Assembly (NCBI GenBank): GCA_002786715.1
Contig: PCTW01000043.1
Coordinates: 13,399-77,398, forward strand
Length of the DNA: 64,000 nucleotides
Direction of reading: 5' to 3'
Source: Bdellovibrio sp. CG22_combo_CG10-13_8_21_14_all_39_27
Lineage (GTDB): Bacteria > Bdellovibrionota > Bacteriovoracia > Bacteriovoracales > Bacteriovoracaceae
Of the stretch, positions 1 through 64,000 are shown piece after piece (position 1 is the first letter of the stretch; every line of letters starts with the position of its first letter). A program made the translations under genes and the position numbers. A model generated the notes under the pieces. The model did no database searches and was not told the origin of the DNA. It saw only the letters and a program-made list of their open reading frames with translations.

Positions 1-553
1 AAGTGGCCTTACACTCTTGACGAGCATCAGCGTCGATTTGCATCTTAGCTACGATAGCAGTGTTGTTTTCGTGAGAGAAAACATTTCTCAAACATTTCAT
101 TGTTCCCCAGTAATCAGCTTGACCCTCATTAGAAGCCCAACGAACAGTACCAAGAAAGTCTTTCTTCTTAGGAGCTCCACCTAAGTGGTGACCTAATTCG
201 TGACAAACAACGAGAGCAAATCCATCTGGAGTTACTGTTTCGTGACGAGCAAGACCGCCAAACATGTGAACTTGATATTCACCGTTTTCTTGTTTTGCAA
301 AAGCGTTAACTGTTCCGTCGTCCCAATTTTCAACGACAACAAGCTTTGCACCTTTTGATTCAACCACTGCTGTGTAGTAATTTTTTACTTTTTCAATGAT
401 GTGAGAAAATTCAGCATGTGTAAGAGAAGCATTCTTAACGTCTGCAGAAATCCAAAGGTCGTTCTTTTCTACGATTCCAGTTTCACCATGCATATCGCAT
501 GACCAAACATTCCATGAACCAACAAGCATCAACGCTATTAACAAAGTTTTCAT
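1..553 (-). CDS. Secreted zinc metalloprotease-like protein (partial, C-terminus outside window)
   Basis: The first 184 codons of a minus-strand gene are visible; the C-terminus lies beyond position 1. The protein starts at ATG 553 with a hydrophobic signal peptide (residues 1-18) ending before Cys19. HELGH at residues 118-122, followed by HLGG, is a zincin HExxH signature in which the two His bind zinc and Glu is the catalytic base. The nearby NEGQADYW segment (142-149) offers an acidic third ligand. I cannot name the family, but signal peptide plus HELGH makes an exported zinc peptidase likely. GGAAGGAG lies just upstream of the start. No canonical lipobox precedes Cys19 (Val-Trp-Ser-Cys), so I read it as periplasmic or secreted. 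Confidence 0.75.
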   Translation of the reverse strand, partial: MKTLLIALMLVGSWNVWSCDMHGETGIVEKNDLWISADVKNASLTHAEFSHIIEKVKNYYTAVVESKGAKLVVVENWDDGTVNAFAKQENGEYQVHMFGGLARHETVTPDGFALVVCHELGHHLGGAPKKKDFLGTVRWASNEGQADYWGTMKCLRNVFSHENNTAIVAKMQIDADARQECKAT

Positions 554-701
554 CGGGATCTCCTTCCTCGCCTTAATTGACATTATTAATATGGTAATCA
601 AAAACACTCCGACAATTGATGTAAGTTTATGTTTGACTATTCATCTCCAGAATGGAAATAGCAGGGCGTTAAGAGCTTGATTTAGTTATGTTTGGAAGGA
701 T

Positions 702-725
702 GTCGATTTGCGCTGCGCAATCGAC
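702..725. repeat. Inverted repeat / hairpin
   Basis: GTCGATTTGC and GCGCAATCGAC can pair with one bulged T, giving a GC-rich hairpin. It lies just beyond the hpf terminator and upstream of the metalloprotease gene, within the 554-773 intergenic stretch. It has no T-run on either side. It may be a second barrier to read-through from hpf or a regulatory palindrome for the metalloprotease gene. Confidence 0.5.
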
Positions 726-732
726 TGTAAGA

Positions 733-757
733 AAGAAAAGCCCTCCGTGGAGGGCCC
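733..757 (-). terminator. Rho-independent terminator of the lpt-rpoN-hpf operon
   Basis: GCCCTC and GAGGGC (740-755) form a stem with a four-base loop. On the minus strand the stem is followed by TTTTCTTTC. It lies about 20 bases after the hpf stop. Confidence 0.85.
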
Positions 758-773
758 TTTTAAAACGATTTTT

Positions 774-1139
774 TTAAGCTACATCATCATCACTGCGATC
801 ACCCCAAGCCTGTTCTACATCGAGAATAACGGGCTCTTCGTGTCCGCGGTGAATACGGTTTTTAGTCTTTTCTTTTCGCTTAATGATTTGTTTCTCAATC
901 TTGTCGACCGCTAGATCAATCGTCTTATAAAGATTATCAGAGTGCGCTTTAGCGTGATATTCGAACTGCGGTCCAAACAGAGTCACTTCTGCAAAGTGAT
1001 TAAGGTCTTGAACGTAACAATTCCATTTTAAATTCATTTTTCCGTCAAAATACTTGTTAATCTTTTCCGACTTCTCTCGAATTCTTTCATCGAGTGAAGG
1101 TGTGTGATCGAGATGCTGAAATGCGATGGTTATTTTCAT
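774..1139 (-). CDS. hpf: Ribosome hibernation promoting factor, short form
   Basis: Small ribosome-associated protein of the HPF/YfiA (S30AE) family, which binds the decoding region of the 30S subunit and silences ribosomes in non-growing cells. The 121 residues match the short form: an N-terminal beta-alpha-beta domain with the typical opening (MKITIAFQHLDHTPSLDERI), then a Lys/Arg-rich helix near residues 75-95. The C-terminal dimerisation domain of long HPF is absent. It is the last gene of the lptC/A-lptB-rpoN-hpf run, the same order as in many Proteobacteria, with an 88-base gap after rpoN and a terminator right behind it. Confidence 0.93.
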   Translation of the reverse strand: MKITIAFQHLDHTPSLDERIREKSEKINKYFDGKMNLKWNCYVQDLNHFAEVTLFGPQFEYHAKAHSDNLYKTIDLAVDKIEKQIIKRKEKTKNRIHRGHEEPVILDVEQAWGDRSDDDVA

Positions 1140-1227
1140 GAACGCTCCTGACTGTTTTGAGAAGTTTCAATCGCTGAAATTCTCCACTAGGCTCTTTTTA
1201 TTTTACAACCTTTCGGCTGATCTCTTG

Positions 1228-2688
1228 CTAACTTTTCACCTTTCTTTTCGCAGAAGATGGGATATCCATCAATTCTCGATACTTGGCCACAGTACGTCTG
1301 GCGACTTTCACATCATCACGAGAAAGAAGTTCCGCAATCTTATCATCGGACATTGGCTTTTTTGGATTCTCTCGCTCAACTAATTCTTTGATTTTAATCT
1401 TGAGAACTTCACTTGTGACATCTAGTCCACCATTTTGTCCGCCAATTCCAGAGTTGAAAAAATATTTCAATTCAAACATTCCGATTGGAGTGTGCATAAA
1501 TTTATTATTGGTCACACGAGAAACAGTTGATTCATGCATTCCAATTTCATTGGCGATGTCTTTTAAAATCATAGGCTTTAAAAAGCGTGGACCTTTCTTG
1601 AAAAAATCTTGCTGATGGCGAACAAGGGCTTTTGCCACTCTAAAAATTGTCTTTTGTCTTTTTTGAATCGACTTAATCAACCACATCGCTGCTTTTAATT
1701 TTTCTTGTACATATTCTTTCGCTTCCGCAGAACCATGCTCCAGCATTTCTCGGTAGGTTTTGGAAATTCGAAGTCTTGGAACTCCATCATCATTTACTTT
1801 TACGACAAACTCTCCGCCAACTTCAACGACAAAAATATCAGGAGTCACATAATGAGTTTCTCCAGGAGTGATCAAGCGCCCTGGACGTGGATGAAATGTT
1901 TTTAAAATTTCAGCAGCAGAATCCACCGCTTCAGAGCTTACACCTAAGGTTTTTGCGATCTTCGTGTGATCCGCACTTTGTAAATCTTTTAAATGATCTC
2001 GAATAATTTTTTCGAGCAGAGGAGATCTCTCTTCCGCAATACGAGCTTGCGCAAGCAAACAATCTATCAAGTCTTCAGCACCACATCCCACGGGATCAAG
2101 GGCTTGAATCATTTCTAATATATCAAAACCGCGATCGCGATCGTAGCTTGTTTTTCCTAGGATTTCCTCAAAAGGAGCTTCGAGGTATCCATCATCATTG
2201 ATGTTGTGAATAATGTATTCTGCAAAGACCATCTCATCTGGGGCGAGATCATCATTCATACGCAATTGCCATAAAAGATGTTCTGCCAGTGTTTGACCTT
2301 GAGAAACAATATTTTCATAGTTAGGTCCATCTTCACTCATGTCTTGAGTGGCCATATTTGGAGCACTTGAATTTGAATTGTATGAATCAATGTAATTTTG
2401 GAAATCGAAATCGTCTTTTTCTGCTACGAAATCGTCTTTGCTCTCGAAGTTCTCTGCTGTCGCTTCCGCAACTTGAGCTTCAAGCTTTTCCATTTCAGCA
2501 TCATTTCCACTTTCACTTTCACCTTCGAAATCAATTTCTTCCAACATTGGGTTCTCAACCATCTCTTCTGAAATAAGATTGGTCATCTCTTGATGAGTAA
2601 GCGTCAGAAGCTTAATAGCCTGCTGAAGCTCAGGAGTCATCGTGAGCTGTTGGGTTTGCTTAAGGCTTTGTGATAACTTGACGGCCAT
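1228..2688 (-). CDS. rpoN: RNA polymerase sigma-54 factor
   Basis: Sigma-54 directs RNA polymerase to -24/-12 promoters and needs an ATP-driven enhancer-binding protein to open DNA. All three regions are visible in 486 residues. Region I is Gln/Leu-rich (SQSLKQTQQLTMTPELQQAI), followed by an acidic linker of about 90 residues (region II). The core-binding and DNA-binding parts follow, with a helix-turn-helix around HESTVSRVTNNKF. The RpoN box ARRTVAKYRE is intact at about residues 463-472. The start at ATG 2688 has GAGGT upstream. Three -24/-12 promoter candidates elsewhere in this window (near 40737, 45901 and 49605) could be its targets. Confidence 0.98.
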   Translation of the reverse strand: MAVKLSQSLKQTQQLTMTPELQQAIKLLTLTHQEMTNLISEEMVENPMLEEIDFEGESESGNDAEMEKLEAQVAEATAENFESKDDFVAEKDDFDFQNYIDSYNSNSSAPNMATQDMSEDGPNYENIVSQGQTLAEHLLWQLRMNDDLAPDEMVFAEYIIHNINDDGYLEAPFEEILGKTSYDRDRGFDILEMIQALDPVGCGAEDLIDCLLAQARIAEERSPLLEKIIRDHLKDLQSADHTKIAKTLGVSSEAVDSAAEILKTFHPRPGRLITPGETHYVTPDIFVVEVGGEFVVKVNDDGVPRLRISKTYREMLEHGSAEAKEYVQEKLKAAMWLIKSIQKRQKTIFRVAKALVRHQQDFFKKGPRFLKPMILKDIANEIGMHESTVSRVTNNKFMHTPIGMFELKYFFNSGIGGQNGGLDVTSEVLKIKIKELVERENPKKPMSDDKIAELLSRDDVKVARRTVAKYRELMDIPSSAKRKVKS

Positions 2689-2702
2689 AAGAGCTACCTC
2701 TG

Positions 2703-3437
2703 TTACATCCTGAATTCTTCTCCAAGATAGAACTTCCTTGCTCTGTCGTTGTTAATAATTTCATTGGGAGTTCCTGAAACCAAGAGTTCTCCACTATTCA
2801 TTATATAAGCGCGATCAACGATCCCAAGTGTTTCTCTCACATTGTGATCCGTGATCAATACGCCAATATTTTTTTTCTTTAAGTCTTTTATAATATTTTG
2901 AATGTCATGGACTGCCAAAGGATCAACTCCTGCAAAGGGTTCATCCAGCAAAATAAACTTAGGCTCTAAAGCAAGGGCCCTGGCAATTTCCACTCTTCTT
3001 CTTTCTCCACCTGAAAGCGCTCCCCCTTTTGAGGTGCGAATATGACCGAGACCAAAATCTTCAATCAATCCTTCCAGCAAAGTGGTCTTTTTATTTTTCG
3101 GAAGATCACGATTTTCGAGTGTTGAATAAATATTTTCTTCAACTGTCATATCTCTAAAAACCGAGGCTTCTTGAGGAAGATAACCAACGCCTTTTAAAGC
3201 GCGAACGTGAATCGGAAATTTGGTGATGTCAGCGCCATCTAAAGTAATTGAACCTTCGTCTGCGCGAACCAGACCAACAATCATATAAAATGAAGTTGTT
3301 TTACCTGCTCCATTTGGACCTAAGAGACCAACCACTTCCCCTTGAGTAACATCAAGGCTTACGTCTTTCACGACAGTTCTACCACCATAACTTTTCTTAA
3401 GATGAGTAGCTTTTAATGTGAGTTGGTTCTGTTCCAT
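2703..3437 (-). CDS. lptB: LPS export ABC transporter ATPase
   Basis: Cytoplasmic ATPase that powers extraction of LPS from the inner membrane by LptFG and its push along the Lpt bridge. It has 244 residues with Walker A GPNGAGKTT at 40-48, the LSGGE signature at 141-145 and Walker B/catalytic FILLDEPFAGVDP at 161-173. The long C-terminal part typical of LptB (SGTPNEIINNDRARKFYLGEEF) is present. A longer frame reaches 3494, but ATG 3437 has AAGGAAAT in front and does not overlap the upstream gene, so I chose it. It lies between the lptC/lptA-like gene (7-base gap) and rpoN (14-base gap). Confidence 0.97.
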   Translation of the reverse strand: MEQNQLTLKATHLKKSYGGRTVVKDVSLDVTQGEVVGLLGPNGAGKTTSFYMIVGLVRADEGSITLDGADITKFPIHVRALKGVGYLPQEASVFRDMTVEENIYSTLENRDLPKNKKTTLLEGLIEDFGLGHIRTSKGGALSGGERRRVEIARALALEPKFILLDEPFAGVDPLAVHDIQNIIKDLKKKNIGVLITDHNVRETLGIVDRAYIMNSGELLVSGTPNEIINNDRARKFYLGEEFRM

Positions 3438-3444
3438 ATTTCCT

Positions 3445-4425
3445 TTATTTAAGCTCGAAGTTAGTTGAAGCATCATCGACTTCAACAACTTCATTATTCT
3501 CTCTCAAAACAATGCGATTGCCTTGAATCACATCGCGCAATTGTAAAACTCGTGGAAAGCCAGTCAGAATCAAACGCCCATCACTCATCATTCCTTCGAG
3601 TTTTTGCCCAAAAGCTTTACGAGTAAAGGTTCGACCACCTGTTTTCACGGTTTCGTCTACTTTCACATCGTCATAAAGCGCGAAGTACTTGAGCTTTTTA
3701 TTATAGTTTTCCAAGAAGATTTCGCCTTTTTGAGCACTTGCAGTTGAGAGTTGCTTGATCATTAAGACATCCTCATTGAGCTCTAATTTCTCTTTAGGTA
3801 AGTCCATGAAAAGACGTGAAGACTTAAACTTGAGGCTTTCCTCGTAAGGGCGCCTTCTGACAATAGTTCCTCGAACATGGCCAGTATAGTCTCCAACCCT
3901 TTCCTTGAGCTTGTAATGAACCGAATCAGCTTCTATCTGAATGCGATCATTGGACTTAAGACTCGTGGCTTCAGTCCAAACATCACCTTCAGCGCGAATG
4001 GCATCTTTGTTTTGCTCAAATAAAATCGAATCGGCCCGAATGGTGGACTGGTCATTATTCATAATGACATTTCCCTCAAGAATTAAACTTTGTTTTTCAT
4101 TGCGATAGATTCCGCTCTTGGCCTTATAGTCCAATGGCAATTGATCTTCTTTTAAGATCTGTCCTTCAGGATTTAAAAAAATAAGCTTGCTTCCGTCTTG
4201 TGCCAAGCTAAGGTCAGTACTGAATAAAGTGATCTGAGCTTTTCCTGGTTCCGTGACGTAATAGTTAGCGCGGCGAAAATAACTTTCTTCAACTGGGGCA
4301 AACATGGAAACATCGCCCTTGAGCCAATCACTATTTTCAGAAGGTTTCCACAATAATGATCCCGCTAGAATAAAGATGAAGCCAACGGATGCGGGAATCA
4401 CTGTGAGCCAGAATTTCCATTTCAT
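3445..4425 (-). CDS. LptC-LptA-like (OstA family) LPS transport fusion protein
   Basis: Membrane-anchored periplasmic protein that probably bridges LPS from LptFG towards the outer membrane. One N-terminal transmembrane helix (about residues 5-25) is followed by an LptC-like part and then repeated OstA-type beta strands (LILEGNVIMNNDQSTIRADSI, IRAEGDVW, LEGMMSDGRLILTGFP). At 326 residues it is clearly longer than a typical LptC (about 190) or LptA (about 185), which suggests both functions in one chain. No separate lptA is seen nearby. I prefer ATG 4425 over GTG 4434 because GGGTGAG precedes it at a good distance. First gene of the lpt-rpoN operon, divergent from mutS. Confidence 0.85.
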   Translation of the reverse strand: MKWKFWLTVIPASVGFIFILAGSLLWKPSENSDWLKGDVSMFAPVEESYFRRANYYVTEPGKAQITLFSTDLSLAQDGSKLIFLNPEGQILKEDQLPLDYKAKSGIYRNEKQSLILEGNVIMNNDQSTIRADSILFEQNKDAIRAEGDVWTEATSLKSNDRIQIEADSVHYKLKERVGDYTGHVRGTIVRRRPYEESLKFKSSRLFMDLPKEKLELNEDVLMIKQLSTASAQKGEIFLENYNKKLKYFALYDDVKVDETVKTGGRTFTRKAFGQKLEGMMSDGRLILTGFPRVLQLRDVIQGNRIVLRENNEVVEVDDASTNFELK

Positions 4426-4604
4426 GAATCTCACCCGATTTTAGCTCTTTGGGGGAACCAAAGGCGTTCCTCATAGTCACTTAAAATTTCAGTTTTTTCA
4501 ATGACTTATTGTCTGACAAAGTCCCTCATTTTTATTGCCAATAAGGACCTCACTCGTTAAGCTTTTTAAACACCAAAAAAGTCCGACGAAAGAGGTTTGA
4601 TCAA

Positions 4605-7265
4605 GTGACTCACACAACACTTCAAGACATCATCTCCCATGGCGTAAAGCTCACTCCTATGATGGAGCAGTACTACAACATAAAACAGAACTACCAAGAT
4701 CATTTGATGTTGTTTCGAATGGGCGATTTTTATGAAGTCTTCTTTGAAGACGCTCATCTCACCAGCAAGGTTTTAAATATCACGCTTACTCATCGGGGAA
4801 AACTTGGTGACTTCCCTATTCCGATGGCAGGAATTCCTCATCATGCCGCAAATGCCTATATCGATCGTTTAACTTCGGCCGGATTAAAAGTCGCTATCTG
4901 TGAACAAGTCCAAGATCCAAAAGACGCTCAGGGCATCGTACAAAGGGCCGTCACTCAAGTGGTGAGTCCAGGAATTCCCTACGATCTCGATCGCGCCTCA
5001 AGCAAAGAAGAGCGATTTATTATCGCTGCAGCTGAGCTTGATTCTAAATATTATTTGGCCGCCATTGAATTTTCGACTGGAGAATTCTTTGGATCGGTTC
5101 TTAATGATCGTCAGTCTTTTCTCGATCGCATTCGTCTGATTTCACCCAAAGAATTTTTATGCTTTAAAGATCAGTGGAGAGAATGGCCAGAGTTGTTCCA
5201 ATTAATCGAAGGTATGGGAATCGTAAAATCCTACCTTGCACCTGAATACTTCGAGCAAAAGCATGCAGGTCTTTACCTCGATAAAATTGTTCCCGGTTAT
5301 AAGCGCGATCGCACTTTGACAAAAGAAGCTGTCATTATTGGCCCGATGTGTGCTCTCGCCTATTATTTAAAATCAACTCAACTTCAGGAAAGTTTTCAAC
5401 ACGTAAAACCTTTTAGACTAGAGAGTGATGTTCAAACCATGAAAGCATCTGCCCCCACACTCATGGGGCTGGAAATCCTTCCTCGTCATCGCGATCAATA
5501 CAAAGATTCAGTCCTAGGCTTTATGGATCGCACATTAACTGCCATGGGCTCGAGAAGTATGCAGCGTTTAGTTTCTCAACCATTGAGAGATATTCCGCAA
5601 ATTCAATCGCGCCAGGACCTGATTGAGTTTTTTATTAACCAAGAAAAGAAACACCAAGAACTGCGCGATCTCCTTAGTGATATTCGCGATCTCGACCGCA
5701 TTCTCGCCAAGCTTGCGACCAATAAGGCCACAAGTGGAGATCTGCTCAATATTTCTTACGCCGTTAATAAGGCCCAAGAAATCATCAAGCTTCTCAATGC
5801 TAAAAACCTCAAGGCCCTTCCAAAACTCGCTCCTAAAATGATGAGCGCTTTAGATGAATTGGCCCAAGAAATCCAAGCGACGCTCAATGATGAAATCGGA
5901 GCCTCTCTCGATAAAGGCAATTTGATCAAGCAAGGAGTGAATAAAACTCGCGATCGCTTGGCGAAAATATCCGTTTCTGCTGAAGATGAATTGGTGAAGC
6001 TCGAAGAGCGCTATCGAAAAGAAACAGGAATTTCAAACCTGAAAGTTAAATCGAACAATGTTGCAGGTTTTTTTATTGAAGTGAGCAAAACACATTCAGA
6101 CAAAATGCCAAAGAAATTTGTTCGCAAACAAACATTAGTCAATGCTGAACGCTACCAAACGGATGAGTTGGCCGAGTTTGAAAAAGAGATGATTACGGCG
6201 AAAGAAAAACTCAGCAAATTAGAGCGAGAAATTTTTCAAAACTTAATTCAGCTAACTCTTGAAAAGTGCCAAGATATTCAAGAGCTTTCTAGTTATCTCG
6301 GACTTTGTGACGCCTATCAATCTCTGGCGCAAAGATGCCGTCAGGAAGAATTTATTCGCCCTGAAATAGTTGAGTATCAAATTTGCCACCTCGAAGGAGC
6401 CTGGCATCCGTTGATTCGCTCTACTCTAAAAGGAGACTTCGTTCCTCACGAACTTCACCTCGATCAAGAATGTTATTTTGGTCTCATCACTGGTCCTAAC
6501 ATGGCCGGAAAAACAACGGTGATGAGAGAAGTTGCTATTATTCAAATTTTAGCGCAAATGGGTTGTTTCGTACCTGCTAAAAAGGCCACTCTCGGTTGTT
6601 GTGATTATCTCTTCTCACGCTTAGGTGCGAGCGATGATATTCTCCGTGGTCAATCAACTTTCATGGTAGAAATGACTGAGACGGCTGAAATTCTCCGTCA
6701 CGCAACTGATCGTAGTCTCATTATTCTGGATGAAGTGGGGCGAGGAACTTCTACTTATGATGGACTCTCTATCGCTTGGTCTTTGGTTGAACATTTCGTT
6801 AATAACGTCAAAGGTCTCACTCTTTTTGCCACTCATTATCATGAGTTGATTGAAGTTGCCGCATCACTATCAGGAGCAAAAAACTTAACAGTTGAAACAC
6901 TTAATCATCAAGGCAATGTTCAATTCATGTATCGCTTGATTGAAGAAGGAGCTAGTCAGAGTTTCGGACTTTATGTCGCCAAGCTTGCAGGGCTTCCTCA
7001 GCAGCTATTAAAACGTGCCGAACATCTGCTTCTTGAGCTTGAAAGCGAAGAAGAAGAAGCTCCCAAAAATTGCAAAAGATCTAAGGATAAGAACCTTACC
7101 CAGCTCTCGCTCTTTCCTGACCAACCTGTACAGGAAATTCCGACCTACCTAAAGAAGATCGAAAAAGAGCTTGGGGCCATCGATATCATGCATTTAACTC
7201 CGATTGAGGCCATTCAGAAGCTTTACGAGTTCAAACGGCATTTAGAACTCAAACACTTGCAGTAA
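4605..7265 (+). CDS. mutS: DNA mismatch repair protein MutS
   Basis: Recognises mismatches and small loops and starts mismatch repair. In 886 residues it has the mismatch-binding Phe-X-Glu motif (MGDFYEVF, about residues 38-45), a Walker A variant GPNMAGKTT near 630-638 (usually GPNMGGKST), and DEVGRGTSTYDG from about 709. QLSLF at 833-837 matches the sliding-clamp-binding consensus QLxLF. The start is GTG 4605 with AGAGG nine bases upstream; ATG near codon 19 is an alternative but would trim the conserved N-terminus. No mutL is in the window. Confidence 0.97.
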   Translation: MTHTTLQDIISHGVKLTPMMEQYYNIKQNYQDHLMLFRMGDFYEVFFEDAHLTSKVLNITLTHRGKLGDFPIPMAGIPHHAANAYIDRLTSAGLKVAICEQVQDPKDAQGIVQRAVTQVVSPGIPYDLDRASSKEERFIIAAAELDSKYYLAAIEFSTGEFFGSVLNDRQSFLDRIRLISPKEFLCFKDQWREWPELFQLIEGMGIVKSYLAPEYFEQKHAGLYLDKIVPGYKRDRTLTKEAVIIGPMCALAYYLKSTQLQESFQHVKPFRLESDVQTMKASAPTLMGLEILPRHRDQYKDSVLGFMDRTLTAMGSRSMQRLVSQPLRDIPQIQSRQDLIEFFINQEKKHQELRDLLSDIRDLDRILAKLATNKATSGDLLNISYAVNKAQEIIKLLNAKNLKALPKLAPKMMSALDELAQEIQATLNDEIGASLDKGNLIKQGVNKTRDRLAKISVSAEDELVKLEERYRKETGISNLKVKSNNVAGFFIEVSKTHSDKMPKKFVRKQTLVNAERYQTDELAEFEKEMITAKEKLSKLEREIFQNLIQLTLEKCQDIQELSSYLGLCDAYQSLAQRCRQEEFIRPEIVEYQICHLEGAWHPLIRSTLKGDFVPHELHLDQECYFGLITGPNMAGKTTVMREVAIIQILAQMGCFVPAKKATLGCCDYLFSRLGASDDILRGQSTFMVEMTETAEILRHATDRSLIILDEVGRGTSTYDGLSIAWSLVEHFVNNVKGLTLFATHYHELIEVAASLSGAKNLTVETLNHQGNVQFMYRLIEEGASQSFGLYVAKLAGLPQQLLKRAEHLLLELESEEEEAPKNCKRSKDKNLTQLSLFPDQPVQEIPTYLKKIEKELGAIDIMHLTPIEAIQKLYEFKRHLELKHLQ

Positions 7266-7299
7266 ATGTCGATAAGTCCTTGTGTGACAAGGAGTTCAT

Positions 7300-7836
7300 A
7301 TGACATTTGGTATGCTCGATAGAAAAATGATTCGCAAACGCTTCTACGCTTTTTTTGTGGATCTTTTTATTGTTGGTGTAACTTCAAAAGTCTTGCTCCT
7401 CACTTACATGCTCTTTATTGAATCTAAACTACGATTTATTCCCTTAAATTATAAAAGATCATTGTACGAGAACATGAAAGTCGTTCACTTTCCTCTCATC
7501 ATGACACTCTTTTTTGGATTGTATTTCCTGTCTCTCTATATCGGTCAGGGTCTATCGCCAGGTAAAGCAGTAATGAAAGTGAGAGTCGTCTCAAACAAAG
7601 ATCCACTTCATGGTCTCACTATCTTTGAAGCTTTTATGAGATCCATTGGTGGACTTGCCTGCTATATGAGTATTTGTACTCTTTTTGTTTTCTCGCTTTT
7701 TAACAAAGAAGGAAAGGGATTGCCTGAATGGATCTCTGGAACGCATGTGATTAGCGAAGAAAAGTATCAGGAAATGCATAATCAAAAAGAAAAGCCACAG
7801 AATACTTTTGTACTCTTTGAAAACGATGCTGCTTAG
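7300..7836 (+). CDS. RDD family membrane protein
   Basis: Small integral membrane protein of unknown biochemical role. The 178 residues show three hydrophobic segments (about 18-38, 66-86, 118-138) and the RDD-family signs: RFYAFFVDLFIV at the start of helix 1, GLSPGKAVMKVRVV after helix 2, and FNKEGKGLPEWISGTHVI after helix 3. It follows mutS by 34 bases on the same strand and has AAGGAG before ATG 7300. Its stop overlaps the stop of the convergent trypsin-like gene. Confidence 0.85.
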   Translation: MTFGMLDRKMIRKRFYAFFVDLFIVGVTSKVLLLTYMLFIESKLRFIPLNYKRSLYENMKVVHFPLIMTLFFGLYFLSLYIGQGLSPGKAVMKVRVVSNKDPLHGLTIFEAFMRSIGGLACYMSICTLFVFSLFNKEGKGLPEWISGTHVISEEKYQEMHNQKEKPQNTFVLFENDAA

Positions 7837-8618
7837 TTCAGCTCCGCCATCGTCATTTGAATCCAATCGAGATAGAAAGCAATATTAGTTAAATATGATT
7901 TCGACTTACAGTCACCTGTTGATGAGCCTTTTTTCTTACTTGGAACATAACTGTTTACACCCAATTGAACCAACTCTCCGTCGACTTCGACGAATGCGCC
8001 ACCACCAGAATCTCCATTGCAAATTCCATTTTCATTACTTTGATCAAGGACGAGCAGCTTTTCTTCCGCACTATATTGATCTAGACTTACCTGGCCCTTT
8101 CTAAGAGTTCCAGCTCCCCCACCAAAAAAACCTGTTTTGTTTTTACCAAAACCTGCAACTTGGATTGGTGTTCCTTTTTCCAACGTCAACAATGAAGAAC
8201 GCTCGATATCCAAAACCTTATACTTACTAGGAACTGTTCCCTCGATTTTGATTAAGGCCAAATCATTTCCAACTGAAGTATTATGAAAATAATCTTTGTG
8301 AACTGCAACAGCTTCTACTTTTACAGTATTTTTTGAATCGGTAATTTTTGATCCAAAAACAATTCTCATTTTTTTAGCATCTTGCTTTTCCACGCAATGG
8401 GCGGCGGTCAGAATAATATTTGATGAAATGATAGAGCCGGTGCAAATCTTAGTTGAGTCAGCGTCCGTTACGCCAACAGTCACTTTTCCCAATTCATCCC
8501 TCGAATCAATTTTAGTTCCACTCATAATTGAAGAAGATAGGATTTCAGTAGAAGAGAGCTCGCTCTTTCCACAGCTAGCAAGTAACAAAATCAAAGCTAA
8601 AAAAGTGGTCATTTTCAT
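7833..8618 (-). CDS. Trypsin-like serine protease, lipoprotein (S1 family)
   Basis: Predicted surface- or periplasm-anchored endopeptidase. The signal ends in an ideal lipobox (LLLASC), so the mature protein begins with a lipid-modified Cys at about residue 16. The chymotrypsin triad is complete: His in LTAAHC, Asp in GNDLALIK, Ser in GDSGGG. Paired cysteines (CTGSI/AAHC, NGICNG, GDCKSKS) fit disulfides. I start it at ATG 8618 because GGAG lies seven bases upstream and the signal peptide begins there; the frame stays open to 8654. It runs into the RDD gene tail to tail with a 4-base overlap. Confidence 0.93.
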   Translation of the reverse strand: MKMTTFLALILLLASCGKSELSSTEILSSSIMSGTKIDSRDELGKVTVGVTDADSTKICTGSIISSNIILTAAHCVEKQDAKKMRIVFGSKITDSKNTVKVEAVAVHKDYFHNTSVGNDLALIKIEGTVPSKYKVLDIERSSLLTLEKGTPIQVAGFGKNKTGFFGGGAGTLRKGQVSLDQYSAEEKLLVLDQSNENGICNGDSGGGAFVEVDGELVQLGVNSYVPSKKKGSSTGDCKSKSYLTNIAFYLDWIQMTMAELN

Positions 8619-8700
8619 GAAATTCTCCATTGAATTGAAGAATCTCAATACCATAAAAAGGCATAGCTTTTTAAGAATGTCCCAAACTATGAATTAATTA

Positions 8701-10491
8701 CTAACGATCCCACTTGAAATGAAGCTCTTTCAATTGAGCATCACTTGGCTCAGAAGGAGCCTGAGACATCAAGTCCGTGGCACTGGTTGTTTTAGGGAAG
8801 GCTATCACATCGCTAATGGAGTCCGTCTTCGCTAACAACATGATTATTCGATCGAAGCCGAAGGCCAAGCCTCCATGAGGCGGAGTACCAAATTTGAGAG
8901 CATCAATGAAGAAACCAAACTGGCGTTTGGTATCTTCTGGAGTCATGCCTAAGATCTTAAACATTTGATCTTGAACATCATTGCGGTAAATTCGAAGGGA
9001 TCCACCACCAATTTCATAACCATTACAAACAATATCATATGCTTCGGCAGGCATATTCATCAGGTCTTCTTTTTGACCCTTCAAGAATTTTTCATACTGG
9101 TCTTTCTTTGGAGAAGTAAAAGGATGGTGTCTCGCTGCAAAGCGATTGTTTTCTTTATCCCATTCAAGAAGAGGAAAATCATAGACCCATAAGAAAGCGT
9201 AACCCTCTTTAATCAGTTCGAGCTTACGAGCAAGAAATCTTCTCACCGCATCGGCAGAAGCGTGAACAACGTCATGATCAGTATCGGCATTGAAGAGCCA
9301 GATGCCATCTCCCTTACCTTCAGTTGAACGAGATTCAAGCTCTCTTAAAATTTCTTTTGAAATAAATTTTGAAACTCCACCAGTGAGTTCACCTTTTTCA
9401 ACTTTAAAGAAAGCCACCCCTTTTCCACCATGAGGCTTCACGATATCTGTAAGTCCATCGAGATCTTTTCTCGCCAGAGTACCCATACTCGCCGGAATAA
9501 ACATGGCCTTAATCATTCCGTTATTCTTGGCAGGATTGGCAAAGACTCCAAATTCAGAGTCAGTGAAAAGATCAGTGACAATCATTTGCTTCAGGCCGTA
9601 ACGAACATCCGGCTTATCTGATCCATAAAGTTTAACCACTTCATCGTAAGACATCATGGTCATTTTAAAATTAGCTTCAAGATCGAAGAGACGAATCAAC
9701 ATCTTCTCGACTAAAGATTTGATATACTCTTGCGTTGGGAAACTGACTTCAATATCGATTTGAGTAAATTCGGGTTGCCGGTCGGCACGCAAATCTTCAT
9801 CACGGAAGCAACGACAAATTTGAAAATACTTATCTGTTCCGCCAATCATCAACAATTGTTTTAAAGTTTGAGGAGATTGAGGAAGAGCGTAGACGTGTCC
9901 CGGGTGAACTCGTGATGGAACCACATAATCTCTCGCACCTTCAGGTGTCGATTTATAAAGGATTGGCGTTTCAACTTCGATGAAGCCTTCATTAATTAAA
10001 ATCTCTCGTGCACGCAATGCTGTTGTACTTCTAAGCTGCAGAATTTTTTGCAAATGAGGACGACGCAAATCGAGATAGCGATATTTGAGTCTTAAAACTT
10101 CAGAAGCATCAATTGGTCCCATCGGTAAAAATGGAATGGCATCAATATCGCATTGAGAAAGAACTTCTAATTCAGAAACGAGAAGTTCAACTGCTCCAGT
10201 ATCCATTTTGTTATTGCGAGCATTCTCGGGACGCTCCCTCACTACACCACGGGCCAAAATGACTGATTCAAGTGAACATTTTTTGAGAATTGAAAAATCG
10301 CCTTTAAATTCTTCAAAAGATAATTGAGTCAATCCATGCTTGTCGCGGATATCAATAAAATGCAGGCCACCCAAATCACGATACTTATTTACCCATCCAC
10401 AAAGAGTGACTTTGCTTCCAACATGCTCAGCACGAAGCTCTGCACAGTGATGAGATCTCAATAATCCAAAATTTCCAATAGTATCGGCCAT
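8701..10491 (-). CDS. aspS: Aspartyl-tRNA synthetase
   Basis: Class II enzyme that charges tRNA-Asp (or tRNA-Asp and tRNA-Asn in the non-discriminating type). In 596 residues the N-terminal OB-fold anticodon-binding domain (VTLCGWVNKYRDLGGLHFIDIRD) is followed by the class II core. Motif 2 is CFRDEDLRADRQPEFTQID and motif 3 is GGLAFGFDRIIMLL. The GAD insertion domain of bacterial AspRS lies between them (about 290-420). The start is ATG 10491, preceded by GGGGAG; an upstream in-frame extension to 10512 lacks a good ribosome binding site. Divergent from the DUF192 gene with 44 bases between starts. Confidence 0.98.
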   Translation of the reverse strand: MADTIGNFGLLRSHHCAELRAEHVGSKVTLCGWVNKYRDLGGLHFIDIRDKHGLTQLSFEEFKGDFSILKKCSLESVILARGVVRERPENARNNKMDTGAVELLVSELEVLSQCDIDAIPFLPMGPIDASEVLRLKYRYLDLRRPHLQKILQLRSTTALRAREILINEGFIEVETPILYKSTPEGARDYVVPSRVHPGHVYALPQSPQTLKQLLMIGGTDKYFQICRCFRDEDLRADRQPEFTQIDIEVSFPTQEYIKSLVEKMLIRLFDLEANFKMTMMSYDEVVKLYGSDKPDVRYGLKQMIVTDLFTDSEFGVFANPAKNNGMIKAMFIPASMGTLARKDLDGLTDIVKPHGGKGVAFFKVEKGELTGGVSKFISKEILRELESRSTEGKGDGIWLFNADTDHDVVHASADAVRRFLARKLELIKEGYAFLWVYDFPLLEWDKENNRFAARHHPFTSPKKDQYEKFLKGQKEDLMNMPAEAYDIVCNGYEIGGGSLRIYRNDVQDQMFKILGMTPEDTKRQFGFFIDALKFGTPPHGGLAFGFDRIIMLLAKTDSISDVIAFPKTTSATDLMSQAPSEPSDAQLKELHFKWDR

Positions 10492-10535
10492 GATTTGCTC
10501 CCCAAGTCGCAATAAGCATATTATGATTGGGCATT

Positions 10536-11054
10536 ATGGCCCAAAAGACATTAAAGCTCATTATCTTTCTCTCTCTGACGTTTCTTATTGCCTGCAATAG
10601 TGATAAAGATTCGTTTGGCGATGTGCGAAAGACCAATCTCGTATTGAGTAGCGGCAGAATGCTTACAGTTAAGCTTGCGATTACACCTGAAGAACAGCAA
10701 CAGGGCTTAAGTGGTTTAAAAGACCAAGATTTTCCAGACGAAGAAGGCATGCTTTTCTACTACAAAAATATGGGGCCGAAACGCTTCTGGATGCCTGATA
10801 CATACTTTAACCTCGACATCATTTTTCTCGACCAAGACATGAAGGTTATCGCCATAGAGCGTAATGTCCCGGCCCATCCAGGTAGAACGGAAGATCCCCC
10901 AATAGCTCAAACCCGGACATATCTTGCCCGCCATGTCCTAGAGTTAAAGGCCAACAGTCAAATCGCAAAAACAATTCGTGAAGGTGATAAAATTATTTGG
11001 CAGAAGCCGGAGACGCCGAACCAAATAGAATCAAGTATTCGTCAGAAGAAATAA
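10536..11054 (+). CDS. DUF192 family lipoprotein
   Basis: Function unknown; DUF192 proteins are small single-domain exported proteins. The signal peptide ends in a good lipobox (LIAC). The mature part of about 150 residues shows family landmarks: LAITPEEQQQGLSG, EEGMLFYY, FWMPDTYFNLDIIFLD and the AHPG and RTYLA segments. I prefer ATG 10536 to TTG 10527, though neither has a strong ribosome binding site. The last 62 bases overlap the 3' end of the convergent FtsB-like gene. Confidence 0.8.
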   Translation: MAQKTLKLIIFLSLTFLIACNSDKDSFGDVRKTNLVLSSGRMLTVKLAITPEEQQQGLSGLKDQDFPDEEGMLFYYKNMGPKRFWMPDTYFNLDIIFLDQDMKVIAIERNVPAHPGRTEDPPIAQTRTYLARHVLELKANSQIAKTIREGDKIIWQKPETPNQIESSIRQKK

Positions 11055-11688
11055 ATCCTAGATGCTCACGCACCATTCTTTTTTGAAAAGAACGATCATG
11101 GGCGAGCATATCTATATCTTTTAAAATATTTTTATTTTCCATTTTCAGCGATTCTAATTCAGAGACCTGATTATTAATAAGTGATCTTTTATTATAGTAA
11201 TCAATGACTCCACCGTTGGAGAAAATAAGTCTTAAACAAAGCACTCCTAAAACAACCCAACCAGCCTTTAACCCCCATTCTGAAAGCTTGCTCTCTGATT
11301 TTTTTGTTGATCTTGAAGTTGCTCTTTTTGTGGTTGTTTTAGTTACCGCACGCGAAGTTGTTTTGGTAACCGGATAACTTACAGCAGAACGAGCGCGCGT
11401 TCTTGAAGTGGGACGATCGAGAAAATCAAACTCTTCAGGTTTTCCTACGCTTCTTCTGGTTGGGACAATATCTGTCACCTTGCTCGAAGCAGTCTTAGAA
11501 CGAGGACTCGACCAAGAATCAGGAACAACTTTTGCTGGACCAACGCTTTCTGCGGCTTTTATTTCTACAGCATCTTTGTACATTCTCTTCATTTGCTTTT
11601 GACGATTGCGTTCAATTGCTCGTTGCAATCGATCACTGCCAACGCTTGAGTTTTGTTGTGAATTTTGCGAATTAAATTGAAAGTCCAC
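10993..11688 (-). CDS. FtsB/DivIC-like septum formation initiator protein
   Basis: Probable cell-division protein of the FtsB/DivIC/FtsL type. Layout: a basic, Ser/Thr/Arg-rich cytoplasmic region of about 140 residues with TKTTSRAVTKTTTKRATSR-type low-complexity sequence. One transmembrane helix follows (about 147-165), then a periplasmic coiled coil (NNQVSELESLKMENKNILKD) and an FtsB-like tail (RMVREHLGFISSDEYLILF). The long cytoplasmic N-terminus is unusual; FtsB is normally about 100 residues. Starts TTG 11694 and GTG 11688 are both possible; AGGG lies nine bases before the GTG, which I favour. Family assignment rests on architecture and the tail motif. Confidence 0.7.
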   Translation of the reverse strand: MDFQFNSQNSQQNSSVGSDRLQRAIERNRQKQMKRMYKDAVEIKAAESVGPAKVVPDSWSSPRSKTASSKVTDIVPTRRSVGKPEEFDFLDRPTSRTRARSAVSYPVTKTTSRAVTKTTTKRATSRSTKKSESKLSEWGLKAGWVVLGVLCLRLIFSNGGVIDYYNKRSLINNQVSELESLKMENKNILKDIDMLAHDRSFQKRMVREHLGFISSDEYLILFGSASPASAK

Positions 11689-11861
11689 GGCCAACGTCCC
11701 TGTTGAAAGATCAAACCATCCTGGTTATCTCTTTTATTGTAACAAAGATCGGGAAATCAACAAGTTGAAATCGAAAAATTAATAGCTGACCAAAAAGCTT
11801 GTTCATGTTCATTTAAAAAAGCTTTCGCTACAATTTAAAAAACTTTAATCTGGAAATCTTT

Positions 11862-12452
11862 ATGAATTATTTAAAAACAATTTCACTAATAGCGACACTT
11901 CTCTTTTCTTTCACGCTTTTTGCTCAAGACATTCAGGTTGTTCGTCTCGGTGGAAAAGTTCTGGTTAATAACAAGCCCGTTACAAAATCGTCGATCCTTC
12001 AGTATGGTGACGTCATCAAGGCGCTAGGGGCGAAAACGTTTATCCAAGTAAAATTTCAAGATCAAAGTATGGTCATGCTTAAAGATGGAGAGATAGTCAT
12101 CGAGGAACCAAAGAACTTAAAGAAGCCGAAGAACATTGTTCAGCTTCTAAAAGGGATGTTCTTCGCTTATAAAAAGAAAAACTCCTCTACTGACATGGAA
12201 GTGAAGACGAAAAACATCTCAATGGGCGTAAGAGGAACAAAATTTTATGTTCAAGAAAGTGAGAAGGACACTTACTTGTGTGTCTGCGAAGGTGTTGTCT
12301 CTGCTCAAAACAAAATGGGTCAAGTAAACGTGGCCAAAAACCAAGATCTTCATGCCCTTTCAAGTCAAAAGCCTGTTACTCAAACTGCATCCTCTACAAT
12401 GATTGACATGTCTTATCAGGGATTCGCTGAAATGGGTTTTAAAATCAAGTAA
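11862..12452 (+). CDS. FecR-domain exported protein
   Basis: Secreted or periplasmic protein of 196 residues with a signal peptide (cleavage near FTLFAQ, residue 21) and one FecR-type beta domain. VRLGGKVLVNNKPV, ILQYGDVIKALGAKTFIQVKF, MVMLKDGEIVI and KNISMGVRGTKFYV are the typical strands. FecR domains are used in sensing and in cell-surface proteins; nothing next door (no sigma factor or TonB receptor) suggests iron signalling here. A TACAAT -10 element lies about 27 bases upstream of the start. Confidence 0.8.
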   Translation: MNYLKTISLIATLLFSFTLFAQDIQVVRLGGKVLVNNKPVTKSSILQYGDVIKALGAKTFIQVKFQDQSMVMLKDGEIVIEEPKNLKKPKNIVQLLKGMFFAYKKKNSSTDMEVKTKNISMGVRGTKFYVQESEKDTYLCVCEGVVSAQNKMGQVNVAKNQDLHALSSQKPVTQTASSTMIDMSYQGFAEMGFKIK

Positions 12453-12472
12453 GCATCATTTAATTCCGATCT
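12445..12472 (+). promoter_or_regulatory. Possible FliA (sigma-28) type promoter
   Basis: TCAAGTAA, 12 bases, TCCGATCT, against the flagellar-sigma consensus TAAAGTTT N11 GCCGATAA. The match is partial, but its spacing and TCCGAT core agree with the stronger copy in front of motA in this window. It would start transcription close to 12479, ahead of the lysozyme-like lipoprotein gene. Confidence 0.35.
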
Positions 12473-12491
12473 AACATAGGTAAATCTTGTT

Positions 12492-13667
12492 GTGGGGATC
12501 GGTATAAAAGCGCTCTTTTTCTTTTTTCTATTCATCTTATTTATTGGCCAATCGTGTGTTAACGATCCCAATTCGCAAAGTCCATTTCAAGATAATGGTT
12601 TTGAAACGACTACGACTTTTGAAAACAGAAGAAAAGAAACTTTGGCCGAGCGAAATGAAAAAATGGAAGAAGCTGATTTTTTTAGAAGAGTCAAAGATGA
12701 AGGACTAGCAGTTACCATCAATAGTTACGTTTCACCCCCTCGAAATCCATGCCCCGAGATTGTCGTACTAGACACTCGGCAAATTAAAGATGATCAATTT
12801 GTTGATGGATTAATTGAACAAGCTTATCTCCAAGATAAAAGTTGTCGCTCTGTATTTACTGGAAATGCAGGAGGTTACTCAGATGTTAAGAAAAGCTATA
12901 CCAGGATTTTTGCCTATTCGATGATTCAAGATATTTGTGCTCCTGTTGGTAGAGATCAAATTTCGCAAGCCTTACAACTTCCTAAAATGGGAACACAAGA
13001 CGCTCTCGGTTTAAAACAATTTAATAATGGGGCGAAGTCTGAAGCGAGTATGGACAATCTCATCACCACTTATTCTTTAACCTACGCGCTAGGACAACGA
13101 GAATCAGATGGAAATTTTAGAGAAGGAAGAGATATTACTGCCCAAAATAAATCCTTAAAAAACGAAGAATCTGGACTTACACAAACTTCGGCCAATTCAC
13201 TTGAGCTCAATGCTTCTTTTCCATTACAAAAAACTTATCTCAAGGATGTCTTTAGAAATTACGTTACACAGCTCTCAACAATGACAATTCAAAAGAGAGA
13301 AAACTTTTGTCTTACAAATCAAGCGAAGTACTTACAGGGCCCAAAGCTTCATGAGCTCTTCAATGATGGTGATTGCAGCAAAATTCTAGGAACAATTAAG
13401 AGTGATGATTATCCTGTGAATTCGGCAGTATCAAAGTGCTTTAGAGAGTTGCATAAGCAATGCCCTAGTTTCTCTATTAAATATGGAGCTAGTGTTACGA
13501 GGATTGATCGACGCCATAATGGACCGCTTTATACTCATGAAGAATTGGTCAACAAAGGATTAACCGCTAGGAAATATGCAAAACCCTACATGAAGCCAAG
13601 CTGTCATTCTCTCTTTAATTCAATTGCAGTTAATAAAGAAAAAATTTGTCAGCAAATTAATAACTAA
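12492..13667 (+). CDS. Lysozyme-like (putative) lipoprotein
   Basis: Exported protein of 391 residues that may cut peptidoglycan. The signal peptide has a long Phe-rich core and ends at GQSC, a weak lipobox whose variant AQSC is also seen in the L,D-transpeptidase gene of this window. Around residue 204, YALGQRESDGNFREGRD resembles the Glu-containing ExSGN motif of lysozyme/SLT-fold enzymes. The following EESGLTQTSANS (225-236) resembles the GLxQ active-site strand. Ten or so Cys in the C-terminal half suggest disulfides. The start is GTG 12492 with only weak ribosome binding. I infer the fold from these motifs only. Confidence 0.6.
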   Translation: MGIGIKALFFFFLFILFIGQSCVNDPNSQSPFQDNGFETTTTFENRRKETLAERNEKMEEADFFRRVKDEGLAVTINSYVSPPRNPCPEIVVLDTRQIKDDQFVDGLIEQAYLQDKSCRSVFTGNAGGYSDVKKSYTRIFAYSMIQDICAPVGRDQISQALQLPKMGTQDALGLKQFNNGAKSEASMDNLITTYSLTYALGQRESDGNFREGRDITAQNKSLKNEESGLTQTSANSLELNASFPLQKTYLKDVFRNYVTQLSTMTIQKRENFCLTNQAKYLQGPKLHELFNDGDCSKILGTIKSDDYPVNSAVSKCFRELHKQCPSFSIKYGASVTRIDRRHNGPLYTHEELVNKGLTARKYAKPYMKPSCHSLFNSIAVNKEKICQQINN

Positions 13668-13668
13668 T

Positions 13669-14535
13669 TTATTTTTGATTCTCGAGAAGTTTTCCGCTCA
13701 AGAACTTCCAAAATCTTCTGGTTGTCGCCAATTCTTCTAGAAAAAGATAAAGAGTGGTACTGATTTCTTCATCTTGATTCCAAACATTGTCCCCATCTCT
13801 GAACATTTTCTTCAAACTAGTGAGAAGATCACTCCCATTGACCTTAAAATTTAAGCAACGATCATTATGATCAATCGAAAGCGTAGGCATCATTCTTTGA
13901 AGATTTGGGGCCAAGCGTTGAAAACGGGAAATGGCCATTCGAGAATCCCCTAATGGTCCTAATTCAAGATATTCTTTCTCTCTTTCAATTGAAGGAGCTC
14001 TAAAGTGTACTGTTAGCTGTTGAGCATTTTCTTCAAGCCACCAGCTATGTCCAGGATCTGAGATATTGCACAATTGATTTTCTCGCAAAGGAAAGCGTCT
14101 ATTGCAGAGAGTTTCAACTAAGACTTCGGCATTTTCCCTTATTGGAGTTTCAAAGTAGAGCAATTGTTGAGAAATATCGTCGCGAGTTGCATTTTCATCG
14201 AATCTAAGTTGGTGGCGCAATTGGCGATTGCCTTCAATCACATCAACAGCATCATCGTTGAGATCATCACTGGGCATGGCCCTCAAACAAAAAGTATTGG
14301 CCCCTTGTTCGATTTTAAAAAGCAGACCAGGAGAGCTTGGAAAAGAATCAAATTCTGCTCTTGTTTGCGATGGAATAGTATTTGGAATTTCGAGCTGATC
14401 CTCTTTCCAGAAGGCATCTCGGTCGATTTGATCAAGCAAATCATCGCTGAATTGTTCCATACGATGAAGTTGTCCTAATTTTTTTCCTAACTCAAATGTC
14501 TCGAGCGCTAACTGATCAAAGTTTAAATAACTCAC
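13669..14535 (-). CDS. Hypothetical cytoplasmic protein
   Basis: I do not recognise this 288-residue protein. It has no signal peptide or membrane helix and is rich in acidic residues and Asn. The start is GTG 14535 with GGGGA five bases upstream. A good sigma-70-like promoter sits at 14577-14606. It ends one base from the convergent lysozyme-like lipoprotein gene. Confidence 0.7.
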   Translation of the reverse strand: MSYLNFDQLALETFELGKKLGQLHRMEQFSDDLLDQIDRDAFWKEDQLEIPNTIPSQTRAEFDSFPSSPGLLFKIEQGANTFCLRAMPSDDLNDDAVDVIEGNRQLRHQLRFDENATRDDISQQLLYFETPIRENAEVLVETLCNRRFPLRENQLCNISDPGHSWWLEENAQQLTVHFRAPSIEREKEYLELGPLGDSRMAISRFQRLAPNLQRMMPTLSIDHNDRCLNFKVNGSDLLTSLKKMFRDGDNVWNQDEEISTTLYLFLEELATTRRFWKFLSGKLLENQK

Positions 14536-14576
14536 ATCATCCCCTTTTCTCTTCCTTGATAGGAGGATTACTTACT

Positions 14577-14606
14577 ATTTTAATCGTACTTGGGGATAAA
14601 TGACAA
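14577..14606 (-). promoter_or_regulatory. Sigma-70-type promoter
   Basis: TTGTCA (14601-14606) and TAAAAT (14577-14582) with an 18-base spacer on the minus strand, 42 bases upstream of the GTG start at 14535. Five of six bases match at each box. Confidence 0.6.
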
Positions 14607-14612
14607 GTCGAG

Positions 14613-14834
14613 CTACCAGAGAACTTCAATTAATTTTAAAAGTGCGATGACCACCATTGGAGAAAAATCAAAAGGCAAATCTGGTGGCATAATTTTTCTC
14701 ACCGGAGCACAAGTGTAGTCTGCAATTTTTTTTATCATCACGGCCCAATTTTTATAACGAAACTGAGGAAGATAACTCAAAATCACATCAGCGATAAGAA
14801 TGAAAATATAGAGATCAATTAGTAAACGAATCAT
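14613..14834 (-). CDS. YggT family membrane protein
   Basis: Small inner-membrane protein of 73 residues in the YggT family, linked in other bacteria to osmotic tolerance and to cell-division gene clusters. It has two hydrophobic segments and the family core: ILSYLPQFRYKNWAV, then TCAPVRKIMPPDLPFDFSPMV. It is the last gene of a polB / outer-membrane protein / yggT run, 9 bases after the preceding stop. AGAGGCC lies before ATG 14834. Confidence 0.88.
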   Translation of the reverse strand: MIRLLIDLYIFILIADVILSYLPQFRYKNWAVMIKKIADYTCAPVRKIMPPDLPFDFSPMVVIALLKLIEVLW

Positions 14835-14843
14835 ATCAGGCCT

Positions 14844-15380
14844 CTAAAGTGGAGTTGATAAGGGAAATGATACATTGACCATCAGGTTTTGAGAACTTGC
14901 TTCCGGAGTGAGAGTCTCAGTTCTACCATTTACCTGCTGATCATCAAATGTTGCCATTAAATATTCCATATTAAAGCTTATCGGCAGTGGAAAGGGAGAA
15001 ATGCCTAGACCTAGCTTGAAAGCTGAACCATCAATACGTCGTCCTCCACCAATGCGAGAAATGTAAACGGGGTAAAAAGTCATCCAAGCCCTGATGGGCA
15101 CTCCGGGAACGATCATCCCACCAAAAACTCCGATTCCTTGTTCCTCGTGGTTCTCTTTTGGATTTTTATCAGCTTCTAAGGCAGCTGTCGTCAATTCAAG
15201 TCCAGCAATAAAAGACTTTGCAAAAAAGAATCCTCCTTTTGCTCCGATTCCAAAACCCGAAATACTGCTAGAGCTTCCATCAGAATAGGTTCCAAAAAGA
15301 TAAGGCCCAATATAAGGCTCGAAAGTAATCTCTGCAGCTTGAACGGAAAAAATAAAAAGAAATGATAACAATATTTTCAT
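14844..15380 (-). CDS. Predicted outer-membrane beta-barrel protein
   Basis: 178-residue exported protein of unknown role. A signal peptide (MKILLSFLFIFSVQA) is followed by alternating polar/apolar strands with many Gly and aromatic residues (FEPYIGPYLFGTY, GFGIGAKGGFFF, FKLGLGISPFPLPISFNMEYLMATF) and a C-terminal MVNVSF strand. This pattern fits a small eight-stranded barrel. It lies 26 bases after polB on the same strand. The assignment is structural inference. Confidence 0.65.
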   Translation of the reverse strand: MKILLSFLFIFSVQAAEITFEPYIGPYLFGTYSDGSSSSISGFGIGAKGGFFFAKSFIAGLELTTAALEADKNPKENHEEQGIGVFGGMIVPGVPIRAWMTFYPVYISRIGGGRRIDGSAFKLGLGISPFPLPISFNMEYLMATFDDQQVNGRTETLTPEASSQNLMVNVSFPLSTPL

Positions 15381-15406
15381 AACTCTATCTTACTCTTTGG
15401 AAATGA

Positions 15407-17665
15407 TCAGAACAAGCTCAACTGCCCGCCAGAAACGCAATCATCAAACTTTTTTCCAAACAAAGAAAGGATAGCATCGGCCAAAGGCTTCAATTGCTTC
15501 TCAATATAGTGCTGATAATCCAGATGGGGTGGCTTGAGGTCATAGGCCCAGGGTCCTTGAAGAGTGACAACATATTCAATGGTCCGTGGGACCGGTAAAT
15601 TTTTTTCACGATACTTGAGGGCGGCTTTAACGTGAGGAGGCTGAGTTTTGTCATATTCATCTAGTGGTTTGCTTAATCGCTTCTTATAAATAAAAGACTC
15701 CAATGGATTTTCTTCAATTTTTTCCACAAAAAATTGGATATATTTTTCGACATCCTCTCCCTTGAGAGCACGAGATAAAAGTTGGAACTGAAAAGTTTTG
15801 GCAAGATCTGTCCAATCCGAACGCACATATTCAAGACCTACGATTTCTAGACTTTCTGAACCTGACTCTTCAAGCTTAAATCCGGCATAACGCTTTTTAG
15901 CGCCAGCTCCACCAGATCGCATCTGAGGACAAATAAAAGAGCTGAAATTTTTCTCAAATTTTATTTCTAAATAGCTCTCTGTTTTAAATTCATTCTCAAT
16001 TTTTGATTTCCAAAAGAGATTGAGTTCAGTGGCCAAATCTTGAGAGCGTTTTAATATGTCTTTTGATTCACCACTCATTTGAACAAAGAGCGAATCAGTA
16101 TCTCCATAAATGACAGGAAAATTTTTATTCTTTTCAAGAAATTCTTTTGTTTGGGTTAAAACCCATTGCCCAGTGGCGGTTATACTTCCAGCAACATAAG
16201 GATCGTAAAATCGACACCCTAAACTCCCAAGTACTCCGTAGAAACTGTTCATAAGGATTTTGATCGCTTGTGACATTTCCTTCTGACCAGCTTTTTGCGC
16301 AATCGCTCTTCGTTCAAGTAATCTTCCGATAACAGCGGGAAGAATGTGATCAGTTCTTGAAAACTTTACTTCATTAGGTAAAACAATATCTCCTTCCTGA
16401 GCTCGAGCACGTGCCAGCGGATCAATGTGAAAAGTTCTAATGAGTGAAGGATAAAGAGATCGAAAGTCATAAACCGAGATGGATTGATAAATACCGGCGA
16501 CCGGATCAAGAACGAGCCCTCCCATGATGCCTTTATGACCTTCAGCCTCTTCGCTGGATAAAACATCGCGGGCTTTAATTTTGTAACGGTGAAGTTCAGG
16601 TAAAAAAGCGTAATCGAAAGCGCCAGTTGAGGAATTAATTCGCTCAAAAGTCATTCCCGATATACGAGAGCGCTCAGTTATCAAGCCCAGTAAATCAGTC
16701 TTTACAAAAATATCCCAAACGAGCTGGGCATCGACAAGATTGTAACGACAAAGATCTTCAGGACTTTGATAATACTGTCGTTCGATCTCAGTCCACTTAT
16801 CACCATCTGCTTCTGTAATCAGTTTACCTGTTCCCAATAATTCTTGCGCCACGGATTCCAATTTAAAACTTTCAAAATTAAAAAAATGAGAACGCAAGGT
16901 ATCTGGGCCATCGAGAACAACTCTGCCTTCAATCCGAATAAACTGACGTTGTCCTAATTGAAAGAAGCGCGATACTTCTTGCGATCGACCTAGCCTAAAA
17001 TCAATTCCATAATGACGACAGCGAGCTTCTAAAAAAAAGAGATCAAATCCAATGACATTCCAACCAATAATCAGATCGGGGTCATTTTTTTGAATGATTT
17101 GAACAAAATGTATAAGAAGTTTTTTTTCGTCTGATAATGAGACTCTCTCTGGCGAATCCTCTAACGCAGTCCCTTGTATCGCAACCCACTTCTCTATCTT
17201 ATCGCCATCGACAAAATAAAAGGCAATAGAAGCGACTTGCCCATTTTTTAAAGTTTCAATATCAAAAGAGAGAACTTTAAACGTCGGCATTCGAGTTTGT
17301 TCACAGGGTTTCCACTTATCTTTCTCATCGACATTAATAAAGGTTGTTAATCCCTGCTCCATCATCCAACTCTCATTGGGTCTGACGTCGGATTCAAAAC
17401 AATCAATTCCTTGCGCCCGAGCTTGATCACGAGCTTCGCGGAAAGCGGCATAAGTTTCAAACTCGGCCTTATACATTGTTTTGCCTTCCAACGACTTCCA
17501 ATCAGTTTGAACTGAAGTGCTTAGAGGAGCTGATGTCCACAACTCAATCTTTAAGGGATGTTGCCATAATCGCCTCTGTCCGTTTCCGGACAATGTCCAA
17601 GTTTGCACAGTGGCATGACCGTTTTGGTCCCGAAATTGTTGCGTTAAGATGAAGTGCTGATCCAT
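15407..17665 (-). CDS. polB: DNA polymerase II (family B)
   Basis: Family B DNA polymerase with 3'-5' proofreading; in E. coli Pol II acts in replication restart and damage tolerance. Its 752 residues carry the exonuclease Asp/Glu (SFDIETLKNG, about 133-142), motif A DFRSLYPSLI, motif B KILMNSFYGVLGS and motif C YGDTDSLFV. The last five residues are QLSLF, a sliding-clamp-binding peptide identical to the one in MutS of this window. The start ATG 17665 has AGGA at a good distance. No LexA-type box is evident in the 55-base gap to the divergent peptidase gene. Confidence 0.97.
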   Translation of the reverse strand: MDQHFILTQQFRDQNGHATVQTWTLSGNGQRRLWQHPLKIELWTSAPLSTSVQTDWKSLEGKTMYKAEFETYAAFREARDQARAQGIDCFESDVRPNESWMMEQGLTTFINVDEKDKWKPCEQTRMPTFKVLSFDIETLKNGQVASIAFYFVDGDKIEKWVAIQGTALEDSPERVSLSDEKKLLIHFVQIIQKNDPDLIIGWNVIGFDLFFLEARCRHYGIDFRLGRSQEVSRFFQLGQRQFIRIEGRVVLDGPDTLRSHFFNFESFKLESVAQELLGTGKLITEADGDKWTEIERQYYQSPEDLCRYNLVDAQLVWDIFVKTDLLGLITERSRISGMTFERINSSTGAFDYAFLPELHRYKIKARDVLSSEEAEGHKGIMGGLVLDPVAGIYQSISVYDFRSLYPSLIRTFHIDPLARARAQEGDIVLPNEVKFSRTDHILPAVIGRLLERRAIAQKAGQKEMSQAIKILMNSFYGVLGSLGCRFYDPYVAGSITATGQWVLTQTKEFLEKNKNFPVIYGDTDSLFVQMSGESKDILKRSQDLATELNLFWKSKIENEFKTESYLEIKFEKNFSSFICPQMRSGGAGAKKRYAGFKLEESGSESLEIVGLEYVRSDWTDLAKTFQFQLLSRALKGEDVEKYIQFFVEKIEENPLESFIYKKRLSKPLDEYDKTQPPHVKAALKYREKNLPVPRTIEYVVTLQGPWAYDLKPPHLDYQHYIEKQLKPLADAILSLFGKKFDDCVSGGQLSLF

Positions 17666-17720
17666 TGAATTATCCTACTCCGATTGATAAGATGACGACA
17701 ATTTTTTCAGGAGATTATTT

Positions 17721-18659
17721 GTGGCCAACCTCTACCCCGAAATTGAAACTTTCAATCATGGTTTTCTTAAAGTATCAGAACTGCACACCGTTTATTTTGA
17801 AGAGTGCGGAAATCCGAAGGGGCGCCCAGTTGTCTTTCTCCACGGAGGTCCTGGAGGTGGAGTAGATGCCTCATATCGCCGTTATTTTAACCCTGAAAAA
17901 TGGCGAATTATTTTATTTGATCAAAGAGGTTGTGGAAAATCGACTCCTTTTGCTGAGCTTAAAGAAAACACCACGTGGGATCTGGTTTCAGATATTGAAA
18001 AAATACGTGAGCACCTTGGTATTGAAAAGTGGGCAGTGTTTGGTGGCTCATGGGGTTCGACTCTTACTCTCATCTACTCAATCACCCATCCCGAAAAGTG
18101 TACTGCTCTTTTCTTGCGCGGAATTTTTATGTGTCGGCAAAAAGAAATTGATTGGTTCTACCAGGAAGGTTGCTCCAAAATTTTCCCTGATATGTGGGAG
18201 AAGTATTTAGCAGCTATTCCAGCAGATGAGCACCATGATTTGGTTTCAGCTTATCATAAACGTCTCACCAGCCCCGATGCCAAAGTTCGAGCAGCAGCAG
18301 CGAAAGCTTGGTCGCAATGGGAAGGTTCAACGTCAAAGTTAATGGTTGATCCTAAAATGATTGATCGCTTCGGTGGCGATGCCTTTGCCGACGCTTTTGC
18401 CAGAATTGAATGCCATTATTTTACAAACAAAATTTTTCTCGATAGTGAAAATTGGATTCTTGATAACGTAGATAAGATTCGCAAAATTCCAGGAATCATT
18501 GTGCAAGGTCGATATGATGTGGTTTGTCCGGCAGAATCCGCATGGGAGCTTCATCGAGCCTGGCCGGAAGCCGAATTCGTCATGGTTGGAGATGCTGGGC
18601 ATTCTTTAAGCGAAAAAGGAATTACCGAAGCTTTGATTGAAGCGACTGATCGCTACTAA
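17721..18659 (+). CDS. pip: Proline iminopeptidase
   Basis: Alpha/beta-hydrolase of the S33 family that releases N-terminal proline from peptides in the cytoplasm. In 312 residues the oxyanion motif HGGPGGG, the nucleophile Ser in GGSWGSTL, the Asp in QGRYDVVCP and the His in GDAGHS are present. The start is GTG 17721, preceded by CAGGAGATTATTT. It overlaps the stop of the next (minus-strand) gene by 4 bases. It suits an organism that takes up much peptide. Confidence 0.95.
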   Translation: MANLYPEIETFNHGFLKVSELHTVYFEECGNPKGRPVVFLHGGPGGGVDASYRRYFNPEKWRIILFDQRGCGKSTPFAELKENTTWDLVSDIEKIREHLGIEKWAVFGGSWGSTLTLIYSITHPEKCTALFLRGIFMCRQKEIDWFYQEGCSKIFPDMWEKYLAAIPADEHHDLVSAYHKRLTSPDAKVRAAAAKAWSQWEGSTSKLMVDPKMIDRFGGDAFADAFARIECHYFTNKIFLDSENWILDNVDKIRKIPGIIVQGRYDVVCPAESAWELHRAWPEAEFVMVGDAGHSLSEKGITEALIEATDRY

Positions 18660-19023
18660 ACGTAAATGACGGTGAAATTTCTTTGCAAAAACTGAAGAGT
18701 CTTCTGATCCAAATTCTTGGGATCGGCTTGCATAAGATAACATTCTTTTTTGAATCCTTCTTCAAGCTTTGAAATCATTTGTGAAGAATTCTGCGTTTTA
18801 AAGAGGTCCTGCTTAATCACTTTAGGATCAAGTTCAGTTCCATGTGTTTGATAAAAGTGATGAAGCGCTTGTAAACGCGATTGCTCATCTTCTCCAAGAA
18901 TAATGGTATTGGGAGAAGTTCTCGAAAAAAACTCAAGTTCACGGGCCATAATCTTTGGCGCAAAAACACCTGCAACCAAGGCAGTAAAACCGCTTTCTTA
19001 AGGATTTCTCTTCTTGTCACCAT
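18656..19023 (-). pseudogene. Frameshifted gene with Tat-like signal peptide
   Basis: Two frames join into one plausible protein. ATG 19023 (GGAG upstream) begins MVTRREILKKAV, a twin-arginine motif, but this frame soon turns nonsensical and stops near 18817. The next frame runs ALVAGVFAPKIMARE and on to TAG at 18656. The join falls in the TTTT tract 18986-18989: one extra T would give a normal Tat signal with hydrophobic core and a mature part of about 95 residues. Either the gene is broken, or a base is missing in the assembly, or it is decoded by slippage. The mature part is unknown to me. A FliA-type promoter stands in front. Confidence 0.65.
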
Positions 19024-19053
19024 AGCGCAGTCTCCTCTCTCTATTATGTACCT

Positions 19054-19081
19054 TTATCGGATGATCTCCAAAAAGGCTTCA
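19054..19081 (-). promoter_or_regulatory. FliA (sigma-28) type promoter
   Basis: On the minus strand TGAAGCCT, 12 bases, TCCGATAA. The -10 box matches the flagellar-sigma consensus GCCGATAA in seven of eight positions. Start of transcription is expected about 24 bases before ATG 19023 of the frameshifted gene. Confidence 0.6.
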
Positions 19082-19124
19082 GTGAGACTGCTAAGACTGT
19101 GGAATTGCGAACTTCTTGCCGATC

Positions 19125-19766
19125 TTAATGCCCACTTTTTTGGATCAAGCTGACTCCATCTCTTACTGGTAGCATCGTCACTCTCAAGTCACTTCTAGAT
19201 GAAACCCAATCATTAAAAACTTGAAGAGCTGCAGTAGAGGCATCGTCACTTGAGGCAGGAAGTAAAACCTTTCCACTCCAAAGTACATTATCTATAACAA
19301 AGGCCCCATGAGCAGAGAGCATCGGCAATGTTTTTTGGAGATAATTGAGATAATTCGTTTTATCAGCATCAATGAAAATCAAATCGAACTTTCCTTCAAG
19401 GGTTGAGATCGTCTCTAGAGCAGGTCCTTTGATAAAGCGTATTTTAGAGCCGTGAGTTGATTGATCCCAAAAACTTTGAGTATAGTCTCTCTGCTCAATA
19501 TCAAGTGTCACCACCTCTCCATTGGGAGGAAGGGCTTCGGCCATCACCAGCGCAGAATATCCAGTAAAAGTTCCGATCTCTAGGATGCGCTCAGCTCGGC
19601 TTAACTTAATAAGACTGGCCATCAACGAACCTTCCATTTCTCCAATCAGCATGCGTGACATCGGTTCAACTTCCCGAGTGTGTAGCTCTAATTTCTTGCA
19701 AGCTTCACTGGGCTTTGTAGAGTGATCAATGGCATAGGTTTCGATTTCAGGATTGATGAACTTCAT
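19125..19766 (-). CDS. SAM-dependent O-methyltransferase (caffeoyl-CoA type)
   Basis: Class I methyltransferase of the cation-dependent O-methyltransferase family; substrate unknown. In 213 residues: the SAM loop RILEIGTFTGYSALVMAEALP (about 59-79), the acidic SAM contact VVTLDIE, the metal-binding Asp in DLIFIDADKTNYLNY, and IDNVLWSGKV. The N-terminal YAIDHSTKPSEACKKLE is usual for bacterial members. Start ATG 19766 with AAAAGGAGC upstream. It is divergent from the aromatic amino acid operon across a 248-base region with several palindromes. Confidence 0.9.
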   Translation of the reverse strand: MKFINPEIETYAIDHSTKPSEACKKLELHTREVEPMSRMLIGEMEGSLMASLIKLSRAERILEIGTFTGYSALVMAEALPPNGEVVTLDIEQRDYTQSFWDQSTHGSKIRFIKGPALETISTLEGKFDLIFIDADKTNYLNYLQKTLPMLSAHGAFVIDNVLWSGKVLLPASSDDASTAALQVFNDWVSSRSDLRVTMLPVRDGVSLIQKSGH

Positions 19767-19818
19767 TGGTAGCTCCTTTTACTGTTAATGAGCGCCATTT
19801 TGAGGGAAGCTCGGCACT

Positions 19819-19985
19819 TTGACAATATATAACAATATTAATTGTCATAAGTTAAACTTATGTCAGCGATACCGTTGTCGATCTATCCAAGGAGATAGTC
19901 ACTGTATAAAGTATCGACATAGAGACGACCATTTTTCAGGTCGTTGGCCCTAAATTTTAGGCATGAATCTTGCTTTTAAATGCCT
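19819..19985 (+). promoter_or_regulatory. Palindromes and competing hairpins upstream of the aromatic operon
   Basis: This stretch holds, in order: TTGACA (19819-19824), and an inverted repeat GACAAT...ATTGTC (19821-19846). A perfect 17-base palindrome follows, CATAAGTT-A-AACTTATG (19846-19862), then a hairpin ACGACC...GGTCGT (19925-19944). Last come two helices that cannot coexist because both use AGGC at 19959-19962: GCC(C)TAAA...TTTAGGC and AGGCAT...ATGCCT. The palindromes look like operators and the exclusive hairpins like a regulatory leader. No T-run follows, so control would be on translation or by a protein. Confidence 0.4.
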
Positions 19986-20014
19986 ATTAAACGTTACTTA
20001 TCAAAGAGGTTGTC

Positions 20015-21109
20015 ATGAGCATTATCGCATTGAACAAGTGGATCCCTAACCTAAAGAAGCCTTTAGTCGTCGCAGGTCCTTGTAGTGCAGAGAGTGAAGA
20101 ACAAATGCTCACGACCGCCAGAGAACTGGTTCAAATCGAAGATGTTCGTATCTTTAGAGCAGGTATTTGGAAACCAAGAACGCGTCCCAACAACTTCGAA
20201 GGGCACGGAGAAGTCGCTCTTCCATGGCTAAAAACAGTGAAAGAAGAAACAGGTTTATTGACAGCAACAGAAGTTGCCAATGCTGGTCACGTGGAACTTG
20301 CTTTAAAATATGGTGTCGATATTTTGTGGATTGGCGCTCGTACAACAGTGAATCCATTTAGTGTACAAGAAATTGCAGATGCTCTTCGAGGAACAAATAT
20401 TCCAGTCATGATCAAAAATCCAATTAACGTCGACCTTGCTTTATGGTTAGGAGCGATTGAAAGACTTGAGGCCGTAGGTCTTAAAAAACTAGTAGCGATC
20501 CATAGAGGATTCTCTGTTGCCGAAAAAAGTCGTTATAGAAATGAGCCGATGTGGAAATTGCCAATCGAATTAAAACGTCGTTTACCGGAAATGCCTTTGA
20601 TCTGCGATCCAAGTCACATTACTGGACGTCGCGATATGATTCTTGAAGTTTCTCAAAAAGCACTCGACATCGATATGGACGGTCTCATGATTGAAACTCA
20701 TCCGAACCCAGATGCCGCATGGTCAGATGCTTCTCAACAAGTAACTCCTGAAATGCTTAATCAAATCATTAAATCTCTTTCTTTGAGAACGGAATTTTCA
20801 AGTGATCGCAACCTTGAACATGAGCTTGAAATTTTGCGTTCTAGAATTGACCGCTTTGATAATGAATTGATTGAAGTTCTCGCTAACAGAATGAAAATCG
20901 TCTCTGAAATTGGTGAACTTAAAAAGAAAGGTCAAATTACGGCTTTTCAAGTTCATCGTATGGATCAAATGTTAAAAGCACGTGAAGATTCTGCTTTGAA
21001 GCTTGGTCTCGCAAAAAAATATATTGATGAAGTCTTCAATATCATCCATGATGAATCTGTTCGTCACCAGACAAAAATTCTAAACAGTTTCAACGAGGAT
21101 CCAAAATAA
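20015..21109 (+). CDS. Bifunctional DAHP synthase / chorismate mutase
   Basis: Catalyses the first step of the shikimate pathway (PEP + erythrose-4-phosphate to DAHP) and, through its second domain, chorismate to prephenate. Residues 1-265 are a type I-beta DAHP synthase with GPCSAES, DPSH and ETHPNPDAAWSDASQQ. Residues 270-355 are an AroQ-type chorismate mutase (LRSRIDRFDNELIEVLANRM). This DAHPS-then-CM order is the one known from Bacteroidetes enzymes, where the mutase domain also regulates the synthase. First gene of a four-gene operon; ATG 20015 has AGAGG upstream. Confidence 0.96.
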   Translation: MSIIALNKWIPNLKKPLVVAGPCSAESEEQMLTTARELVQIEDVRIFRAGIWKPRTRPNNFEGHGEVALPWLKTVKEETGLLTATEVANAGHVELALKYGVDILWIGARTTVNPFSVQEIADALRGTNIPVMIKNPINVDLALWLGAIERLEAVGLKKLVAIHRGFSVAEKSRYRNEPMWKLPIELKRRLPEMPLICDPSHITGRRDMILEVSQKALDIDMDGLMIETHPNPDAAWSDASQQVTPEMLNQIIKSLSLRTEFSSDRNLEHELEILRSRIDRFDNELIEVLANRMKIVSEIGELKKKGQITAFQVHRMDQMLKAREDSALKLGLAKKYIDEVFNIIHDESVRHQTKILNSFNEDPK

Positions 21110-22267
21110 ATGAAAAGCATTGCTGATCGAGTCGCAGGCATAGCAGAGTCCAAGAGTATTAAACTTGCCGCAGTTGTTAATCAACTGCGAAGAGAAGGTC
21201 AGAAAGTAATTGGCCTTAATGTTGGAGAACCCGATTTCGATACTCCCTCACCTATTGTAGAAGCTACTCGTCAAGCCCTCAAAGAAGGACGCACTCGCTA
21301 TTCTTTGGTGGAAGGAATTGAAGAATTGCGCCAGGCCATTTGTGCTAGACATAATGACCTTCATACCAAGAAAATGACTTCCAAAAATGTTCTAATCTCA
21401 AATGGTTCAAAGCAAATTCTCTATAATATTTTTCAAACTCTAGTAAACCCTGGTGATGAAGTCATCATTCCTATACCCTACTGGGTAACCTTTCCTGAAA
21501 GTGTTCGCCTTGCAGGGGGAATTCCCGTTTACGTGGAGACTCGCAAGAATCAACTTGATCTCGCAGCGATTGAGAAGGCCATTACCCCAAACACAAAAGT
21601 TGTGATTATCAATTCTCCTAATAATCCGTCAGGCGCCGTGTATTCGGAAGCGGACCTTCGCCAATTAGCAGAACTTGCGAAGAAGCATGATTTCTATGTT
21701 ATTTCAGATGAAGCTTACGAAGCGATTCTCTTTGATGGTTTAAAACCTGTGCATATGGGTTCATTCAGCGAGGACGCTTTTGAAAGAACAATATCAGTCC
21801 AAAGTTTTTCAAAGAATTATTGCATGACTGGCTTTCGCCTAGGCTACATGTTGGCCAGCGAGAAGATTATTTCTGCCGTTAGTAAATTGCAAGGTCATCT
21901 CACAGGTAACAATTGTACCTTTGCTCAATACGGAGCTTTGCAAGCTCTGCAAATGGATCAAAAAATAATAAAAGATATGGTAGCTCTGATGCAAAAGCGT
22001 CGCGATTTGGCCTTCGACCTCTTTTCACAAATCTTTCCGGACATGGAAAAGCCTCAAGGCGCTTTTTACCTCTGGCCTAATGTAAGTAAAATGATTGCCG
22101 GTAAGTATGCCGATGACATTGCTTTTGCTGAATTTATTTTAAGAGAAGCTGGCGTGGCCATTCTCCCTGGATCAGCCTTTGGTTCTCCCGGTTATCTTCG
22201 AATTTGTTATGCCCCAAGCGAGAATGAAATCCGTGAAGGATTTGAAAAAATAAAATCGGTTTTGTGA
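21110..22267 (+). CDS. Class I aminotransferase (aspartate/prephenate type)
   Basis: PLP enzyme of 385 residues, likely transaminating aspartate, prephenate or aromatic 2-oxo acids. It has the NxxxPDF motif (NVGEPDFDTPSP), NSPNNPSG, the ISDEAYE segment and the Schiff-base Lys in SFSKNYCMTGFRLGY. It starts directly after the stop of the DAHP synthase-chorismate mutase gene, which argues that it completes phenylalanine and tyrosine synthesis. I cannot tell from sequence alone whether it acts before (arogenate route) or after TyrA/PheA. Confidence 0.92.
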   Translation: MKSIADRVAGIAESKSIKLAAVVNQLRREGQKVIGLNVGEPDFDTPSPIVEATRQALKEGRTRYSLVEGIEELRQAICARHNDLHTKKMTSKNVLISNGSKQILYNIFQTLVNPGDEVIIPIPYWVTFPESVRLAGGIPVYVETRKNQLDLAAIEKAITPNTKVVIINSPNNPSGAVYSEADLRQLAELAKKHDFYVISDEAYEAILFDGLKPVHMGSFSEDAFERTISVQSFSKNYCMTGFRLGYMLASEKIISAVSKLQGHLTGNNCTFAQYGALQALQMDQKIIKDMVALMQKRRDLAFDLFSQIFPDMEKPQGAFYLWPNVSKMIAGKYADDIAFAEFILREAGVAILPGSAFGSPGYLRICYAPSENEIREGFEKIKSVL

Positions 22268-22273
22268 GTTGAT

Positions 22274-23002
22274 ATGAAAATAGGAATCATAGGTTTTGGT
22301 CGATTAGGTTCATTAGCGGCCAAGCATTTGGCCCAAGATTCAAATTTATCAGTTTATGATATTCGTGGACTTCAAAAAGAAATTGAAAGTGTTGGAGCCC
22401 ATGCCCTCGCCTTAGAAGAAGTAGCTTCCAGCGATGTCGTCATGCCAATCGTGCCAATCTCAGAGATGAAAAAAACTCTCACCGCAATGGCCCCTTTTAT
22501 TAAACCAGGAACTCTCGTCATTGATACCTGTTCAGTGAAAGAAGCCCCTGTTGAGTGGATGAAAGAAATCCTGCCAGCACATTGTGAAATTTTAGGAACC
22601 CATCCGATGTTTGGTCCTGATTCTGCCAAGCTGACTCTCTATGGATCAAAAATCGTTCTTTGCCCTGTCCGTATTGCGGAAGAGAAATTAAAGAATATAG
22701 ACAATTATCTACAGACTCATGGTCTGCACACTATTACTTGCACACCGGAAGAACATGATCGCCAAATTGCTCACTCACTCATTCTGACCCATTTTGTGGG
22801 GCGCGGATTAGTGGAGTTTGGAGCGAAAGATCTTGAGATAGATACCAAAGGCTACCGTCGTTTGATGAAAATTTTAGAAACCGTTGTCAACGATTCTTGG
22901 CAGCTTTTTGAAGATATGAATCACTATAACCGCTATGCCAAAGAGATGCGCAAAGATTTTATCAAATCACTCTCAACCATAGATCAGAAGGTCCAATCAT
23001 GA
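22274..23002 (+). CDS. tyrA: Prephenate dehydrogenase
   Basis: NAD(P)-dependent oxidative decarboxylation of prephenate (or arogenate) in tyrosine synthesis. The 242 residues begin with a Rossmann nucleotide-binding motif (IGIIGFGRLGSLAAKHL). DTCSVKEAP and LGTHPMFGPDS are TyrA signatures and the helical dimerisation half follows (AHSLILTHFVGRGL). There is no ACT domain, so feedback control probably sits elsewhere. It overlaps pheA by four bases (ATGA). Confidence 0.93.
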   Translation: MKIGIIGFGRLGSLAAKHLAQDSNLSVYDIRGLQKEIESVGAHALALEEVASSDVVMPIVPISEMKKTLTAMAPFIKPGTLVIDTCSVKEAPVEWMKEILPAHCEILGTHPMFGPDSAKLTLYGSKIVLCPVRIAEEKLKNIDNYLQTHGLHTITCTPEEHDRQIAHSLILTHFVGRGLVEFGAKDLEIDTKGYRRLMKILETVVNDSWQLFEDMNHYNRYAKEMRKDFIKSLSTIDQKVQS

Positions 23003-23817
23003 TGAGGATTGGATTCCAAGGAACTCGTGGCGCTTATTCCGAAGAAGCGATCTATCAAATTTTTGGAAAAGAAATTGAGCCTGTCGGATACCTTTTATCT
23101 GAAGAAGTGGCCGAGGCCCTATCTAAAGGCGAAATTGATCGCGCCGTTTTGCCAGTTGAGAATAGTATTGCCGGAAATGTCGCGGTTAATATGGATCTTC
23201 TTTTTCAACACGATTTTTACGCTTATGCTGAACTTTATCTTCCGATTAAACATTGTTTACTAGCAAAGCCTGGGGTTCAGATCGAAAATATTAAACGCGT
23301 CCACTCCCATCCCATTGCTCTTTCCCAATGTCGCCCTTTCTTACGTGAGCACGATATGATCCCTACTGCTGATCGCGATACGGCGGGTTCATGTCAAATT
23401 ATTAAAGAATCGCAAGATGATACTCAAGCGGCCATCGCTTCAAAGCTCTGCGCTGAATATTATGGTCTTACTATTTTAAAAGAGAATATTCAAAGCCAAG
23501 AGAATAACATTACTCGCTTTCTTGCTCTCTCTCGTGAAAAAGTAAAAATAGAAGAAGCAAATAAAACTTCATTAGCTTTCTCAACTGAGCACAGAGCTGG
23601 TGCTTTGCTTGAAATATTAGGCTATTTTAAAAACCACCAATTGAATTTAACCCGACTTGAATCACGTCCGATACCCAATAACCCCTTTCAGTATATTTTC
23701 TTTGTCGATGTCCAATCAGGATTAGATTCAAAAGAAATGCAAATTGGCTTACAAGAAATTCTCAGCGCTGGTCATCTGGTGAAGATTCTTGGCTCTTACC
23801 AGCTTGGAAAATCATAG
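22999..23817 (+). CDS. pheA: Prephenate dehydratase
   Basis: Converts prephenate to phenylpyruvate. In 272 residues: an N-terminal periplasmic-binding-like catalytic domain (GFQGTRGAYSEEA; PVENSIAGNV; and NNITRFLAL with the catalytic Thr), then an ACT regulatory domain with GALLEIL and ESRP, the motifs that bind phenylalanine in feedback-inhibited enzymes. There is no chorismate mutase domain; that activity is on the first gene of the operon. Translation is coupled to tyrA (ATGA). The last 56 bases overlap the convergent yciB-like gene. Confidence 0.96.
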   Translation: MMRIGFQGTRGAYSEEAIYQIFGKEIEPVGYLLSEEVAEALSKGEIDRAVLPVENSIAGNVAVNMDLLFQHDFYAYAELYLPIKHCLLAKPGVQIENIKRVHSHPIALSQCRPFLREHDMIPTADRDTAGSCQIIKESQDDTQAAIASKLCAEYYGLTILKENIQSQENNITRFLALSREKVKIEEANKTSLAFSTEHRAGALLEILGYFKNHQLNLTRLESRPIPNNPFQYIFFVDVQSGLDSKEMQIGLQEILSAGHLVKILGSYQLGKS

Positions 23818-24388
23818 ATTGATATTTTAAGCGATTCATCACTCTCTTGATCATCACAAATTCGATCACCATATAAACAGCAAAAGCGAGGTAGAAACCA
23901 ATGGTTTTGAAAAAAGCCCACGTCCCCGTGCTAGCGTAAATGGCGAGAACGGCCATAAAAATGCCATAGCCTAAAAGAAAAAAGGCCATATGCCATTCCA
24001 TCATTTGAAAAACAAAGTCCGGCAATAGGACGTTCTTTTTCTGCGGCATACTCTCCATCATCTCGAGAAGCAAACCTTTGCCTCTTTTTAAACGGTAAAA
24101 CATAAAAGCACTCATGCCTATGCCGGTGAACAAAGGCTGCAGCTTAAACCATACTCCATCATCGCCTAAAAAAGAGAGGGCTCCCAAAAGAAGAATGAGG
24201 AAAAAATTAAATTTAGAAATAGTATGAACATGCTTAGTGAATATTTTTTCGATGAGAACTTCGATCACCGCTAAAATTAAACCACCTGCTAGGGCAATTT
24301 TGACTGGATAATTTTCATCAAGATACCAGTAAGCGATCGCCGGTAAAAAGCTGATGAGAAAGAAATTTTTCGAAGGTGCACTTTTCAT
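23762..24388 (-). CDS. YciB/IspZ-like septation membrane protein
   Basis: Polytopic inner-membrane protein of 208 residues with about five hydrophobic segments. LISFLPAIAYWYLDENYPVK, the acidic LSFLGDDGVWFKLQPLFTGIG and the later MEWHMAFFLLGY segments match the YciB (septation protein A) layout. YciB is linked to envelope maintenance and septation in other bacteria. Assignment is moderate, since the sequence is divergent. It is convergent with pheA; the next gene upstream is separated by a terminator. Confidence 0.6.
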   Translation of the reverse strand: MKSAPSKNFFLISFLPAIAYWYLDENYPVKIALAGGLILAVIEVLIEKIFTKHVHTISKFNFFLILLLGALSFLGDDGVWFKLQPLFTGIGMSAFMFYRLKRGKGLLLEMMESMPQKKNVLLPDFVFQMMEWHMAFFLLGYGIFMAVLAIYASTGTWAFFKTIGFYLAFAVYMVIEFVMIKRVMNRLKYQSMIFQAGKSQESSPDDQR

Positions 24389-24390
24389 TA

Positions 24391-24431
24391 ATAAAAGGTA
24401 CCAAGAGCCTTTTAAAAAGTCTCCTGGTACC
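24391..24431 (-). terminator. Terminator hairpin with GGTACC ends
   Basis: GGTACCA(A)GAG and CTC(C)TGGTACC form an 11-base stem with one mismatch; the 13-base loop itself contains a CTTTT/AAAAG palindrome. On the minus strand the stem is followed by TTTTATT. It would end transcription of the small basic protein gene before the yciB-like gene. Confidence 0.65.
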
Positions 24432-24441
24432 TCAAGCTGAC

Positions 24442-24774
24442 TTAGCTTCTTTGTTTATTTTTACGACGTTCTTCTCTCTTGGCTTTAAATTCCGCTTTAG
24501 CAGCTTTGCGCTCTTCAGGGCTCATCGCTTTCCATTTCGCTTTTCTCTCTTGGTGCATCGCCTTTCGCTGATCCATTTTCGCCTTAGTTTCAGCATCGGC
24601 TCTGTCATACTTCGCTTGCCACTTCACCTTCATTTCAGCTTTTTTGGCCTCACGTTGTTCGGGAGTCATTGATTTAAATTCTTCTCTCATTTTATCGCGC
24701 TTAGCTTGATCAAAGGAGAATGCATTACTGGCCAATAAAAAACTAAGAAGAAGTAATCCTGATTTCATTTTCAT
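24442..24774 (-). CDS. Small exported highly charged repeat protein
   Basis: 110-residue protein with a signal peptide (KSGLLLLSFLLASNAFS) and a mature part that is almost all charged helix. A unit of the type M(T/S)PE(Q/E)R(E/K)AxKAExK occurs twice, separated by an Arg/Lys-rich spacer, and continues as Lys/Arg/Glu runs. It resembles DUF3106-type proteins, whose role is unknown. ATG 24774 has GGAGG six bases upstream; the frame is open further up but without a signal. Confidence 0.7.
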   Translation of the reverse strand: MKMKSGLLLLSFLLASNAFSFDQAKRDKMREEFKSMTPEQREAKKAEMKVKWQAKYDRADAETKAKMDQRKAMHQERKAKWKAMSPEERKAAKAEFKAKREERRKNKQRS

Positions 24775-24859
24775 AAAGACCTCCATGATATTCATGTTCC
24801 TAACAGTCAATACGATTGAGAATTGAAAAAGTTTCGAATGAGCTAAGTCTTGGTATTTC

Positions 24860-25843
24860 TTAAGCTGCTTTCTTGATTTTAGCGTGCCGTTGAAGCTGGT
24901 ACTCTTCAAAACGGTCTTTCAAATGTTCAGGGTCAAGTATTTCTACTGAGTCCTTAATTTGGTAAAGCCATTCAAGAAGATCGTCACTCATTTCAACACT
25001 CGCTGCCCAAATAAGATCGCCATTCATATTCGACGTCATATAGGGATTACCTAAGAAATGGTAAGGAGGTCGAAGGTCTACGGTCTCAGCATTTTTCACT
25101 TTGAGAACCATACGCTCTTCACTTCCCGCAACGGCCCTAATGGCATTAATGAAATCATCAACCGAACGAGGAGTAAAATTTTGTGTGTAATCACTATTGA
25201 TTAAAAGGCGGACGTCTTCGATTTCATTCACAGAAATGCAAATCAAAGAACGGTCCGTATTGTCTTCTCCTACAACTGAGAGTTCTCCTTCGAGAAAAAC
25301 CAGTCGATGTGGAAATAAAGTCGTACTTTTTGAATCTTTCAAGATAACTTGCAGGAGCAACCCTGACTTTAGGCAATCTTCAATTTGCTCAATCATCTTG
25401 GCATCATTTTCATGCATGCGTTTAATGATATTTTGCTTTTCAGATTCCTCTTCAAAGAAGCGAAAGAGATCGAGATCTGCGTATTGCATTTCAACGTGAG
25501 TGAGCTTTTCAATCAACGTTTGGTGTATCGATTTTCCACTGTATTCTTCCAGGAGGGGAAAGTGGGCCTGCAGTGCCATCCATTCACTGACACTCAAATC
25601 AATGATGACCCTTTTCTTATCTTCAGACGGAACAATAATCAGTTCCTCATCTTTACTTTTAACCTCAACCGAACAATCGAAATTTTTAAGAAAGGAGATC
25701 ACTTCAAAAAGTTCAGCTCTCTTCAAATCCTCCAGACCTATCAAATAGCGAAAGGCGCTAAGGGAGATTTCTTGTTCCAGTTGGTCTAAGTGCTTTAAAA
25801 CAGTCCAAAATCGGTCGTTAAAAATGCGGGGCTCTCGGGCCAT
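24860..25843 (-). CDS. WYL-domain transcriptional regulator (divergent)
   Basis: 327 residues. The central part (about 185-235: TLFPHRLVFLEGELSVVGEDN...ISVNEIEDVRLL) follows the WYL domain pattern. The C-terminal LEWLYQIKDSVEILDPEHLKDRFEE follows the WCX extension that senses ligands in PafBC/DriD-like regulators. The N-terminal 80 residues are predicted helical, but I see no clear helix-turn-helix. Expected role: DNA-binding regulator responding to a nucleic-acid-type ligand. Divergent from the next gene. Confidence 0.72.
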   Translation of the reverse strand: MAREPRIFNDRFWTVLKHLDQLEQEISLSAFRYLIGLEDLKRAELFEVISFLKNFDCSVEVKSKDEELIIVPSEDKKRVIIDLSVSEWMALQAHFPLLEEYSGKSIHQTLIEKLTHVEMQYADLDLFRFFEEESEKQNIIKRMHENDAKMIEQIEDCLKSGLLLQVILKDSKSTTLFPHRLVFLEGELSVVGEDNTDRSLICISVNEIEDVRLLINSDYTQNFTPRSVDDFINAIRAVAGSEERMVLKVKNAETVDLRPPYHFLGNPYMTSNMNGDLIWAASVEMSDDLLEWLYQIKDSVEILDPEHLKDRFEEYQLQRHAKIKKAA

Positions 25844-25936
25844 TCGTCTACCTCTCGTTGTGGGAATTCCGTCTTACTCGTAAATTCCAACGCTTAAATA
25901 CCGTACCAATCTTGTCGGCTTTGGAAGTGTTTTCCT

Positions 25937-25966
25937 TTAGCAAAATGTGCAGGTTCAAGCGATAAT
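25937..25966 (+). promoter_or_regulatory. Probable promoter of a leaderless mRNA
   Basis: TTAGCA (25937-25942), 18 bases, GATAAT (25961-25966). The only sensible start codon (ATG 25973) is seven bases after the -10 box, so transcription would begin at or next to the A of ATG. No ribosome binding site lies upstream, which fits a leaderless message. Confidence 0.45.
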
Positions 25967-25972
25967 AACCCT

Positions 25973-26473
25973 ATGATTTTAAAAACGATTATGAAAAACC
26001 CTGTTCTTGTGGTCGGCATTCTCTTCATGGCGATATTCCTGATGGAGGCCAACCGACGTGGCTATCTAGGAAAAAGAGAGAAGCTAGTCCCTAGTTCTTG
26101 TAGTGCCGTAAGACGAAAATTAGATAAACGTATCCCGGCCAATTGGAAAACCGACTGCATTGGAACTGACTTCAATCACCTCAAGGTAGAAGTTGATTAT
26201 GTTCTTGAAGAAAAGACTCTTATTAAAGACGAACAACTAAAACCTATTCTCTACAGAGAAGTGGCCAATTATCTCATCTATATCGCTAAGAATTCTCCTG
26301 ACGATAATTTAGAAAGAACCAGACAAGTTCAGCTTCTTTTGAATCATTCGCGATTAAGTATCAATGCGCTGACAGAAGGAAAATACGTTGTGAAACTTGC
26401 GACGTTAACGGATAAGGCGCTTATCGCCCAGCACTTCAAGACCACTGTCCAAGTTCAAGAAATCAAGAAATAA
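25973..26473 (+). CDS. Hypothetical single-pass membrane protein
   Basis: 166 residues with an N-terminal transmembrane helix (about 9-25, NPVLVVGILFMAIFLMEA) and a polar remainder containing two Cys (SSCSAVRR, KTDCIG). I do not recognise the family. No ribosome binding site precedes ATG 25973 or the internal ATG 25991. The last 69 bases overlap the convergent pseudouridine synthase gene. Confidence 0.65.
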   Translation: MILKTIMKNPVLVVGILFMAIFLMEANRRGYLGKREKLVPSSCSAVRRKLDKRIPANWKTDCIGTDFNHLKVEVDYVLEEKTLIKDEQLKPILYREVANYLIYIAKNSPDDNLERTRQVQLLLNHSRLSINALTEGKYVVKLATLTDKALIAQHFKTTVQVQEIKK

Positions 26474-27310
26474 GGGCGCCCGTTCTGCTGTGACGTTATA
26501 GATCTGTTGATTCACCAAAAATGAATAATGATAGCTATGCAGGAAAAGCCTTGGGGCTTCTGCTCCACCGTAGAATGTATCGCCGATCAAGGGAAAACCG
26601 AGGGCGGACATTTGCACTCTTATTTGATGACGAATCCCAGTCACTAGCTCTACCCAAACGAGAGAAACATTTTTTTCTTCATTATAATGAGCAAGCTTAG
26701 TGCGCATAAAAGCGCGATGGGGAGAATCATCAACCACGATTTGCTTACTGCCTTTCGCCCCTGAGGGTTTGAGAAAGTGCATATGCTCTTCACCCTCAGC
26801 AAAATGGCCTTCAACCAAACAGAAGTACTCTTTTCTCTTCATAAATTCAGCATGCTCTCTGGCTGCTGTATAAATGTCATCATTTTTGGCCAGCAAAACC
26901 ACACCTGAAGTTTCGAAATCCAAACGATGAAGCAAGCCACGATCGTATTGATCTTTATTCACTCTTAGAACTTCAAATTTTTTCATTGAACGCAGACCGG
27001 AGAGGAGATTGTCGTGCTCATCATAACTCAAAGGATGGCAATGAATCTGCCCCGGTTTATTGACTGCCAGAATAAGATCGTCTTCATAGAGAATTTCAAT
27101 CGGTGGTCCATTGTAGTCAGCAGAAATCATCCCCACATTTAAAATGCTGGTTGGCAGAAAGAGTTCCTGACGACTTTTGAGATTTGATTTTAAATAATTT
27201 TTGGATAAATCTGATTTCTTCAGCCTCTGGCGTGATACACCAATGCTTTCCATCAGAAAATTCTCCAAGCTCTCTTCATTGCCCAAGCAACAAAGCGTTG
27301 GTGTTCCCAT
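26405..27310 (-). CDS. RluA-family RNA pseudouridine synthase
   Basis: Converts uridines to pseudouridine in rRNA or tRNA. In 301 residues the catalytic motif HRLDFETSGVVLLAK carries the invariant Asp, with KEYFCLVEGHF and GIRHQIRVQMSALGFPLIGDTFYGG as further RluA-family motifs. The N-terminal 75 residues replace a standard S4 domain. It starts 3 bases after the motB stop and so belongs to the motA-motB transcript. Exact RNA target unknown. Confidence 0.9.
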   Translation of the reverse strand: MGTPTLCCLGNEESLENFLMESIGVSRQRLKKSDLSKNYLKSNLKSRQELFLPTSILNVGMISADYNGPPIEILYEDDLILAVNKPGQIHCHPLSYDEHDNLLSGLRSMKKFEVLRVNKDQYDRGLLHRLDFETSGVVLLAKNDDIYTAAREHAEFMKRKEYFCLVEGHFAEGEEHMHFLKPSGAKGSKQIVVDDSPHRAFMRTKLAHYNEEKNVSLVWVELVTGIRHQIRVQMSALGFPLIGDTFYGGAEAPRLFLHSYHYSFLVNQQIYNVTAERAPLFLDFLNLDSGLEVLGDKRLIR

Positions 27311-27313
27311 CTC

Positions 27314-28168
27314 TTACCTACTTGGAACTTTGTGTCCGTCGCTATTGAGATCGCCCTTGCGGATAATAAAATCAACTCTGCGATTGCGACCCGCTTCTGT
27401 TTTTGTGTCGACATTACCTACCACCTTATCAGGGCGAGTGTCTCCATAAAAAACAGTCGTGATTCGTTCTGGTCGAATCCCGCGACGAATGAGAATACGA
27501 GAAACAGCTTGAGCTCTTGCTGCTGACAATTCAAAAGCATCTTTATTGCCATCGAGAGATTTCTCTCCTCGATCAGAATGTCCTTGCACAAAGACCACCC
27601 AGTCTTCATTGGTCATCAGCTTCACTAGTTTTTCAAAAGCTTCTACTGACATATCTTCTGGCGAAATGGAACCTTCTTTAAAATAGATTCGATCTTTCAA
27701 ATTGACTCGAATACCTTCTGGCATTTCATAGACATCAGCAAGATCAGACAATCCATAATTATTGAGATCGCCTTTCATCTCTTTCAACGATTCATCACTT
27801 TCGCGATTAATCTCATGCTTATCGAGAAAGCCTTCTGTCGTTAAAAATTCAATAGGAAAAGGAGCAATGGGTTCCTGACTCTCCATCATTGTTGGAGAAT
27901 CATCAGGAGATTTACCTTTTTCAATAACCTCACCTTGCTTAAGTACGTTACCACCGAAAGCATCGCGAATAGAGCCCAAAGCCGCTTCATATTTTGCTGT
28001 TTCAGTTTTCGCCATTGAAAGAAGAAGAACGAAGAAGGTCAAAAGCAACGTCACCATGTCTGAAAACGTCGCCATCCACAACGGTAGACCCGGTGGTGGA
28101 CAATCGGGACATTTCGGACACTCTTGAGGAGCGTCGTCTCCGCCAGCTGCTGCGTTTTCTTCGGCCAT
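27314..28168 (-). CDS. motB: Flagellar motor stator protein MotB
   Basis: Anchors the flagellar stator to peptidoglycan and carries the ion-binding Asp. In 284 residues: an unusual Cys/Pro-rich N-terminus (PQECPKCPDCPPPG), the transmembrane helix with the key Asp in ATFSDMVTLLLTFFVLLLSM, and a C-terminal OmpA-like peptidoglycan-binding domain (FVQGHSDRGEK; LSAARAQAVSRILIRRGI; NRRVDFIIRK). It follows motA with a 3-base gap; the ribosome binding site lies in the motA end. Confidence 0.97.
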   Translation of the reverse strand: MAEENAAAGGDDAPQECPKCPDCPPPGLPLWMATFSDMVTLLLTFFVLLLSMAKTETAKYEAALGSIRDAFGGNVLKQGEVIEKGKSPDDSPTMMESQEPIAPFPIEFLTTEGFLDKHEINRESDESLKEMKGDLNNYGLSDLADVYEMPEGIRVNLKDRIYFKEGSISPEDMSVEAFEKLVKLMTNEDWVVFVQGHSDRGEKSLDGNKDAFELSAARAQAVSRILIRRGIRPERITTVFYGDTRPDKVVGNVDTKTEAGRNRRVDFIIRKGDLNSDGHKVPSR

Positions 28169-28171
28169 GGA

Positions 28172-28945
28172 TTACGCTCCTTCCTTAGCTTCATCACCAG
28201 TCGGTCTTTCAGATGGTGGAAGAAAGGCATTCAATTTTTCTTTAATAAGTCGCGGGTTCTCCCCTGCGACAATGCCGAGAGTTCCGGCAATAGTAATACT
28301 CATTTTGGTCGCTTCGTTTCCAGAGCGCACCATCAATTTATTTTTAATGGGAGTTGCAAAAACGTTGGCCAAGATTGAACCATAGAAAGTTGTCAAAAGA
28401 GCAACCGCCATAGCGGGACCAATCGCCGCCGCATCCGAGAGGTTCGCCAACATTTGTACCAGACCAATCAGAGTTCCAATCATTCCGAAAGCCGGGCCGT
28501 CAGCTGCCATTTCGTTCATCATATCGTGAGCGGTTTTGTGTCGGGCTTGCATAGCATCGATTTCCATTTGGAGAATCGAGCTAATAACTTCTGGAGGTCT
28601 GTTATCCGCGGCCAAGGTCATGGCCTTCTTCATAAAGATATCGTCAATTGGAGCTTTTTCCAGAGCGAAGACTGATTCTCTTCTTGCCATCTCTGCGAGC
28701 TTGCCAATTTCTTCAATCGTTGAGGCAGGATCGGCTGGCGTATAAAAGACAGCTTTCATTACATACTTGCCGAAGCTCTTAACTTCTCCGATGTCCCATT
28801 TAATAAGAGTGTTAGCAATAACTCCAAACCCCACCACAACCAGTGATGGAATATCGACGAAGAGCATGACGTCCCCACCGAGAAGAATCGATCCTAGGAT
28901 CGCCAACATGGCCAATGCGAGACCTGCGACAGTTCCAATATCCAT
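28172..28945 (-). CDS. motA: Flagellar motor stator protein MotA
   Basis: Ion-channel subunit of the stator. 257 residues with four transmembrane segments, the typical opening MDIGTVAGLALAM, a cytoplasmic loop with charged residues that act on FliG (about 90-145), and the conserved Pro-containing helices (AADGPAFGMIGTLIGLVQML and TTFYGSILANVFATPI). First gene of motA-motB-rluA under a FliA-type promoter. Confidence 0.97.
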   Translation of the reverse strand: MDIGTVAGLALAMLAILGSILLGGDVMLFVDIPSLVVVGFGVIANTLIKWDIGEVKSFGKYVMKAVFYTPADPASTIEEIGKLAEMARRESVFALEKAPIDDIFMKKAMTLAADNRPPEVISSILQMEIDAMQARHKTAHDMMNEMAADGPAFGMIGTLIGLVQMLANLSDAAAIGPAMAVALLTTFYGSILANVFATPIKNKLMVRSGNEATKMSITIAGTLGIVAGENPRLIKEKLNAFLPPSERPTGDEAKEGA

Positions 28946-28983
28946 GGAATACTTCCTTGTTCAAAAAATCCGTTTCGAACAAA

Positions 28984-29011
28984 GTATCGGATGCTTAACT
29001 CATGAGCTTTA
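28984..29011 (-). promoter_or_regulatory. FliA (sigma-28) promoter of motAB
   Basis: Minus strand TAAAGCTC, 12 bases, TCCGATAC; the flagellar-sigma consensus is TAAAGTTT N11 GCCGATAA. Expected start of transcription is about 30 bases before ATG 28945. The position in front of motor genes supports the reading. Confidence 0.8.
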
Positions 29012-29085
29012 GATAGAAGTCTTTGATATTGCGAAAAGGAAGATTGTTCCGATTAATACTTGAATGATTTTCTTGGTGAAAAATA

Positions 29086-29122
29086 AAAAACCCCGTCTGG
29101 AGAGAGTTTCGACGGGGTTTTT
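29086..29122. terminator. Bidirectional rho-independent terminator
   Basis: AAAAACCCCGTC and GACGGGGTTTTT form a 12-base stem around a 13-base loop. It has an A-run on one side and a T-run on the other, so it can work on both strands. It ends the small gene at 29165-29380 before the motA promoter. Confidence 0.85.
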
Positions 29123-29164
29123 CAAAGCTCAGGAGTCATACTGACAGTCGAGCTTTAAGATTCT

Positions 29165-29380
29165 TTAGGAGTTCAGTTCCGTTGAGGTCGATTCTAAATA
29201 GTTCAACATTGAACTTCTTAGGTCTTCCATCGACAATTCTTCATTATCAAGAAGTAACTCCTTCTTGATAAATTCAATCGGAAATCCAGTTAATTGAGAT
29301 AAAGATTCCAAAGGTATCTTTTCCGTTTCACCAATTTCCGGTTGCAACTTGGGCTTACTGCCCTCTAATGCTTCCTTCAT
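29165..29380 (-). CDS. Small hypothetical protein, possible DNA-binding regulator
   Basis: 71 residues, acidic; I do not recognise it. The middle (IPLESLSQLTGFPIEFIKKE) has the spacing of a short helix-turn-helix, but this is weak. The open frame extends to TTG 29503, yet that stretch contains a near-perfect promoter. ATG 29380 has AAGGGAG five bases upstream, so I take it as the start. Confidence 0.55.
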   Translation of the reverse strand: MKEALEGSKPKLQPEIGETEKIPLESLSQLTGFPIEFIKKELLLDNEELSMEDLRSSMLNYLESTSTELNS

Positions 29381-29473
29381 GTACACTCCCTTGTCCATCC
29401 CTAGTAGCCAGCTATATTGTGTCTCTGTAAGCCGTTTTTCTAAGGGCCACTTCTTTCCATCGTGACATTGAAA

Positions 29474-29503
29474 ATCATATCGACTCGCTTTTTTGCCTGT
29501 CAA
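29474..29503 (-). promoter_or_regulatory. Strong sigma-70-type promoter
   Basis: TTGACA (29498-29503), 18 bases, TATGAT (29474-29479) on the minus strand: six of six and five of six consensus bases. It drives the small gene starting at 29380 with a leader of roughly 87 bases. Confidence 0.7.
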
Positions 29504-29594
29504 TCAACAGCAAGCATAAAAGGCGGCGTGTAAGAAATTATTAGAGAATTTAAACTATTAGAATTAAACAAAAGTTAAATAGGAAGTCGATTCA

Positions 29595-30770
29595 TCACTG
29601 AATTCTAACCAAAAAAGAATCAATTTTTGCTTGTCTCTCAAGAAATTCTTGCTGATTGCTGCTTAGCAAGGTAATGCCTCCTCCTGCGTGAACATCAATT
29701 ACAAGCTCGCTAAGGGCCATCTGAGCACTTCTGATATTTATCGACGATTTGATAGAGTTCTTCCAAGAAATCACTGTAGAGCCACAATAAAAGCCTCGAG
29801 GAGTGTTCTCAATTTGTTTTAGAATCTCCATCACTCTTTTCTTCGGAGCTCCGGTAATTGAGCCACCTGGAAACATCGCCTTCATGACTTGGCCCAAAGT
29901 CACTGTATGAGAAAGCTCTCCTTCCAATACGCCCATTTGATGAACAATTCCCGGAACGAGAAGTTGTTTTTTAAGTTCTTTGATTTCAATAGGTCTCTCT
30001 TCTATTCGATACATATCGTTGCGAAGCAGATCGATGATCATATAAAGCTCTGCCTGATCTTTCTCAGAAGATTTTAATTCTTCCCACACTTTTTCAATAG
30101 CCTCACCTTCTCCAAGTGAGCGAGTCCCTTTGATTGGTCTGGTTTCAATTTTTAAAAAATCACTCTGGTTTTCAATATCAAAAAGACATTCAGGTGAATT
30201 CGAAATAAAACATTTATTTAATTGAGGAAGATAACTAAAGTGAGCATATTCACCAGTCCCCTCTCTCTCTCTCGCTAAATTCTCCCAAAGATCAGTCACA
30301 TGATTGAGTCCATGAATTTTGTATCGATTTCGATATGTCAGATTATATTGATAGCAATCTCCACGGAGAAGATGCTCATGACCTTTTTGAAAAGCTTCAT
30401 CATACGTCTTAAAATCAATGTCCTCAATGACTTCAAGTTTTAAAGGATGATGAGGAAGTTTTAAAGTGGTTAATTCTTCTACTTTTTGATACTCGAGATG
30501 AATGGCCAATGGTGATTGTTCTTCAACTAAGTGTGGTAAATCCATCGAGTAAAAACCAAACTCATAAAAGAAATGCCAAATGTGAGGATGACTTCTTTTT
30601 TCATTTAAGCAAAATTGATTTAATTCATGATTAAGTTCTTCCACAGTAAAGGAAGTTTCTTCATTCGTTAATAAATCAATTTTCTTATGAGAATAATAAA
30701 GCGTCCCTTTCAATAGTTCGCTTGCGTGCCACCACTTTTTCTCAGAGTAGAATCGAGTAAATGCGCTCAT
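29595..30770 (-). CDS. pabB: Aminodeoxychorismate synthase component I
   Basis: Chorismate-utilising enzyme that makes 4-amino-4-deoxychorismate for folate. 391 residues with the chorismate-binding core: TRPIKGTRSLGEG, then IDLLRNDMYRI, FPGGSITGAPKKRVMEIL, and GGITLLSSNQQEFLE at the end. PIKGT with Lys (rather than PIAGT) points to PabB instead of anthranilate synthase TrpE. The start ATG 30770 overlaps the dnaB stop (ATGA), so the two are translationally coupled. Confidence 0.87.
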   Translation of the reverse strand: MSAFTRFYSEKKWWHASELLKGTLYYSHKKIDLLTNEETSFTVEELNHELNQFCLNEKRSHPHIWHFFYEFGFYSMDLPHLVEEQSPLAIHLEYQKVEELTTLKLPHHPLKLEVIEDIDFKTYDEAFQKGHEHLLRGDCYQYNLTYRNRYKIHGLNHVTDLWENLAREREGTGEYAHFSYLPQLNKCFISNSPECLFDIENQSDFLKIETRPIKGTRSLGEGEAIEKVWEELKSSEKDQAELYMIIDLLRNDMYRIEERPIEIKELKKQLLVPGIVHQMGVLEGELSHTVTLGQVMKAMFPGGSITGAPKKRVMEILKQIENTPRGFYCGSTVISWKNSIKSSINIRSAQMALSELVIDVHAGGGITLLSSNQQEFLERQAKIDSFLVRIQ

Positions 30771-32116
30771 GGATGAGATCGAGTATCTGAATCCTGAAAT
30801 GAAAGGTTTTCGAAACTGGTATAAGCACCAACCCATGCGAGCTTGGCCGTTCCCGCTTCACCGGCACGGTTTTTACCCACGATGATTTCAGCAATACCGG
30901 GCTCTTTGGTGTCAGGATTATAAACCTCATCGCGATAAACAAACATCACAATATCGGCATCCTGTTCGATTGAACCTGATTCACGAAGGTCTGCTGTTCC
31001 CGGACGTTTGTTCGGTCTCGCTTCAACTCCACGATTGAGCTGTGAAAGTGCAATCACAGGACACTGAAGTTCCTTGGCGAGAGACTTTAAGCCTTTTGAT
31101 ATTTCAGCAATCTGTTGTTCACGCGGCAAGGATTTATTATGTGAACTCATGAGTTGCAAGTAATCGATAATCACGAGACCCAATCCACTTTCGGCTTGAA
31201 TCTTACGACATTGACTTTGAATATCAAGAAGAGTTGTACTGCCTGAGTCGTTAATAAAAATAGGATAACTAGAAAGCTCCTGAACCGCGCGACCGAGCGA
31301 ACGAAGATCGGTGTCAAGGAAATTCTTTGTTCTGATTCTTTTTGAATCCACTTTGGCCCGAGAAGACAAAAGTCTCATCGAAAGTTCTTTTGCCATCATT
31401 TCCAGAGAGAAAATGGCCACTGGCAATTTGGTTTGAGCAGTAACATTAAGTCCGATATTCAGAGCAAAAGAGGTCTTCCCCATGGCCGGACGAGCGGCAA
31501 GAATAATAAGCTGACCAGGTTGCATCCCAAGGAGTCTTTCATCAAGAGTGCCAAAGCCTGTCGGTAACCCTTGAATCTCTCCAACTTGGCGTGTGGTATC
31601 TTCGAGTTCTTTGAGATTTTCTCGCAAACAACTCTTGAGATCAACCATCTTGCCCGATTTGGCATCATTAGTGAGTTTAAAAAAGCTGGCTTCAACTTCT
31701 GAAATAAATTCATCAGTACGACCTTGATGAGTAAACCCCATCTCGACAACTCTTTGAGCGGTTCGAATAATTTCGCGCATACTCGATTTGTCTTTAACTG
31801 TTTTGCCATAATAAGCAATATTGGCCGAAGAAAAGTGCTCGCCACCAATTTCAGTAATGACTGATGAGCCACCAATTTCTTCCAACTTTCCTAATTCATT
31901 TAAACGAGAAGTGACCGTGACGTAATCAATCGGTTGTCTCGAATAAGTGAGGTCAGTGATTGAATTGAAAATAATTCCATACTGTGGGTTGTAAAAATCC
32001 TCCGCTTTTAATCGTAGATCTGTGATCTGATCAAAGGCATCGCTATCGACAAGCAAGCTTCCGATGAGGGAACGTTCGGCAATGAGATCGTGTGGAAGTT
32101 CTCGCATTTGAGTCAT
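30767..32116 (-). CDS. dnaB: Replicative DNA helicase
   Basis: Hexameric helicase of the replication fork. 449 residues: an N-terminal primase-interacting helical domain (ERSLIGSLLVD...), then a RecA-like motor with Walker A LAARPAMGKTSF and Walker B GLGLVIIDYLQLM, followed by LAKELQCPVIALSQLNRGVEARPNKRP and DLRESGSIEQDADIVMFVYRDE. No intein is present. It lies downstream of rplI but behind a strong terminator, so the 100-base gap should contain its own promoter. Confidence 0.98.
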   Translation of the reverse strand: MTQMRELPHDLIAERSLIGSLLVDSDAFDQITDLRLKAEDFYNPQYGIIFNSITDLTYSRQPIDYVTVTSRLNELGKLEEIGGSSVITEIGGEHFSSANIAYYGKTVKDKSSMREIIRTAQRVVEMGFTHQGRTDEFISEVEASFFKLTNDAKSGKMVDLKSCLRENLKELEDTTRQVGEIQGLPTGFGTLDERLLGMQPGQLIILAARPAMGKTSFALNIGLNVTAQTKLPVAIFSLEMMAKELSMRLLSSRAKVDSKRIRTKNFLDTDLRSLGRAVQELSSYPIFINDSGSTTLLDIQSQCRKIQAESGLGLVIIDYLQLMSSHNKSLPREQQIAEISKGLKSLAKELQCPVIALSQLNRGVEARPNKRPGTADLRESGSIEQDADIVMFVYRDEVYNPDTKEPGIAEIIVGKNRAGEAGTAKLAWVGAYTSFENLSFQDSDTRSHP

Positions 32117-32161
32117 GATTTTCTCTCTTGTTGGATACCACTATCATGCCTAAATTTTGGG

Positions 32162-32200
32162 CAAAAAAAAAGGCCCTCGGCAGTAAAACTACCGAGGGCC
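32162..32200 (-). terminator. Rho-independent terminator after rplI
   Basis: GGCCCTCGG(C)AG and CT(A)CCGAGGGCC make a long GC-rich stem with a short loop, followed on the minus strand by nine or more T. Confidence 0.92.
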
Positions 32201-32216
32201 AATGTGGAAAAACGAA

Positions 32217-32837
32217 TTAACCTCTTAAAAGCTTGTCAGCTTCAGCACGAAGTTTTTCTTCTTCAGTCTGAACTGTTTCACCTTGCGCTGCTTTTTCTGC
32301 AGCAAGAGCGTCAGCTTTTGCTTGCTCTTCTTTCTTTTGCTTAGCGAATGCTTCTAACTCAGCTTGCTTCTTCTTAAGCTCTTCAGCTTGGACTGGATCG
32401 ATAGCAACTTTAACTTTGAAAGTTGTTTCAACTCCTGAGAAGATCTTAGCTTTTACGTTGTAAGCACCAAGATTCTTGATTGGTTGGTCAGGAGTTAAGT
32501 GACGTTTTTCAACTTCAATTCCCTTTCCTGCTAATTCTTTTGCAAGTTCTGTCATTGTTACTGTACCAAACAACTTGTTGTTGGCACCAACACGACGAAT
32601 GAGGTTTAACTCAAGTCCTGCAAGTTTAGCTTTGATTGCTTCAGCGGCATCTTTTTCGGCTGCCATTTTCTTGCTTAAAGCTTTCTTTTGATTTTCTAAT
32701 TGCTTTTTGTGTGAATCATCAGCGATTACAGCAACTCTCTTAGGTAATAAGAAGTTACGTGCATATCCTTGAGAAACATTCACGAGATCACCGATATTCC
32801 CTAATGCGGGAACCTTTTCAGTAAGAATGACTTTCAT
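32217..32837 (-). CDS. rplI: 50S ribosomal protein L9 with C-terminal extension
   Basis: Large-subunit protein L9. The first 150 residues follow the family: MKVILTEKVPALGNIGDLVNVSQGYARNFL at the start, the connecting helix (ENQKKALSKKMAAEKDAAEAI), and the C-terminal domain (LFGTVTMTELAKEL). The chain continues for about 57 further residues, nearly all Lys, Glu, Ala and Gln, probably a charged helix, giving 206 residues against 149 in E. coli. It overlaps the upstream membrane gene by ATGA and has AAGGAGA before its start. Confidence 0.96.
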   Translation of the reverse strand: MKVILTEKVPALGNIGDLVNVSQGYARNFLLPKRVAVIADDSHKKQLENQKKALSKKMAAEKDAAEAIKAKLAGLELNLIRRVGANNKLFGTVTMTELAKELAGKGIEVEKRHLTPDQPIKNLGAYNVKAKIFSGVETTFKVKVAIDPVQAEELKKKQAELEAFAKQKKEEQAKADALAAEKAAQGETVQTEEEKLRAEADKLLRG

Positions 32838-33862
32838 AACATATCTCCTTCATCATTTTTTTTCTTAAAATATTTTCTAAAATTAAACCAAACATCGAAC
32901 AAACCAACTAATGCGATTAATCTCCATGCCGTAAACACAGTAAGGACAATCATTATGGCGCGAGTGAAACCAAACAGGCGAAGCTTGTTCAAAAGCTCAG
33001 AGAATACTCCGAAGCCCTGAAAGAAATAAAACACACCAGTACAGTAAATGATGGTTTCACCCCAGATTTCCGCTTGCTCTCCGTAAAGAGTTCCCCCTAA
33101 AAGGTACATTACTAAACCGAAGATAAGGCCCCAAACCATATTGAAAGGAACTCTAAACTCAATTAAGTCTTTTAAGACATAAGGGTAATTAAGACGTTCT
33201 TTCCAAACTAATGAATTACGCAAAATGATGAACAAACACAGCCAGAGACCAAAATAAATTGAACCAAATATTGCCATTGGGGCCATTGCGATAATCTTGT
33301 CTGCCAAGACTCCCGGTTGCTCCATGTAATCTCGCCAGATACGAGCTTCTTCTCCACTTCCATTCATAATTTCTGTGTTTGAAGACTTTACTTGTTCAAT
33401 AAACTGAGTCACTGCTTGGGTTGTTGCCTCATGGATAGAGACCTTTCCAAAAAAATGAGTTGTCGCAATTCCAGCAACAACAATGGCCAACATAAGAAGC
33501 CCTGCTACCAACATGCCTTTGATTGGATTCATCTTACGAATAATAATTTCACCAAGTATTGCAGCTTCAATAAAAGCTCCAGCAAAAACTGTCACGGCAG
33601 CAAGAGGATAAATTTGAGTTGTAAGTGATAAGACCAGCAATGCGCCGATTCCTAACACTCCTAAAGCCAAACCTTTTCCACGCCCATAAATAAGAATCGC
33701 CATTGTTAGAGGAACGGGGACAAAGAGCCAAAAAAGTTGAAAAGAACTTAAAGCTGCCGACATCAAACCTAAGAAAACTAAACGTCCCCACGAGAATCCA
33801 GTGGATTCGTTCTGTGGAGGTCTTGCCTCAAAGTATGTGTTGGTCTTTAAATTCTCATTCAT
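32834..33862 (-). CDS. DUF2232 (YybS-like) membrane protein
   Basis: Integral membrane protein of about 342 residues with eight or so hydrophobic segments; function unknown. Position between rpsF/rpsR and rplI and the segment order (RLVFLGLMSAALSSFQLFWL; LALGVLGIGALLVL; GEIIIRKMNPIKGMLVAGLLML; FGFTRAIMIVLTVFTAWRLIALVGLFDVWFNFR, read in pieces) fit DUF2232. TTG 33874 and ATG 33862 are both possible starts; neither has a strong ribosome binding site. The stop overlaps the rplI start. Confidence 0.75.
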   Translation of the reverse strand: MNENLKTNTYFEARPPQNESTGFSWGRLVFLGLMSAALSSFQLFWLFVPVPLTMAILIYGRGKGLALGVLGIGALLVLSLTTQIYPLAAVTVFAGAFIEAAILGEIIIRKMNPIKGMLVAGLLMLAIVVAGIATTHFFGKVSIHEATTQAVTQFIEQVKSSNTEIMNGSGEEARIWRDYMEQPGVLADKIIAMAPMAIFGSIYFGLWLCLFIILRNSLVWKERLNYPYVLKDLIEFRVPFNMVWGLIFGLVMYLLGGTLYGEQAEIWGETIIYCTGVFYFFQGFGVFSELLNKLRLFGFTRAIMIVLTVFTAWRLIALVGLFDVWFNFRKYFKKKNDEGDML

Positions 33863-33906
33863 TTTCTTTTTCAATCTCTTTTGCTCATTCTATTAAGCAC
33901 TAATTC

Positions 33907-34536
33907 TTAGCCTTGAGCGATTCTGTCAGACACGTGGCTGACGAGACCCATTTGACGGGCACGCTTAATAGCTGTTGTTGCAAAACGCTGATGCTTACGA
34001 CTTACAGCTGAGATACGAGCTGGAGAAATTTTTCCAAACTCATTGATCAACCAAAAGTATGAACCTGGATCTTTCCAATCAGCTTTCACTTTATTGGCGG
34101 TGTACCAGCAGCTCTTTCTTCTTGTGAATTTTCTCTTGTCTGTGTCTTCTTCACCTTCTTCAGCGTTGTTTGAATCCATGATTGAACCTTTTTTAGTTTT
34201 TGAAAAAGGTGTCTTGTAATTCTTAACGGCGTCAGCGATGAACTTTTCTTGATCAGTTACTTTGATGATCATGTTTTTCATGACTGATTCATTGATCCCG
34301 AGACGACGGATCAATTCTCTGTTGTTGTCACCATCAGCCTTGTACATGAAGTACAAGTAGTGACCGCGTTCTAAACCTGTTGATGTTGGTTGAGCAAACA
34401 AAAGTGTGCCCCAGTCATCATTCACAACGATTTCGCCTTTGTGAGCTTTGACTACTTCCTCGACCATAGTTTTGATTGACTTGATTGCCTCGTCCCCTGC
34501 ATCAGGACGTGCGACGATTGCCGCTTCATAAAGCAT
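33907..34536 (-). CDS. Ribosomal proteins S6 and S18 in one reading frame
   Basis: A single open frame of 209 codons encodes both 30S platform proteins. Residues 1-105 are S6 (MLYEAAIVARPDAGDEAIKS; GTLLFAQP; LRRLGINESVMK-like segment). After a linker of about 30 residues, residues 135-205 are S18 (RKFTRRKSCWYT; FGKISPARISAVSRKHQRFATTAIKRAR). There is no stop between them. Codon 120 is an ATG (34179) with AAAGG seven bases upstream, so free S18 could also be made by internal initiation. S6 and S18 bind each other on the ribosome, so a fusion is physically sensible. GGAGG precedes ATG 34536. I know of no such fusion as a common form. Confidence 0.9.
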   Translation of the reverse strand: MLYEAAIVARPDAGDEAIKSIKTMVEEVVKAHKGEIVVNDDWGTLLFAQPTSTGLERGHYLYFMYKADGDNNRELIRRLGINESVMKNMIIKVTDQEKFIADAVKNYKTPFSKTKKGSIMDSNNAEEGEEDTDKRKFTRRKSCWYTANKVKADWKDPGSYFWLINEFGKISPARISAVSRKHQRFATTAIKRARQMGLVSHVSDRIAQG

Positions 34537-34687
34537 AAAAACCTCCTGGACTAAACGGCCCGTACCTCTATTGGTAAGAGCGAGTATGTTAGGGAGGCAA
34601 AGTAACAGTAAGGGGGCGAAAAGAAAAGGAATTCTTCCTCTGAAAGAGCAAGAAAAGCCTCAAGATTTCAACACTTTACACAAGGCT

Positions 34688-37558
34688 TTAAGGAATCGTC
34701 ATCGGAATGTAGTGGAAAGTCACTTTGTCGGCCTTGTTAACACAGAGCATAGCGAAGCTGCTTTGGTCATTTTCAAGACGGGCCGGATCGAGACGTACGC
34801 AACGAGCAGGAAGATTAACCGATAGGGCCGCTGGCCGAGTCATCTTCCCATTAGTCATCGTCATTACGTACAAACGCTCACCAAAAATGAGTGTCGAGTT
34901 CACAAACACTGCTGGTACTGAACGATTATTTTGAGTGACGACTAAGGGCTCTAGCGTTTCTGAGAAATTGACTCCCGGAAAACTTGAATCGCGATTAATG
35001 GTGAGGCCATCTATTCTTCCCTCTTTGTCCACGCCATAGATATGGTAGCGCGCTTCGAGAAATGAAATGGATTCTTCATCGTTAAAACTAGCGATATGTT
35101 GAAAAACAGGATCACTCCAATCGCGAGTCACGAATTCTCTTCGCTCAAAATCACCTCTTTGATCAAGTCTAAAAAGACGAGCTTTAGTGCGATCAAAAAG
35201 TGTCATGAACAAAGATTGATCGGCATGAACTTGATTCGAATCAACAGCAAGAACCGGATAGATGGCATTTTGAGAAATGAAATTACTATCGGTTTGAACT
35301 TCGGTGAATTCAAATTGATCTGTCATTTTAAAATTAAACTGGTAATACTTTTTATCAAATTCACGACCGACGGAAACCAAGACTCGAAACTGACCATTCT
35401 CAATATCTGCGCGAGTTTGTGGTAGTGGTTTTTCCACTTTCATTTTATTGCGATAAGGAATTCTCAAAGTCTTTTTTATTTTTTCTCTAAAGTTATAACT
35501 ATCAACAATTCGCAAATCCATTGTCACTTTATCATCTTTTAAGAGAGGATTGAGGTAATAGATGTGATCATCTGGTACATCCGGCATGCGATCTAAGATA
35601 TCATCGGTATTATCAACTTCTGGCACAAACCATTCCTTTGAAATGAGAGGAACTTTTACATTGCCAAACTCAGCACTCTTGACGTTGACCCAATGAAAAT
35701 CATCAAGGAAACCTGCTTTTAATGGTAAACCTTCAAAAGTTGTAATCGGAAAATTCCAAATAGAATGATTCGCAAATAATGGCTCGCCGTTGTCATTTAA
35801 AAGATGGAATTGAAGATCTGTTTGCTCTTTACTTATAGCATAAACAAAATAATCGCCTTTTCCGTCGTTGTTGATATCGACTCTAAAAATGGCCAAGATT
35901 GAATTAACCAGAGGAATGCTAAAATTCTGCGACTCCATTTGACCATTGCGCTCTCTGATCACTTGAAATTGAGTATGGGAATCACCCTCAGCTTCTTTCT
36001 GCAGCAAAAAGTATTCCGGGAACTTTGATAATCTAAATTTATCTGCGATTGGCTTTAGCAAAGATAACTTGCGACCGTCCTTGATATAGGCCATTTGAGA
36101 AGCTTTAATTCCTTCCAACGGAAGCAACTTACCCTTTGTTTGAGATAACTCTTTAGCAAATGAAATCATGGTTTGTGATTTTGATTTGAAATCACCTGTC
36201 GTGAGTTCGACTTCTAAGTAGGTTTGTGAATCGAGTGCAAGGTTTTCTAAATGACCTTCGATCATGATTCGCGTTTCTTGACCAGACTTTAAATCGCCAA
36301 CTTCGATTTCAGATTGATCAACAATATAGCCTTTTCCCTTCATGCTAATTTTGGCCATGACAGAAGTAGCTTCGTTTAAATAATTTTTAACAGGAAGTAA
36401 GAAACGATAATGTCCATCCTCGTCGATATTTACTTCGAGAATATCTTTAAAGTCTGGTGCAACAAATATCTTTGGTCTGATACTCGTGGCTTTCTGCATA
36501 TCAATAAGACCGTACTTTACAAACTTATGATCGCGCTTATCAGCTAAATAAGAATGAGAAGATAATGCTAATCGAGCATAAAGTTCATCATTGGTGATTT
36601 CAGGCTCGAGTAATTTTAAAGTGGCGGCCAATGCAGTAACTAATGGAGCAGCTTGAGAAGTACCTTTCTTAACATCATACCCTTTGATTCTTAATATACG
36701 TGATTCCATATTGAGAGGAACAGTACTTACCATTCCGTCACCAGGTGCTAGGAAATCAACTTTTCCACCGTAGTTTGAAAACTCTGCAACTTCACCATTA
36801 TTAGTCATGGCGCCAATACAGATAACTCCCTTGCTTGAACAAGGGTATGTCGGGATCTCTTTGCTGTTATTTCCAGCTGCAACAATAATAGGAATATTTT
36901 TTTGTAGGGCGATTTCGATCGCTTTCTTCATCTTTGGAGTTTCAACTAACTTAGGCCATCCCAGAGACATATTAATAACATCGGCTCCGGATTCGACGGC
37001 ATAACGAATTCCGTCTGCGAAAACATCAGTGATCATTCGTCCTTTATAAACAAAGCCATTGGTTTCTTGATTCACAACTTTAATAGGTAAAATTTTAATT
37101 TGAGGGTGAGCAATACCTGCGATACCTATGGCATCATGATTAGCCGCTATCAAACCGGCCAAATGTGTTCCATGTCCCGTGTCGTCTGAAATATCAGCTG
37201 TCTTTTCCAGTGCATTATAGCCCCAACATGGTTTGTTATGATCGGTCTCACCTTCTTGGCAAACTTTTGAATTAAACCAAATACGTCCTTTTAAATCAGG
37301 GTGAAAGCGATCAACACCTGAGTCAATCAGTGCAACAACGACTTCGCGCTTGGGATCAACTTTCATTTGATCAAAAGGCAAGAAGTGAACATCATATCCC
37401 TTGATTCCTTCGACGTGCTCGCGAGTTGTATCACCAGAGGCTTGAAGAAGAACTTGTCCTTTATTCTCAATGTGCCAAAGCTTTGAGGCCAAAGTATCTT
37501 TGAGCTCAACGGCTTGAACGCCAAAAGAGAGAATGAGAGGGAGAATTATTTTTTTCAT
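34688..37558 (-). CDS. Large exported subtilisin-like protease (S8)
   Basis: 956 residues. A signal peptide (KKIILPLILSFGVQAVE) is followed by a short propeptide-like stretch and the S8 catalytic domain (about 70-390). The triad is Asp in VVVALIDSGVDRFHPD, His in DDTGHGTHLAGLIA and Ser in GTSQAAPLVTA; the oxyanion Asn is in VAAGNNS. The remaining 550 residues contain beta-rich repeats with a DxNxDGxxD calcium loop (VDINNDGKGDYF), resembling FG-GAP/VCBS elements. The start ATG 37558 shares a base with the stop of the upstream gene (TAATG), so the two are made together. Confidence 0.93.
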   Translation of the reverse strand: MKKIILPLILSFGVQAVELKDTLASKLWHIENKGQVLLQASGDTTREHVEGIKGYDVHFLPFDQMKVDPKREVVVALIDSGVDRFHPDLKGRIWFNSKVCQEGETDHNKPCWGYNALEKTADISDDTGHGTHLAGLIAANHDAIGIAGIAHPQIKILPIKVVNQETNGFVYKGRMITDVFADGIRYAVESGADVINMSLGWPKLVETPKMKKAIEIALQKNIPIIVAAGNNSKEIPTYPCSSKGVICIGAMTNNGEVAEFSNYGGKVDFLAPGDGMVSTVPLNMESRILRIKGYDVKKGTSQAAPLVTALAATLKLLEPEITNDELYARLALSSHSYLADKRDHKFVKYGLIDMQKATSIRPKIFVAPDFKDILEVNIDEDGHYRFLLPVKNYLNEATSVMAKISMKGKGYIVDQSEIEVGDLKSGQETRIMIEGHLENLALDSQTYLEVELTTGDFKSKSQTMISFAKELSQTKGKLLPLEGIKASQMAYIKDGRKLSLLKPIADKFRLSKFPEYFLLQKEAEGDSHTQFQVIRERNGQMESQNFSIPLVNSILAIFRVDINNDGKGDYFVYAISKEQTDLQFHLLNDNGEPLFANHSIWNFPITTFEGLPLKAGFLDDFHWVNVKSAEFGNVKVPLISKEWFVPEVDNTDDILDRMPDVPDDHIYYLNPLLKDDKVTMDLRIVDSYNFREKIKKTLRIPYRNKMKVEKPLPQTRADIENGQFRVLVSVGREFDKKYYQFNFKMTDQFEFTEVQTDSNFISQNAIYPVLAVDSNQVHADQSLFMTLFDRTKARLFRLDQRGDFERREFVTRDWSDPVFQHIASFNDEESISFLEARYHIYGVDKEGRIDGLTINRDSSFPGVNFSETLEPLVVTQNNRSVPAVFVNSTLIFGERLYVMTMTNGKMTRPAALSVNLPARCVRLDPARLENDQSSFAMLCVNKADKVTFHYIPMTIP

Positions 37559-40500
37559 TAGAGGCTCTCCCTGATCCAACGGCCTTCAAACTCACCTGAT
37601 TGAATTCCCAAATACTTCTTTAAAGTTTCCAATGGGCCATTCCAATAACGTCCTGATATTTCACCAAGAGTATGAGATTCGATTGTATCATTTAAAATTT
37701 CTGATTTTGTTCTAAAGCCATCAACTGTACCAAAGAGATAATAGTTTTTCTCACCGATGACTTTAATAAAGTCTTTAAACTCAAACCACTTTTCCATTTG
37801 GCTCGAGAGCTTGAGCAAGCAACGGCCATGTTCTGAGACAGAACGCGTTTTTTCTTTCTTACATGTTTGATTTAATGATTTCAAATTATCGAGATATCCA
37901 CACCTCATCATTTGCTCGGGCTTCATCATTCTATTGTGACGACGATCACACTCTGGAGAGAAAGCGCGGGCAGCTTTATACTTTTTGGCCATATCGTCAA
38001 TAATGCTATCGTCAAGGTTTTCTAATTGCTCAACTGCTGAGTCGTAGAGATAGATATTCACTCGAACATCAAAAAGTTTGAGTGACTTAATATCGTTTAC
38101 GGTGTTGGTATCGAAGAGCTTCGCTTCATATTTCTCATTAATCTCTTCCATCAATTTTTTCAATTTCTTCTCTGAAGCTGACCAGCCTTCTTTCTTATAG
38201 GTTAAAGAAATAAAAGGATCACGGACTTCTTTTTTATTCAAACTTTCATCTTCACCGAACAAGCGCGCTTCGTAGCGAGCACTTCTGGTTTCCGCGACAC
38301 CGAACGTGCTCTGACCTGGATTTTTAAATCTTTCTGGATCGAGTGAGATGTTGATCCCTTCTGGGGCTAAATACTTTTGGAGATAATAGTTGGTAACGTC
38401 TTTCAAAAAGGAGAGATAGTTGATTCCTGATTGATCATCAGACTCGATCGAAACATAATCGGTTTTGTTGCCTTTCTTATCAGTGATGGAATAAAGAGAA
38501 TTTCCTTTCAGGTACTTTGCTCTCCAAACCAAGAAGGCATAGCGTGTAGAAGTATCTTTATAATCATTTTCTACAACGAATGGCTTAGTTTTATATTCAA
38601 GCAATTCAGTGCTTCCACCTGTTAAAACTTCGTAAAGTGCATTGGCATTGCTGAAAAAATTTGGATTGGCTTCAAGGTCATTATCAATATTAAGGTCAAA
38701 TAGTTTAACTTTGTACTTTCCATTGGTTTGAGAACTTTCAAGTTTTAAGACTGGAATATAGTAGTTCACACCTGCAAAAACTTTGAACTCGCGGCCATCG
38801 CCTCTATCATCATAGACTTGAATGGTCTTGGCATCTTTGCGATAAAGATGGAGACGATTAATTGTTACGAGTTCCGTACTTGCTCCAAGGGTAAATGATG
38901 TTTCCATAAAGGATCCACCGCCGCTAACGAGAACGCTTGGAGTGATTTTCGTTGTAATAATGAGAGACTCGCCGACACCGAGGTTTTTATTCACTTCGGC
39001 CATCATTTTTTCGAGTTGTTCTTTCTTTTCTTTTTCGGCCATTGCACTTAAGTCGCTTTCAGAAGCAGCAATATTATAAAGTTTTTTCTTCAAGGAATTT
39101 TTAAGAAGGGGAACAATAATGTTTTTATAAGGTTGCTTGAATGTTTCTTTTAAAGATTTTACCGGCTTCAAGTGAGAATATGTTTTTAGTAAATTGAGCC
39201 CCGCTCTCACTGAAGCATGAGCTCCATATGCAAAATTCTCAATTCCGAGGTGTCCGCCAACCGTGATTGCTAGCCCAAAGGTATCGGCCAACTGGACCAT
39301 ATTATCTGTCCCCATGGTGTTGCCGATGACGATATCTCTTTGAGTAATTATTGATCCATCAAGAACTGGAGAAAACCAAGTCCCTATCGGGAATTCAATA
39401 AACTCACCAGTCTCAACAAAGTGATCTAGCCCTTCTTTAAATTGATCTTGATGAAACTTGGAGCGGGCCTTTCCAATGTCAAAGGCCGATAGTTTTTCAT
39501 TTGCTGTTTGAATCAGGCCATCGATTGAACTTGCTTGTAGTTTAGATAGTAAATAGAGATGGGTATCTCTAAAAGGTGAATCAGGAAGACCATGGGCAAA
39601 ACGCGCTGAATACCCAGGCCATTCTTCTTGAATCAGACGACCCTTCTTTAAAATCTTTCCATCACTGACTTCAGCATTAAATGAAATTTCACCAGCTTTG
39701 GGTTCAAAAATCTTCAGCAAAGCATTACGGCGAGAAATGATTTTCTCAAGCACGAGTTTATTAACAGGACTTGGAAAATAGGATTCATTGACGATTTCTT
39801 CAAAATCCTCTCTGGTCAATTCTCTCATTCGTCGAGACATCCAAAGGGCATCATCAAGCGTGGTTGAAAAATCGGCTTCTGTGAAATGGGGAAGACGTAC
39901 TGTTTTATTGTCCTTCATACCAACAATCCACGAGGTCTTATTAAGAGACTCGCCAATATCTAATAAAGCGTAAGGCAAAAGAACAGAACGAAGCGTTCTC
40001 GAAGTCAAACGACGAGGAGGAACACCCATCGCAGTATTATAATGATCAGTTTCTTTTGGCTCAAAAGCGATGACATCATAGAGATCAACTACTAACTCTT
40101 TATATTCTGGTTTGGTCTGCTCCTCAGGAATCCAGCGAGACGGAGCTCCATAAGTTCCATCAGGAATCTGGCGGCTTATAAAGAGGTCTCTTTCCTCGAT
40201 CGAGGAGAATTGGACTCTTAAATGAGGAATGAATTTCATAGCAGGAATTTTGAAACCTAGTTTTCTAAGGAGATTCTTTCTAAGCAAAGTTACGTGCAAG
40301 GTTTTCTCAAGTAAAATGGTATAAACTCTGTTGGCCTCACCATCAAGCGAAAGTGCATTGAATCTTAAAACTCCAATATTTGAACCAATGATTCCTTGAA
40401 ACTGAACTGTTTGATCTTTTGATAAGGCCATTTCATCTAGTGTTGGATCAAGTGGCCCACGTGTGTTTGGTCCCCACACTTCAGAAGGAACTGGAGTTAA

Positions 40501-40695
40501 TTGTGAAAGATCTAAAGGATTCATTGGATCCTTAGACATTTGCCAAGCTCTTTCAGGATTTAAGAGCTCGCCTTGAAAAATCAAATCATCAGAAGGCAGG
40601 CGAATAGAATCCAAAGGAATAACTTCCTCTCCTGCATAAAGCGCTGGAGACCAAGCTCCTAAAAACGCCCAAATGATGAAGAACACTGATTTCAT
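37558..40695 (-). CDS. Large exported protein of unknown function
   Basis: 1045 residues with a signal peptide (KSVFFIIWAFLGAWSPALYA). I recognise no domain. Visible traits: an acidic, aromatic-rich composition, a Gly-rich strand region (about 600-660), a charged helix (EKEKKEQLEKMMAEVNKNLG), and a Cys-containing C-terminal third (FSPECDRRHN; MMRCGYLDN; NQTCKKEK; GRCLLKL) that may form disulfides. ATG 40695 is favoured: GAGG lies before it and a sigma-54 promoter would start transcription about 23 bases upstream. Coupled to the subtilase gene by TAATG, so it may be its partner, substrate or scaffold. Confidence 0.8.
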   Translation of the reverse strand: MKSVFFIIWAFLGAWSPALYAGEEVIPLDSIRLPSDDLIFQGELLNPERAWQMSKDPMNPLDLSQLTPVPSEVWGPNTRGPLDPTLDEMALSKDQTVQFQGIIGSNIGVLRFNALSLDGEANRVYTILLEKTLHVTLLRKNLLRKLGFKIPAMKFIPHLRVQFSSIEERDLFISRQIPDGTYGAPSRWIPEEQTKPEYKELVVDLYDVIAFEPKETDHYNTAMGVPPRRLTSRTLRSVLLPYALLDIGESLNKTSWIVGMKDNKTVRLPHFTEADFSTTLDDALWMSRRMRELTREDFEEIVNESYFPSPVNKLVLEKIISRRNALLKIFEPKAGEISFNAEVSDGKILKKGRLIQEEWPGYSARFAHGLPDSPFRDTHLYLLSKLQASSIDGLIQTANEKLSAFDIGKARSKFHQDQFKEGLDHFVETGEFIEFPIGTWFSPVLDGSIITQRDIVIGNTMGTDNMVQLADTFGLAITVGGHLGIENFAYGAHASVRAGLNLLKTYSHLKPVKSLKETFKQPYKNIIVPLLKNSLKKKLYNIAASESDLSAMAEKEKKEQLEKMMAEVNKNLGVGESLIITTKITPSVLVSGGGSFMETSFTLGASTELVTINRLHLYRKDAKTIQVYDDRGDGREFKVFAGVNYYIPVLKLESSQTNGKYKVKLFDLNIDNDLEANPNFFSNANALYEVLTGGSTELLEYKTKPFVVENDYKDTSTRYAFLVWRAKYLKGNSLYSITDKKGNKTDYVSIESDDQSGINYLSFLKDVTNYYLQKYLAPEGINISLDPERFKNPGQSTFGVAETRSARYEARLFGEDESLNKKEVRDPFISLTYKKEGWSASEKKLKKLMEEINEKYEAKLFDTNTVNDIKSLKLFDVRVNIYLYDSAVEQLENLDDSIIDDMAKKYKAARAFSPECDRRHNRMMKPEQMMRCGYLDNLKSLNQTCKKEKTRSVSEHGRCLLKLSSQMEKWFEFKDFIKVIGEKNYYLFGTVDGFRTKSEILNDTIESHTLGEISGRYWNGPLETLKKYLGIQSGEFEGRWIRESL

Positions 40696-40729
40696 AGGCC
40701 TCACTCTCATGATTAATAAGTTCTTTAAA

Positions 40730-40744
40730 GCAAAGGCGGTGCCA
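40730..40744 (-). promoter_or_regulatory. Sigma-54 (-24/-12) promoter
   Basis: Minus strand TGGCACCGCCTTTGC: TGGCAC, five bases, TTGC, with exactly ten bases between the invariant GG and GC. This matches the consensus TGGCACG-N4-TTGC at every strongly conserved position. Start of transcription should fall near 40718. Confidence 0.85.
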
Positions 40745-41000
40745 AAGAAGCTTAATCATTTCAGAGAGTTGATATCATGATGCTGTCTAAAAATGTGACA
40801 GTTGAAATATAGTGACAGTAGTCGGTGTTCTGCTTAAAAAACGGTAAGGCCATTTTGCCTACATCTTGCGAACACTTGAGCTTTTTTTGTTCTAAACAAA
40901 AAACGTGAAAGAGATTCTGATAAGGCAAGTTTGATGGATTATTTTCTAGGAAGACCTTATAGTCGCCTCACCCCTTAAGACCCCCATCTTAAACCCCTAC

Positions 41001-41040
41001 CCAAAAGAAAGCCCGCTGTAAAAGCGGGCTTTTTTGTTTT
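41001..41040. terminator. Rho-independent terminator, probably bidirectional
   Basis: AAGCCCGCT and AGCGGGCTT form a nine-base stem with a short loop; T-rich tracts lie on both outer sides (TTTTTTGTTTT on the plus strand, TTCTTTT on the minus strand). It ends the caspase-like gene at 41059. Confidence 0.85.
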
Positions 41041-41058
41041 AAGCATTTTGTTTTAGAT

Positions 41059-42309
41059 TTAGTTGAGCGCTCTAAAGCCTTTCAAGAAAGCCAAGTACTC
41101 ACGAGTGATTGTTGTTGGACGTGAATTGACTTCAGTCTTAATCACGCAGCTTCCACCACGAGGTCCACTACCAAAAAGCTTCTTCTTACAAACGACAGTT
41201 GCATTACAGCTTCTGAAGTCACAGTTAAGAGCGTTGCCTGGATGTTGTTGATAAACAAGGTCACCACGAGCAACTGCATTTTGGATGCCCTCAACACAAC
41301 GGTTAAAGTAAGAAGAATCTTTTGAAGTTGAACATAACCAATCAAAAACAACTTTCTTAAAATCTTCTTCAGAAGGACGAGAGTCAAGCGCTGTTACAGA
41401 TGGGAAAGTCATAAGGGCGTTCGCCATACCTTTTTCACATCTACTATTTTGGTTATCAAAGTTACAGAAGAACTTGTAGAAACTTAATCCACCATCTTTA
41501 AATGTTCCCCAGTATGAAGAGTAATTAGCGCGATCTGGTTTCATTCTCCAGCATAATCCAAGTTTACAGTCGAGATCAGTCATGAATGTGTGTCTATTAA
41601 ATTGAGGAAATTGCTCATCACGCTTGTCTTTTTCTTTATACCAGTGACTATCTGATTGATAGAGTTCAAATAATGAACCAGTTAAAGCTCCTGAAACAGG
41701 AACTCCCAAAAACTTTGAAAGCGCCGGAGCTGTATTGAATCCTGAGTTACATCCGTTAAGAGTAACGTAAGAATTGCTCATCATTTTTTTTGCAAGAGTT
41801 CTTAAAGCAGGTTCCCAAGCATCCGGATCGAAGGCAGCGTCTGACTTTCCGAACTTCAATGACCAAGGAGAAGAGTGTCCGTAGAAATCAATGGAAGCTA
41901 CTTTATCGAACATTGCGATTTCTTGAAAGAAAACACCAGGAGTGAAAGTTTCTTTAACAAGTTTAACTACGGGAAGATTATACTTATCGAATACTTCTTG
42001 ATCGTCACGGCCACGAACTTCTGGAGAGCTCATGAGATAAACTTGGTGATCAGGGTGGAGTTCCTTATATTTTTGAGCGCGAGCAATTCCAGATTGGAAA
42101 AACTGATCTGAATCTTCTTTCACAGCTGAACCCACAACGATGATGTGAGTTGGCTTTTGTGTATCAAGAGTAAAATCTTGATAAAGGGCCGTTCTCAACT
42201 CTCCTTGATAAAAGAGTTTGTTCATCGATTCATCTTCTTGGTCAAAATAGCGTGCTTGGGCCAGTGGTGCCATTAACAATGCTGCTAATAATAGAGCTGC
42301 TGTTTTCAT
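41059..42309 (-). CDS. Exported protein with clan CD (caspase/CHAT-like) His/Cys pattern
   Basis: 416 residues with a signal peptide (KTAALLLAALLMAPLAQA). The first half alternates strands and helices around THIIVVGSA, VASIDFYGHSSPW (His145) and YVTLNGCNSGF (Cys187), followed by LSKFLGVPVSGAL. A His-Gly-type strand end and a Cys strand end about 42 residues apart is the dyad arrangement of clan CD cysteine peptidases. The C-terminal half carries about ten Cys, likely disulfide-bonded. This is pattern-based inference; it could be a non-catalytic relative. ATG 42309 has AAGGAGAG in front. Confidence 0.6.
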   Translation of the reverse strand: MKTAALLLAALLMAPLAQARYFDQEDESMNKLFYQGELRTALYQDFTLDTQKPTHIIVVGSAVKEDSDQFFQSGIARAQKYKELHPDHQVYLMSSPEVRGRDDQEVFDKYNLPVVKLVKETFTPGVFFQEIAMFDKVASIDFYGHSSPWSLKFGKSDAAFDPDAWEPALRTLAKKMMSNSYVTLNGCNSGFNTAPALSKFLGVPVSGALTGSLFELYQSDSHWYKEKDKRDEQFPQFNRHTFMTDLDCKLGLCWRMKPDRANYSSYWGTFKDGGLSFYKFFCNFDNQNSRCEKGMANALMTFPSVTALDSRPSEEDFKKVVFDWLCSTSKDSSYFNRCVEGIQNAVARGDLVYQQHPGNALNCDFRSCNATVVCKKKLFGSGPRGGSCVIKTEVNSRPTTITREYLAFLKGFRALN

Positions 42310-42485
42310 TACTCTCTCCTTAAATTCTTTATAAAACAAAATGTGAGCAGCTTATAGATTCATGCAAGCGATTTGAAAAATGATTTCGACACCTTTTTTG
42401 ATTGTATGAATTTTTTTCATGAAATCACCGTGTAAACAGGAAATATGTTAAGAATCACGAATCACTATTCGGGGGAATATGTATT

Positions 42486-43388
42486 ATGAAAGCTAAACTT
42501 TTAAGTGCCATGCTTTTGGCATCTTTTGTCACTCATTCGGCCCATGCCTTCAATTCTTTAGTAGAAGACAAGCAATTTCCTGAAAACAGAAATTATGTTT
42601 CAGGTGTCGATACAGGTTTTGAGCAATTTAAATCTAAATCTTTGCTCAAATCAAATAAATTGGTCCTTACTTTTGATGATGGTCCTCATCCAATTTTGAC
42701 TCCGAGATTGCTTGATATTTTAAAGAAATATAACGTAAAAGCGACTTTTTTTGTCCTTACAGAAAAACTTCAAAATGCAAAGAATAGAGACATCATTAAA
42801 AGAATATTAGCAGAAGGTCATATCGTTGCTTCTCATGACCATGATCATGACAATAATAATAATGAAGATGTTGAAACTTTTAGGTCGGAACTAACAGAAT
42901 CAGTTCAAACCATAAATGATCTCGTTCGTGAAACGGGTTCTCTCCAAAATGGTGTTTATTATCGTTTCCCTTACGGAGCTTATGGGAAAAATCAAGCTTA
43001 CCACCACTTTAATATCATGAAAGAAGTCTCTCAGCAGGTCTTCGGTGATAACTGCATCAACTTTGCATTTTGGGACATCGATTCTTCTGATTGGGGTCCA
43101 ACCATGACCTCAGAGATGATCGCAGAAAACGTCATTTCTCACGTCAAAGGTGGAAATGTTTATTCAATCGAAACCAAAACTTCAGTCTTTGGAAAAGTAA
43201 AATACAAGATAAAGAAAGAAATGTTTAGACACCCTCCGGGCGGTGGAGTTGCTCTCTTGCATGATATTCACGAGAGATCAGTCAATGCTGCAGAAATCTT
43301 GATTAAGAAGGCCCTTGAATTGGGTATTCAAATCGTACCATTAGACCAAGTAGAAGAGTTTAGTTACGGTGAAAAAGTCTGTCGTTAA
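42486..43388 (+). CDS. Exported polysaccharide (peptidoglycan/chitin) deacetylase
   Basis: NodB-type metal-dependent deacetylase of 300 residues that removes acetyl groups from N-acetyl sugars. The signal peptide ends at SAHAF. The catalytic motif TFDDGPHP holds the base and metal Asp; motif 2 is SHDHDHD in place of the usual S/THxxxH; motif 3 YYRFPYGAYG, motif 4 FWDIDSSDWGP and motif 5 ALLHDI follow. In Bdellovibrio such enzymes mark prey peptidoglycan for later lysozyme attack, a role this one could share. ATG 42486 has GGGGGA nine bases upstream. Confidence 0.93.
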   Translation: MKAKLLSAMLLASFVTHSAHAFNSLVEDKQFPENRNYVSGVDTGFEQFKSKSLLKSNKLVLTFDDGPHPILTPRLLDILKKYNVKATFFVLTEKLQNAKNRDIIKRILAEGHIVASHDHDHDNNNNEDVETFRSELTESVQTINDLVRETGSLQNGVYYRFPYGAYGKNQAYHHFNIMKEVSQQVFGDNCINFAFWDIDSSDWGPTMTSEMIAENVISHVKGGNVYSIETKTSVFGKVKYKIKKEMFRHPPGGGVALLHDIHERSVNAAEILIKKALELGIQIVPLDQVEEFSYGEKVCR

Positions 43389-43390
43389 GT

Positions 43391-43771
43391 CTAGATAAAA
43401 GATTCAATCAAATTTTCGAGGTCATTGAGTTTATTCACAATGGCCTCATATTTTTTGCTGTCACGATCAGCTGACGGATCAAACTTCTTAATATCTAGAC
43501 CAATGATATGAATTTGAGATTCGATCATGTTGATCATGGCTGCTCTGATTTTACCTTCAGTCAGGGAATAAGGCTCAGAGAGCGTATCCAAACGACGGCC
43601 ATAGCTTTCTTCAAGCTGTGACAACCGAGATTCAAGTTGAATCATCATGGCTGCTTGGATTTTGCCTTCCATAATGATCGCCTCTTCATCAGGTAGAATG
43701 GTGAAATCTCTTCCCGCAGAAACATTTGTCGCCAGTAAAATGGCCAATAAGGGTAATAGCTTCAATTTCAT
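43391..43771 (-). CDS. Small exported helical protein with internal repeat
   Basis: 126 residues with a signal peptide (KLKLLPLLAILLATNVSAG). I do not recognise it. EGKIQAAMMIQLES (about 34-47) and EGKIRAAMINMIES (about 72-85) are two copies of one amphipathic helix, separated by 24 residues. GGAGG precedes ATG 43771. It converges on the deacetylase gene (2-base gap). Confidence 0.65.
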   Translation of the reverse strand: MKLKLLPLLAILLATNVSAGRDFTILPDEEAIIMEGKIQAAMMIQLESRLSQLEESYGRRLDTLSEPYSLTEGKIRAAMINMIESQIHIIGLDIKKFDPSADRDSKKYEAIVNKLNDLENLIESFI

Positions 43772-43867
43772 TCCAGTCCTCCGTATTGCACGTGGATCAA
43801 AACTATCATGAATAAGTTGGGGAGACCCTTACTTGGAAAAAACGAAAGAGGGCCGTCAAAAATTTAG

Positions 43868-44746
43868 TCAGTAGCAAATGGAGGCAGAATTAAAACTCAG
43901 TTTTTGCTCAGTGGCGATCTCTTCGAGATTCTTTTTGGCCGCCAGCCAGTTTTGATCAGCCTTTTGTCTCCAAGAACAAAAGACTCGCGCTAGATCTTCA
44001 AATTGAAACTGTTCTAGTTTAAGTCCACGAAAGGATTCTAGAGCTTCTATGGCCGTATAGGGATCTTTCTCTTCCAAGGTACGGACAAAGCGCTTAAACA
44101 GTTCATCAAAGGCTCCTGGACTCTTCTGAGAAGCTTTGAGCAGACCTTTCATCATGGGTCCAAAAGATTTGCCATCAAGGGATTCAACTTTATCAAAAAG
44201 GGGGCTGAGATCTGATTGAGAAGATTTCCTAAGAAGCAATGAAAATGCTGACTCTCTAATAGCATCATTCGGCAGTTGAACACTCTCCATCAACTCTTCG
44301 CTCGGTATATCAATCCCTAACTCTAGGGCCAGTTGAAGCTGTCTCTTTAAAGTCTTTAGAGCAGGGATCTCTGTTGGATCGTCGTACTCTCCTTCTGGCG
44401 GGTGCTCAAAACCGCATTCATCTTCCTTGTAGCACTGTAGAGTTGTCGATACGATATTGCGAAGACTGTCGCCAATATTTTTCGGGCCATTCTTAGCTTT
44501 TAACTGCTCAGCACTCAAACTAAAATCTAATAAATTGTCGTTAACTTCAGATTCTTTGAGTTTTTGAGTTAATCGACTTGAGAATTGATCCCATTCTGGT
44601 GTTTTGACATTGGGAAGGAGAATTTTTTCTTCTGATTGAACTTCAACACGCTCAACGGGAGAAGGGACTTGATTTTCTTCTTTCGAAAAAAACCAAGTCC
44701 CTACAACGATTAATACGATAACCGATACGAGAAATTTTTTATTCAT
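43868..44746 (-). CDS. Membrane-anchored helical protein coupled to lysozyme-like gene
   Basis: 292 residues: one N-terminal transmembrane anchor (KFLVSVIVLIVVGTWFF) and an all-helical periplasmic part with HEAT-like helix pairs (NDAIRESAFSLLLRKSSQSDLSPLF; KSFGPMMKGLLKASQ; AFDELFKRFVRTLEEKDPYTAIEAL), plus Cys at DECGF, VFCSW and SICY. Family unknown. Its ATG shares one base with the stop of the upstream lysozyme-like gene (TAATG), so production is tied to that enzyme. A chaperone, partner or protective inhibitor are open possibilities. Confidence 0.65.
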   Translation of the reverse strand: MNKKFLVSVIVLIVVGTWFFSKEENQVPSPVERVEVQSEEKILLPNVKTPEWDQFSSRLTQKLKESEVNDNLLDFSLSAEQLKAKNGPKNIGDSLRNIVSTTLQCYKEDECGFEHPPEGEYDDPTEIPALKTLKRQLQLALELGIDIPSEELMESVQLPNDAIRESAFSLLLRKSSQSDLSPLFDKVESLDGKSFGPMMKGLLKASQKSPGAFDELFKRFVRTLEEKDPYTAIEALESFRGLKLEQFQFEDLARVFCSWRQKADQNWLAAKKNLEEIATEQKLSFNSASICY

Positions 44747-45720
44747 TATAAACTTAGTAATTTATCTAGAGCTGCTCTGTTATTTGTTCCGTTTTGAAAA
44801 TTAGAAGTAACTTCTTCAAGAGCAGCTCTCGTGTCACTATCAAGGCCTAAAGCGAGTTCATCTCCGTAACCAAAAGCGCCACCTTGTGCTAAGCCATAAG
44901 TCTTCTGGAGGTTTTTCATAAAGCCAATATCTTTTCCAGCATGCGCAGAGGCTGCATCAGCAAAACGACAAGTCAGTCCTAAGTTTCCTGAGTTATAAAT
45001 TCCGGCCCAGGCTCCTCTGATCACAGATTCTCTATTGATTGAACCGTCACTATTTTTAAGACATTCATAATTTGCAAAGTTCGCATAAATAGGTTTAAAA
45101 CCTTTCATCAAATGCGAAAGTCCATAATTCACAGTTTGTTGAACATTGGCAAATTTATGCTTGGCCAAGAATTCATCATAATGCCATCGAGAGCTCAATT
45201 GCATAACGCCAATATCAGAACCATCTCCACCGCCTGCAATCAACTGACGAATTGTATTTTCTTTCTTAATATTTTTACACTTCGAAAGAAATGGACTTGA
45301 ACCTGAAGTAAAGGCCTTTTCAAAATTCTTTTGCGCTGTCTTGCTTTTGATATTTTTTCCCGTATTCAGTTCATCACGACAAGCGCTCTTGTCATTTTCA
45401 ATTTCTCTAAAATGAACATAAAGACCTTCGTGCATTGGAACAGTCAAAGCGAGAACCATTAAAGTATAATAACCCTGAGTATCTCCGTATTCTAAATATC
45501 TTTTAGCATAACCGTGAGCTTCTTTAAGAATGATCTTGGCCATTTCTGGTCCATATTTTTGCTTGTCTTGAGCATTGTTTCTAAAGATAGGTCCAGTCAA
45601 CTGTGAAGAAGGACTTATTGTCGCCATAACTGGATCGAGCATTTTTACTCTGTCAGCATGGACATTCATTGAAAGCAAAGTAGTAGCGAGAACGGTTAGT
45701 GATGTGATGGTTTTTTTCAT
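44746..45720 (-). CDS. Exported lysozyme-like (SLT-fold) protein
   Basis: 324 residues with a signal peptide ending at NVHA. The likely catalytic Glu is in LTVPMHEGLYVHFREIEN (about residue 98); GGGDGSDIGVMQLSSRWHYDEF (about 163-184) matches the GxMQ active-site strand of soluble lytic transglycosylases and goose-type lysozymes. VNYGLSHLMKGFKPIY and the Cys-containing NYECLKN resemble the later part of the fold. It probably cuts peptidoglycan in the periplasm or outside the cell. GGGGGA precedes ATG 45720. Coupled to the helical protein gene downstream. Confidence 0.75.
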   Translation of the reverse strand: MKKTITSLTVLATTLLSMNVHADRVKMLDPVMATISPSSQLTGPIFRNNAQDKQKYGPEMAKIILKEAHGYAKRYLEYGDTQGYYTLMVLALTVPMHEGLYVHFREIENDKSACRDELNTGKNIKSKTAQKNFEKAFTSGSSPFLSKCKNIKKENTIRQLIAGGGDGSDIGVMQLSSRWHYDEFLAKHKFANVQQTVNYGLSHLMKGFKPIYANFANYECLKNSDGSINRESVIRGAWAGIYNSGNLGLTCRFADAASAHAGKDIGFMKNLQKTYGLAQGGAFGYGDELALGLDSDTRAALEEVTSNFQNGTNNRAALDKLLSL

Positions 45721-45893
45721 TATATCCCCCGAGATATTTATGTTTTTAAATGCAACTTTTAATAAACTTCAGTGGACGCCTTATAACTCACATTTAAATT
45801 TTTAGGGGGAATCGAGAAAAAATTTCAAACATGAAAAGTCAGAATGGACTTTTTACACGAAATGTTCATTTAGCTTGCTCATTTTCTAATAAA

Positions 45894-45908
45894 TGGTACT
45901 TTGCATGC
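45894..45908 (+). promoter_or_regulatory. Sigma-54 (-24/-12) promoter candidate
   Basis: TGGTACTTTGCATGC has GG and GC exactly ten bases apart and matches TGGYAC-N5-WTGC. It lies 36 bases before ATG 45945, so transcription would start near 45920. Weaker than the copy at 40730. Confidence 0.6.
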
Positions 45909-45944
45909 GATTTAACACCACTAACCAATGCGAGGGAGACTTAT

Positions 45945-47309
45945 ATGTCTAAGCGTTTATTATCACTCGGTCTGATCTTATTGACCTTGATGTCGGCACA
46001 GTCATGTGGCGGTCGTAATGAGCAGTCATTTCCACACACAGGAAGTAAAGTTCTTGAAGCGGGAATTTCGACGACATTAGAGAGAAAAGATCAAATTATT
46101 CACGGCAAAACTTATTATATTTCAACCAATGGTTTAAGAATTAGAACCAGTGCTGAGATTAATAATACTAATATTGCTGGAAACTTAAACCAAAACGATG
46201 AAGTTATCGTTACTGACCTTATACAAGGTGTGGATACAGTTTTCGTTCAAGTTAAAGTTTTGAAAACGAAGGCTGTTCTTGAACCAGCAGAGGCTTATTA
46301 TGTTTCTTTTAAGTATTTGATGGAAGAAAAATTTAGCTATAGAGACTTCACAGGCAAATTCTTCGTTATCCAAAATATTGCAACGGAAAGACTAAGAGTT
46401 TATGAACGTGAGTGTATGGACAACTCATGTGCCCACAAAATGGTTCTTGAGGCTCAGCTCGCTGTTGGTGAAGACACTGAAGAGACAAGAACTTGGGTAG
46501 GAAGTTACCGCCTCACTCACTGGGTGAAGTTTTATCAAGACGGTGCGGGACACTATCCATCTTGGTACAACGACAATTATCCAATGCCACCAGCTCCAGA
46601 TAAGGGCGTTACAGCTTGGTTTAAGAAAAAATATATGCCTGAAGTTGATGGCAAGCATAAAGGTTCAATGAGAGGTGCATTTGGTTGGTATACAGGAATG
46701 ATCGCACCTAACCAAAATGCTCAATGGACTCACGGAACTATCGGTTGGGGAGAAAATAAAACTTCTTATATCGAAAGAACAAAAAAATTCTTGGCCAACT
46801 TAGTCGCTGATCCTAGAAGTCATGGTTGTTCAAGAACAGATAACGAAACAATTGCCTACTTAAGAGAACTTCTTCCTCCAGGAACACCATTCTTGAAGAT
46901 CTATGCTCTTGAAGCACTGAAAAATGGTGAGCAACAAACTGAAGCGAAGCAATGGTCATACGTATTAACTAAAGAAGATTCGCAGAAAGTGAATGGCTTC
47001 ACTAGTGATCGTGATCAAGTTCTTAAAAAAGGTGTGAAAGAAGATCGCATTCTTGAGCAAGGTACTTATAATGTCGATACTCATCCAGATGTTGTTGAGT
47101 TTGATGAGGATGCTGGAAGAATTGCTCGTAAGCTTGGTTCAAAAGGTAATATCTACGGTGTGAAGAAAGAAGATATGAAAGGAACTTTCTACATCGATAC
47201 TGGATTGATTGAAGGTTATTCTCATCCGGTTCACAAGAGTATTACAGTCGGTGGTTACCAAGATGAGCTTCTCCCAGACTTTGTTAATAACGATGTTCTA
47301 GGACTCTAA
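45945..47309 (+). CDS. L,D-transpeptidase lipoprotein with SH3 domain
   Basis: 454 residues. The signal ends at MSAQSC, a weak lipobox, so it is probably lipid-anchored. An SH3b domain (about 57-125: GLRIRTSAEINN; IAGNLNQNDEVIV) is followed by a YkuD catalytic domain (about 138-320). That domain has His263 in WTHGTIGWGE and the catalytic Cys295 in RSHGCSRTDN, i.e. the HxG...SHGCxR pattern. Such enzymes make 3-3 cross-links or attach proteins to peptidoglycan. ATG 45945 with GAGGGAG is preferred over an upstream ATG at 45831. Confidence 0.92.
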   Translation: MSKRLLSLGLILLTLMSAQSCGGRNEQSFPHTGSKVLEAGISTTLERKDQIIHGKTYYISTNGLRIRTSAEINNTNIAGNLNQNDEVIVTDLIQGVDTVFVQVKVLKTKAVLEPAEAYYVSFKYLMEEKFSYRDFTGKFFVIQNIATERLRVYERECMDNSCAHKMVLEAQLAVGEDTEETRTWVGSYRLTHWVKFYQDGAGHYPSWYNDNYPMPPAPDKGVTAWFKKKYMPEVDGKHKGSMRGAFGWYTGMIAPNQNAQWTHGTIGWGENKTSYIERTKKFLANLVADPRSHGCSRTDNETIAYLRELLPPGTPFLKIYALEALKNGEQQTEAKQWSYVLTKEDSQKVNGFTSDRDQVLKKGVKEDRILEQGTYNVDTHPDVVEFDEDAGRIARKLGSKGNIYGVKKEDMKGTFYIDTGLIEGYSHPVHKSITVGGYQDELLPDFVNNDVLGL

Positions 47310-47336
47310 GTGCTTAATCTTATTGTGTTTTAATTG

Positions 47337-47368
47337 AAGGCCTATCATTTTGATAGGCCTTTCTTTTT
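47337..47368 (+). terminator. Rho-independent terminator
   Basis: AAGGCCTATCA and TGATAGGCCTT form an 11-base stem with a 3-base loop, followed by TCTTTTT. It ends the L,D-transpeptidase transcript. Confidence 0.92.
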
Positions 47369-47469
47369 GAGGATATTCGACCGGAATAATTCACCGCATA
47401 ATTTAATCCTCCCGTTTTACTGCCTCCTGCGTCAAAATAGAGAAATAATCTCTGACCAGGAGGAAGCCA

Positions 47470-48504
47470 ATGACAAGGATGTCATTACCGCTACTTTTTT
47501 TAATGGGCTTTATTGTTTCGTGTGTTCCGGCGCAAGAACAAGCAAGTATCACACTAAGTCCTAATCCAGATTCCCAAGTCTATATTGTAGATTCAGTTCA
47601 AGACTACGAAGGATCAGTTAGCGCTGGTATCGAAAATGTCGTTGTCACTTTAAATGGAACTGAAATTGAAAGCGTACCTGTTAAAAATGGTAAGTTTACG
47701 ATCTCTCTTCATTACCCAGAAGTCGGCAAACTCAAGCTTAATCTCAATGGGCTTGATGGCGAAGGCAAGACCTCTTTAGAACGCAACTATGACGTTCTCG
47801 TACGCCAAGAGGCAGCTCCAGGTGGAGACGATCCTCTGGCCAATGATCAGTTTGACTTTCCTGCTCCTGCAGAATCCGATCTTGGTGGAAAAATTAATCT
47901 CTGGGCCACTTATTACCTTCTGCCACAGCTTTTAGATGGCTCTGGCTCTTATGCCCTTCGAGATATGCAAGGTCGCGCCTTGGGACCGTTACTCGATCAT
48001 AGAGGATGGTGTGATTCCGCGATGGAGGGTTCTGTTCGTGTGCTCTTTGCTAATGGTGAGGCCCATACTTATAATTATGCAGGAACTGCAACTGGAAGCA
48101 CTGTTGATTGCAAACCATTCTTTAGACATGATGTCTCTAAGACCAAATTTAGAGTCGCTAATGGACCTTATGGAGACGGCATTAAAAATTATATCCTCTC
48201 CCCATATAGAACTTTGGCCACGGATTCGGGAACTATTGCTCCAGGGACAGTGGTTTATATTCCTCGAGCGAGGGGTGCTAAGATCACAACTGATACTGGT
48301 CGAGTGATAATTCACGATGGTTATTTCTTTGCGGGAGATCGCGGAGGAGCAATCAAGGGCAATCACGTCGATGTCTTTATTGGAACTCATAAGACCGCTC
48401 CTTTCTTTCCATGGATAGGGAGCTCTTCTAGTAAAACTTTTGATGCTTTTGTGGTGACAGACCAAAGCATCATTGCTGAATTAACTGATCAACATATTCA
48501 ATAA
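47470..48504 (+). CDS. 3D-domain lipoprotein, putative peptidoglycan-active enzyme
   Basis: 344 residues. A good lipobox (FIVSC) is followed by an Ig-like beta domain (about 25-112: VVVTLNGTEIESVPVKNG) and a C-terminal 3D domain (about 140-310). YILSPYRTLATDSGTIAPGTVV and FFAGDRGGAIKGNHVDVFIG hold the acidic residues that line the active site of the MltA/resuscitation-factor double-psi barrel. Probable lytic transglycosylase, anchored to a membrane. GGAGG lies before ATG 47470; its own terminator follows. Confidence 0.85.
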   Translation: MTRMSLPLLFLMGFIVSCVPAQEQASITLSPNPDSQVYIVDSVQDYEGSVSAGIENVVVTLNGTEIESVPVKNGKFTISLHYPEVGKLKLNLNGLDGEGKTSLERNYDVLVRQEAAPGGDDPLANDQFDFPAPAESDLGGKINLWATYYLLPQLLDGSGSYALRDMQGRALGPLLDHRGWCDSAMEGSVRVLFANGEAHTYNYAGTATGSTVDCKPFFRHDVSKTKFRVANGPYGDGIKNYILSPYRTLATDSGTIAPGTVVYIPRARGAKITTDTGRVIIHDGYFFAGDRGGAIKGNHVDVFIGTHKTAPFFPWIGSSSSKTFDAFVVTDQSIIAELTDQHIQ

Positions 48505-48512
48505 TAAATGAA

Positions 48513-48547
48513 AAAGGCCGCTTGAGAAAAGCGGCCTTCCTTTTTTG
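48513..48547. terminator. Bidirectional rho-independent terminator
   Basis: AAGGCCGCT and AGCGGCCTT form a nine-base stem with a 7-base loop; CCTTTTTT follows on the plus strand and TTTTTC on the minus strand. It separates two converging lipoprotein genes. Confidence 0.9.
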
Positions 48548-48589
48548 ATCCTTTTAGGGATCACAAATCTGGATGCGTGTCTCTTAGAT

Positions 48590-49495
48590 TTATTCCAAAT
48601 TGATACCAAATAACTCTGGTAGCAATCTCCCCTCTAAGTTTTGTGCAGAAGTTCCAATTTTGTTAGCAATTTTTTGAACAACGACTTCTTTCTTTGCTGA
48701 ATCTTGTGCAGCTTCCATGATTTCAGTCATTGAAGCTCCTGTGAGTTTTTCCATATCACCAACCAAGGCCATTTGATCTTGAGCGGTTAACTCTCCATTC
48801 CCCTTGGCCACCATCTTTTCAACTTTTGTTCCAAGAGAAACGAGGCTGAAAGCAGTTTCAATACTTACGTTATACTGAAAAGAAACATTTGAAGCTTTTG
48901 TGAAAAATTTCTTTTGCTCTTTTTCTTTAGCAAGAAGATTCACATCTGTTGTTTCTGTTTCATCTTCATATTCAAATCCTGAGTTACGTCCCCAGTAAGA
49001 ATCAGAGAAAGAATCATAATCGACAACTTCGTAATCATCTCCCCAGAAATCACCATTGGTATTTCCATCTAAGATATCTCCTAGTTCGATATCACGGAAT
49101 TCACGAGCAACGCTGGTATTGTTAGCGTAATAATCGTAATAAACGATTGCGCGGACATACTGCAATGATACAGCTTTGTGTTCATCATATTTAGCATCGT
49201 AAATCACAAACCAGTCATCTTCACCGATCACTTGTGAACGATAAGTTTCATCAGCATAAAGTTCGATGGCACTGGCATCCCAAGAAGGCGCGCCGTCAAC
49301 ACTGTTTAAAGCTGAAATAAATTGTGAAGCTGTTATTGAAGGTGATTGATAAGTTCCATATGTCGAACCTCCGCCACCTGAACTTCCACCGCCTGAGTAA
49401 CCGCCGCCACCACCGCCGCCGCCGCAGCTTGCGAGCATTAAGGCCGTCGCCACTGCGAATCCCCATTTCATTGTTTTCTCGATTTTTTGATTCAT
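48590..49495 (-). CDS. Gly-rich lipoprotein, copy 1
   Basis: 301 residues. The signal ends in LASC followed by a 20-residue Gly/Ser linker with a run of eight Gly. The mature domain of about 250 residues is acidic and Tyr/Asp-rich (YGEDDWFVIYDAKY-like; YVRAIVYYDYY; NTNGDFWGDDYEVVDY) with a helical C-terminal half. It is a close paralogue of the next gene, more than half identical by eye over the mature part. Function unknown. ATG 49495 with GGGGAG upstream is preferred to longer starts. A near-consensus sigma-54 promoter lies at 49597-49612. Confidence 0.75.
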   Translation of the reverse strand: MNQKIEKTMKWGFAVATALMLASCGGGGGGGGYSGGGSSGGGGSTYGTYQSPSITASQFISALNSVDGAPSWDASAIELYADETYRSQVIGEDDWFVIYDAKYDEHKAVSLQYVRAIVYYDYYANNTSVAREFRDIELGDILDGNTNGDFWGDDYEVVDYDSFSDSYWGRNSGFEYEDETETTDVNLLAKEKEQKKFFTKASNVSFQYNVSIETAFSLVSLGTKVEKMVAKGNGELTAQDQMALVGDMEKLTGASMTEIMEAAQDSAKKEVVVQKIANKIGTSAQNLEGRLLPELFGINLE

Positions 49496-49596
49496 GATTC
49501 TCTCCCCTCTGATGAAAATAGTTATGATCTGGACCAATTGGTCTCTCTTTCCTTGAATCCAGATCCTTCTTGAATTCTTTTGATGAAAAAGACCAT

Positions 49597-49612
49597 TGCA
49601 CATCCCGTGCCA
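49597..49612 (-). promoter_or_regulatory. Sigma-54 (-24/-12) promoter
   Basis: Minus strand TGGCACGGGATGTGCA: TGGCACG-N4-GTGC, one mismatch from TGGCACG-N4-TTGC, with ten bases between GG and GC. Transcription would start near 49585, about 90 bases before ATG 49495. Confidence 0.8.
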
Positions 49613-49623
49613 TAACTCATTGC

Positions 49624-49659
49624 AAAAACAAAAAAAGAGGGCCTCGTTATGAGGCCCTC
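49624..49659 (-). terminator. Rho-independent terminator
   Basis: GAGGGCCTC and GAGGCCCTC form a nine-base stem with a 5-base loop; a T-rich tract follows on the minus strand. It ends the second Gly-rich lipoprotein gene and insulates the sigma-54 promoter next to it. Confidence 0.9.
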
Positions 49660-49686
49660 CGCATTATTTCGATTAGAAATTAAGTC

Positions 49687-50538
49687 TTACTTGATTCCGA
49701 AAAGCTCAGGAAGAAGCTTTGATTCAAGATTTTGTGATGATGTTCCGATTTTCTTAGCGATATCAGAAATCACTTGTTGCTTGCCCTCAGAAGTTTGAGT
49801 TGCTTCAACAACATCATTCAACTTCTTACCAGTCATACGCTCAAGGTCACCCAAGAGAGAAGCTTGATCAGCTGAAGTTAAATCACCTTTTGAAACCAAT
49901 TTTTCAACTTTGTTGCCAAGAGAAACTAAGCTTAAAGCTGTATCCATAGATACGTTGTAAGCGAAAGAAACGTTAGCCGCTTTTTGGATAAATTTCTTCT
50001 CTTCTTTTTCTTTAGCAAGCAAGTTTACGTCTGTCGTTTGAGTCTCGTCTTCGTAAAGGAAGCCTGAGTTACGACCAACATAAACACCAGAGTAAGCGTT
50101 GTAATCAACAACTTCATAATCGTCACCCCAGAAGTCACCGTTAGTGTTTCCACTTAGGATATCTGAGTTTTCAATCGTTCTGAATTCTTTAGCTGTTGAA
50201 TAGTTACTTTGATAATAATCATAATAAACGATTGAACGAACATACTGTAGAGATACAGCTTTGTGTTCATTATATTTAGCATCGTAAATTACAAACCAGT
50301 CATCTTCACCGTAAACTGCTGAACGTAGAGTCTCATCAGTATAAAGCTCGATCATTGATTCATCATAAATAGGTGCTCCATCATAGCTATTCAATGCATT
50401 TACGAATTGAGTCGCTGAGATATAAGGAGATTGGTATGTACCATAAGTAGAGCCGCCGCCGCCTCCACCGCCACATCCAACGAGTGATGACATAACAGCT
50501 GAGAATACGAGTGCTTTTACAGCAAATGATTTTTTCAT
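49687..50538 (-). CDS. Gly-rich lipoprotein, copy 2
   Basis: 283 residues; signal ending LVGC followed by seven Gly and then STYGTYQSP, shared exactly with copy 1. The mature domain is colinear with copy 1 (EDDWFVIYDAKY, LQYVR.IVYYDYY, NTNGDFWGDDYEVVDY, LLAKEKE.KKF, LLPELFGI). Function unknown. GGAGGGAA precedes ATG 50538. Unlike copy 1 I find no -24/-12 element upstream, so the two copies appear to be controlled differently. Confidence 0.75.
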   Translation of the reverse strand: MKKSFAVKALVFSAVMSSLVGCGGGGGGGSTYGTYQSPYISATQFVNALNSYDGAPIYDESMIELYTDETLRSAVYGEDDWFVIYDAKYNEHKAVSLQYVRSIVYYDYYQSNYSTAKEFRTIENSDILSGNTNGDFWGDDYEVVDYNAYSGVYVGRNSGFLYEDETQTTDVNLLAKEKEEKKFIQKAANVSFAYNVSMDTALSLVSLGNKVEKLVSKGDLTSADQASLLGDLERMTGKKLNDVVEATQTSEGKQQVISDIAKKIGTSSQNLESKLLPELFGIK

Positions 50539-50648
50539 AAAGTTCCCTCCAGAACGTCGTGGTATTTAATGTGAAGGTTTTGTCATGAAATAGTGCTGCG
50601 CGCAGGCCCCGCTGTAATATTTTCAGTGCCGTTTTGCCTGAGTGATTT

Positions 50649-50693
50649 TGTCAAAATGGCCCTAATGCCTCGTATTTAGGGGCCATTTTGACA
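50649..50693. repeat. Long inverted repeat with GTCAAAATGGCC arms
   Basis: TGTCAAAATGGCCCTAA and TTTAGGGGCCATTTTGACA form a 17-18 base stem (one extra base) around a loop of about 10 bases. It lies nine bases after the RNase E/G stop. No T-run follows on the minus strand, so it is not a standard terminator. Each arm is a copy of the GCCATTTTGAC motif seen in other gaps. Confidence 0.7.
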
Positions 50694-50701
50694 CTGGAAG
50701 A

Positions 50702-52288
50702 TCAGTTTTCCTGGGGAAATATTTCGTATTGCTCGACGTGAAAATTGTTTTCCGATCTTATAAGGATAGAGCGGCCGAAATTTTCTTCTATGGCTTCGAT
50801 CATATCCAAATCTTCGCCACACAAGCGAGCTGTCACTTCGGGGTGGGCGTAGACATAAACTTTTTGAGCAGAACTTTTATTAATATTTTTAATCAGCTCT
50901 CTTACCACCTCGTAGCAAACAGTGAGGGTTGATTTAACTCTTCCCGTGCCTTCGCAATAACCACAGGCCTCGGTCATTAATCTCGTCAAGGTATCGCGAG
51001 TTCTCTTTCGAGTCATTTCCACGAGACCCAAGCCAGAGATAGGAAGGACATTGGTTTTTGATCGATCTTTCTTAAGTGCTTCAAGCAGCGATTGATAAAC
51101 TTGCTGGCGATGCTCTTCTTTTTCCATATCGATAAAATCGATAATGATAATACCGCCACAGTTTCTCAGCCTTAACTGATATGAGATTTCTTTAACCGCT
51201 TCAAGGTTCGTCATCAAAATGGTTTCTTCAAGAGTTTTGCGACCGACAAATTTTCCAGTATTCACATCAATTGAAACAAGGGCTTCAGTCTGCTCAATAT
51301 TGAGAGAACCACCCGAGCGCAAGAAAACGCGATTTGAAAGACCGCGCTCAATTTCCATTTCAAGATTATACTTTTCATATAAAGGAGTATCTTCATTATA
51401 GTAAACGACCTTACCTTTCATATTAGGAAGGTAGCGAGCAACGAATTTTTCAATTTCATTATAATTTTCTTTATCATCGGCGACGATGCTTGAAACATCC
51501 TCATCCGTAATATCTCTTAAGACTCTTTGAACAAAGCTCATGTCTTGGTGAAGATTTGAGGGAGCCTTACTCTTAACAGCTTTGACTTCTAAGTCCTTCC
51601 AAATTTTAACCAATAAATTAAAATCGAGCTTCAGAACTTTATAGGACTGAGCCTCAGCAACAGTTCGTGCGATAATTCCTGTTCCTTCAGGTCGAATAGT
51701 TTCTAAGATCTCTTTGAGACGATCACGTTCCGCTTCACTTTCAATTCTCCTTGAAACACCTGTATGCTCAATAAAAGGCATAAAAACCACATGCCTTCCA
51801 GCAAGAGTGATATGTCTGGTAACTCGAGGGCCTTTGGTTGAAATAGGTTCTTTCGCCACTTGAACGATAATCTCGTCGCCTTCTTTCAAAAAAGTTTCAA
51901 TGGTAGCAGTTAACGGTCTTAATTTCATATTCACGACATCTGAGAGAGTCGAGAATTCATCAGGGATGACTTTTCCAAGACGAGAGAGTTCATCTTCTTC
52001 ATTAATCTTTTTGGCCTTCTCTGCCATCTCTCTTTGTTCCTCAAGAGTTGGTATGTAGGCATCATCAACGTATAAAAAAGCCGCTTTCTCATAACCGATA
52101 TCCACGAAAGCCGACTGCATTCCTGGAAGAACTCGAAGTACTCTTCCTTTATAGATGTTGCCCACGATAGGAACATCAACTTTTTTGGGGGGTAAACGCT
52201 CTAAGAGAAAATCTAAGATCTCACCGTTTTCGATGAGTACGGCCCGACATTCGTTCAATGTCTGACCGATCAGCAATTCTTTTGCCAT
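50702..52288 (-). CDS. rng: Ribonuclease E/G family endoribonuclease
   Basis: 528 residues, RNase G-like: processes rRNA ends and degrades mRNA. S1 domain (about 35-125: GNIYKGRVLRVLPGMQSAFVDIG), 5'-sensor and DNase I-like catalytic part with the metal-binding Asp residues in SIDVNTGKFVG and GIIIIDFIDME. The zinc-link CGYCEGTG (CxxC) joins subunits. The C-terminal degradosome scaffold of E. coli RNase E is absent. ATG 52288 with GAGG upstream. Divergent from a FliA-type promoter. Confidence 0.96.
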   Translation of the reverse strand: MAKELLIGQTLNECRAVLIENGEILDFLLERLPPKKVDVPIVGNIYKGRVLRVLPGMQSAFVDIGYEKAAFLYVDDAYIPTLEEQREMAEKAKKINEEDELSRLGKVIPDEFSTLSDVVNMKLRPLTATIETFLKEGDEIIVQVAKEPISTKGPRVTRHITLAGRHVVFMPFIEHTGVSRRIESEAERDRLKEILETIRPEGTGIIARTVAEAQSYKVLKLDFNLLVKIWKDLEVKAVKSKAPSNLHQDMSFVQRVLRDITDEDVSSIVADDKENYNEIEKFVARYLPNMKGKVVYYNEDTPLYEKYNLEMEIERGLSNRVFLRSGGSLNIEQTEALVSIDVNTGKFVGRKTLEETILMTNLEAVKEISYQLRLRNCGGIIIIDFIDMEKEEHRQQVYQSLLEALKKDRSKTNVLPISGLGLVEMTRKRTRDTLTRLMTEACGYCEGTGRVKSTLTVCYEVVRELIKNINKSSAQKVYVYAHPEVTARLCGEDLDMIEAIEENFGRSILIRSENNFHVEQYEIFPQEN

Positions 52289-52374
52289 GGAAATAACCTC
52301 TAAAATTTTAAAACAAAATAACTAATTCAAATCTTTTGTAGGCTATCAGTTTTGAGGCACTTAGGCCATCTGGG

Positions 52375-52401
52375 TAAAGTTTTACCCGAGTCAGCCGATC
52401 A
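52375..52401 (+). promoter_or_regulatory. FliA (sigma-28) promoter, near consensus
   Basis: TAAAGTTT, 11 bases, GCCGATCA: 15 of 16 consensus positions (TAAAGTTT N11 GCCGATAA). The -35 box lies inside a palindrome GGGTAAAGTTTTACCC. Transcription would start at or next to the ATG at 52408. Confidence 0.85.
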
Positions 52402-52407
52402 GATAAT

Positions 52408-52809
52408 ATGCTAAAATGCTTCATCTTTGTCCTATTCACCTTTTCTCAAGCCCACGCCTTCACTTGTGGCAAATCTCAAGTCGAGGTTCAAACGGAAAAG
52501 AAGGTGCGCGTCGATCAAGAGATTGAAGTCCAAAAGAACTGGATGGATTTAGACAATAAAATTTCCATCCATTCAGGGAATATATCAGCCTTAAGACTGC
52601 ATCCCCCTATTGAAGCCGACAAAATCGTTCTCAATTGGGTTGGAGTGACCAAAGAAACAGTTCTTCTTAAAGATAGTGAGAATCTCAAATACAATCTCGG
52701 AAAATCTTTTGATCAAAATTATAAAAAAGCCAAGTACCTCGAATTCACTGTCTATAACAAACATCAAAAAGTTTGTCGGCAAAAGATAAAACTCGTTGGA
52801 GGAGACTAA
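52408..52809 (+). CDS. Small exported protein upstream of LAS peptidase
   Basis: 133 residues with a signal peptide (LKCFIFVLFTFSQAHA) and a beta-rich mature part with two Cys (FTCGKS near the N-terminus and KVCRQK near the end) that could pair. Family unknown. ATG 52408 is only seven bases after the FliA-type -10 box and has no ribosome binding site, so the message may be leaderless. Its stop shares a base with the next start (TAATG), so it likely works with the peptidase. Confidence 0.7.
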   Translation: MLKCFIFVLFTFSQAHAFTCGKSQVEVQTEKKVRVDQEIEVQKNWMDLDNKISIHSGNISALRLHPPIEADKIVLNWVGVTKETVLLKDSENLKYNLGKSFDQNYKKAKYLEFTVYNKHQKVCRQKIKLVGGD

Positions 52810-54143
52810 TGAGATCTCTTTACCTTTTTCTCATTTTTTCACAGTCTCTTTTTGCTGAAGAATTCACGGCCATGAAGTGCCAAGAAATTGAGACCAAAGA
52901 CCCACCTTTTTATGTTTCTGATGAATGGAGACAAGGTGACAAAATTTGGGAAAACCTTCGCGATATAAAAGATAGTGATAAAGTTACGAATTATATTCCT
53001 CGAGGATCAATCGTCTATTCTCCTCCAGAACTCTATGAAGGAAGCAACGAGCCGGATACGAGAGTACCTATTAAAGTTCTGAATGTTCCCTCTAAAGAGT
53101 GGGAAGACAATATATTGAACAGTAAGAATAGAGGCAAAACTTCTCTTCGTAATATGGCCACTGGAACCAAAAATCTAAACCGTGCTAAGCAAGGAACCGA
53201 AGGTTGGATTGATAAACGCTCACTTCGTTCCGCTGGAAATTATGTTTTCTTTCTGCAAGATGATGCTCCTATTTTCAAAGGGCCTAATAATCGAGATTTT
53301 AACAAAAAGCCCTTTCGCTTAGCAACTAATGCTGCTGGTGATTTTAAAGTGAATCGCTGTTGTAACGCTTCAGCGGCGATTGCAACAGATCAATGCTTTG
53401 ATCATTATCTCTATGAAATGCTAGATATGAATTTAACAGTGGTCGATACTGTTTATATGGATATGCCTCGCTGTAATATGTCTAACTTCCTGACTCCAAT
53501 TGGAAAGGATGTGGTCGAGCCCTTGGTTCGAATTGTGGATGAACTTCGAAATGAAAATCCAAACCTCACGATGAATCAGCTGGAAAGACTTCCCGCAAAT
53601 CAATATTGGAGAAATAGCTCAACCCCAAGTATTGTCAGAGAGAAAATGGTCAAAATGGTGATTGATCAAGAAACAGGTCAAGGTCCTCATGGCTCTTTCC
53701 ATTATAAAGATGATGATAAAGTTCAATCAGATTCTTATATGACGACCTATTCTCAATGCGCTTTTGTGAAGGTATTAAAAAAATTCAAAGAAGATTGTAA
53801 AGATGAAGGATGCCAAGTTCAATTTGGCGACAGTTACCACCACGATGCTTGGGGTGTTCATAAAGGGCACGACTCAGGTGAATGCGTGGACGTTCGTCCT
53901 TTCAGACAATCTGACGATATTGATTTTGGTCTCGATTACACTAATAAAGGAAGATACTCTCAAACCAAAACGGAGACCTTTATAAATCTTCTAAAAAAAT
54001 CGGGTGCACGGACTATTATCTTTAACGACAGAAAGATTGGTGGCCTTTCTCGCGACTCAGGTGGAGTCCATGATGACCATATACACGTCTGCTTTGGAGA
54101 AGATCAGTCAAAAGTACAAGATACTTGTCGCAACGGTCTTTAA
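52809..54143 (+). CDS. Exported LAS-type metallopeptidase, putative murein endopeptidase
   Basis: 444 residues with a signal peptide (SLYLFLIFSQSLFAEE). The N-terminal 150 residues are SH3-like (IPRGSIVYSP; GTEGWIDKRSL). The C-terminal domain has the zinc pattern of LAS enzymes (MepA, VanY, D-Ala-D-Ala carboxypeptidases): HKGHDSGECVDVR with His354 and Asp361, and DDHIHVCFG with His424/His426. These cut D,D or L,D peptide bonds of peptidoglycan. About eight further Cys suggest disulfides. ATG 52809, inside TAATG with GGAGGAG upstream, is clearly the start. Confidence 0.82.
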   Translation: MRSLYLFLIFSQSLFAEEFTAMKCQEIETKDPPFYVSDEWRQGDKIWENLRDIKDSDKVTNYIPRGSIVYSPPELYEGSNEPDTRVPIKVLNVPSKEWEDNILNSKNRGKTSLRNMATGTKNLNRAKQGTEGWIDKRSLRSAGNYVFFLQDDAPIFKGPNNRDFNKKPFRLATNAAGDFKVNRCCNASAAIATDQCFDHYLYEMLDMNLTVVDTVYMDMPRCNMSNFLTPIGKDVVEPLVRIVDELRNENPNLTMNQLERLPANQYWRNSSTPSIVREKMVKMVIDQETGQGPHGSFHYKDDDKVQSDSYMTTYSQCAFVKVLKKFKEDCKDEGCQVQFGDSYHHDAWGVHKGHDSGECVDVRPFRQSDDIDFGLDYTNKGRYSQTKTETFINLLKKSGARTIIFNDRKIGGLSRDSGGVHDDHIHVCFGEDQSKVQDTCRNGL

Positions 54144-54144
54144 A

Positions 54145-55359
54145 TTAAATAAAGAGACCAGCAATACAAGCAGTCATCAAGCACGCAAGGGTTCCGCCGA
54201 TTAACGACTTCATTCCTAACGCCGCCAGATCTTGTCTGCGCTCAGGTGCAATAGTTCCTATTCCACCAATTTGAATGGCAATAGAACTAAAATTTGAAAA
54301 ACCACAAAGAGCATAGGTTGCGATGATGACAGAACGAGGAGACAGAGTTGTCAATTGTTGCTGTAAATCCAAGTAGGCGACAAATTCATTGATAATGGTT
54401 TTCTTCCCAAGCAGGGCACCCACTTGAACACATTCACTCCAAGGAACGCCCATTAAAAAAGCGATTGGAGCAAAGAGATAGCCCGTGATTAATTCAAGAG
54501 ATAATTGAGGAAAACTAAACCATCCACCAACAAGGCTCAAGCTTCCATTAACAAGTGCAATGAGAGCAATAAAGGCCAGCAACATTCCGCCAACATTCAA
54601 AGCAAGTTTGAGTCCGTCCGCTGCACCACTGGCTGCAGCATCAACTAGGTTCACCGTCGTTTTTGGAAAATCTATTTTGACAACACCTTTAGTTGAAGAC
54701 TCTTCAGTTTCAGGAACGAGTAATTTCGCCATCACTAAAGCAGCAGGAGCAGACATGACTGAAGCTGCTAATAAGTGGCCAGCATCAATTCCCATGCCGA
54801 CGTAAGCAGCAAGAACGCCGCCTGCAACTGTGGCCATACCGCCAGTCATCAAGGCCATCAATTCTGAACGAGTCATCTTTTCAATATAAGGTTTAATCAC
54901 AAGTGGAGCTTCCGTTTGGCCGGCAAAGATATTAGCGGCAGCGGCGAGCGATTCTGCTCCCGATGTTCCCATCACTCTAACCATAATCTTAGCAGTAAAC
55001 TTGATCACGATTTGCATTATCCCTATGTGGTAGAGAACGCTCATCAAAGAAGACATGAAGATAATAGTAGGAAGAACCATGGTGAAAAAGAGAAAGCCGA
55101 ATTTGGCGGGATCTGTCAGACCACCAAAGATAAAAGCTGAACCTTCGTTGGTGTAACCCAAAATGGCAGTAAAAAAGTTACGAGCACCTTCAAACACGGC
55201 CTGACCGGCAGTCGTTTTTAAAATAAGAAGTCCAAAGAGGATTTGCAAAAGAATTCCTGAGATCACAGGTTTCCATTGAATTTTCTTTTTATTACCGCTT
55301 AATAAATATGCGATTCCCACCATACTTGCCAATCCGACAAGAGACATGAGCTTTTCCAT
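54145..55359 (-). CDS. nupC: Concentrative nucleoside transporter (CNT/NupC family)
   Basis: Inner-membrane ion-coupled importer of nucleosides. 404 residues with about ten hydrophobic segments; family signatures include FGGLTDPAKFGFLFFTMVLPTIIF, the AANIFAGQTEAPLVIKPYI loop that binds substrate, and ATYALCGFSNFSSIAIQIGG (each read in parts). It fits the nucleoside phosphorylase and deaminase genes that follow on the other strand. GGGG lies seven bases before ATG 55359; the small membrane protein gene is 27 bases upstream. Confidence 0.93.
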   Translation of the reverse strand: MEKLMSLVGLASMVGIAYLLSGNKKKIQWKPVISGILLQILFGLLILKTTAGQAVFEGARNFFTAILGYTNEGSAFIFGGLTDPAKFGFLFFTMVLPTIIFMSSLMSVLYHIGIMQIVIKFTAKIMVRVMGTSGAESLAAAANIFAGQTEAPLVIKPYIEKMTRSELMALMTGGMATVAGGVLAAYVGMGIDAGHLLAASVMSAPAALVMAKLLVPETEESSTKGVVKIDFPKTTVNLVDAAASGAADGLKLALNVGGMLLAFIALIALVNGSLSLVGGWFSFPQLSLELITGYLFAPIAFLMGVPWSECVQVGALLGKKTIINEFVAYLDLQQQLTTLSPRSVIIATYALCGFSNFSSIAIQIGGIGTIAPERRQDLAALGMKSLIGGTLACLMTACIAGLFI

Positions 55360-55386
55360 TTTGAACCCCTATTTTTTAGACTTTAA

Positions 55387-55821
55387 TTAAAAGGTAAATT
55401 GATAAGACATTATTTGATCTTGAGATGAAGTCGACTCGTGAGCTTGATGACTTATTTGATGCCATTCATTTCTCGCGTATGTTCCAAAAGAGTTTGAATC
55501 TTTAAGAAGAGATGCTTGATTATAAATATCGTGGCTTTTAGTGGCTTGCATATAAGCGACGACCCCCACTCCTACAATAATGCCAATGGCCGCACCAGCA
55601 ACGACATTTTTTAAATGCTTGCCTGGCTCTTCCACAAATGAAAGTGTCGAGAGACCGAGAAGCGCTCCTCCGGCTCCAGCACCGCCAACGATCATAAGGT
55701 CACCCATTGATTGACCTAAAATATCATCAGCCCCGGCATCCTGTGCAAAAACTGTTGGGGCAAAGGCGAGAGAAAAGAGAGTGGACAAAACAACGATCAG
55801 ATTCTTGAAATGACTTATCAT
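55387..55821 (-). CDS. Hypothetical exported membrane protein with Gly zipper
   Basis: 144 residues. A signal peptide (cleavage near FAQDAG), then two Gly/Ala-rich hydrophobic stretches (MIVGGAGAGGALLGLSTL and VVAGAAIGIIVGVGVVAYM) and a polar, Ser/Gln/His-rich tail. Unknown family. AGGAA precedes ATG 55821. Probably cotranscribed with nupC. Confidence 0.6.
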   Translation of the reverse strand: MISHFKNLIVVLSTLFSLAFAPTVFAQDAGADDILGQSMGDLMIVGGAGAGGALLGLSTLSFVEEPGKHLKNVVAGAAIGIIVGVGVVAYMQATKSHDIYNQASLLKDSNSFGTYARNEWHQISHQAHESTSSQDQIMSYQFTF

Positions 55822-55890
55822 ATGAATTCCTAATTAGGTTTGATTGCGTCAAAAGGTCAATTTAATCAACGTGTCAAATGGCCCTTTTTA

Positions 55891-55920
55891 TTGCCACTTT
55901 TATCCACCTAGGACTATCAT
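55891..55920 (+). promoter_or_regulatory. Sigma-70-type promoter of the nucleoside operon
   Basis: TTGCCA (55891-55896), 18 bases, TATCAT (55915-55920): five of six bases match at each box. About 60 bases upstream of the pyrimidine phosphorylase start. Confidence 0.6.
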
Positions 55921-55959
55921 AACCTTCTTAAAAACAATGTCTTGTTTTTCATAATGAGT

Positions 55960-55985
55960 CAAGGAATGGACCCAAGGAATGGACC
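55960..55985 (+). repeat. 13-base perfect tandem repeat over the translation start
   Basis: CAAGGAATGGACC occurs twice head to tail. Each copy holds an AAGGA-like ribosome binding site and an ATG. The first ATG (55966) opens a 13-codon frame ending at 56007, out of frame with the enzyme; the second (55979) is in frame with it. Confidence 0.8.
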
Positions 55986-57325
55986 ACCAAATGAATCAAA
56001 ATTTTAGTGCCTATCAAATTATTGCTAAGAAACGTGATGGCCTCAAGCTATCTCCCGATGAAATTAAGTTTATGATTAACGGAATGATTGGTGGCAAGGT
56101 TGCTGACTATCAAATATCTGCGCTGTTAATGGCGATTTATCTCAACGGATTTGATCGGGCCGAAACGGCCGCCCTTACTGACGCGATGTTATACTCAGGT
56201 AAAACATTAACTTTCGAAGACATCTCTGTTGTCGATAAACATTCAACTGGTGGAGTTGGAGATAAAACATCTTTCATTCTTGCTCCCCTCGCCCATGCTT
56301 GTGGAGTTAAAGTTCCCATGATCGCAGGTCGTGGCCTAGGTCATACAGGTGGAACAGTTGATAAGATTGAATCCATTACAGGTTTTAAAACTTCACTTCC
56401 TCTGGAAGAATTTCAAAAACTTGTTTTAAAACAAGGAATCGTTCTCATAGGTCAAACACCAGAGATCGCTCCTGCTGATAAAAAAATCTATGCCCTTCGC
56501 GATGTAACGGCGACGATTGAATCCATACCGCTCATCACTGCTTCAATCATGAGTAAAAAATTAGCAGAAGGAGCACGCGGAATCGTTATGGATATCAAAG
56601 TTGGCCAAGGCGCCTTCATGAAAAAAACAACTCGCGCTAAAGAATTGGCTTTATCATTGTCTGATACGGCCAAAAGATTTGGTCGCTCTATGATGACTGT
56701 CCTCTCTGACATGAATCAACCGCTGGGAAATGCCATTGGTAACTCTCTTGAAATTATTGAATGCATTGAGACTCTTAAAGGAAAGGGTCCAAAAGATCTG
56801 ACCGACCTTTCAGTCAATCTTGCTGGTGGCATGGTTTATCTTGCAGGCAAAGCAAAATCGCATGCCGCAGGAATCGCCATGGCCCAAGCTGCTTTAGACA
56901 GTGGAGCTGGTCTCACTGAATTTAGAAATATGGTTGAAAGACAAGGCGGTGATGTCTCTCAAGTGGATGACGTCTCCCGCCTTCCAAAAACAGAAATGCA
57001 AACTGTCTTCGCTTCACCCAAGAAAGGCTTTATCAAGTCAATCGACTGTTTAAATTTTGGCATGCACTCAGTTGCGCTCGGAGGTGGACGCCGAAAAGCA
57101 GAAGACAAAGTTGATTTTGCTGTAGGCATGATTTTGCATAAGAAAGTTGGAGATGAAGTAAAAAAAGGTGAGGCCCTTGTGACGATACATCATCACGCTC
57201 ATCAGAAAGAAATTGTTAATGAAATAATGGCCAGTATGACCAAAAATGATTTTACTTGGAGTGCTGAAAAAGTGCGTCGTCCAAAACTCATTTTGGATAC
57301 GATCGTAACAAAGGTAAAAAAGTGA
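55979..57325 (+). CDS. deoA: Pyrimidine-nucleoside (thymidine) phosphorylase
   Basis: Splits thymidine, and perhaps uridine, to base and (deoxy)ribose-1-phosphate. 448 residues with the family signature VDKHSTGGVGDKTSF (phosphate site), GRGLGHTGGTVDKIESI, and the Lys-containing ADKKIYALRDVTATIES. The C-terminal domain starts near 345. ATG 55979 or 55991 may be used; neither has an ideally placed ribosome binding site because of the 13-base repeat. It overlaps the next gene by GTGA. First gene of a three-gene salvage operon. Confidence 0.95.
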   Translation: MDHQMNQNFSAYQIIAKKRDGLKLSPDEIKFMINGMIGGKVADYQISALLMAIYLNGFDRAETAALTDAMLYSGKTLTFEDISVVDKHSTGGVGDKTSFILAPLAHACGVKVPMIAGRGLGHTGGTVDKIESITGFKTSLPLEEFQKLVLKQGIVLIGQTPEIAPADKKIYALRDVTATIESIPLITASIMSKKLAEGARGIVMDIKVGQGAFMKKTTRAKELALSLSDTAKRFGRSMMTVLSDMNQPLGNAIGNSLEIIECIETLKGKGPKDLTDLSVNLAGGMVYLAGKAKSHAAGIAMAQAALDSGAGLTEFRNMVERQGGDVSQVDDVSRLPKTEMQTVFASPKKGFIKSIDCLNFGMHSVALGGGRRKAEDKVDFAVGMILHKKVGDEVKKGEALVTIHHHAHQKEIVNEIMASMTKNDFTWSAEKVRRPKLILDTIVTKVKK

Positions 57326-58143
57326 GTTTAGATTTAAAACCTGCGGTTGATAAAATTTTGTCAATGAGTCCCAAAAGACCAAGAATTGGTTTAGTCCTTG
57401 GTTCAGGTCTTGGCCCAGTAGTTGATGCCATCGAAAATCAAATAGTCCTCGACTATAATCAAATACCGGGATTTAAGAAAACATCTGTAGAAGGACATTC
57501 GGGTTCACTTATCAGAGGGACAATTTCCGGCGTGGAAGTGGCTGTCATGCAAGGACGTGTTCACTTTTATGAAGGCCATACGCTTGATGAAGTGGTCTTT
57601 CCTGCTCGAGTGATGGCCTCACTCAATCTCGATGCTCTCATCTTAACGAATGCCTCAGGTGGCATTAACTCAAAGTATCGTCCCGGTGAAATTGTGATGA
57701 TCAAAGATCACATTAACCTTACTGGAAATAATCCTTTAATCGGACCTAATAAAAATGAATGGGGCCCGCGCTTTCCAGATATGACTTATGCTTATAATCC
57801 AGAGATTCGTGCCCAATTCCAAAATGTCGCGAAACAATTAAAGATCGATTTAAAAGAGGGCAATTATGTTGGAGTTTCTGGTCCAACTTACGAAACGCCA
57901 GCCGAAATAAATATGTTTAGAATTGTCGGCGGAGACATGGTGGGAATGAGTACTGTTCCCGAAGTTATTGCCGCTCATCATATGGGTGCTAAAGTGGCAG
58001 CTCTTTCTTGTGTCTCAAATATGGCAGCTGGCATGACATCAGATAAACTTGACCACGATGATATTAAAGATGTTGCACTTTTGGGTGTAGAAACAATGAA
58101 AAAATTATTGATTGGATTTATCGAACAATTGGGAAAGAAATAA
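57322..58143 (+). CDS. punA: Purine nucleoside phosphorylase, trimeric type
   Basis: Phosphorolysis of inosine/guanosine and their deoxy forms. 273 residues; trimeric PNP motifs: IGLVLGSGLGPVVDAI, the VEGHSGSLIRG phosphate loop, MQGRVHFYEGH, TNASGGIN, SGPTYETPAEI and GMSTVPEVIAAHHMG. The start is GTG 57322, overlapping the preceding stop. It overlaps cytidine deaminase by one base (TAATG). Confidence 0.96.
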   Translation: MSLDLKPAVDKILSMSPKRPRIGLVLGSGLGPVVDAIENQIVLDYNQIPGFKKTSVEGHSGSLIRGTISGVEVAVMQGRVHFYEGHTLDEVVFPARVMASLNLDALILTNASGGINSKYRPGEIVMIKDHINLTGNNPLIGPNKNEWGPRFPDMTYAYNPEIRAQFQNVAKQLKIDLKEGNYVGVSGPTYETPAEINMFRIVGGDMVGMSTVPEVIAAHHMGAKVAALSCVSNMAAGMTSDKLDHDDIKDVALLGVETMKKLLIGFIEQLGKK

Positions 58144-58550
58144 TGGTGAAACCAACTATTGATGTCGGTGAATTAAGAAAGCAAGCGATTCATGCTTCAA
58201 CCCTAGCCTATTCTCCCTACTCAAAAGCTCAAGTAGGTTCAGCTCTTGAAACAAGCTCAGGAGAGCTGTTTTATGGCTGTAATATAGAAAATGCGAGCTA
58301 TGGCGGTACAGTTTGCGCTGAGAGAGTCGCTCTCTGGAAGGCCGTATCAGAAGGCCATCTCAAAATAAAACGCATTTACGTCTATACCCGAGATGGATGG
58401 CCACCTTGTGGCCTGTGTAGGCAAGTTTTGAGCGAGTTCTCGGATGAATCAACAGAAGTTATAATTGGAGATGAAAAAGGAAATGAGAGAAAGATGCTCT
58501 TCACGAGCCTTCTTCCTGAAGCCTTTGGACCGAACTTTTTGAATAAATAA
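58143..58550 (+). CDS. cdd: Cytidine deaminase
   Basis: Converts (deoxy)cytidine to (deoxy)uridine, feeding the pyrimidine phosphorylase upstream. 135 residues, the small tetrameric type: catalytic TVCAERVALW and zinc-binding PPCGLCRQVLSEF give three Cys ligands. NIENASYGG is the substrate loop. Translation is coupled to punA. Confidence 0.95.
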   Translation: MVKPTIDVGELRKQAIHASTLAYSPYSKAQVGSALETSSGELFYGCNIENASYGGTVCAERVALWKAVSEGHLKIKRIYVYTRDGWPPCGLCRQVLSEFSDESTEVIIGDEKGNERKMLFTSLLPEAFGPNFLNK

Positions 58551-58589
58551 TGGCCGCAGCATTCGAGCGAATGTTCGAAGTAGAGAGAC

Positions 58590-59957
58590 ATGAACAAAAC
58601 AAATTCCGTCATGAACGAATCACAATTAAAATCATCAGAACTGATGAGAAGTCTTCCCTTTTGCGTCTTTGATTTAGAGACGACAGGAGGTAACCACAAG
58701 AATGATAAGATCATCGAAATAGGTTTAGTTAAAATTCAAAACCTTGAAGTCGTTGACCAAATGTCGATGATGATAAATCCTGAAATGAAAATTCCAGAAT
58801 TTATTCAAAAGCTCACGAGCATCTCGGAAGATGATGTTAAGGGCTGTGCTAAAATTGAAGACGTCATCGATGAAATTGTCGCCTTTATGGGAGACTCTAT
58901 TCTCGTCGCCCACAATACCGCTTTTGATGTTCCTTTTTTCAATTCCGTTCTCCGAAGATTGGATCGCCCAGAACTCACAAATAAAAGTCTCTGCACCAAT
59001 TTGATGACAAAATATTTAATCCCAAACCTACTTAATTCGAATCTCAATTACATGTGCCGTCTTTTTGATATTCAACACAAGAAGGCTCATCGAGCTTTGG
59101 ATGATGCTTTGGCAACTGCAGAATTGCTGATTAAATTTTTAAGAATCTTCATTTTGAAAGAAGTAACTAAAATAAATCATCTCTATTACCCTCGAAATCG
59201 CTATGAACTTGATCGCGTTCATTTCAAAGAAGGAACAGCGACAGAAGAAATTATTGAAAAATTTAAAGAGGTCAGCCATCCCACTCTCGTAACATTAAAA
59301 GGTGAAAATGGTGTTATCTTATCGGCCATCCCTTGTGGTGGAGCAAAGATCGAAATTGAACTGATTCAAAAAAGGTGCAAGGAATTGCCTTGGAAAATGG
59401 TTTCAATCAATCTCTATGGAGATTTCATTGAACCTATTATTCAACTTAATGGAATCATCAACAAACTTAGCTCAACTGAAAGAAATGAAATCGTTAAATT
59501 TTTATGGACTCATCATCTTCCTAAAAAGAAAGCTCCTGCAAAAACAGCAAAAGAAGATGCTGAAAATCAAGCCAACCTTATCGATGAAGAAATTGCGGAC
59601 TTTATTATTTGTCACCACCTTGTGCCTGAGCAAATGATTATATTTCCACTCTCTTCTATGCACCATAAATCACAGCTCATTTTCAGATACCCTGGGCACA
59701 AAAAGAAGCTCATTCAATACATCAACTCAAAATCAAGTAGACTGACGGCAAACAAGCTGAAAAAAGCTTATTTCCATCCAGCACTCAAAGATTTTGTTGA
59801 AAGTTATCTTGCTGAAGAAAAATCGGAGAAAAAATCTCTTTTTCTTTTCAAGAAATCATTTCCAATGGGAAAACCAGATGACTTTGTTGCTGAGCTTGAT
59901 CTCTTTATGGCGCAAAAGATGAACAAGTCCAACAATTACCCAAAAGAGTTCATTTAA
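58590..59957 (+). CDS. DnaQ-like 3'-5' exonuclease with C-terminal extension
   Basis: 455 residues. The first 195 are a DEDDh exonuclease domain: FCVFDLETTGG (Asp28, Glu30), VAHNTAFDVPFF and HKKAHRALDDALATAELL with the catalytic His and Asp. The other 260 residues are of unknown fold, basic and largely helical with some strands. Could act as a proofreading subunit, but the long extension argues for a separate repair or processing role. ATG 58590 has AGAGAG upstream. It overlaps the convergent kinase gene by four bases. Confidence 0.88.
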   Translation: MNKTNSVMNESQLKSSELMRSLPFCVFDLETTGGNHKNDKIIEIGLVKIQNLEVVDQMSMMINPEMKIPEFIQKLTSISEDDVKGCAKIEDVIDEIVAFMGDSILVAHNTAFDVPFFNSVLRRLDRPELTNKSLCTNLMTKYLIPNLLNSNLNYMCRLFDIQHKKAHRALDDALATAELLIKFLRIFILKEVTKINHLYYPRNRYELDRVHFKEGTATEEIIEKFKEVSHPTLVTLKGENGVILSAIPCGGAKIEIELIQKRCKELPWKMVSINLYGDFIEPIIQLNGIINKLSSTERNEIVKFLWTHHLPKKKAPAKTAKEDAENQANLIDEEIADFIICHHLVPEQMIIFPLSSMHHKSQLIFRYPGHKKKLIQYINSKSSRLTANKLKKAYFHPALKDFVESYLAEEKSEKKSLFLFKKSFPMGKPDDFVAELDLFMAQKMNKSNNYPKEFI

Positions 59958-61699
59958 GATCTTAAACGCCACTCAGTGATTTTTATTTTATTGTCCTCAA
60001 CCTCAAGAGAGAGGTTGGCAAAATCGCATAAATGTTGAAGAAGCTTTGATTTCTCGACCCGCCCAAGAAAATGGCTACTCACTGGGAATTTAATCTCTAG
60101 CGAATCATCCTTCTCAACCAACTCCCCTTTAAGTGTTGTTTGCTTGGCATTTTCGGGCGATATCAATCGAAAGTGTGCAAATTCAGTTAGCGTCTCATTT
60201 AAGGCTAAGTAGAAAATCATGGCGAGCACTGATGGATTTACCTTCTTAATGAACTTTCCATCTTTTTGATATTTTGGAAACTCAAGCATGCAATGGCTCT
60301 CAACCATTCTGAAACTCATAAGCGTAATCGCGCGCTTAAAGGACTCTTCAATCGACATTTCAATAGCATTGTTCGTATTGGCCCGACTAAAGCCTAAAAA
60401 AATCTCAATGAGCTCACGACATCTTTTTGAACTCTCTTTCATGTCTTTAAGGTCTTGTATGATCTCGCTGTCAAATTCATCCGCGATTAAAAGATAATCA
60501 ATTGCCGCCAAAATACCGGCAATTGGATTTTTAAGTTCGTGCGCAATCGAACTGCTGATAATGCCCAATTGCTCATTAGACATTCCATTGAGTTGAGCCT
60601 CTGAAAAAGTATTCACCATTTTTGAATGAATTGAACAAAGAACAAAAAGATTTACTGCTTGATGGATTTCTTCTCTCCCTTGGATTTTAATTCGTTGAAT
60701 GTCGTACTGAATATTTTGTAACATCAGTTGATCATCATTTTCAAAAGACAATAGTCGATTGGGAAGAACATCCAAACGTTCAAACGATTTATTGTGGGCA
60801 AGGAGATCTCCTTTGTCCGTGATAAGGGCCAAAGGATAGGGAAAATTCTTAAATATGAGATCGAGTAACATTGATTCATTTTTAGCTTCAAATTGCAACT
60901 GATCTCGAAAGATATAGGTATCAACTAAATTGAAAAGGACGACAAATATGACATATTTGAATGAACCTTTTTTTGAATTGAGTGAATACCGTAAATAAAT
61001 GAATTCATCATTACGAGGGATTGGAACATAATAATAATTTCGACCGACTTGGGAGAGCTCTTTATAAAGGGAATCGCGATCATCTACTCCGACATCACTT
61101 AAATAATCCCATTTCTTTAAAAAGGTATTAATGACTTTAAAGAAATCACCATGATCAGAACAAGAAAAAGCTTCATGTCTTAGAACTGCTAATTCTTTAA
61201 AAAAAGTAATCATCTCCTGAGCATCTTGAGATAAATGAGAAGTTTTAAATTGGCTTAGAATCTCTTTGGAGATAATGGCCAGGTAGTCTTTGGCTTCTTT
61301 ATTCATCTTATGAAGAATATTCAACCATTCCACTTGATTTTCACTTAACTGTAATTTGAAACCAGCTTGATCAATTTCATTTAAAACTTTTCTTAATTCA
61401 TTTTGGTTCTCAAAATCAAGAGGAAGCACATCAGAACCCAAATGAGGTTTTGCTTCGCTCGATAAGATAAAACAATAGGGGTATTTCTTTTTGAGCCTTT
61501 GGCAATCTTGAGCAGTGAGGTTTTCAGAGGCAAAAACGACAACTCCACTGAGATTTAATTCGTCCCAGTCCTTAACTTCTTTTTCTTTAAAACTTTTGTA
61601 GTGAACAAAATCATTAAGATAAGAAAAATGACTAATTAAATCTTTATCAAATACGATATTGATATAAGGATAACCTTGCGCCAGATCTAATAAGTCCAT
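59954..61699 (-). CDS. Sensor histidine kinase with degenerate ATPase domain
   Basis: 581 residues, no clear transmembrane segment, so probably cytoplasmic. An N-terminal alpha/beta region resembles a degenerate receiver domain (about 1-110). A PAS-like domain follows (about 276-330: LIFKNFPYPLALITDKGDLLAHNKSF). The H-box SSIAHELKNPIAGILA has the phosphorylatable His387. The ATPase part after residue 450 lacks recognisable G-boxes (no DxGxG), and the N-box is poor (FYLALNETLTEF). It may therefore pass or accept phosphate rather than use ATP. It lies 5 bases after the M23 peptidase gene. Confidence 0.82.
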   Translation of the reverse strand: MDLLDLAQGYPYINIVFDKDLISHFSYLNDFVHYKSFKEKEVKDWDELNLSGVVVFASENLTAQDCQRLKKKYPYCFILSSEAKPHLGSDVLPLDFENQNELRKVLNEIDQAGFKLQLSENQVEWLNILHKMNKEAKDYLAIISKEILSQFKTSHLSQDAQEMITFFKELAVLRHEAFSCSDHGDFFKVINTFLKKWDYLSDVGVDDRDSLYKELSQVGRNYYYVPIPRNDEFIYLRYSLNSKKGSFKYVIFVVLFNLVDTYIFRDQLQFEAKNESMLLDLIFKNFPYPLALITDKGDLLAHNKSFERLDVLPNRLLSFENDDQLMLQNIQYDIQRIKIQGREEIHQAVNLFVLCSIHSKMVNTFSEAQLNGMSNEQLGIISSSIAHELKNPIAGILAAIDYLLIADEFDSEIIQDLKDMKESSKRCRELIEIFLGFSRANTNNAIEMSIEESFKRAITLMSFRMVESHCMLEFPKYQKDGKFIKKVNPSVLAMIFYLALNETLTEFAHFRLISPENAKQTTLKGELVEKDDSLEIKFPVSSHFLGRVEKSKLLQHLCDFANLSLEVEDNKIKITEWRLRS

Positions 61700-61704
61700 G
61701 ATGC

Positions 61705-62565
61705 CTACTTACTTGAATTGACCAATGAGTGACCATCGATAAATTCGCCCTCAATCTTAACACCCCAATGAAGATGCGGTCCTGTCACTCTTCCTGTTGC
61801 CCCAGACAGACCAATTATCGCCCCTTGAGGTGCCATTTCACCTTCAACAGCATTGAGCTTTGAAAGGTGTCCATAAATGGTAAAAATGCCAAGTCCGTGA
61901 TCAATGGTTACAGTATTCCCTGTGAAAAAAAGCTCTCTTGCAACTACGACTCGTCCAGCATTTGCAGCTTTAATTGGCTCTCCAACTGGTGCTCTAAAGT
62001 CTGTTCCGAGGTGTTGAGTTTGTTTTTTCTTATTAAATACTCTTCGCGATCCATAGATTGAAGTGATTTCAGAATCAATAGGCAACTCAAAAGCCTCTGA
62101 GAACATAGGATTTTGAGGCGAAGCCCTATATACGCTATTTAAAAAGATCTGCTCCGTTTGAACACGTTTCTGATCGGCTTTAGATAAAACAACTCTCTTC
62201 ATATCAACTTTTAAGGTTTCGGAAGGAAACTCCTTTGGTAAAACCTGATACTCAGCAATTTTGATATTGTTAGCAGTACAATTAAAAGGTTTAAAATTTG
62301 AGAAATAAGATTCTACTACAAAAGCCGAATAATGATCTTCTTCTCTGAACACAGTTATATCTTTTTCTGAGCAGTTAATTTTTGTTATATCAACCGGAAA
62401 TGAAAATTTCAATTTAGTGACTTCGCCTGGCTTAATGGTAAGTTTCTGGACCACAATTGGAGAAACTTTTTGTTTCGTTGATAAAGAAGTTTCAGCCTTT
62501 TGCAAGGGCTTAACCTGAGAGCAAGCACTGGAAAAAATGAGTATAAAAATTAAGATCTGTTTCAT
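61705..62565 (-). CDS. M23 family peptidase lipoprotein
   Basis: 286 residues, exported, probably lipid-anchored at FSSACS (weak lipobox). N-terminal part (25-160) unknown. The C-terminal LytM domain has its zinc ligands: HLGTDFRAP (His185, Asp189), TIYGHLS and GPHLHWG (His264, His266). With all ligands present it should be an active endopeptidase on peptide cross-bridges. The start ATG 62565 has GGAG six bases upstream inside the end of xseA. Confidence 0.92.
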   Translation of the reverse strand: MKQILIFILIFSSACSQVKPLQKAETSLSTKQKVSPIVVQKLTIKPGEVTKLKFSFPVDITKINCSEKDITVFREEDHYSAFVVESYFSNFKPFNCTANNIKIAEYQVLPKEFPSETLKVDMKRVVLSKADQKRVQTEQIFLNSVYRASPQNPMFSEAFELPIDSEITSIYGSRRVFNKKKQTQHLGTDFRAPVGEPIKAANAGRVVVARELFFTGNTVTIDHGLGIFTIYGHLSKLNAVEGEMAPQGAIIGLSGATGRVTGPHLHWGVKIEGEFIDGHSLVNSSK

Positions 62566-62567
62566 GT

Positions 62568-63863
62568 TCAACTCCGTTTGACAACTTTCCCAATTCCATC
62601 ATGAAAATGTAAAGTCAATTCACTTTCATTATCAAGTGTTTCAAAGTCTGTAGTATTTGAAATGCAATCACCTTTTTGAGATGTCACAAAACTGTAACCA
62701 CGACTTAAAACATTTTTGGGATTTAAGGATTCTAAAATTTGAAATTTATGTTCAAGTTTTTCTTTTTCTTCTCTTATTCTTTCACCAATTGCATCGTTCA
62801 TTCGAACTTCAAGCTCATCCATAAGTTGTAGTTTTTCGTCTAATCTGAGAAGCTGCAGAGATCTTTCTTCAAAATGAAGTTTAACGAATCGATGTTTTAG
62901 CTCATAGATATTTGAAATTAATTTCTGGATGGCCTTTTGAGGGTGGCGAATTGAAAGGGCGCTTTTCTTTTCATTAAGAATTGATGCCATTTGTTGCTGA
63001 AGGTTACGAATCTGATTGCTAAGATTCTCTTTCACACTCATTTGATATTCTGTTAATACTTCAGCAGCCGCAGAAGGAGTTTCGGCGCGAAAATCGGCAA
63101 CAAAATCGGCAATTGTATAATCGACCTGGTGGCCGACAGCACTAATCGTCGGAATGGGACAATTATAGATATCCCAGGCCAATGCTTCATCATTAAAAGA
63201 CCAAAGGTCTTCTATCGCTCCCCCACCTCTTCCAAGGACTACAACATCAAATTGTTTCTCCGGTGGATTTTTCAAATGATATTCAATACAGCGGTGAAGG
63301 GCCGATCTTAAACTAGCGGCTGATCCATCACCCTGAACAACAGCAGGGATTATGACAATATCCATCGAAATAGAGCGTCTCTCAAAGATATTCAAAAAGT
63401 CTTGTAAAGCAGCTCCACCTGGAGCAGTAATGATAGCTACTCGCTGAGGAAACTTGGGTATGGCCTTTTTGTTCTCAACATCGAACAAACCTTCTGAGGC
63501 TAACTTCTTTTTTAAAAGTTCATATTGCTCGAAAAGTGTTCCACGTCCAGCAGCTGAAACTCTTTTAACAATTAATTGAAATTGACCTTTTTTCACATAA
63601 ACACTAATTGAACCAGTGCATGTAATTTTATCACCATTTTTGATTTTTTTAACTTCTGGATTTCGAAGGGCATCACCTCTAAAAAGGGCACAGCTCAAAG
63701 AAGCTTCAGAATCAGAAAGATTAAAATAATAATGACCGGCAGTTGAAGCTGACAAATTAGAGACTTCACCAGTTACAAATAAGCTGATGAACTCGGACTC
63801 TAAATTGTTTTTAATCGAATAGACAACCTCTGAGACTGTCCACTCTTCACTTGCTTCAGACAT
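62568..63863 (-). CDS. xseA: Exodeoxyribonuclease VII large subunit
   Basis: Single-strand-specific nuclease subunit. 431 residues: N-terminal OB fold (about 1-105: FVTGEVSNLSASTAGHYYFNLSD), catalytic core (about 130-320: VAIITAPGGAALQDFLNI; VVLGRGGGAIEDLWSFND; ISAVGHQVDYTIADFVADFRAETPSAAAE, in parts), long coiled-coil region and the C-terminal LSRGYSFVT motif. The small subunit XseB is not in the window. It starts 10 bases after the stop of the partial gene at the edge. Confidence 0.96.
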   Translation of the reverse strand: MSEASEEWTVSEVVYSIKNNLESEFISLFVTGEVSNLSASTAGHYYFNLSDSEASLSCALFRGDALRNPEVKKIKNGDKITCTGSISVYVKKGQFQLIVKRVSAAGRGTLFEQYELLKKKLASEGLFDVENKKAIPKFPQRVAIITAPGGAALQDFLNIFERRSISMDIVIIPAVVQGDGSAASLRSALHRCIEYHLKNPPEKQFDVVVLGRGGGAIEDLWSFNDEALAWDIYNCPIPTISAVGHQVDYTIADFVADFRAETPSAAAEVLTEYQMSVKENLSNQIRNLQQQMASILNEKKSALSIRHPQKAIQKLISNIYELKHRFVKLHFEERSLQLLRLDEKLQLMDELEVRMNDAIGERIREEKEKLEHKFQILESLNPKNVLSRGYSFVTSQKGDCISNTTDFETLDNESELTLHFHDGIGKVVKRS

Positions 63864-63873
63864 TTATGTCCCA

Positions 63874-64000
63874 TTATTTTTTTAAGCTTTCGTAAACATC
63901 AATTGTTTTAATGTAATTGACCGCTTGAATAACTTGATAATCTTCACTCGGCTTTATATTACGGTTTTGATCATCATCCTCAGTTGTAGCGACAGTCGTT
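63874..64000 (-). CDS. C-terminal end of an unidentified gene (partial)
   Basis: 42 codons and the TAA stop of a minus-strand gene whose start lies beyond the window. The visible tail is acidic, then DYQVIQAVNYIKTIDVYESLKK. The pattern DxQ(x)3Ax(x)YI/LK resembles the end of S41 C-terminal-processing peptidases, but this is a weak hint. It is cotranscribed with xseA. Confidence 0.5.
   Translation of the reverse strand, partial: TTVATTEDDDQNRNIKPSEDYQVIQAVNYIKTIDVYESLKK

Follow-up and report, generated by a model that had tools for sequence, protein, structure and literature searches.

Introduction

Ribosomal proteins S6 and S18 are a textbook pair that needs to dimerise before binding rRNA. 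In the window analysed here, i.e. the whole stretch of 64,000 nucleotides, their genes rpsF and rpsR form a single reading frame, which raises the question of whether the two proteins are genuinely fused and, if so, whether the organism produces one chain, two independent products, or a precursor that is later cut into its parts.

A single reading frame encodes S6 and S18

The locus comprises the following features:

33907..34536, minus strand: fused rpsF-rpsR gene, 209 amino acids, stop codon at 33907-33909 (ORF and Pfam)
34207..34536, minus strand: bS6 module, residues 1-110, with PF01250 at residues 3-92 (AlphaFold model and Foldseek)
34123..34206, minus strand: linker, residues 111-138, with an acidic middle part; open in all fused relatives
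33910..34122, minus strand: bS18 module, residues 139-209, with the Pfam match at 149-198 (PF01084, TIGR00165 and alignment)
32834..33874, minus strand: gene for a DUF2232 membrane protein (PF09991), downstream of the fusion
32217..32837, minus strand: rplI, encoding L9 (PF01281 and PF03948)

The initial annotation had described S6 and S18 as fused in frame, and this description holds, as the 209 codons run from ATG to stop without interruption and contain both complete domains, namely Ribosomal_S6 (residues 3-92, 63.6 bits against a Pfam cut-off of 27) and Ribosomal_S18 (residues 149-198, 54.4 bits against a cut-off of 21). With the NCBIfam models, the S18 half scored above the cut-off of TIGR00165 (53.8 bits, cut-off 38.75) and the S6 half just under that of the equivalog TIGR00166 (41.7 bits, cut-off 42.9). 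The predicted fused product has a mass of about 24 kDa. Neither a second S6 nor a second S18 copy was found in the genome of the window, which is 99.8% complete, the fused gene providing its sole matches to the two families.

An AlphaFold model based on 23 aligned relatives reached a pLDDT of 83.7 and a pTM of 0.80, with low confidence (pLDDT <50) only at residues 124-129 within the linker. In a single-chain comparison with Foldseek, the modelled S6 half matched solved S6 chains with E values of 1e-8 to 1e-6, including 1g1x and 1fjg, and the matched chains include those from structures of the 30S subunit and of the S15-S6-S18-rRNA complex. On the S18 side, K191, R192 and R194 align with K60, R61 and R63 of E. 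coli S18, which are RNA-contact residues of that protein (PMC4647458).

On the same strand, the fused gene is followed by the DUF2232 gene, rplI and dnaB, which is the usual rpsF-rpsR-rplI order except that ssb is missing. The L9 protein encoded here has 206 amino acids, of which about 60 form a charged tail beyond the Pfam C-terminal domain. Directly upstream lies a gene for a subtilase-family protease (34688-37579, minus strand), and nothing ties this protease to the fusion. We also considered a loss of modifying enzymes whose targets would be buried by the fusion. For RimK this idea was rejected, as a RimK-type ligase scored over the cut-off in the genome of the window and its presence is independent of the fusion. 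RimK-type ligases persist although the fusion leaves no free S6 C-terminus, the site that they modify in E. coli. RimI was over the cut-off in three Bacteriovoracaceae genomes versus 12 of 22 genomes of other families, and is absent in genomes with split genes, too.

The fused frame is a lineage trait of Bacteriovoracia

A first survey, in which 59 relatives were searched, revealed a single S6-S18 frame in nearly all Bacteriovoracaceae genomes. The survey of the class covered 129 Bacteriovoracia genomes, mostly metagenome assemblies, 119 of which gave a match. The match extended over the full protein in one open, stop-free frame in 110 of these 119 genomes, with the genome of the window counted, and the fused frame spans 40 of the 46 genera; as such, the comparison of rpsF-rpsR across Bdellovibrionota that had been proposed with the initial annotation identifies the fusion as a trait of the lineage. 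When the loci were read directly, S6 and S18 shared one frame at 107 loci, corresponding to 87 distinct proteins, and named isolates are among them, i.e. Bacteriovorax sp. BSW11_IV (L053), DB6_IX (L066) and a Halobacteriovorax marinus isolate (L085).

The other matching genomes fall into three groups. Three have partial matches (G008, G069 and G140), apparently at contig ends, and are consistent with the fusion as far as they can be read. Separate S6 and S18 genes are present in five (G001, G019, G025, G103 and G028), and the fusion is hence not universal in Bacteriovoracia. A single genome (G026, also L023 and L115) has one in-frame TAA in the linker, at a position where its relatives have a Glu codon, and no alternative S18 start was found between this TAA and the S18 core in G026 / L023. 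The TAA in L023/L115 may go back to a recent break, to a stop codon that is read through or to a fault in the assembly. Because cells ordinarily depend on S18, an erroneous base or readthrough seems likelier than a real split.

Outside the class, 104 genomes with an S18 gene were compared from other families of the phylum, and their longest S18 frame was 167 amino acids, compared with at least 203 amino acids for the fused proteins. In the nearest of these relatives whose loci were read directly, S6 ends in a stop codon and S18 has a start of its own. As far as sampled, in a survey of one phylum, the fusion appears to be confined to Bacteriovoracia. In the rpoB tree, the split lineages (G028; G019 with G025) branch off close to the base, in between two fused clades, although this placement is weakly supported. 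Forcing all fused genomes into one clade cost 6 log units and was not rejected (AU p 0.23), so that the tree is compatible with a single fusion event, a single event with reversals, or two events.

The linker is protein under purifying selection

Across the fused relatives the linker measures 18-34 residues (about 28 in the window), is abundant in D, E, K, G and S, and occurs in two types, 'PFSKxYxGS..' and 'NPNH..', which match the two main subclades. Estimates of dN/dS from 26 independent pairs of relatives were 0.093 for the linker, 0.112 for S6 and 0.049 for S18, and the linker is therefore protein under purifying selection, as are the two domains it joins. In relatives with separate genes, the S6 protein terminates close to the position that corresponds to the 'YKxPFS' motif, and S18 opens with an acidic extension of its own, so that the linker most likely descends from an old N-terminal extension of S18.

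One chain or two products

The main rival of a single chain is post-translational cleavage, according to which the fusion would be a precursor whose acidic linker is cut by a protease, so that the mature ribosome would contain S6 and S18 as individual proteins. A cleaved precursor would have the identical DNA signature. The linker is modelled with less confidence than any other part of the protein and would be accessible to a protease, and the two main subclades differ in its length and sequence. Processed fusions of ribosomal proteins also have a precedent in FUBI-eS30 (PMC8354635). However, no conserved cleavage-like motif is common to the linkers of both subclades, no candidate protease came to light, and the low dN/dS of the linker fits its retention, though it is compatible with cleavage as well. 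Taken together, we consider processing of the fused chain unlikely.

A second alternative involves an internal start codon:

34177..34179, minus strand: internal ATG (Met120), suggested as an alternative start of S18 in the initial annotation; judged non-functional as a conserved start

Two products would then be made, the fused chain and a free S18 initiated either at ATG 34179 or at another codon of the linker. The ATG is indeed present in the window, with AAGG about 7 bases upstream, and an ATG occurs within the linker of 46 of the 87 distinct fused genes. In contrast, the ATG of the window is absent from its relatives, and 33 of the 87 genes have neither ATG, GTG nor TTG in the linker. The Shine-Dalgarno duplex at ATG 34179 amounts to -3.4 kcal/mol, a value equalled or bettered by 23% of arbitrary in-gene positions, compared with -11.0 at the S6 start of the window. 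The same holds for the fused genes as a whole, where the median energy was -2.7 for internal start codons, -2.1 for the background and -10.3 for S6 starts, and none of the internal start codons reached -9, whereas the separate S18 genes of relatives have energies of -5.6 to -9.5. The missing codons and the background Shine-Dalgarno energies rule out an internal S18 start as a conserved feature, and we regard a free S18 alongside the fused chain as highly improbable.

Lastly, a sequencing or assembly error, in which a lost or gained base had joined two adjacent genes, has a negligible probability. A one-base shift in the linker of the window would expose a TAA followed by AAAAGG and an ATG, and the homopolymer-rich stretch near 34180-34200 would permit such an error, but the frame is uninterrupted in 40 genera, in isolates as well as independent metagenomes, with conserved linker residues, and the class-wide survey rules an error out for the lineage.

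An RpsF-leader-like element persists upstream of the fusion

Upstream of the S6 start we found one further feature:

34542..34584, minus strand: RpsF-leader-like 5'UTR element, conserved and covarying in relatives, with a layout of the RF02893 type

In E. coli, the RpsF leader is a translational repressor element that responds to S6:S18 (PMC4647458). The element of the window consists of a CUC (34582-34584), a hairpin (34558-34581), an internal loop containing CC and the Shine-Dalgarno sequence AGGAGG (34542-34547), all on the minus strand, and the GAG of the Shine-Dalgarno sequence can pair with the CUC of the leader. Nearly all fused loci have the same arrangement of CUCGC, variable stem-loop, GGGC, CC loop and AGGAGG directly upstream of the S6 start, and the hairpin recurs upstream of S6 in L002-L125. 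The stems of 76 parsed leaders had on average 7.5 contiguous pairs, compared with a mean of 4.4 and a maximum of 4.9 in 1000 trials with shuffled partners. Of 85 regions upstream of fused genes, 63 contain a stem of at least 8 pairs, a length reached by 5 of 1700 shuffled sequences; the stem of the window itself has 4 pairs, 1 mismatch and 4 more pairs. Stem pairs 5-8 occur as A-T, C-G, T-A and G-C alike, which represents compensatory change. This covariation lies in the inner stem, while the outer CUC/GAG is near-invariant, so that covariation provides no test there.

Owing to the variable length of the hairpin, a covariance model derived from a MAFFT alignment captured no more than the three outermost pairs, and it was left unused. 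RF02893 itself gave no Rfam match at E 5 between positions 34000 and 35000 of the window and none at the gathering score in 20 loci, with 110 bits for the E. coli control. Since the element lies under the Rfam thresholds, we refer to it as RpsF-leader-like and not as a member by model score. It is probably a Bdellovibrionota variant of the RpsF leader that RF02893 misses. The same layout is present in several split outgroups of the phylum, and the hairpin is missing in the split clade G019/G025/G103 (L034, L035 and L167).

Autoregulation had been expected to be altered by the fusion. The sequence lends no support to this expectation, as a conserved, covarying hairpin able to sequester the Shine-Dalgarno sequence of S6 persists upstream of the fused gene. 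Given that the leader is retained, the fused protein would still repress its own translation; autoregulation has thus probably survived, and the obvious candidate for its repressor is the fused protein itself.

Discussion

The S6-S18 fusion looks real, old and actively maintained in nearly all members of Bacteriovoracia, a class of mostly predatory bacteria, and no published S6-S18 fusion was found in the open-access literature. On the strength of the genomic comparisons, it is likely that this is a genuine, Bacteriovoracia-specific fusion, whose single-chain product of about 24 kDa enters the 30S subunit intact and represses its own translation when in excess. One mRNA region with one start site would give rise to a chain comprising an S6 fold, a flexible acidic linker and an S18 fold, the two halves of which would fold together as the usual S6:S18 pair. 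Because both halves would reside in one molecule, dimerisation would be independent of concentration and the ratio of S6 to S18 fixed at 1:1. We infer that the fused chain would then go intact into the 30S platform, and that any excess would bind to the RpsF-leader-like hairpin holding its own Shine-Dalgarno sequence, and hence repress translation. For the class as a whole, we lean, somewhat more cautiously, towards a model in which S6 and S18 form one covalent chain in the 30S subunit and pair within that molecule, and in which this chain also binds the leader of its own gene and represses it.

A linked lineage with a few split branches represents a natural experiment on why some complexes have their subunits encoded by separate genes and others do not, and it bears equally on the kinetics of 30S assembly and on autoregulation by a complex. 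The fusion is also a shared marker of Bacteriovoracia. In addition, it is a trap for annotation, as S6 or S18 may appear to be missing or mis-sized in genomes of this class.

Among known systems, the rpsF-priB-rpsR-rplI operon of E. coli resembles the locus described here in its two protein families, the gene order with rplI downstream, the RNA-contact residues of S18 and a leader before rpsF. It differs in having three separate genes, with priB in between, whereas Bacteriovoracia have one polypeptide. The leader of the window shares with RF02893 its position before the S6 start, an inner stem that opens with G-C pairs, a 3' internal loop with CC, and an outer strand that is able to pair with the Shine-Dalgarno sequence; unlike RF02893, it has a shorter outer helix and a different sequence. 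A fusion of rpoB and rpoC is known from Helicobacter, and there, too, two adjacent genes whose products touch each other in an essential machine became joined in one lineage, although the S6-S18 case concerns ribosomal proteins and a flexible linker of variable length. Finally, eukaryotes have fusions of ubiquitin with ribosomal proteins, which are processed by cleavage. These and FUBI-eS30 are similar in that a ribosomal protein is translated within a fusion, but their partner is non-ribosomal and is cut off, whereas both halves of S6-S18 are ribosomal.
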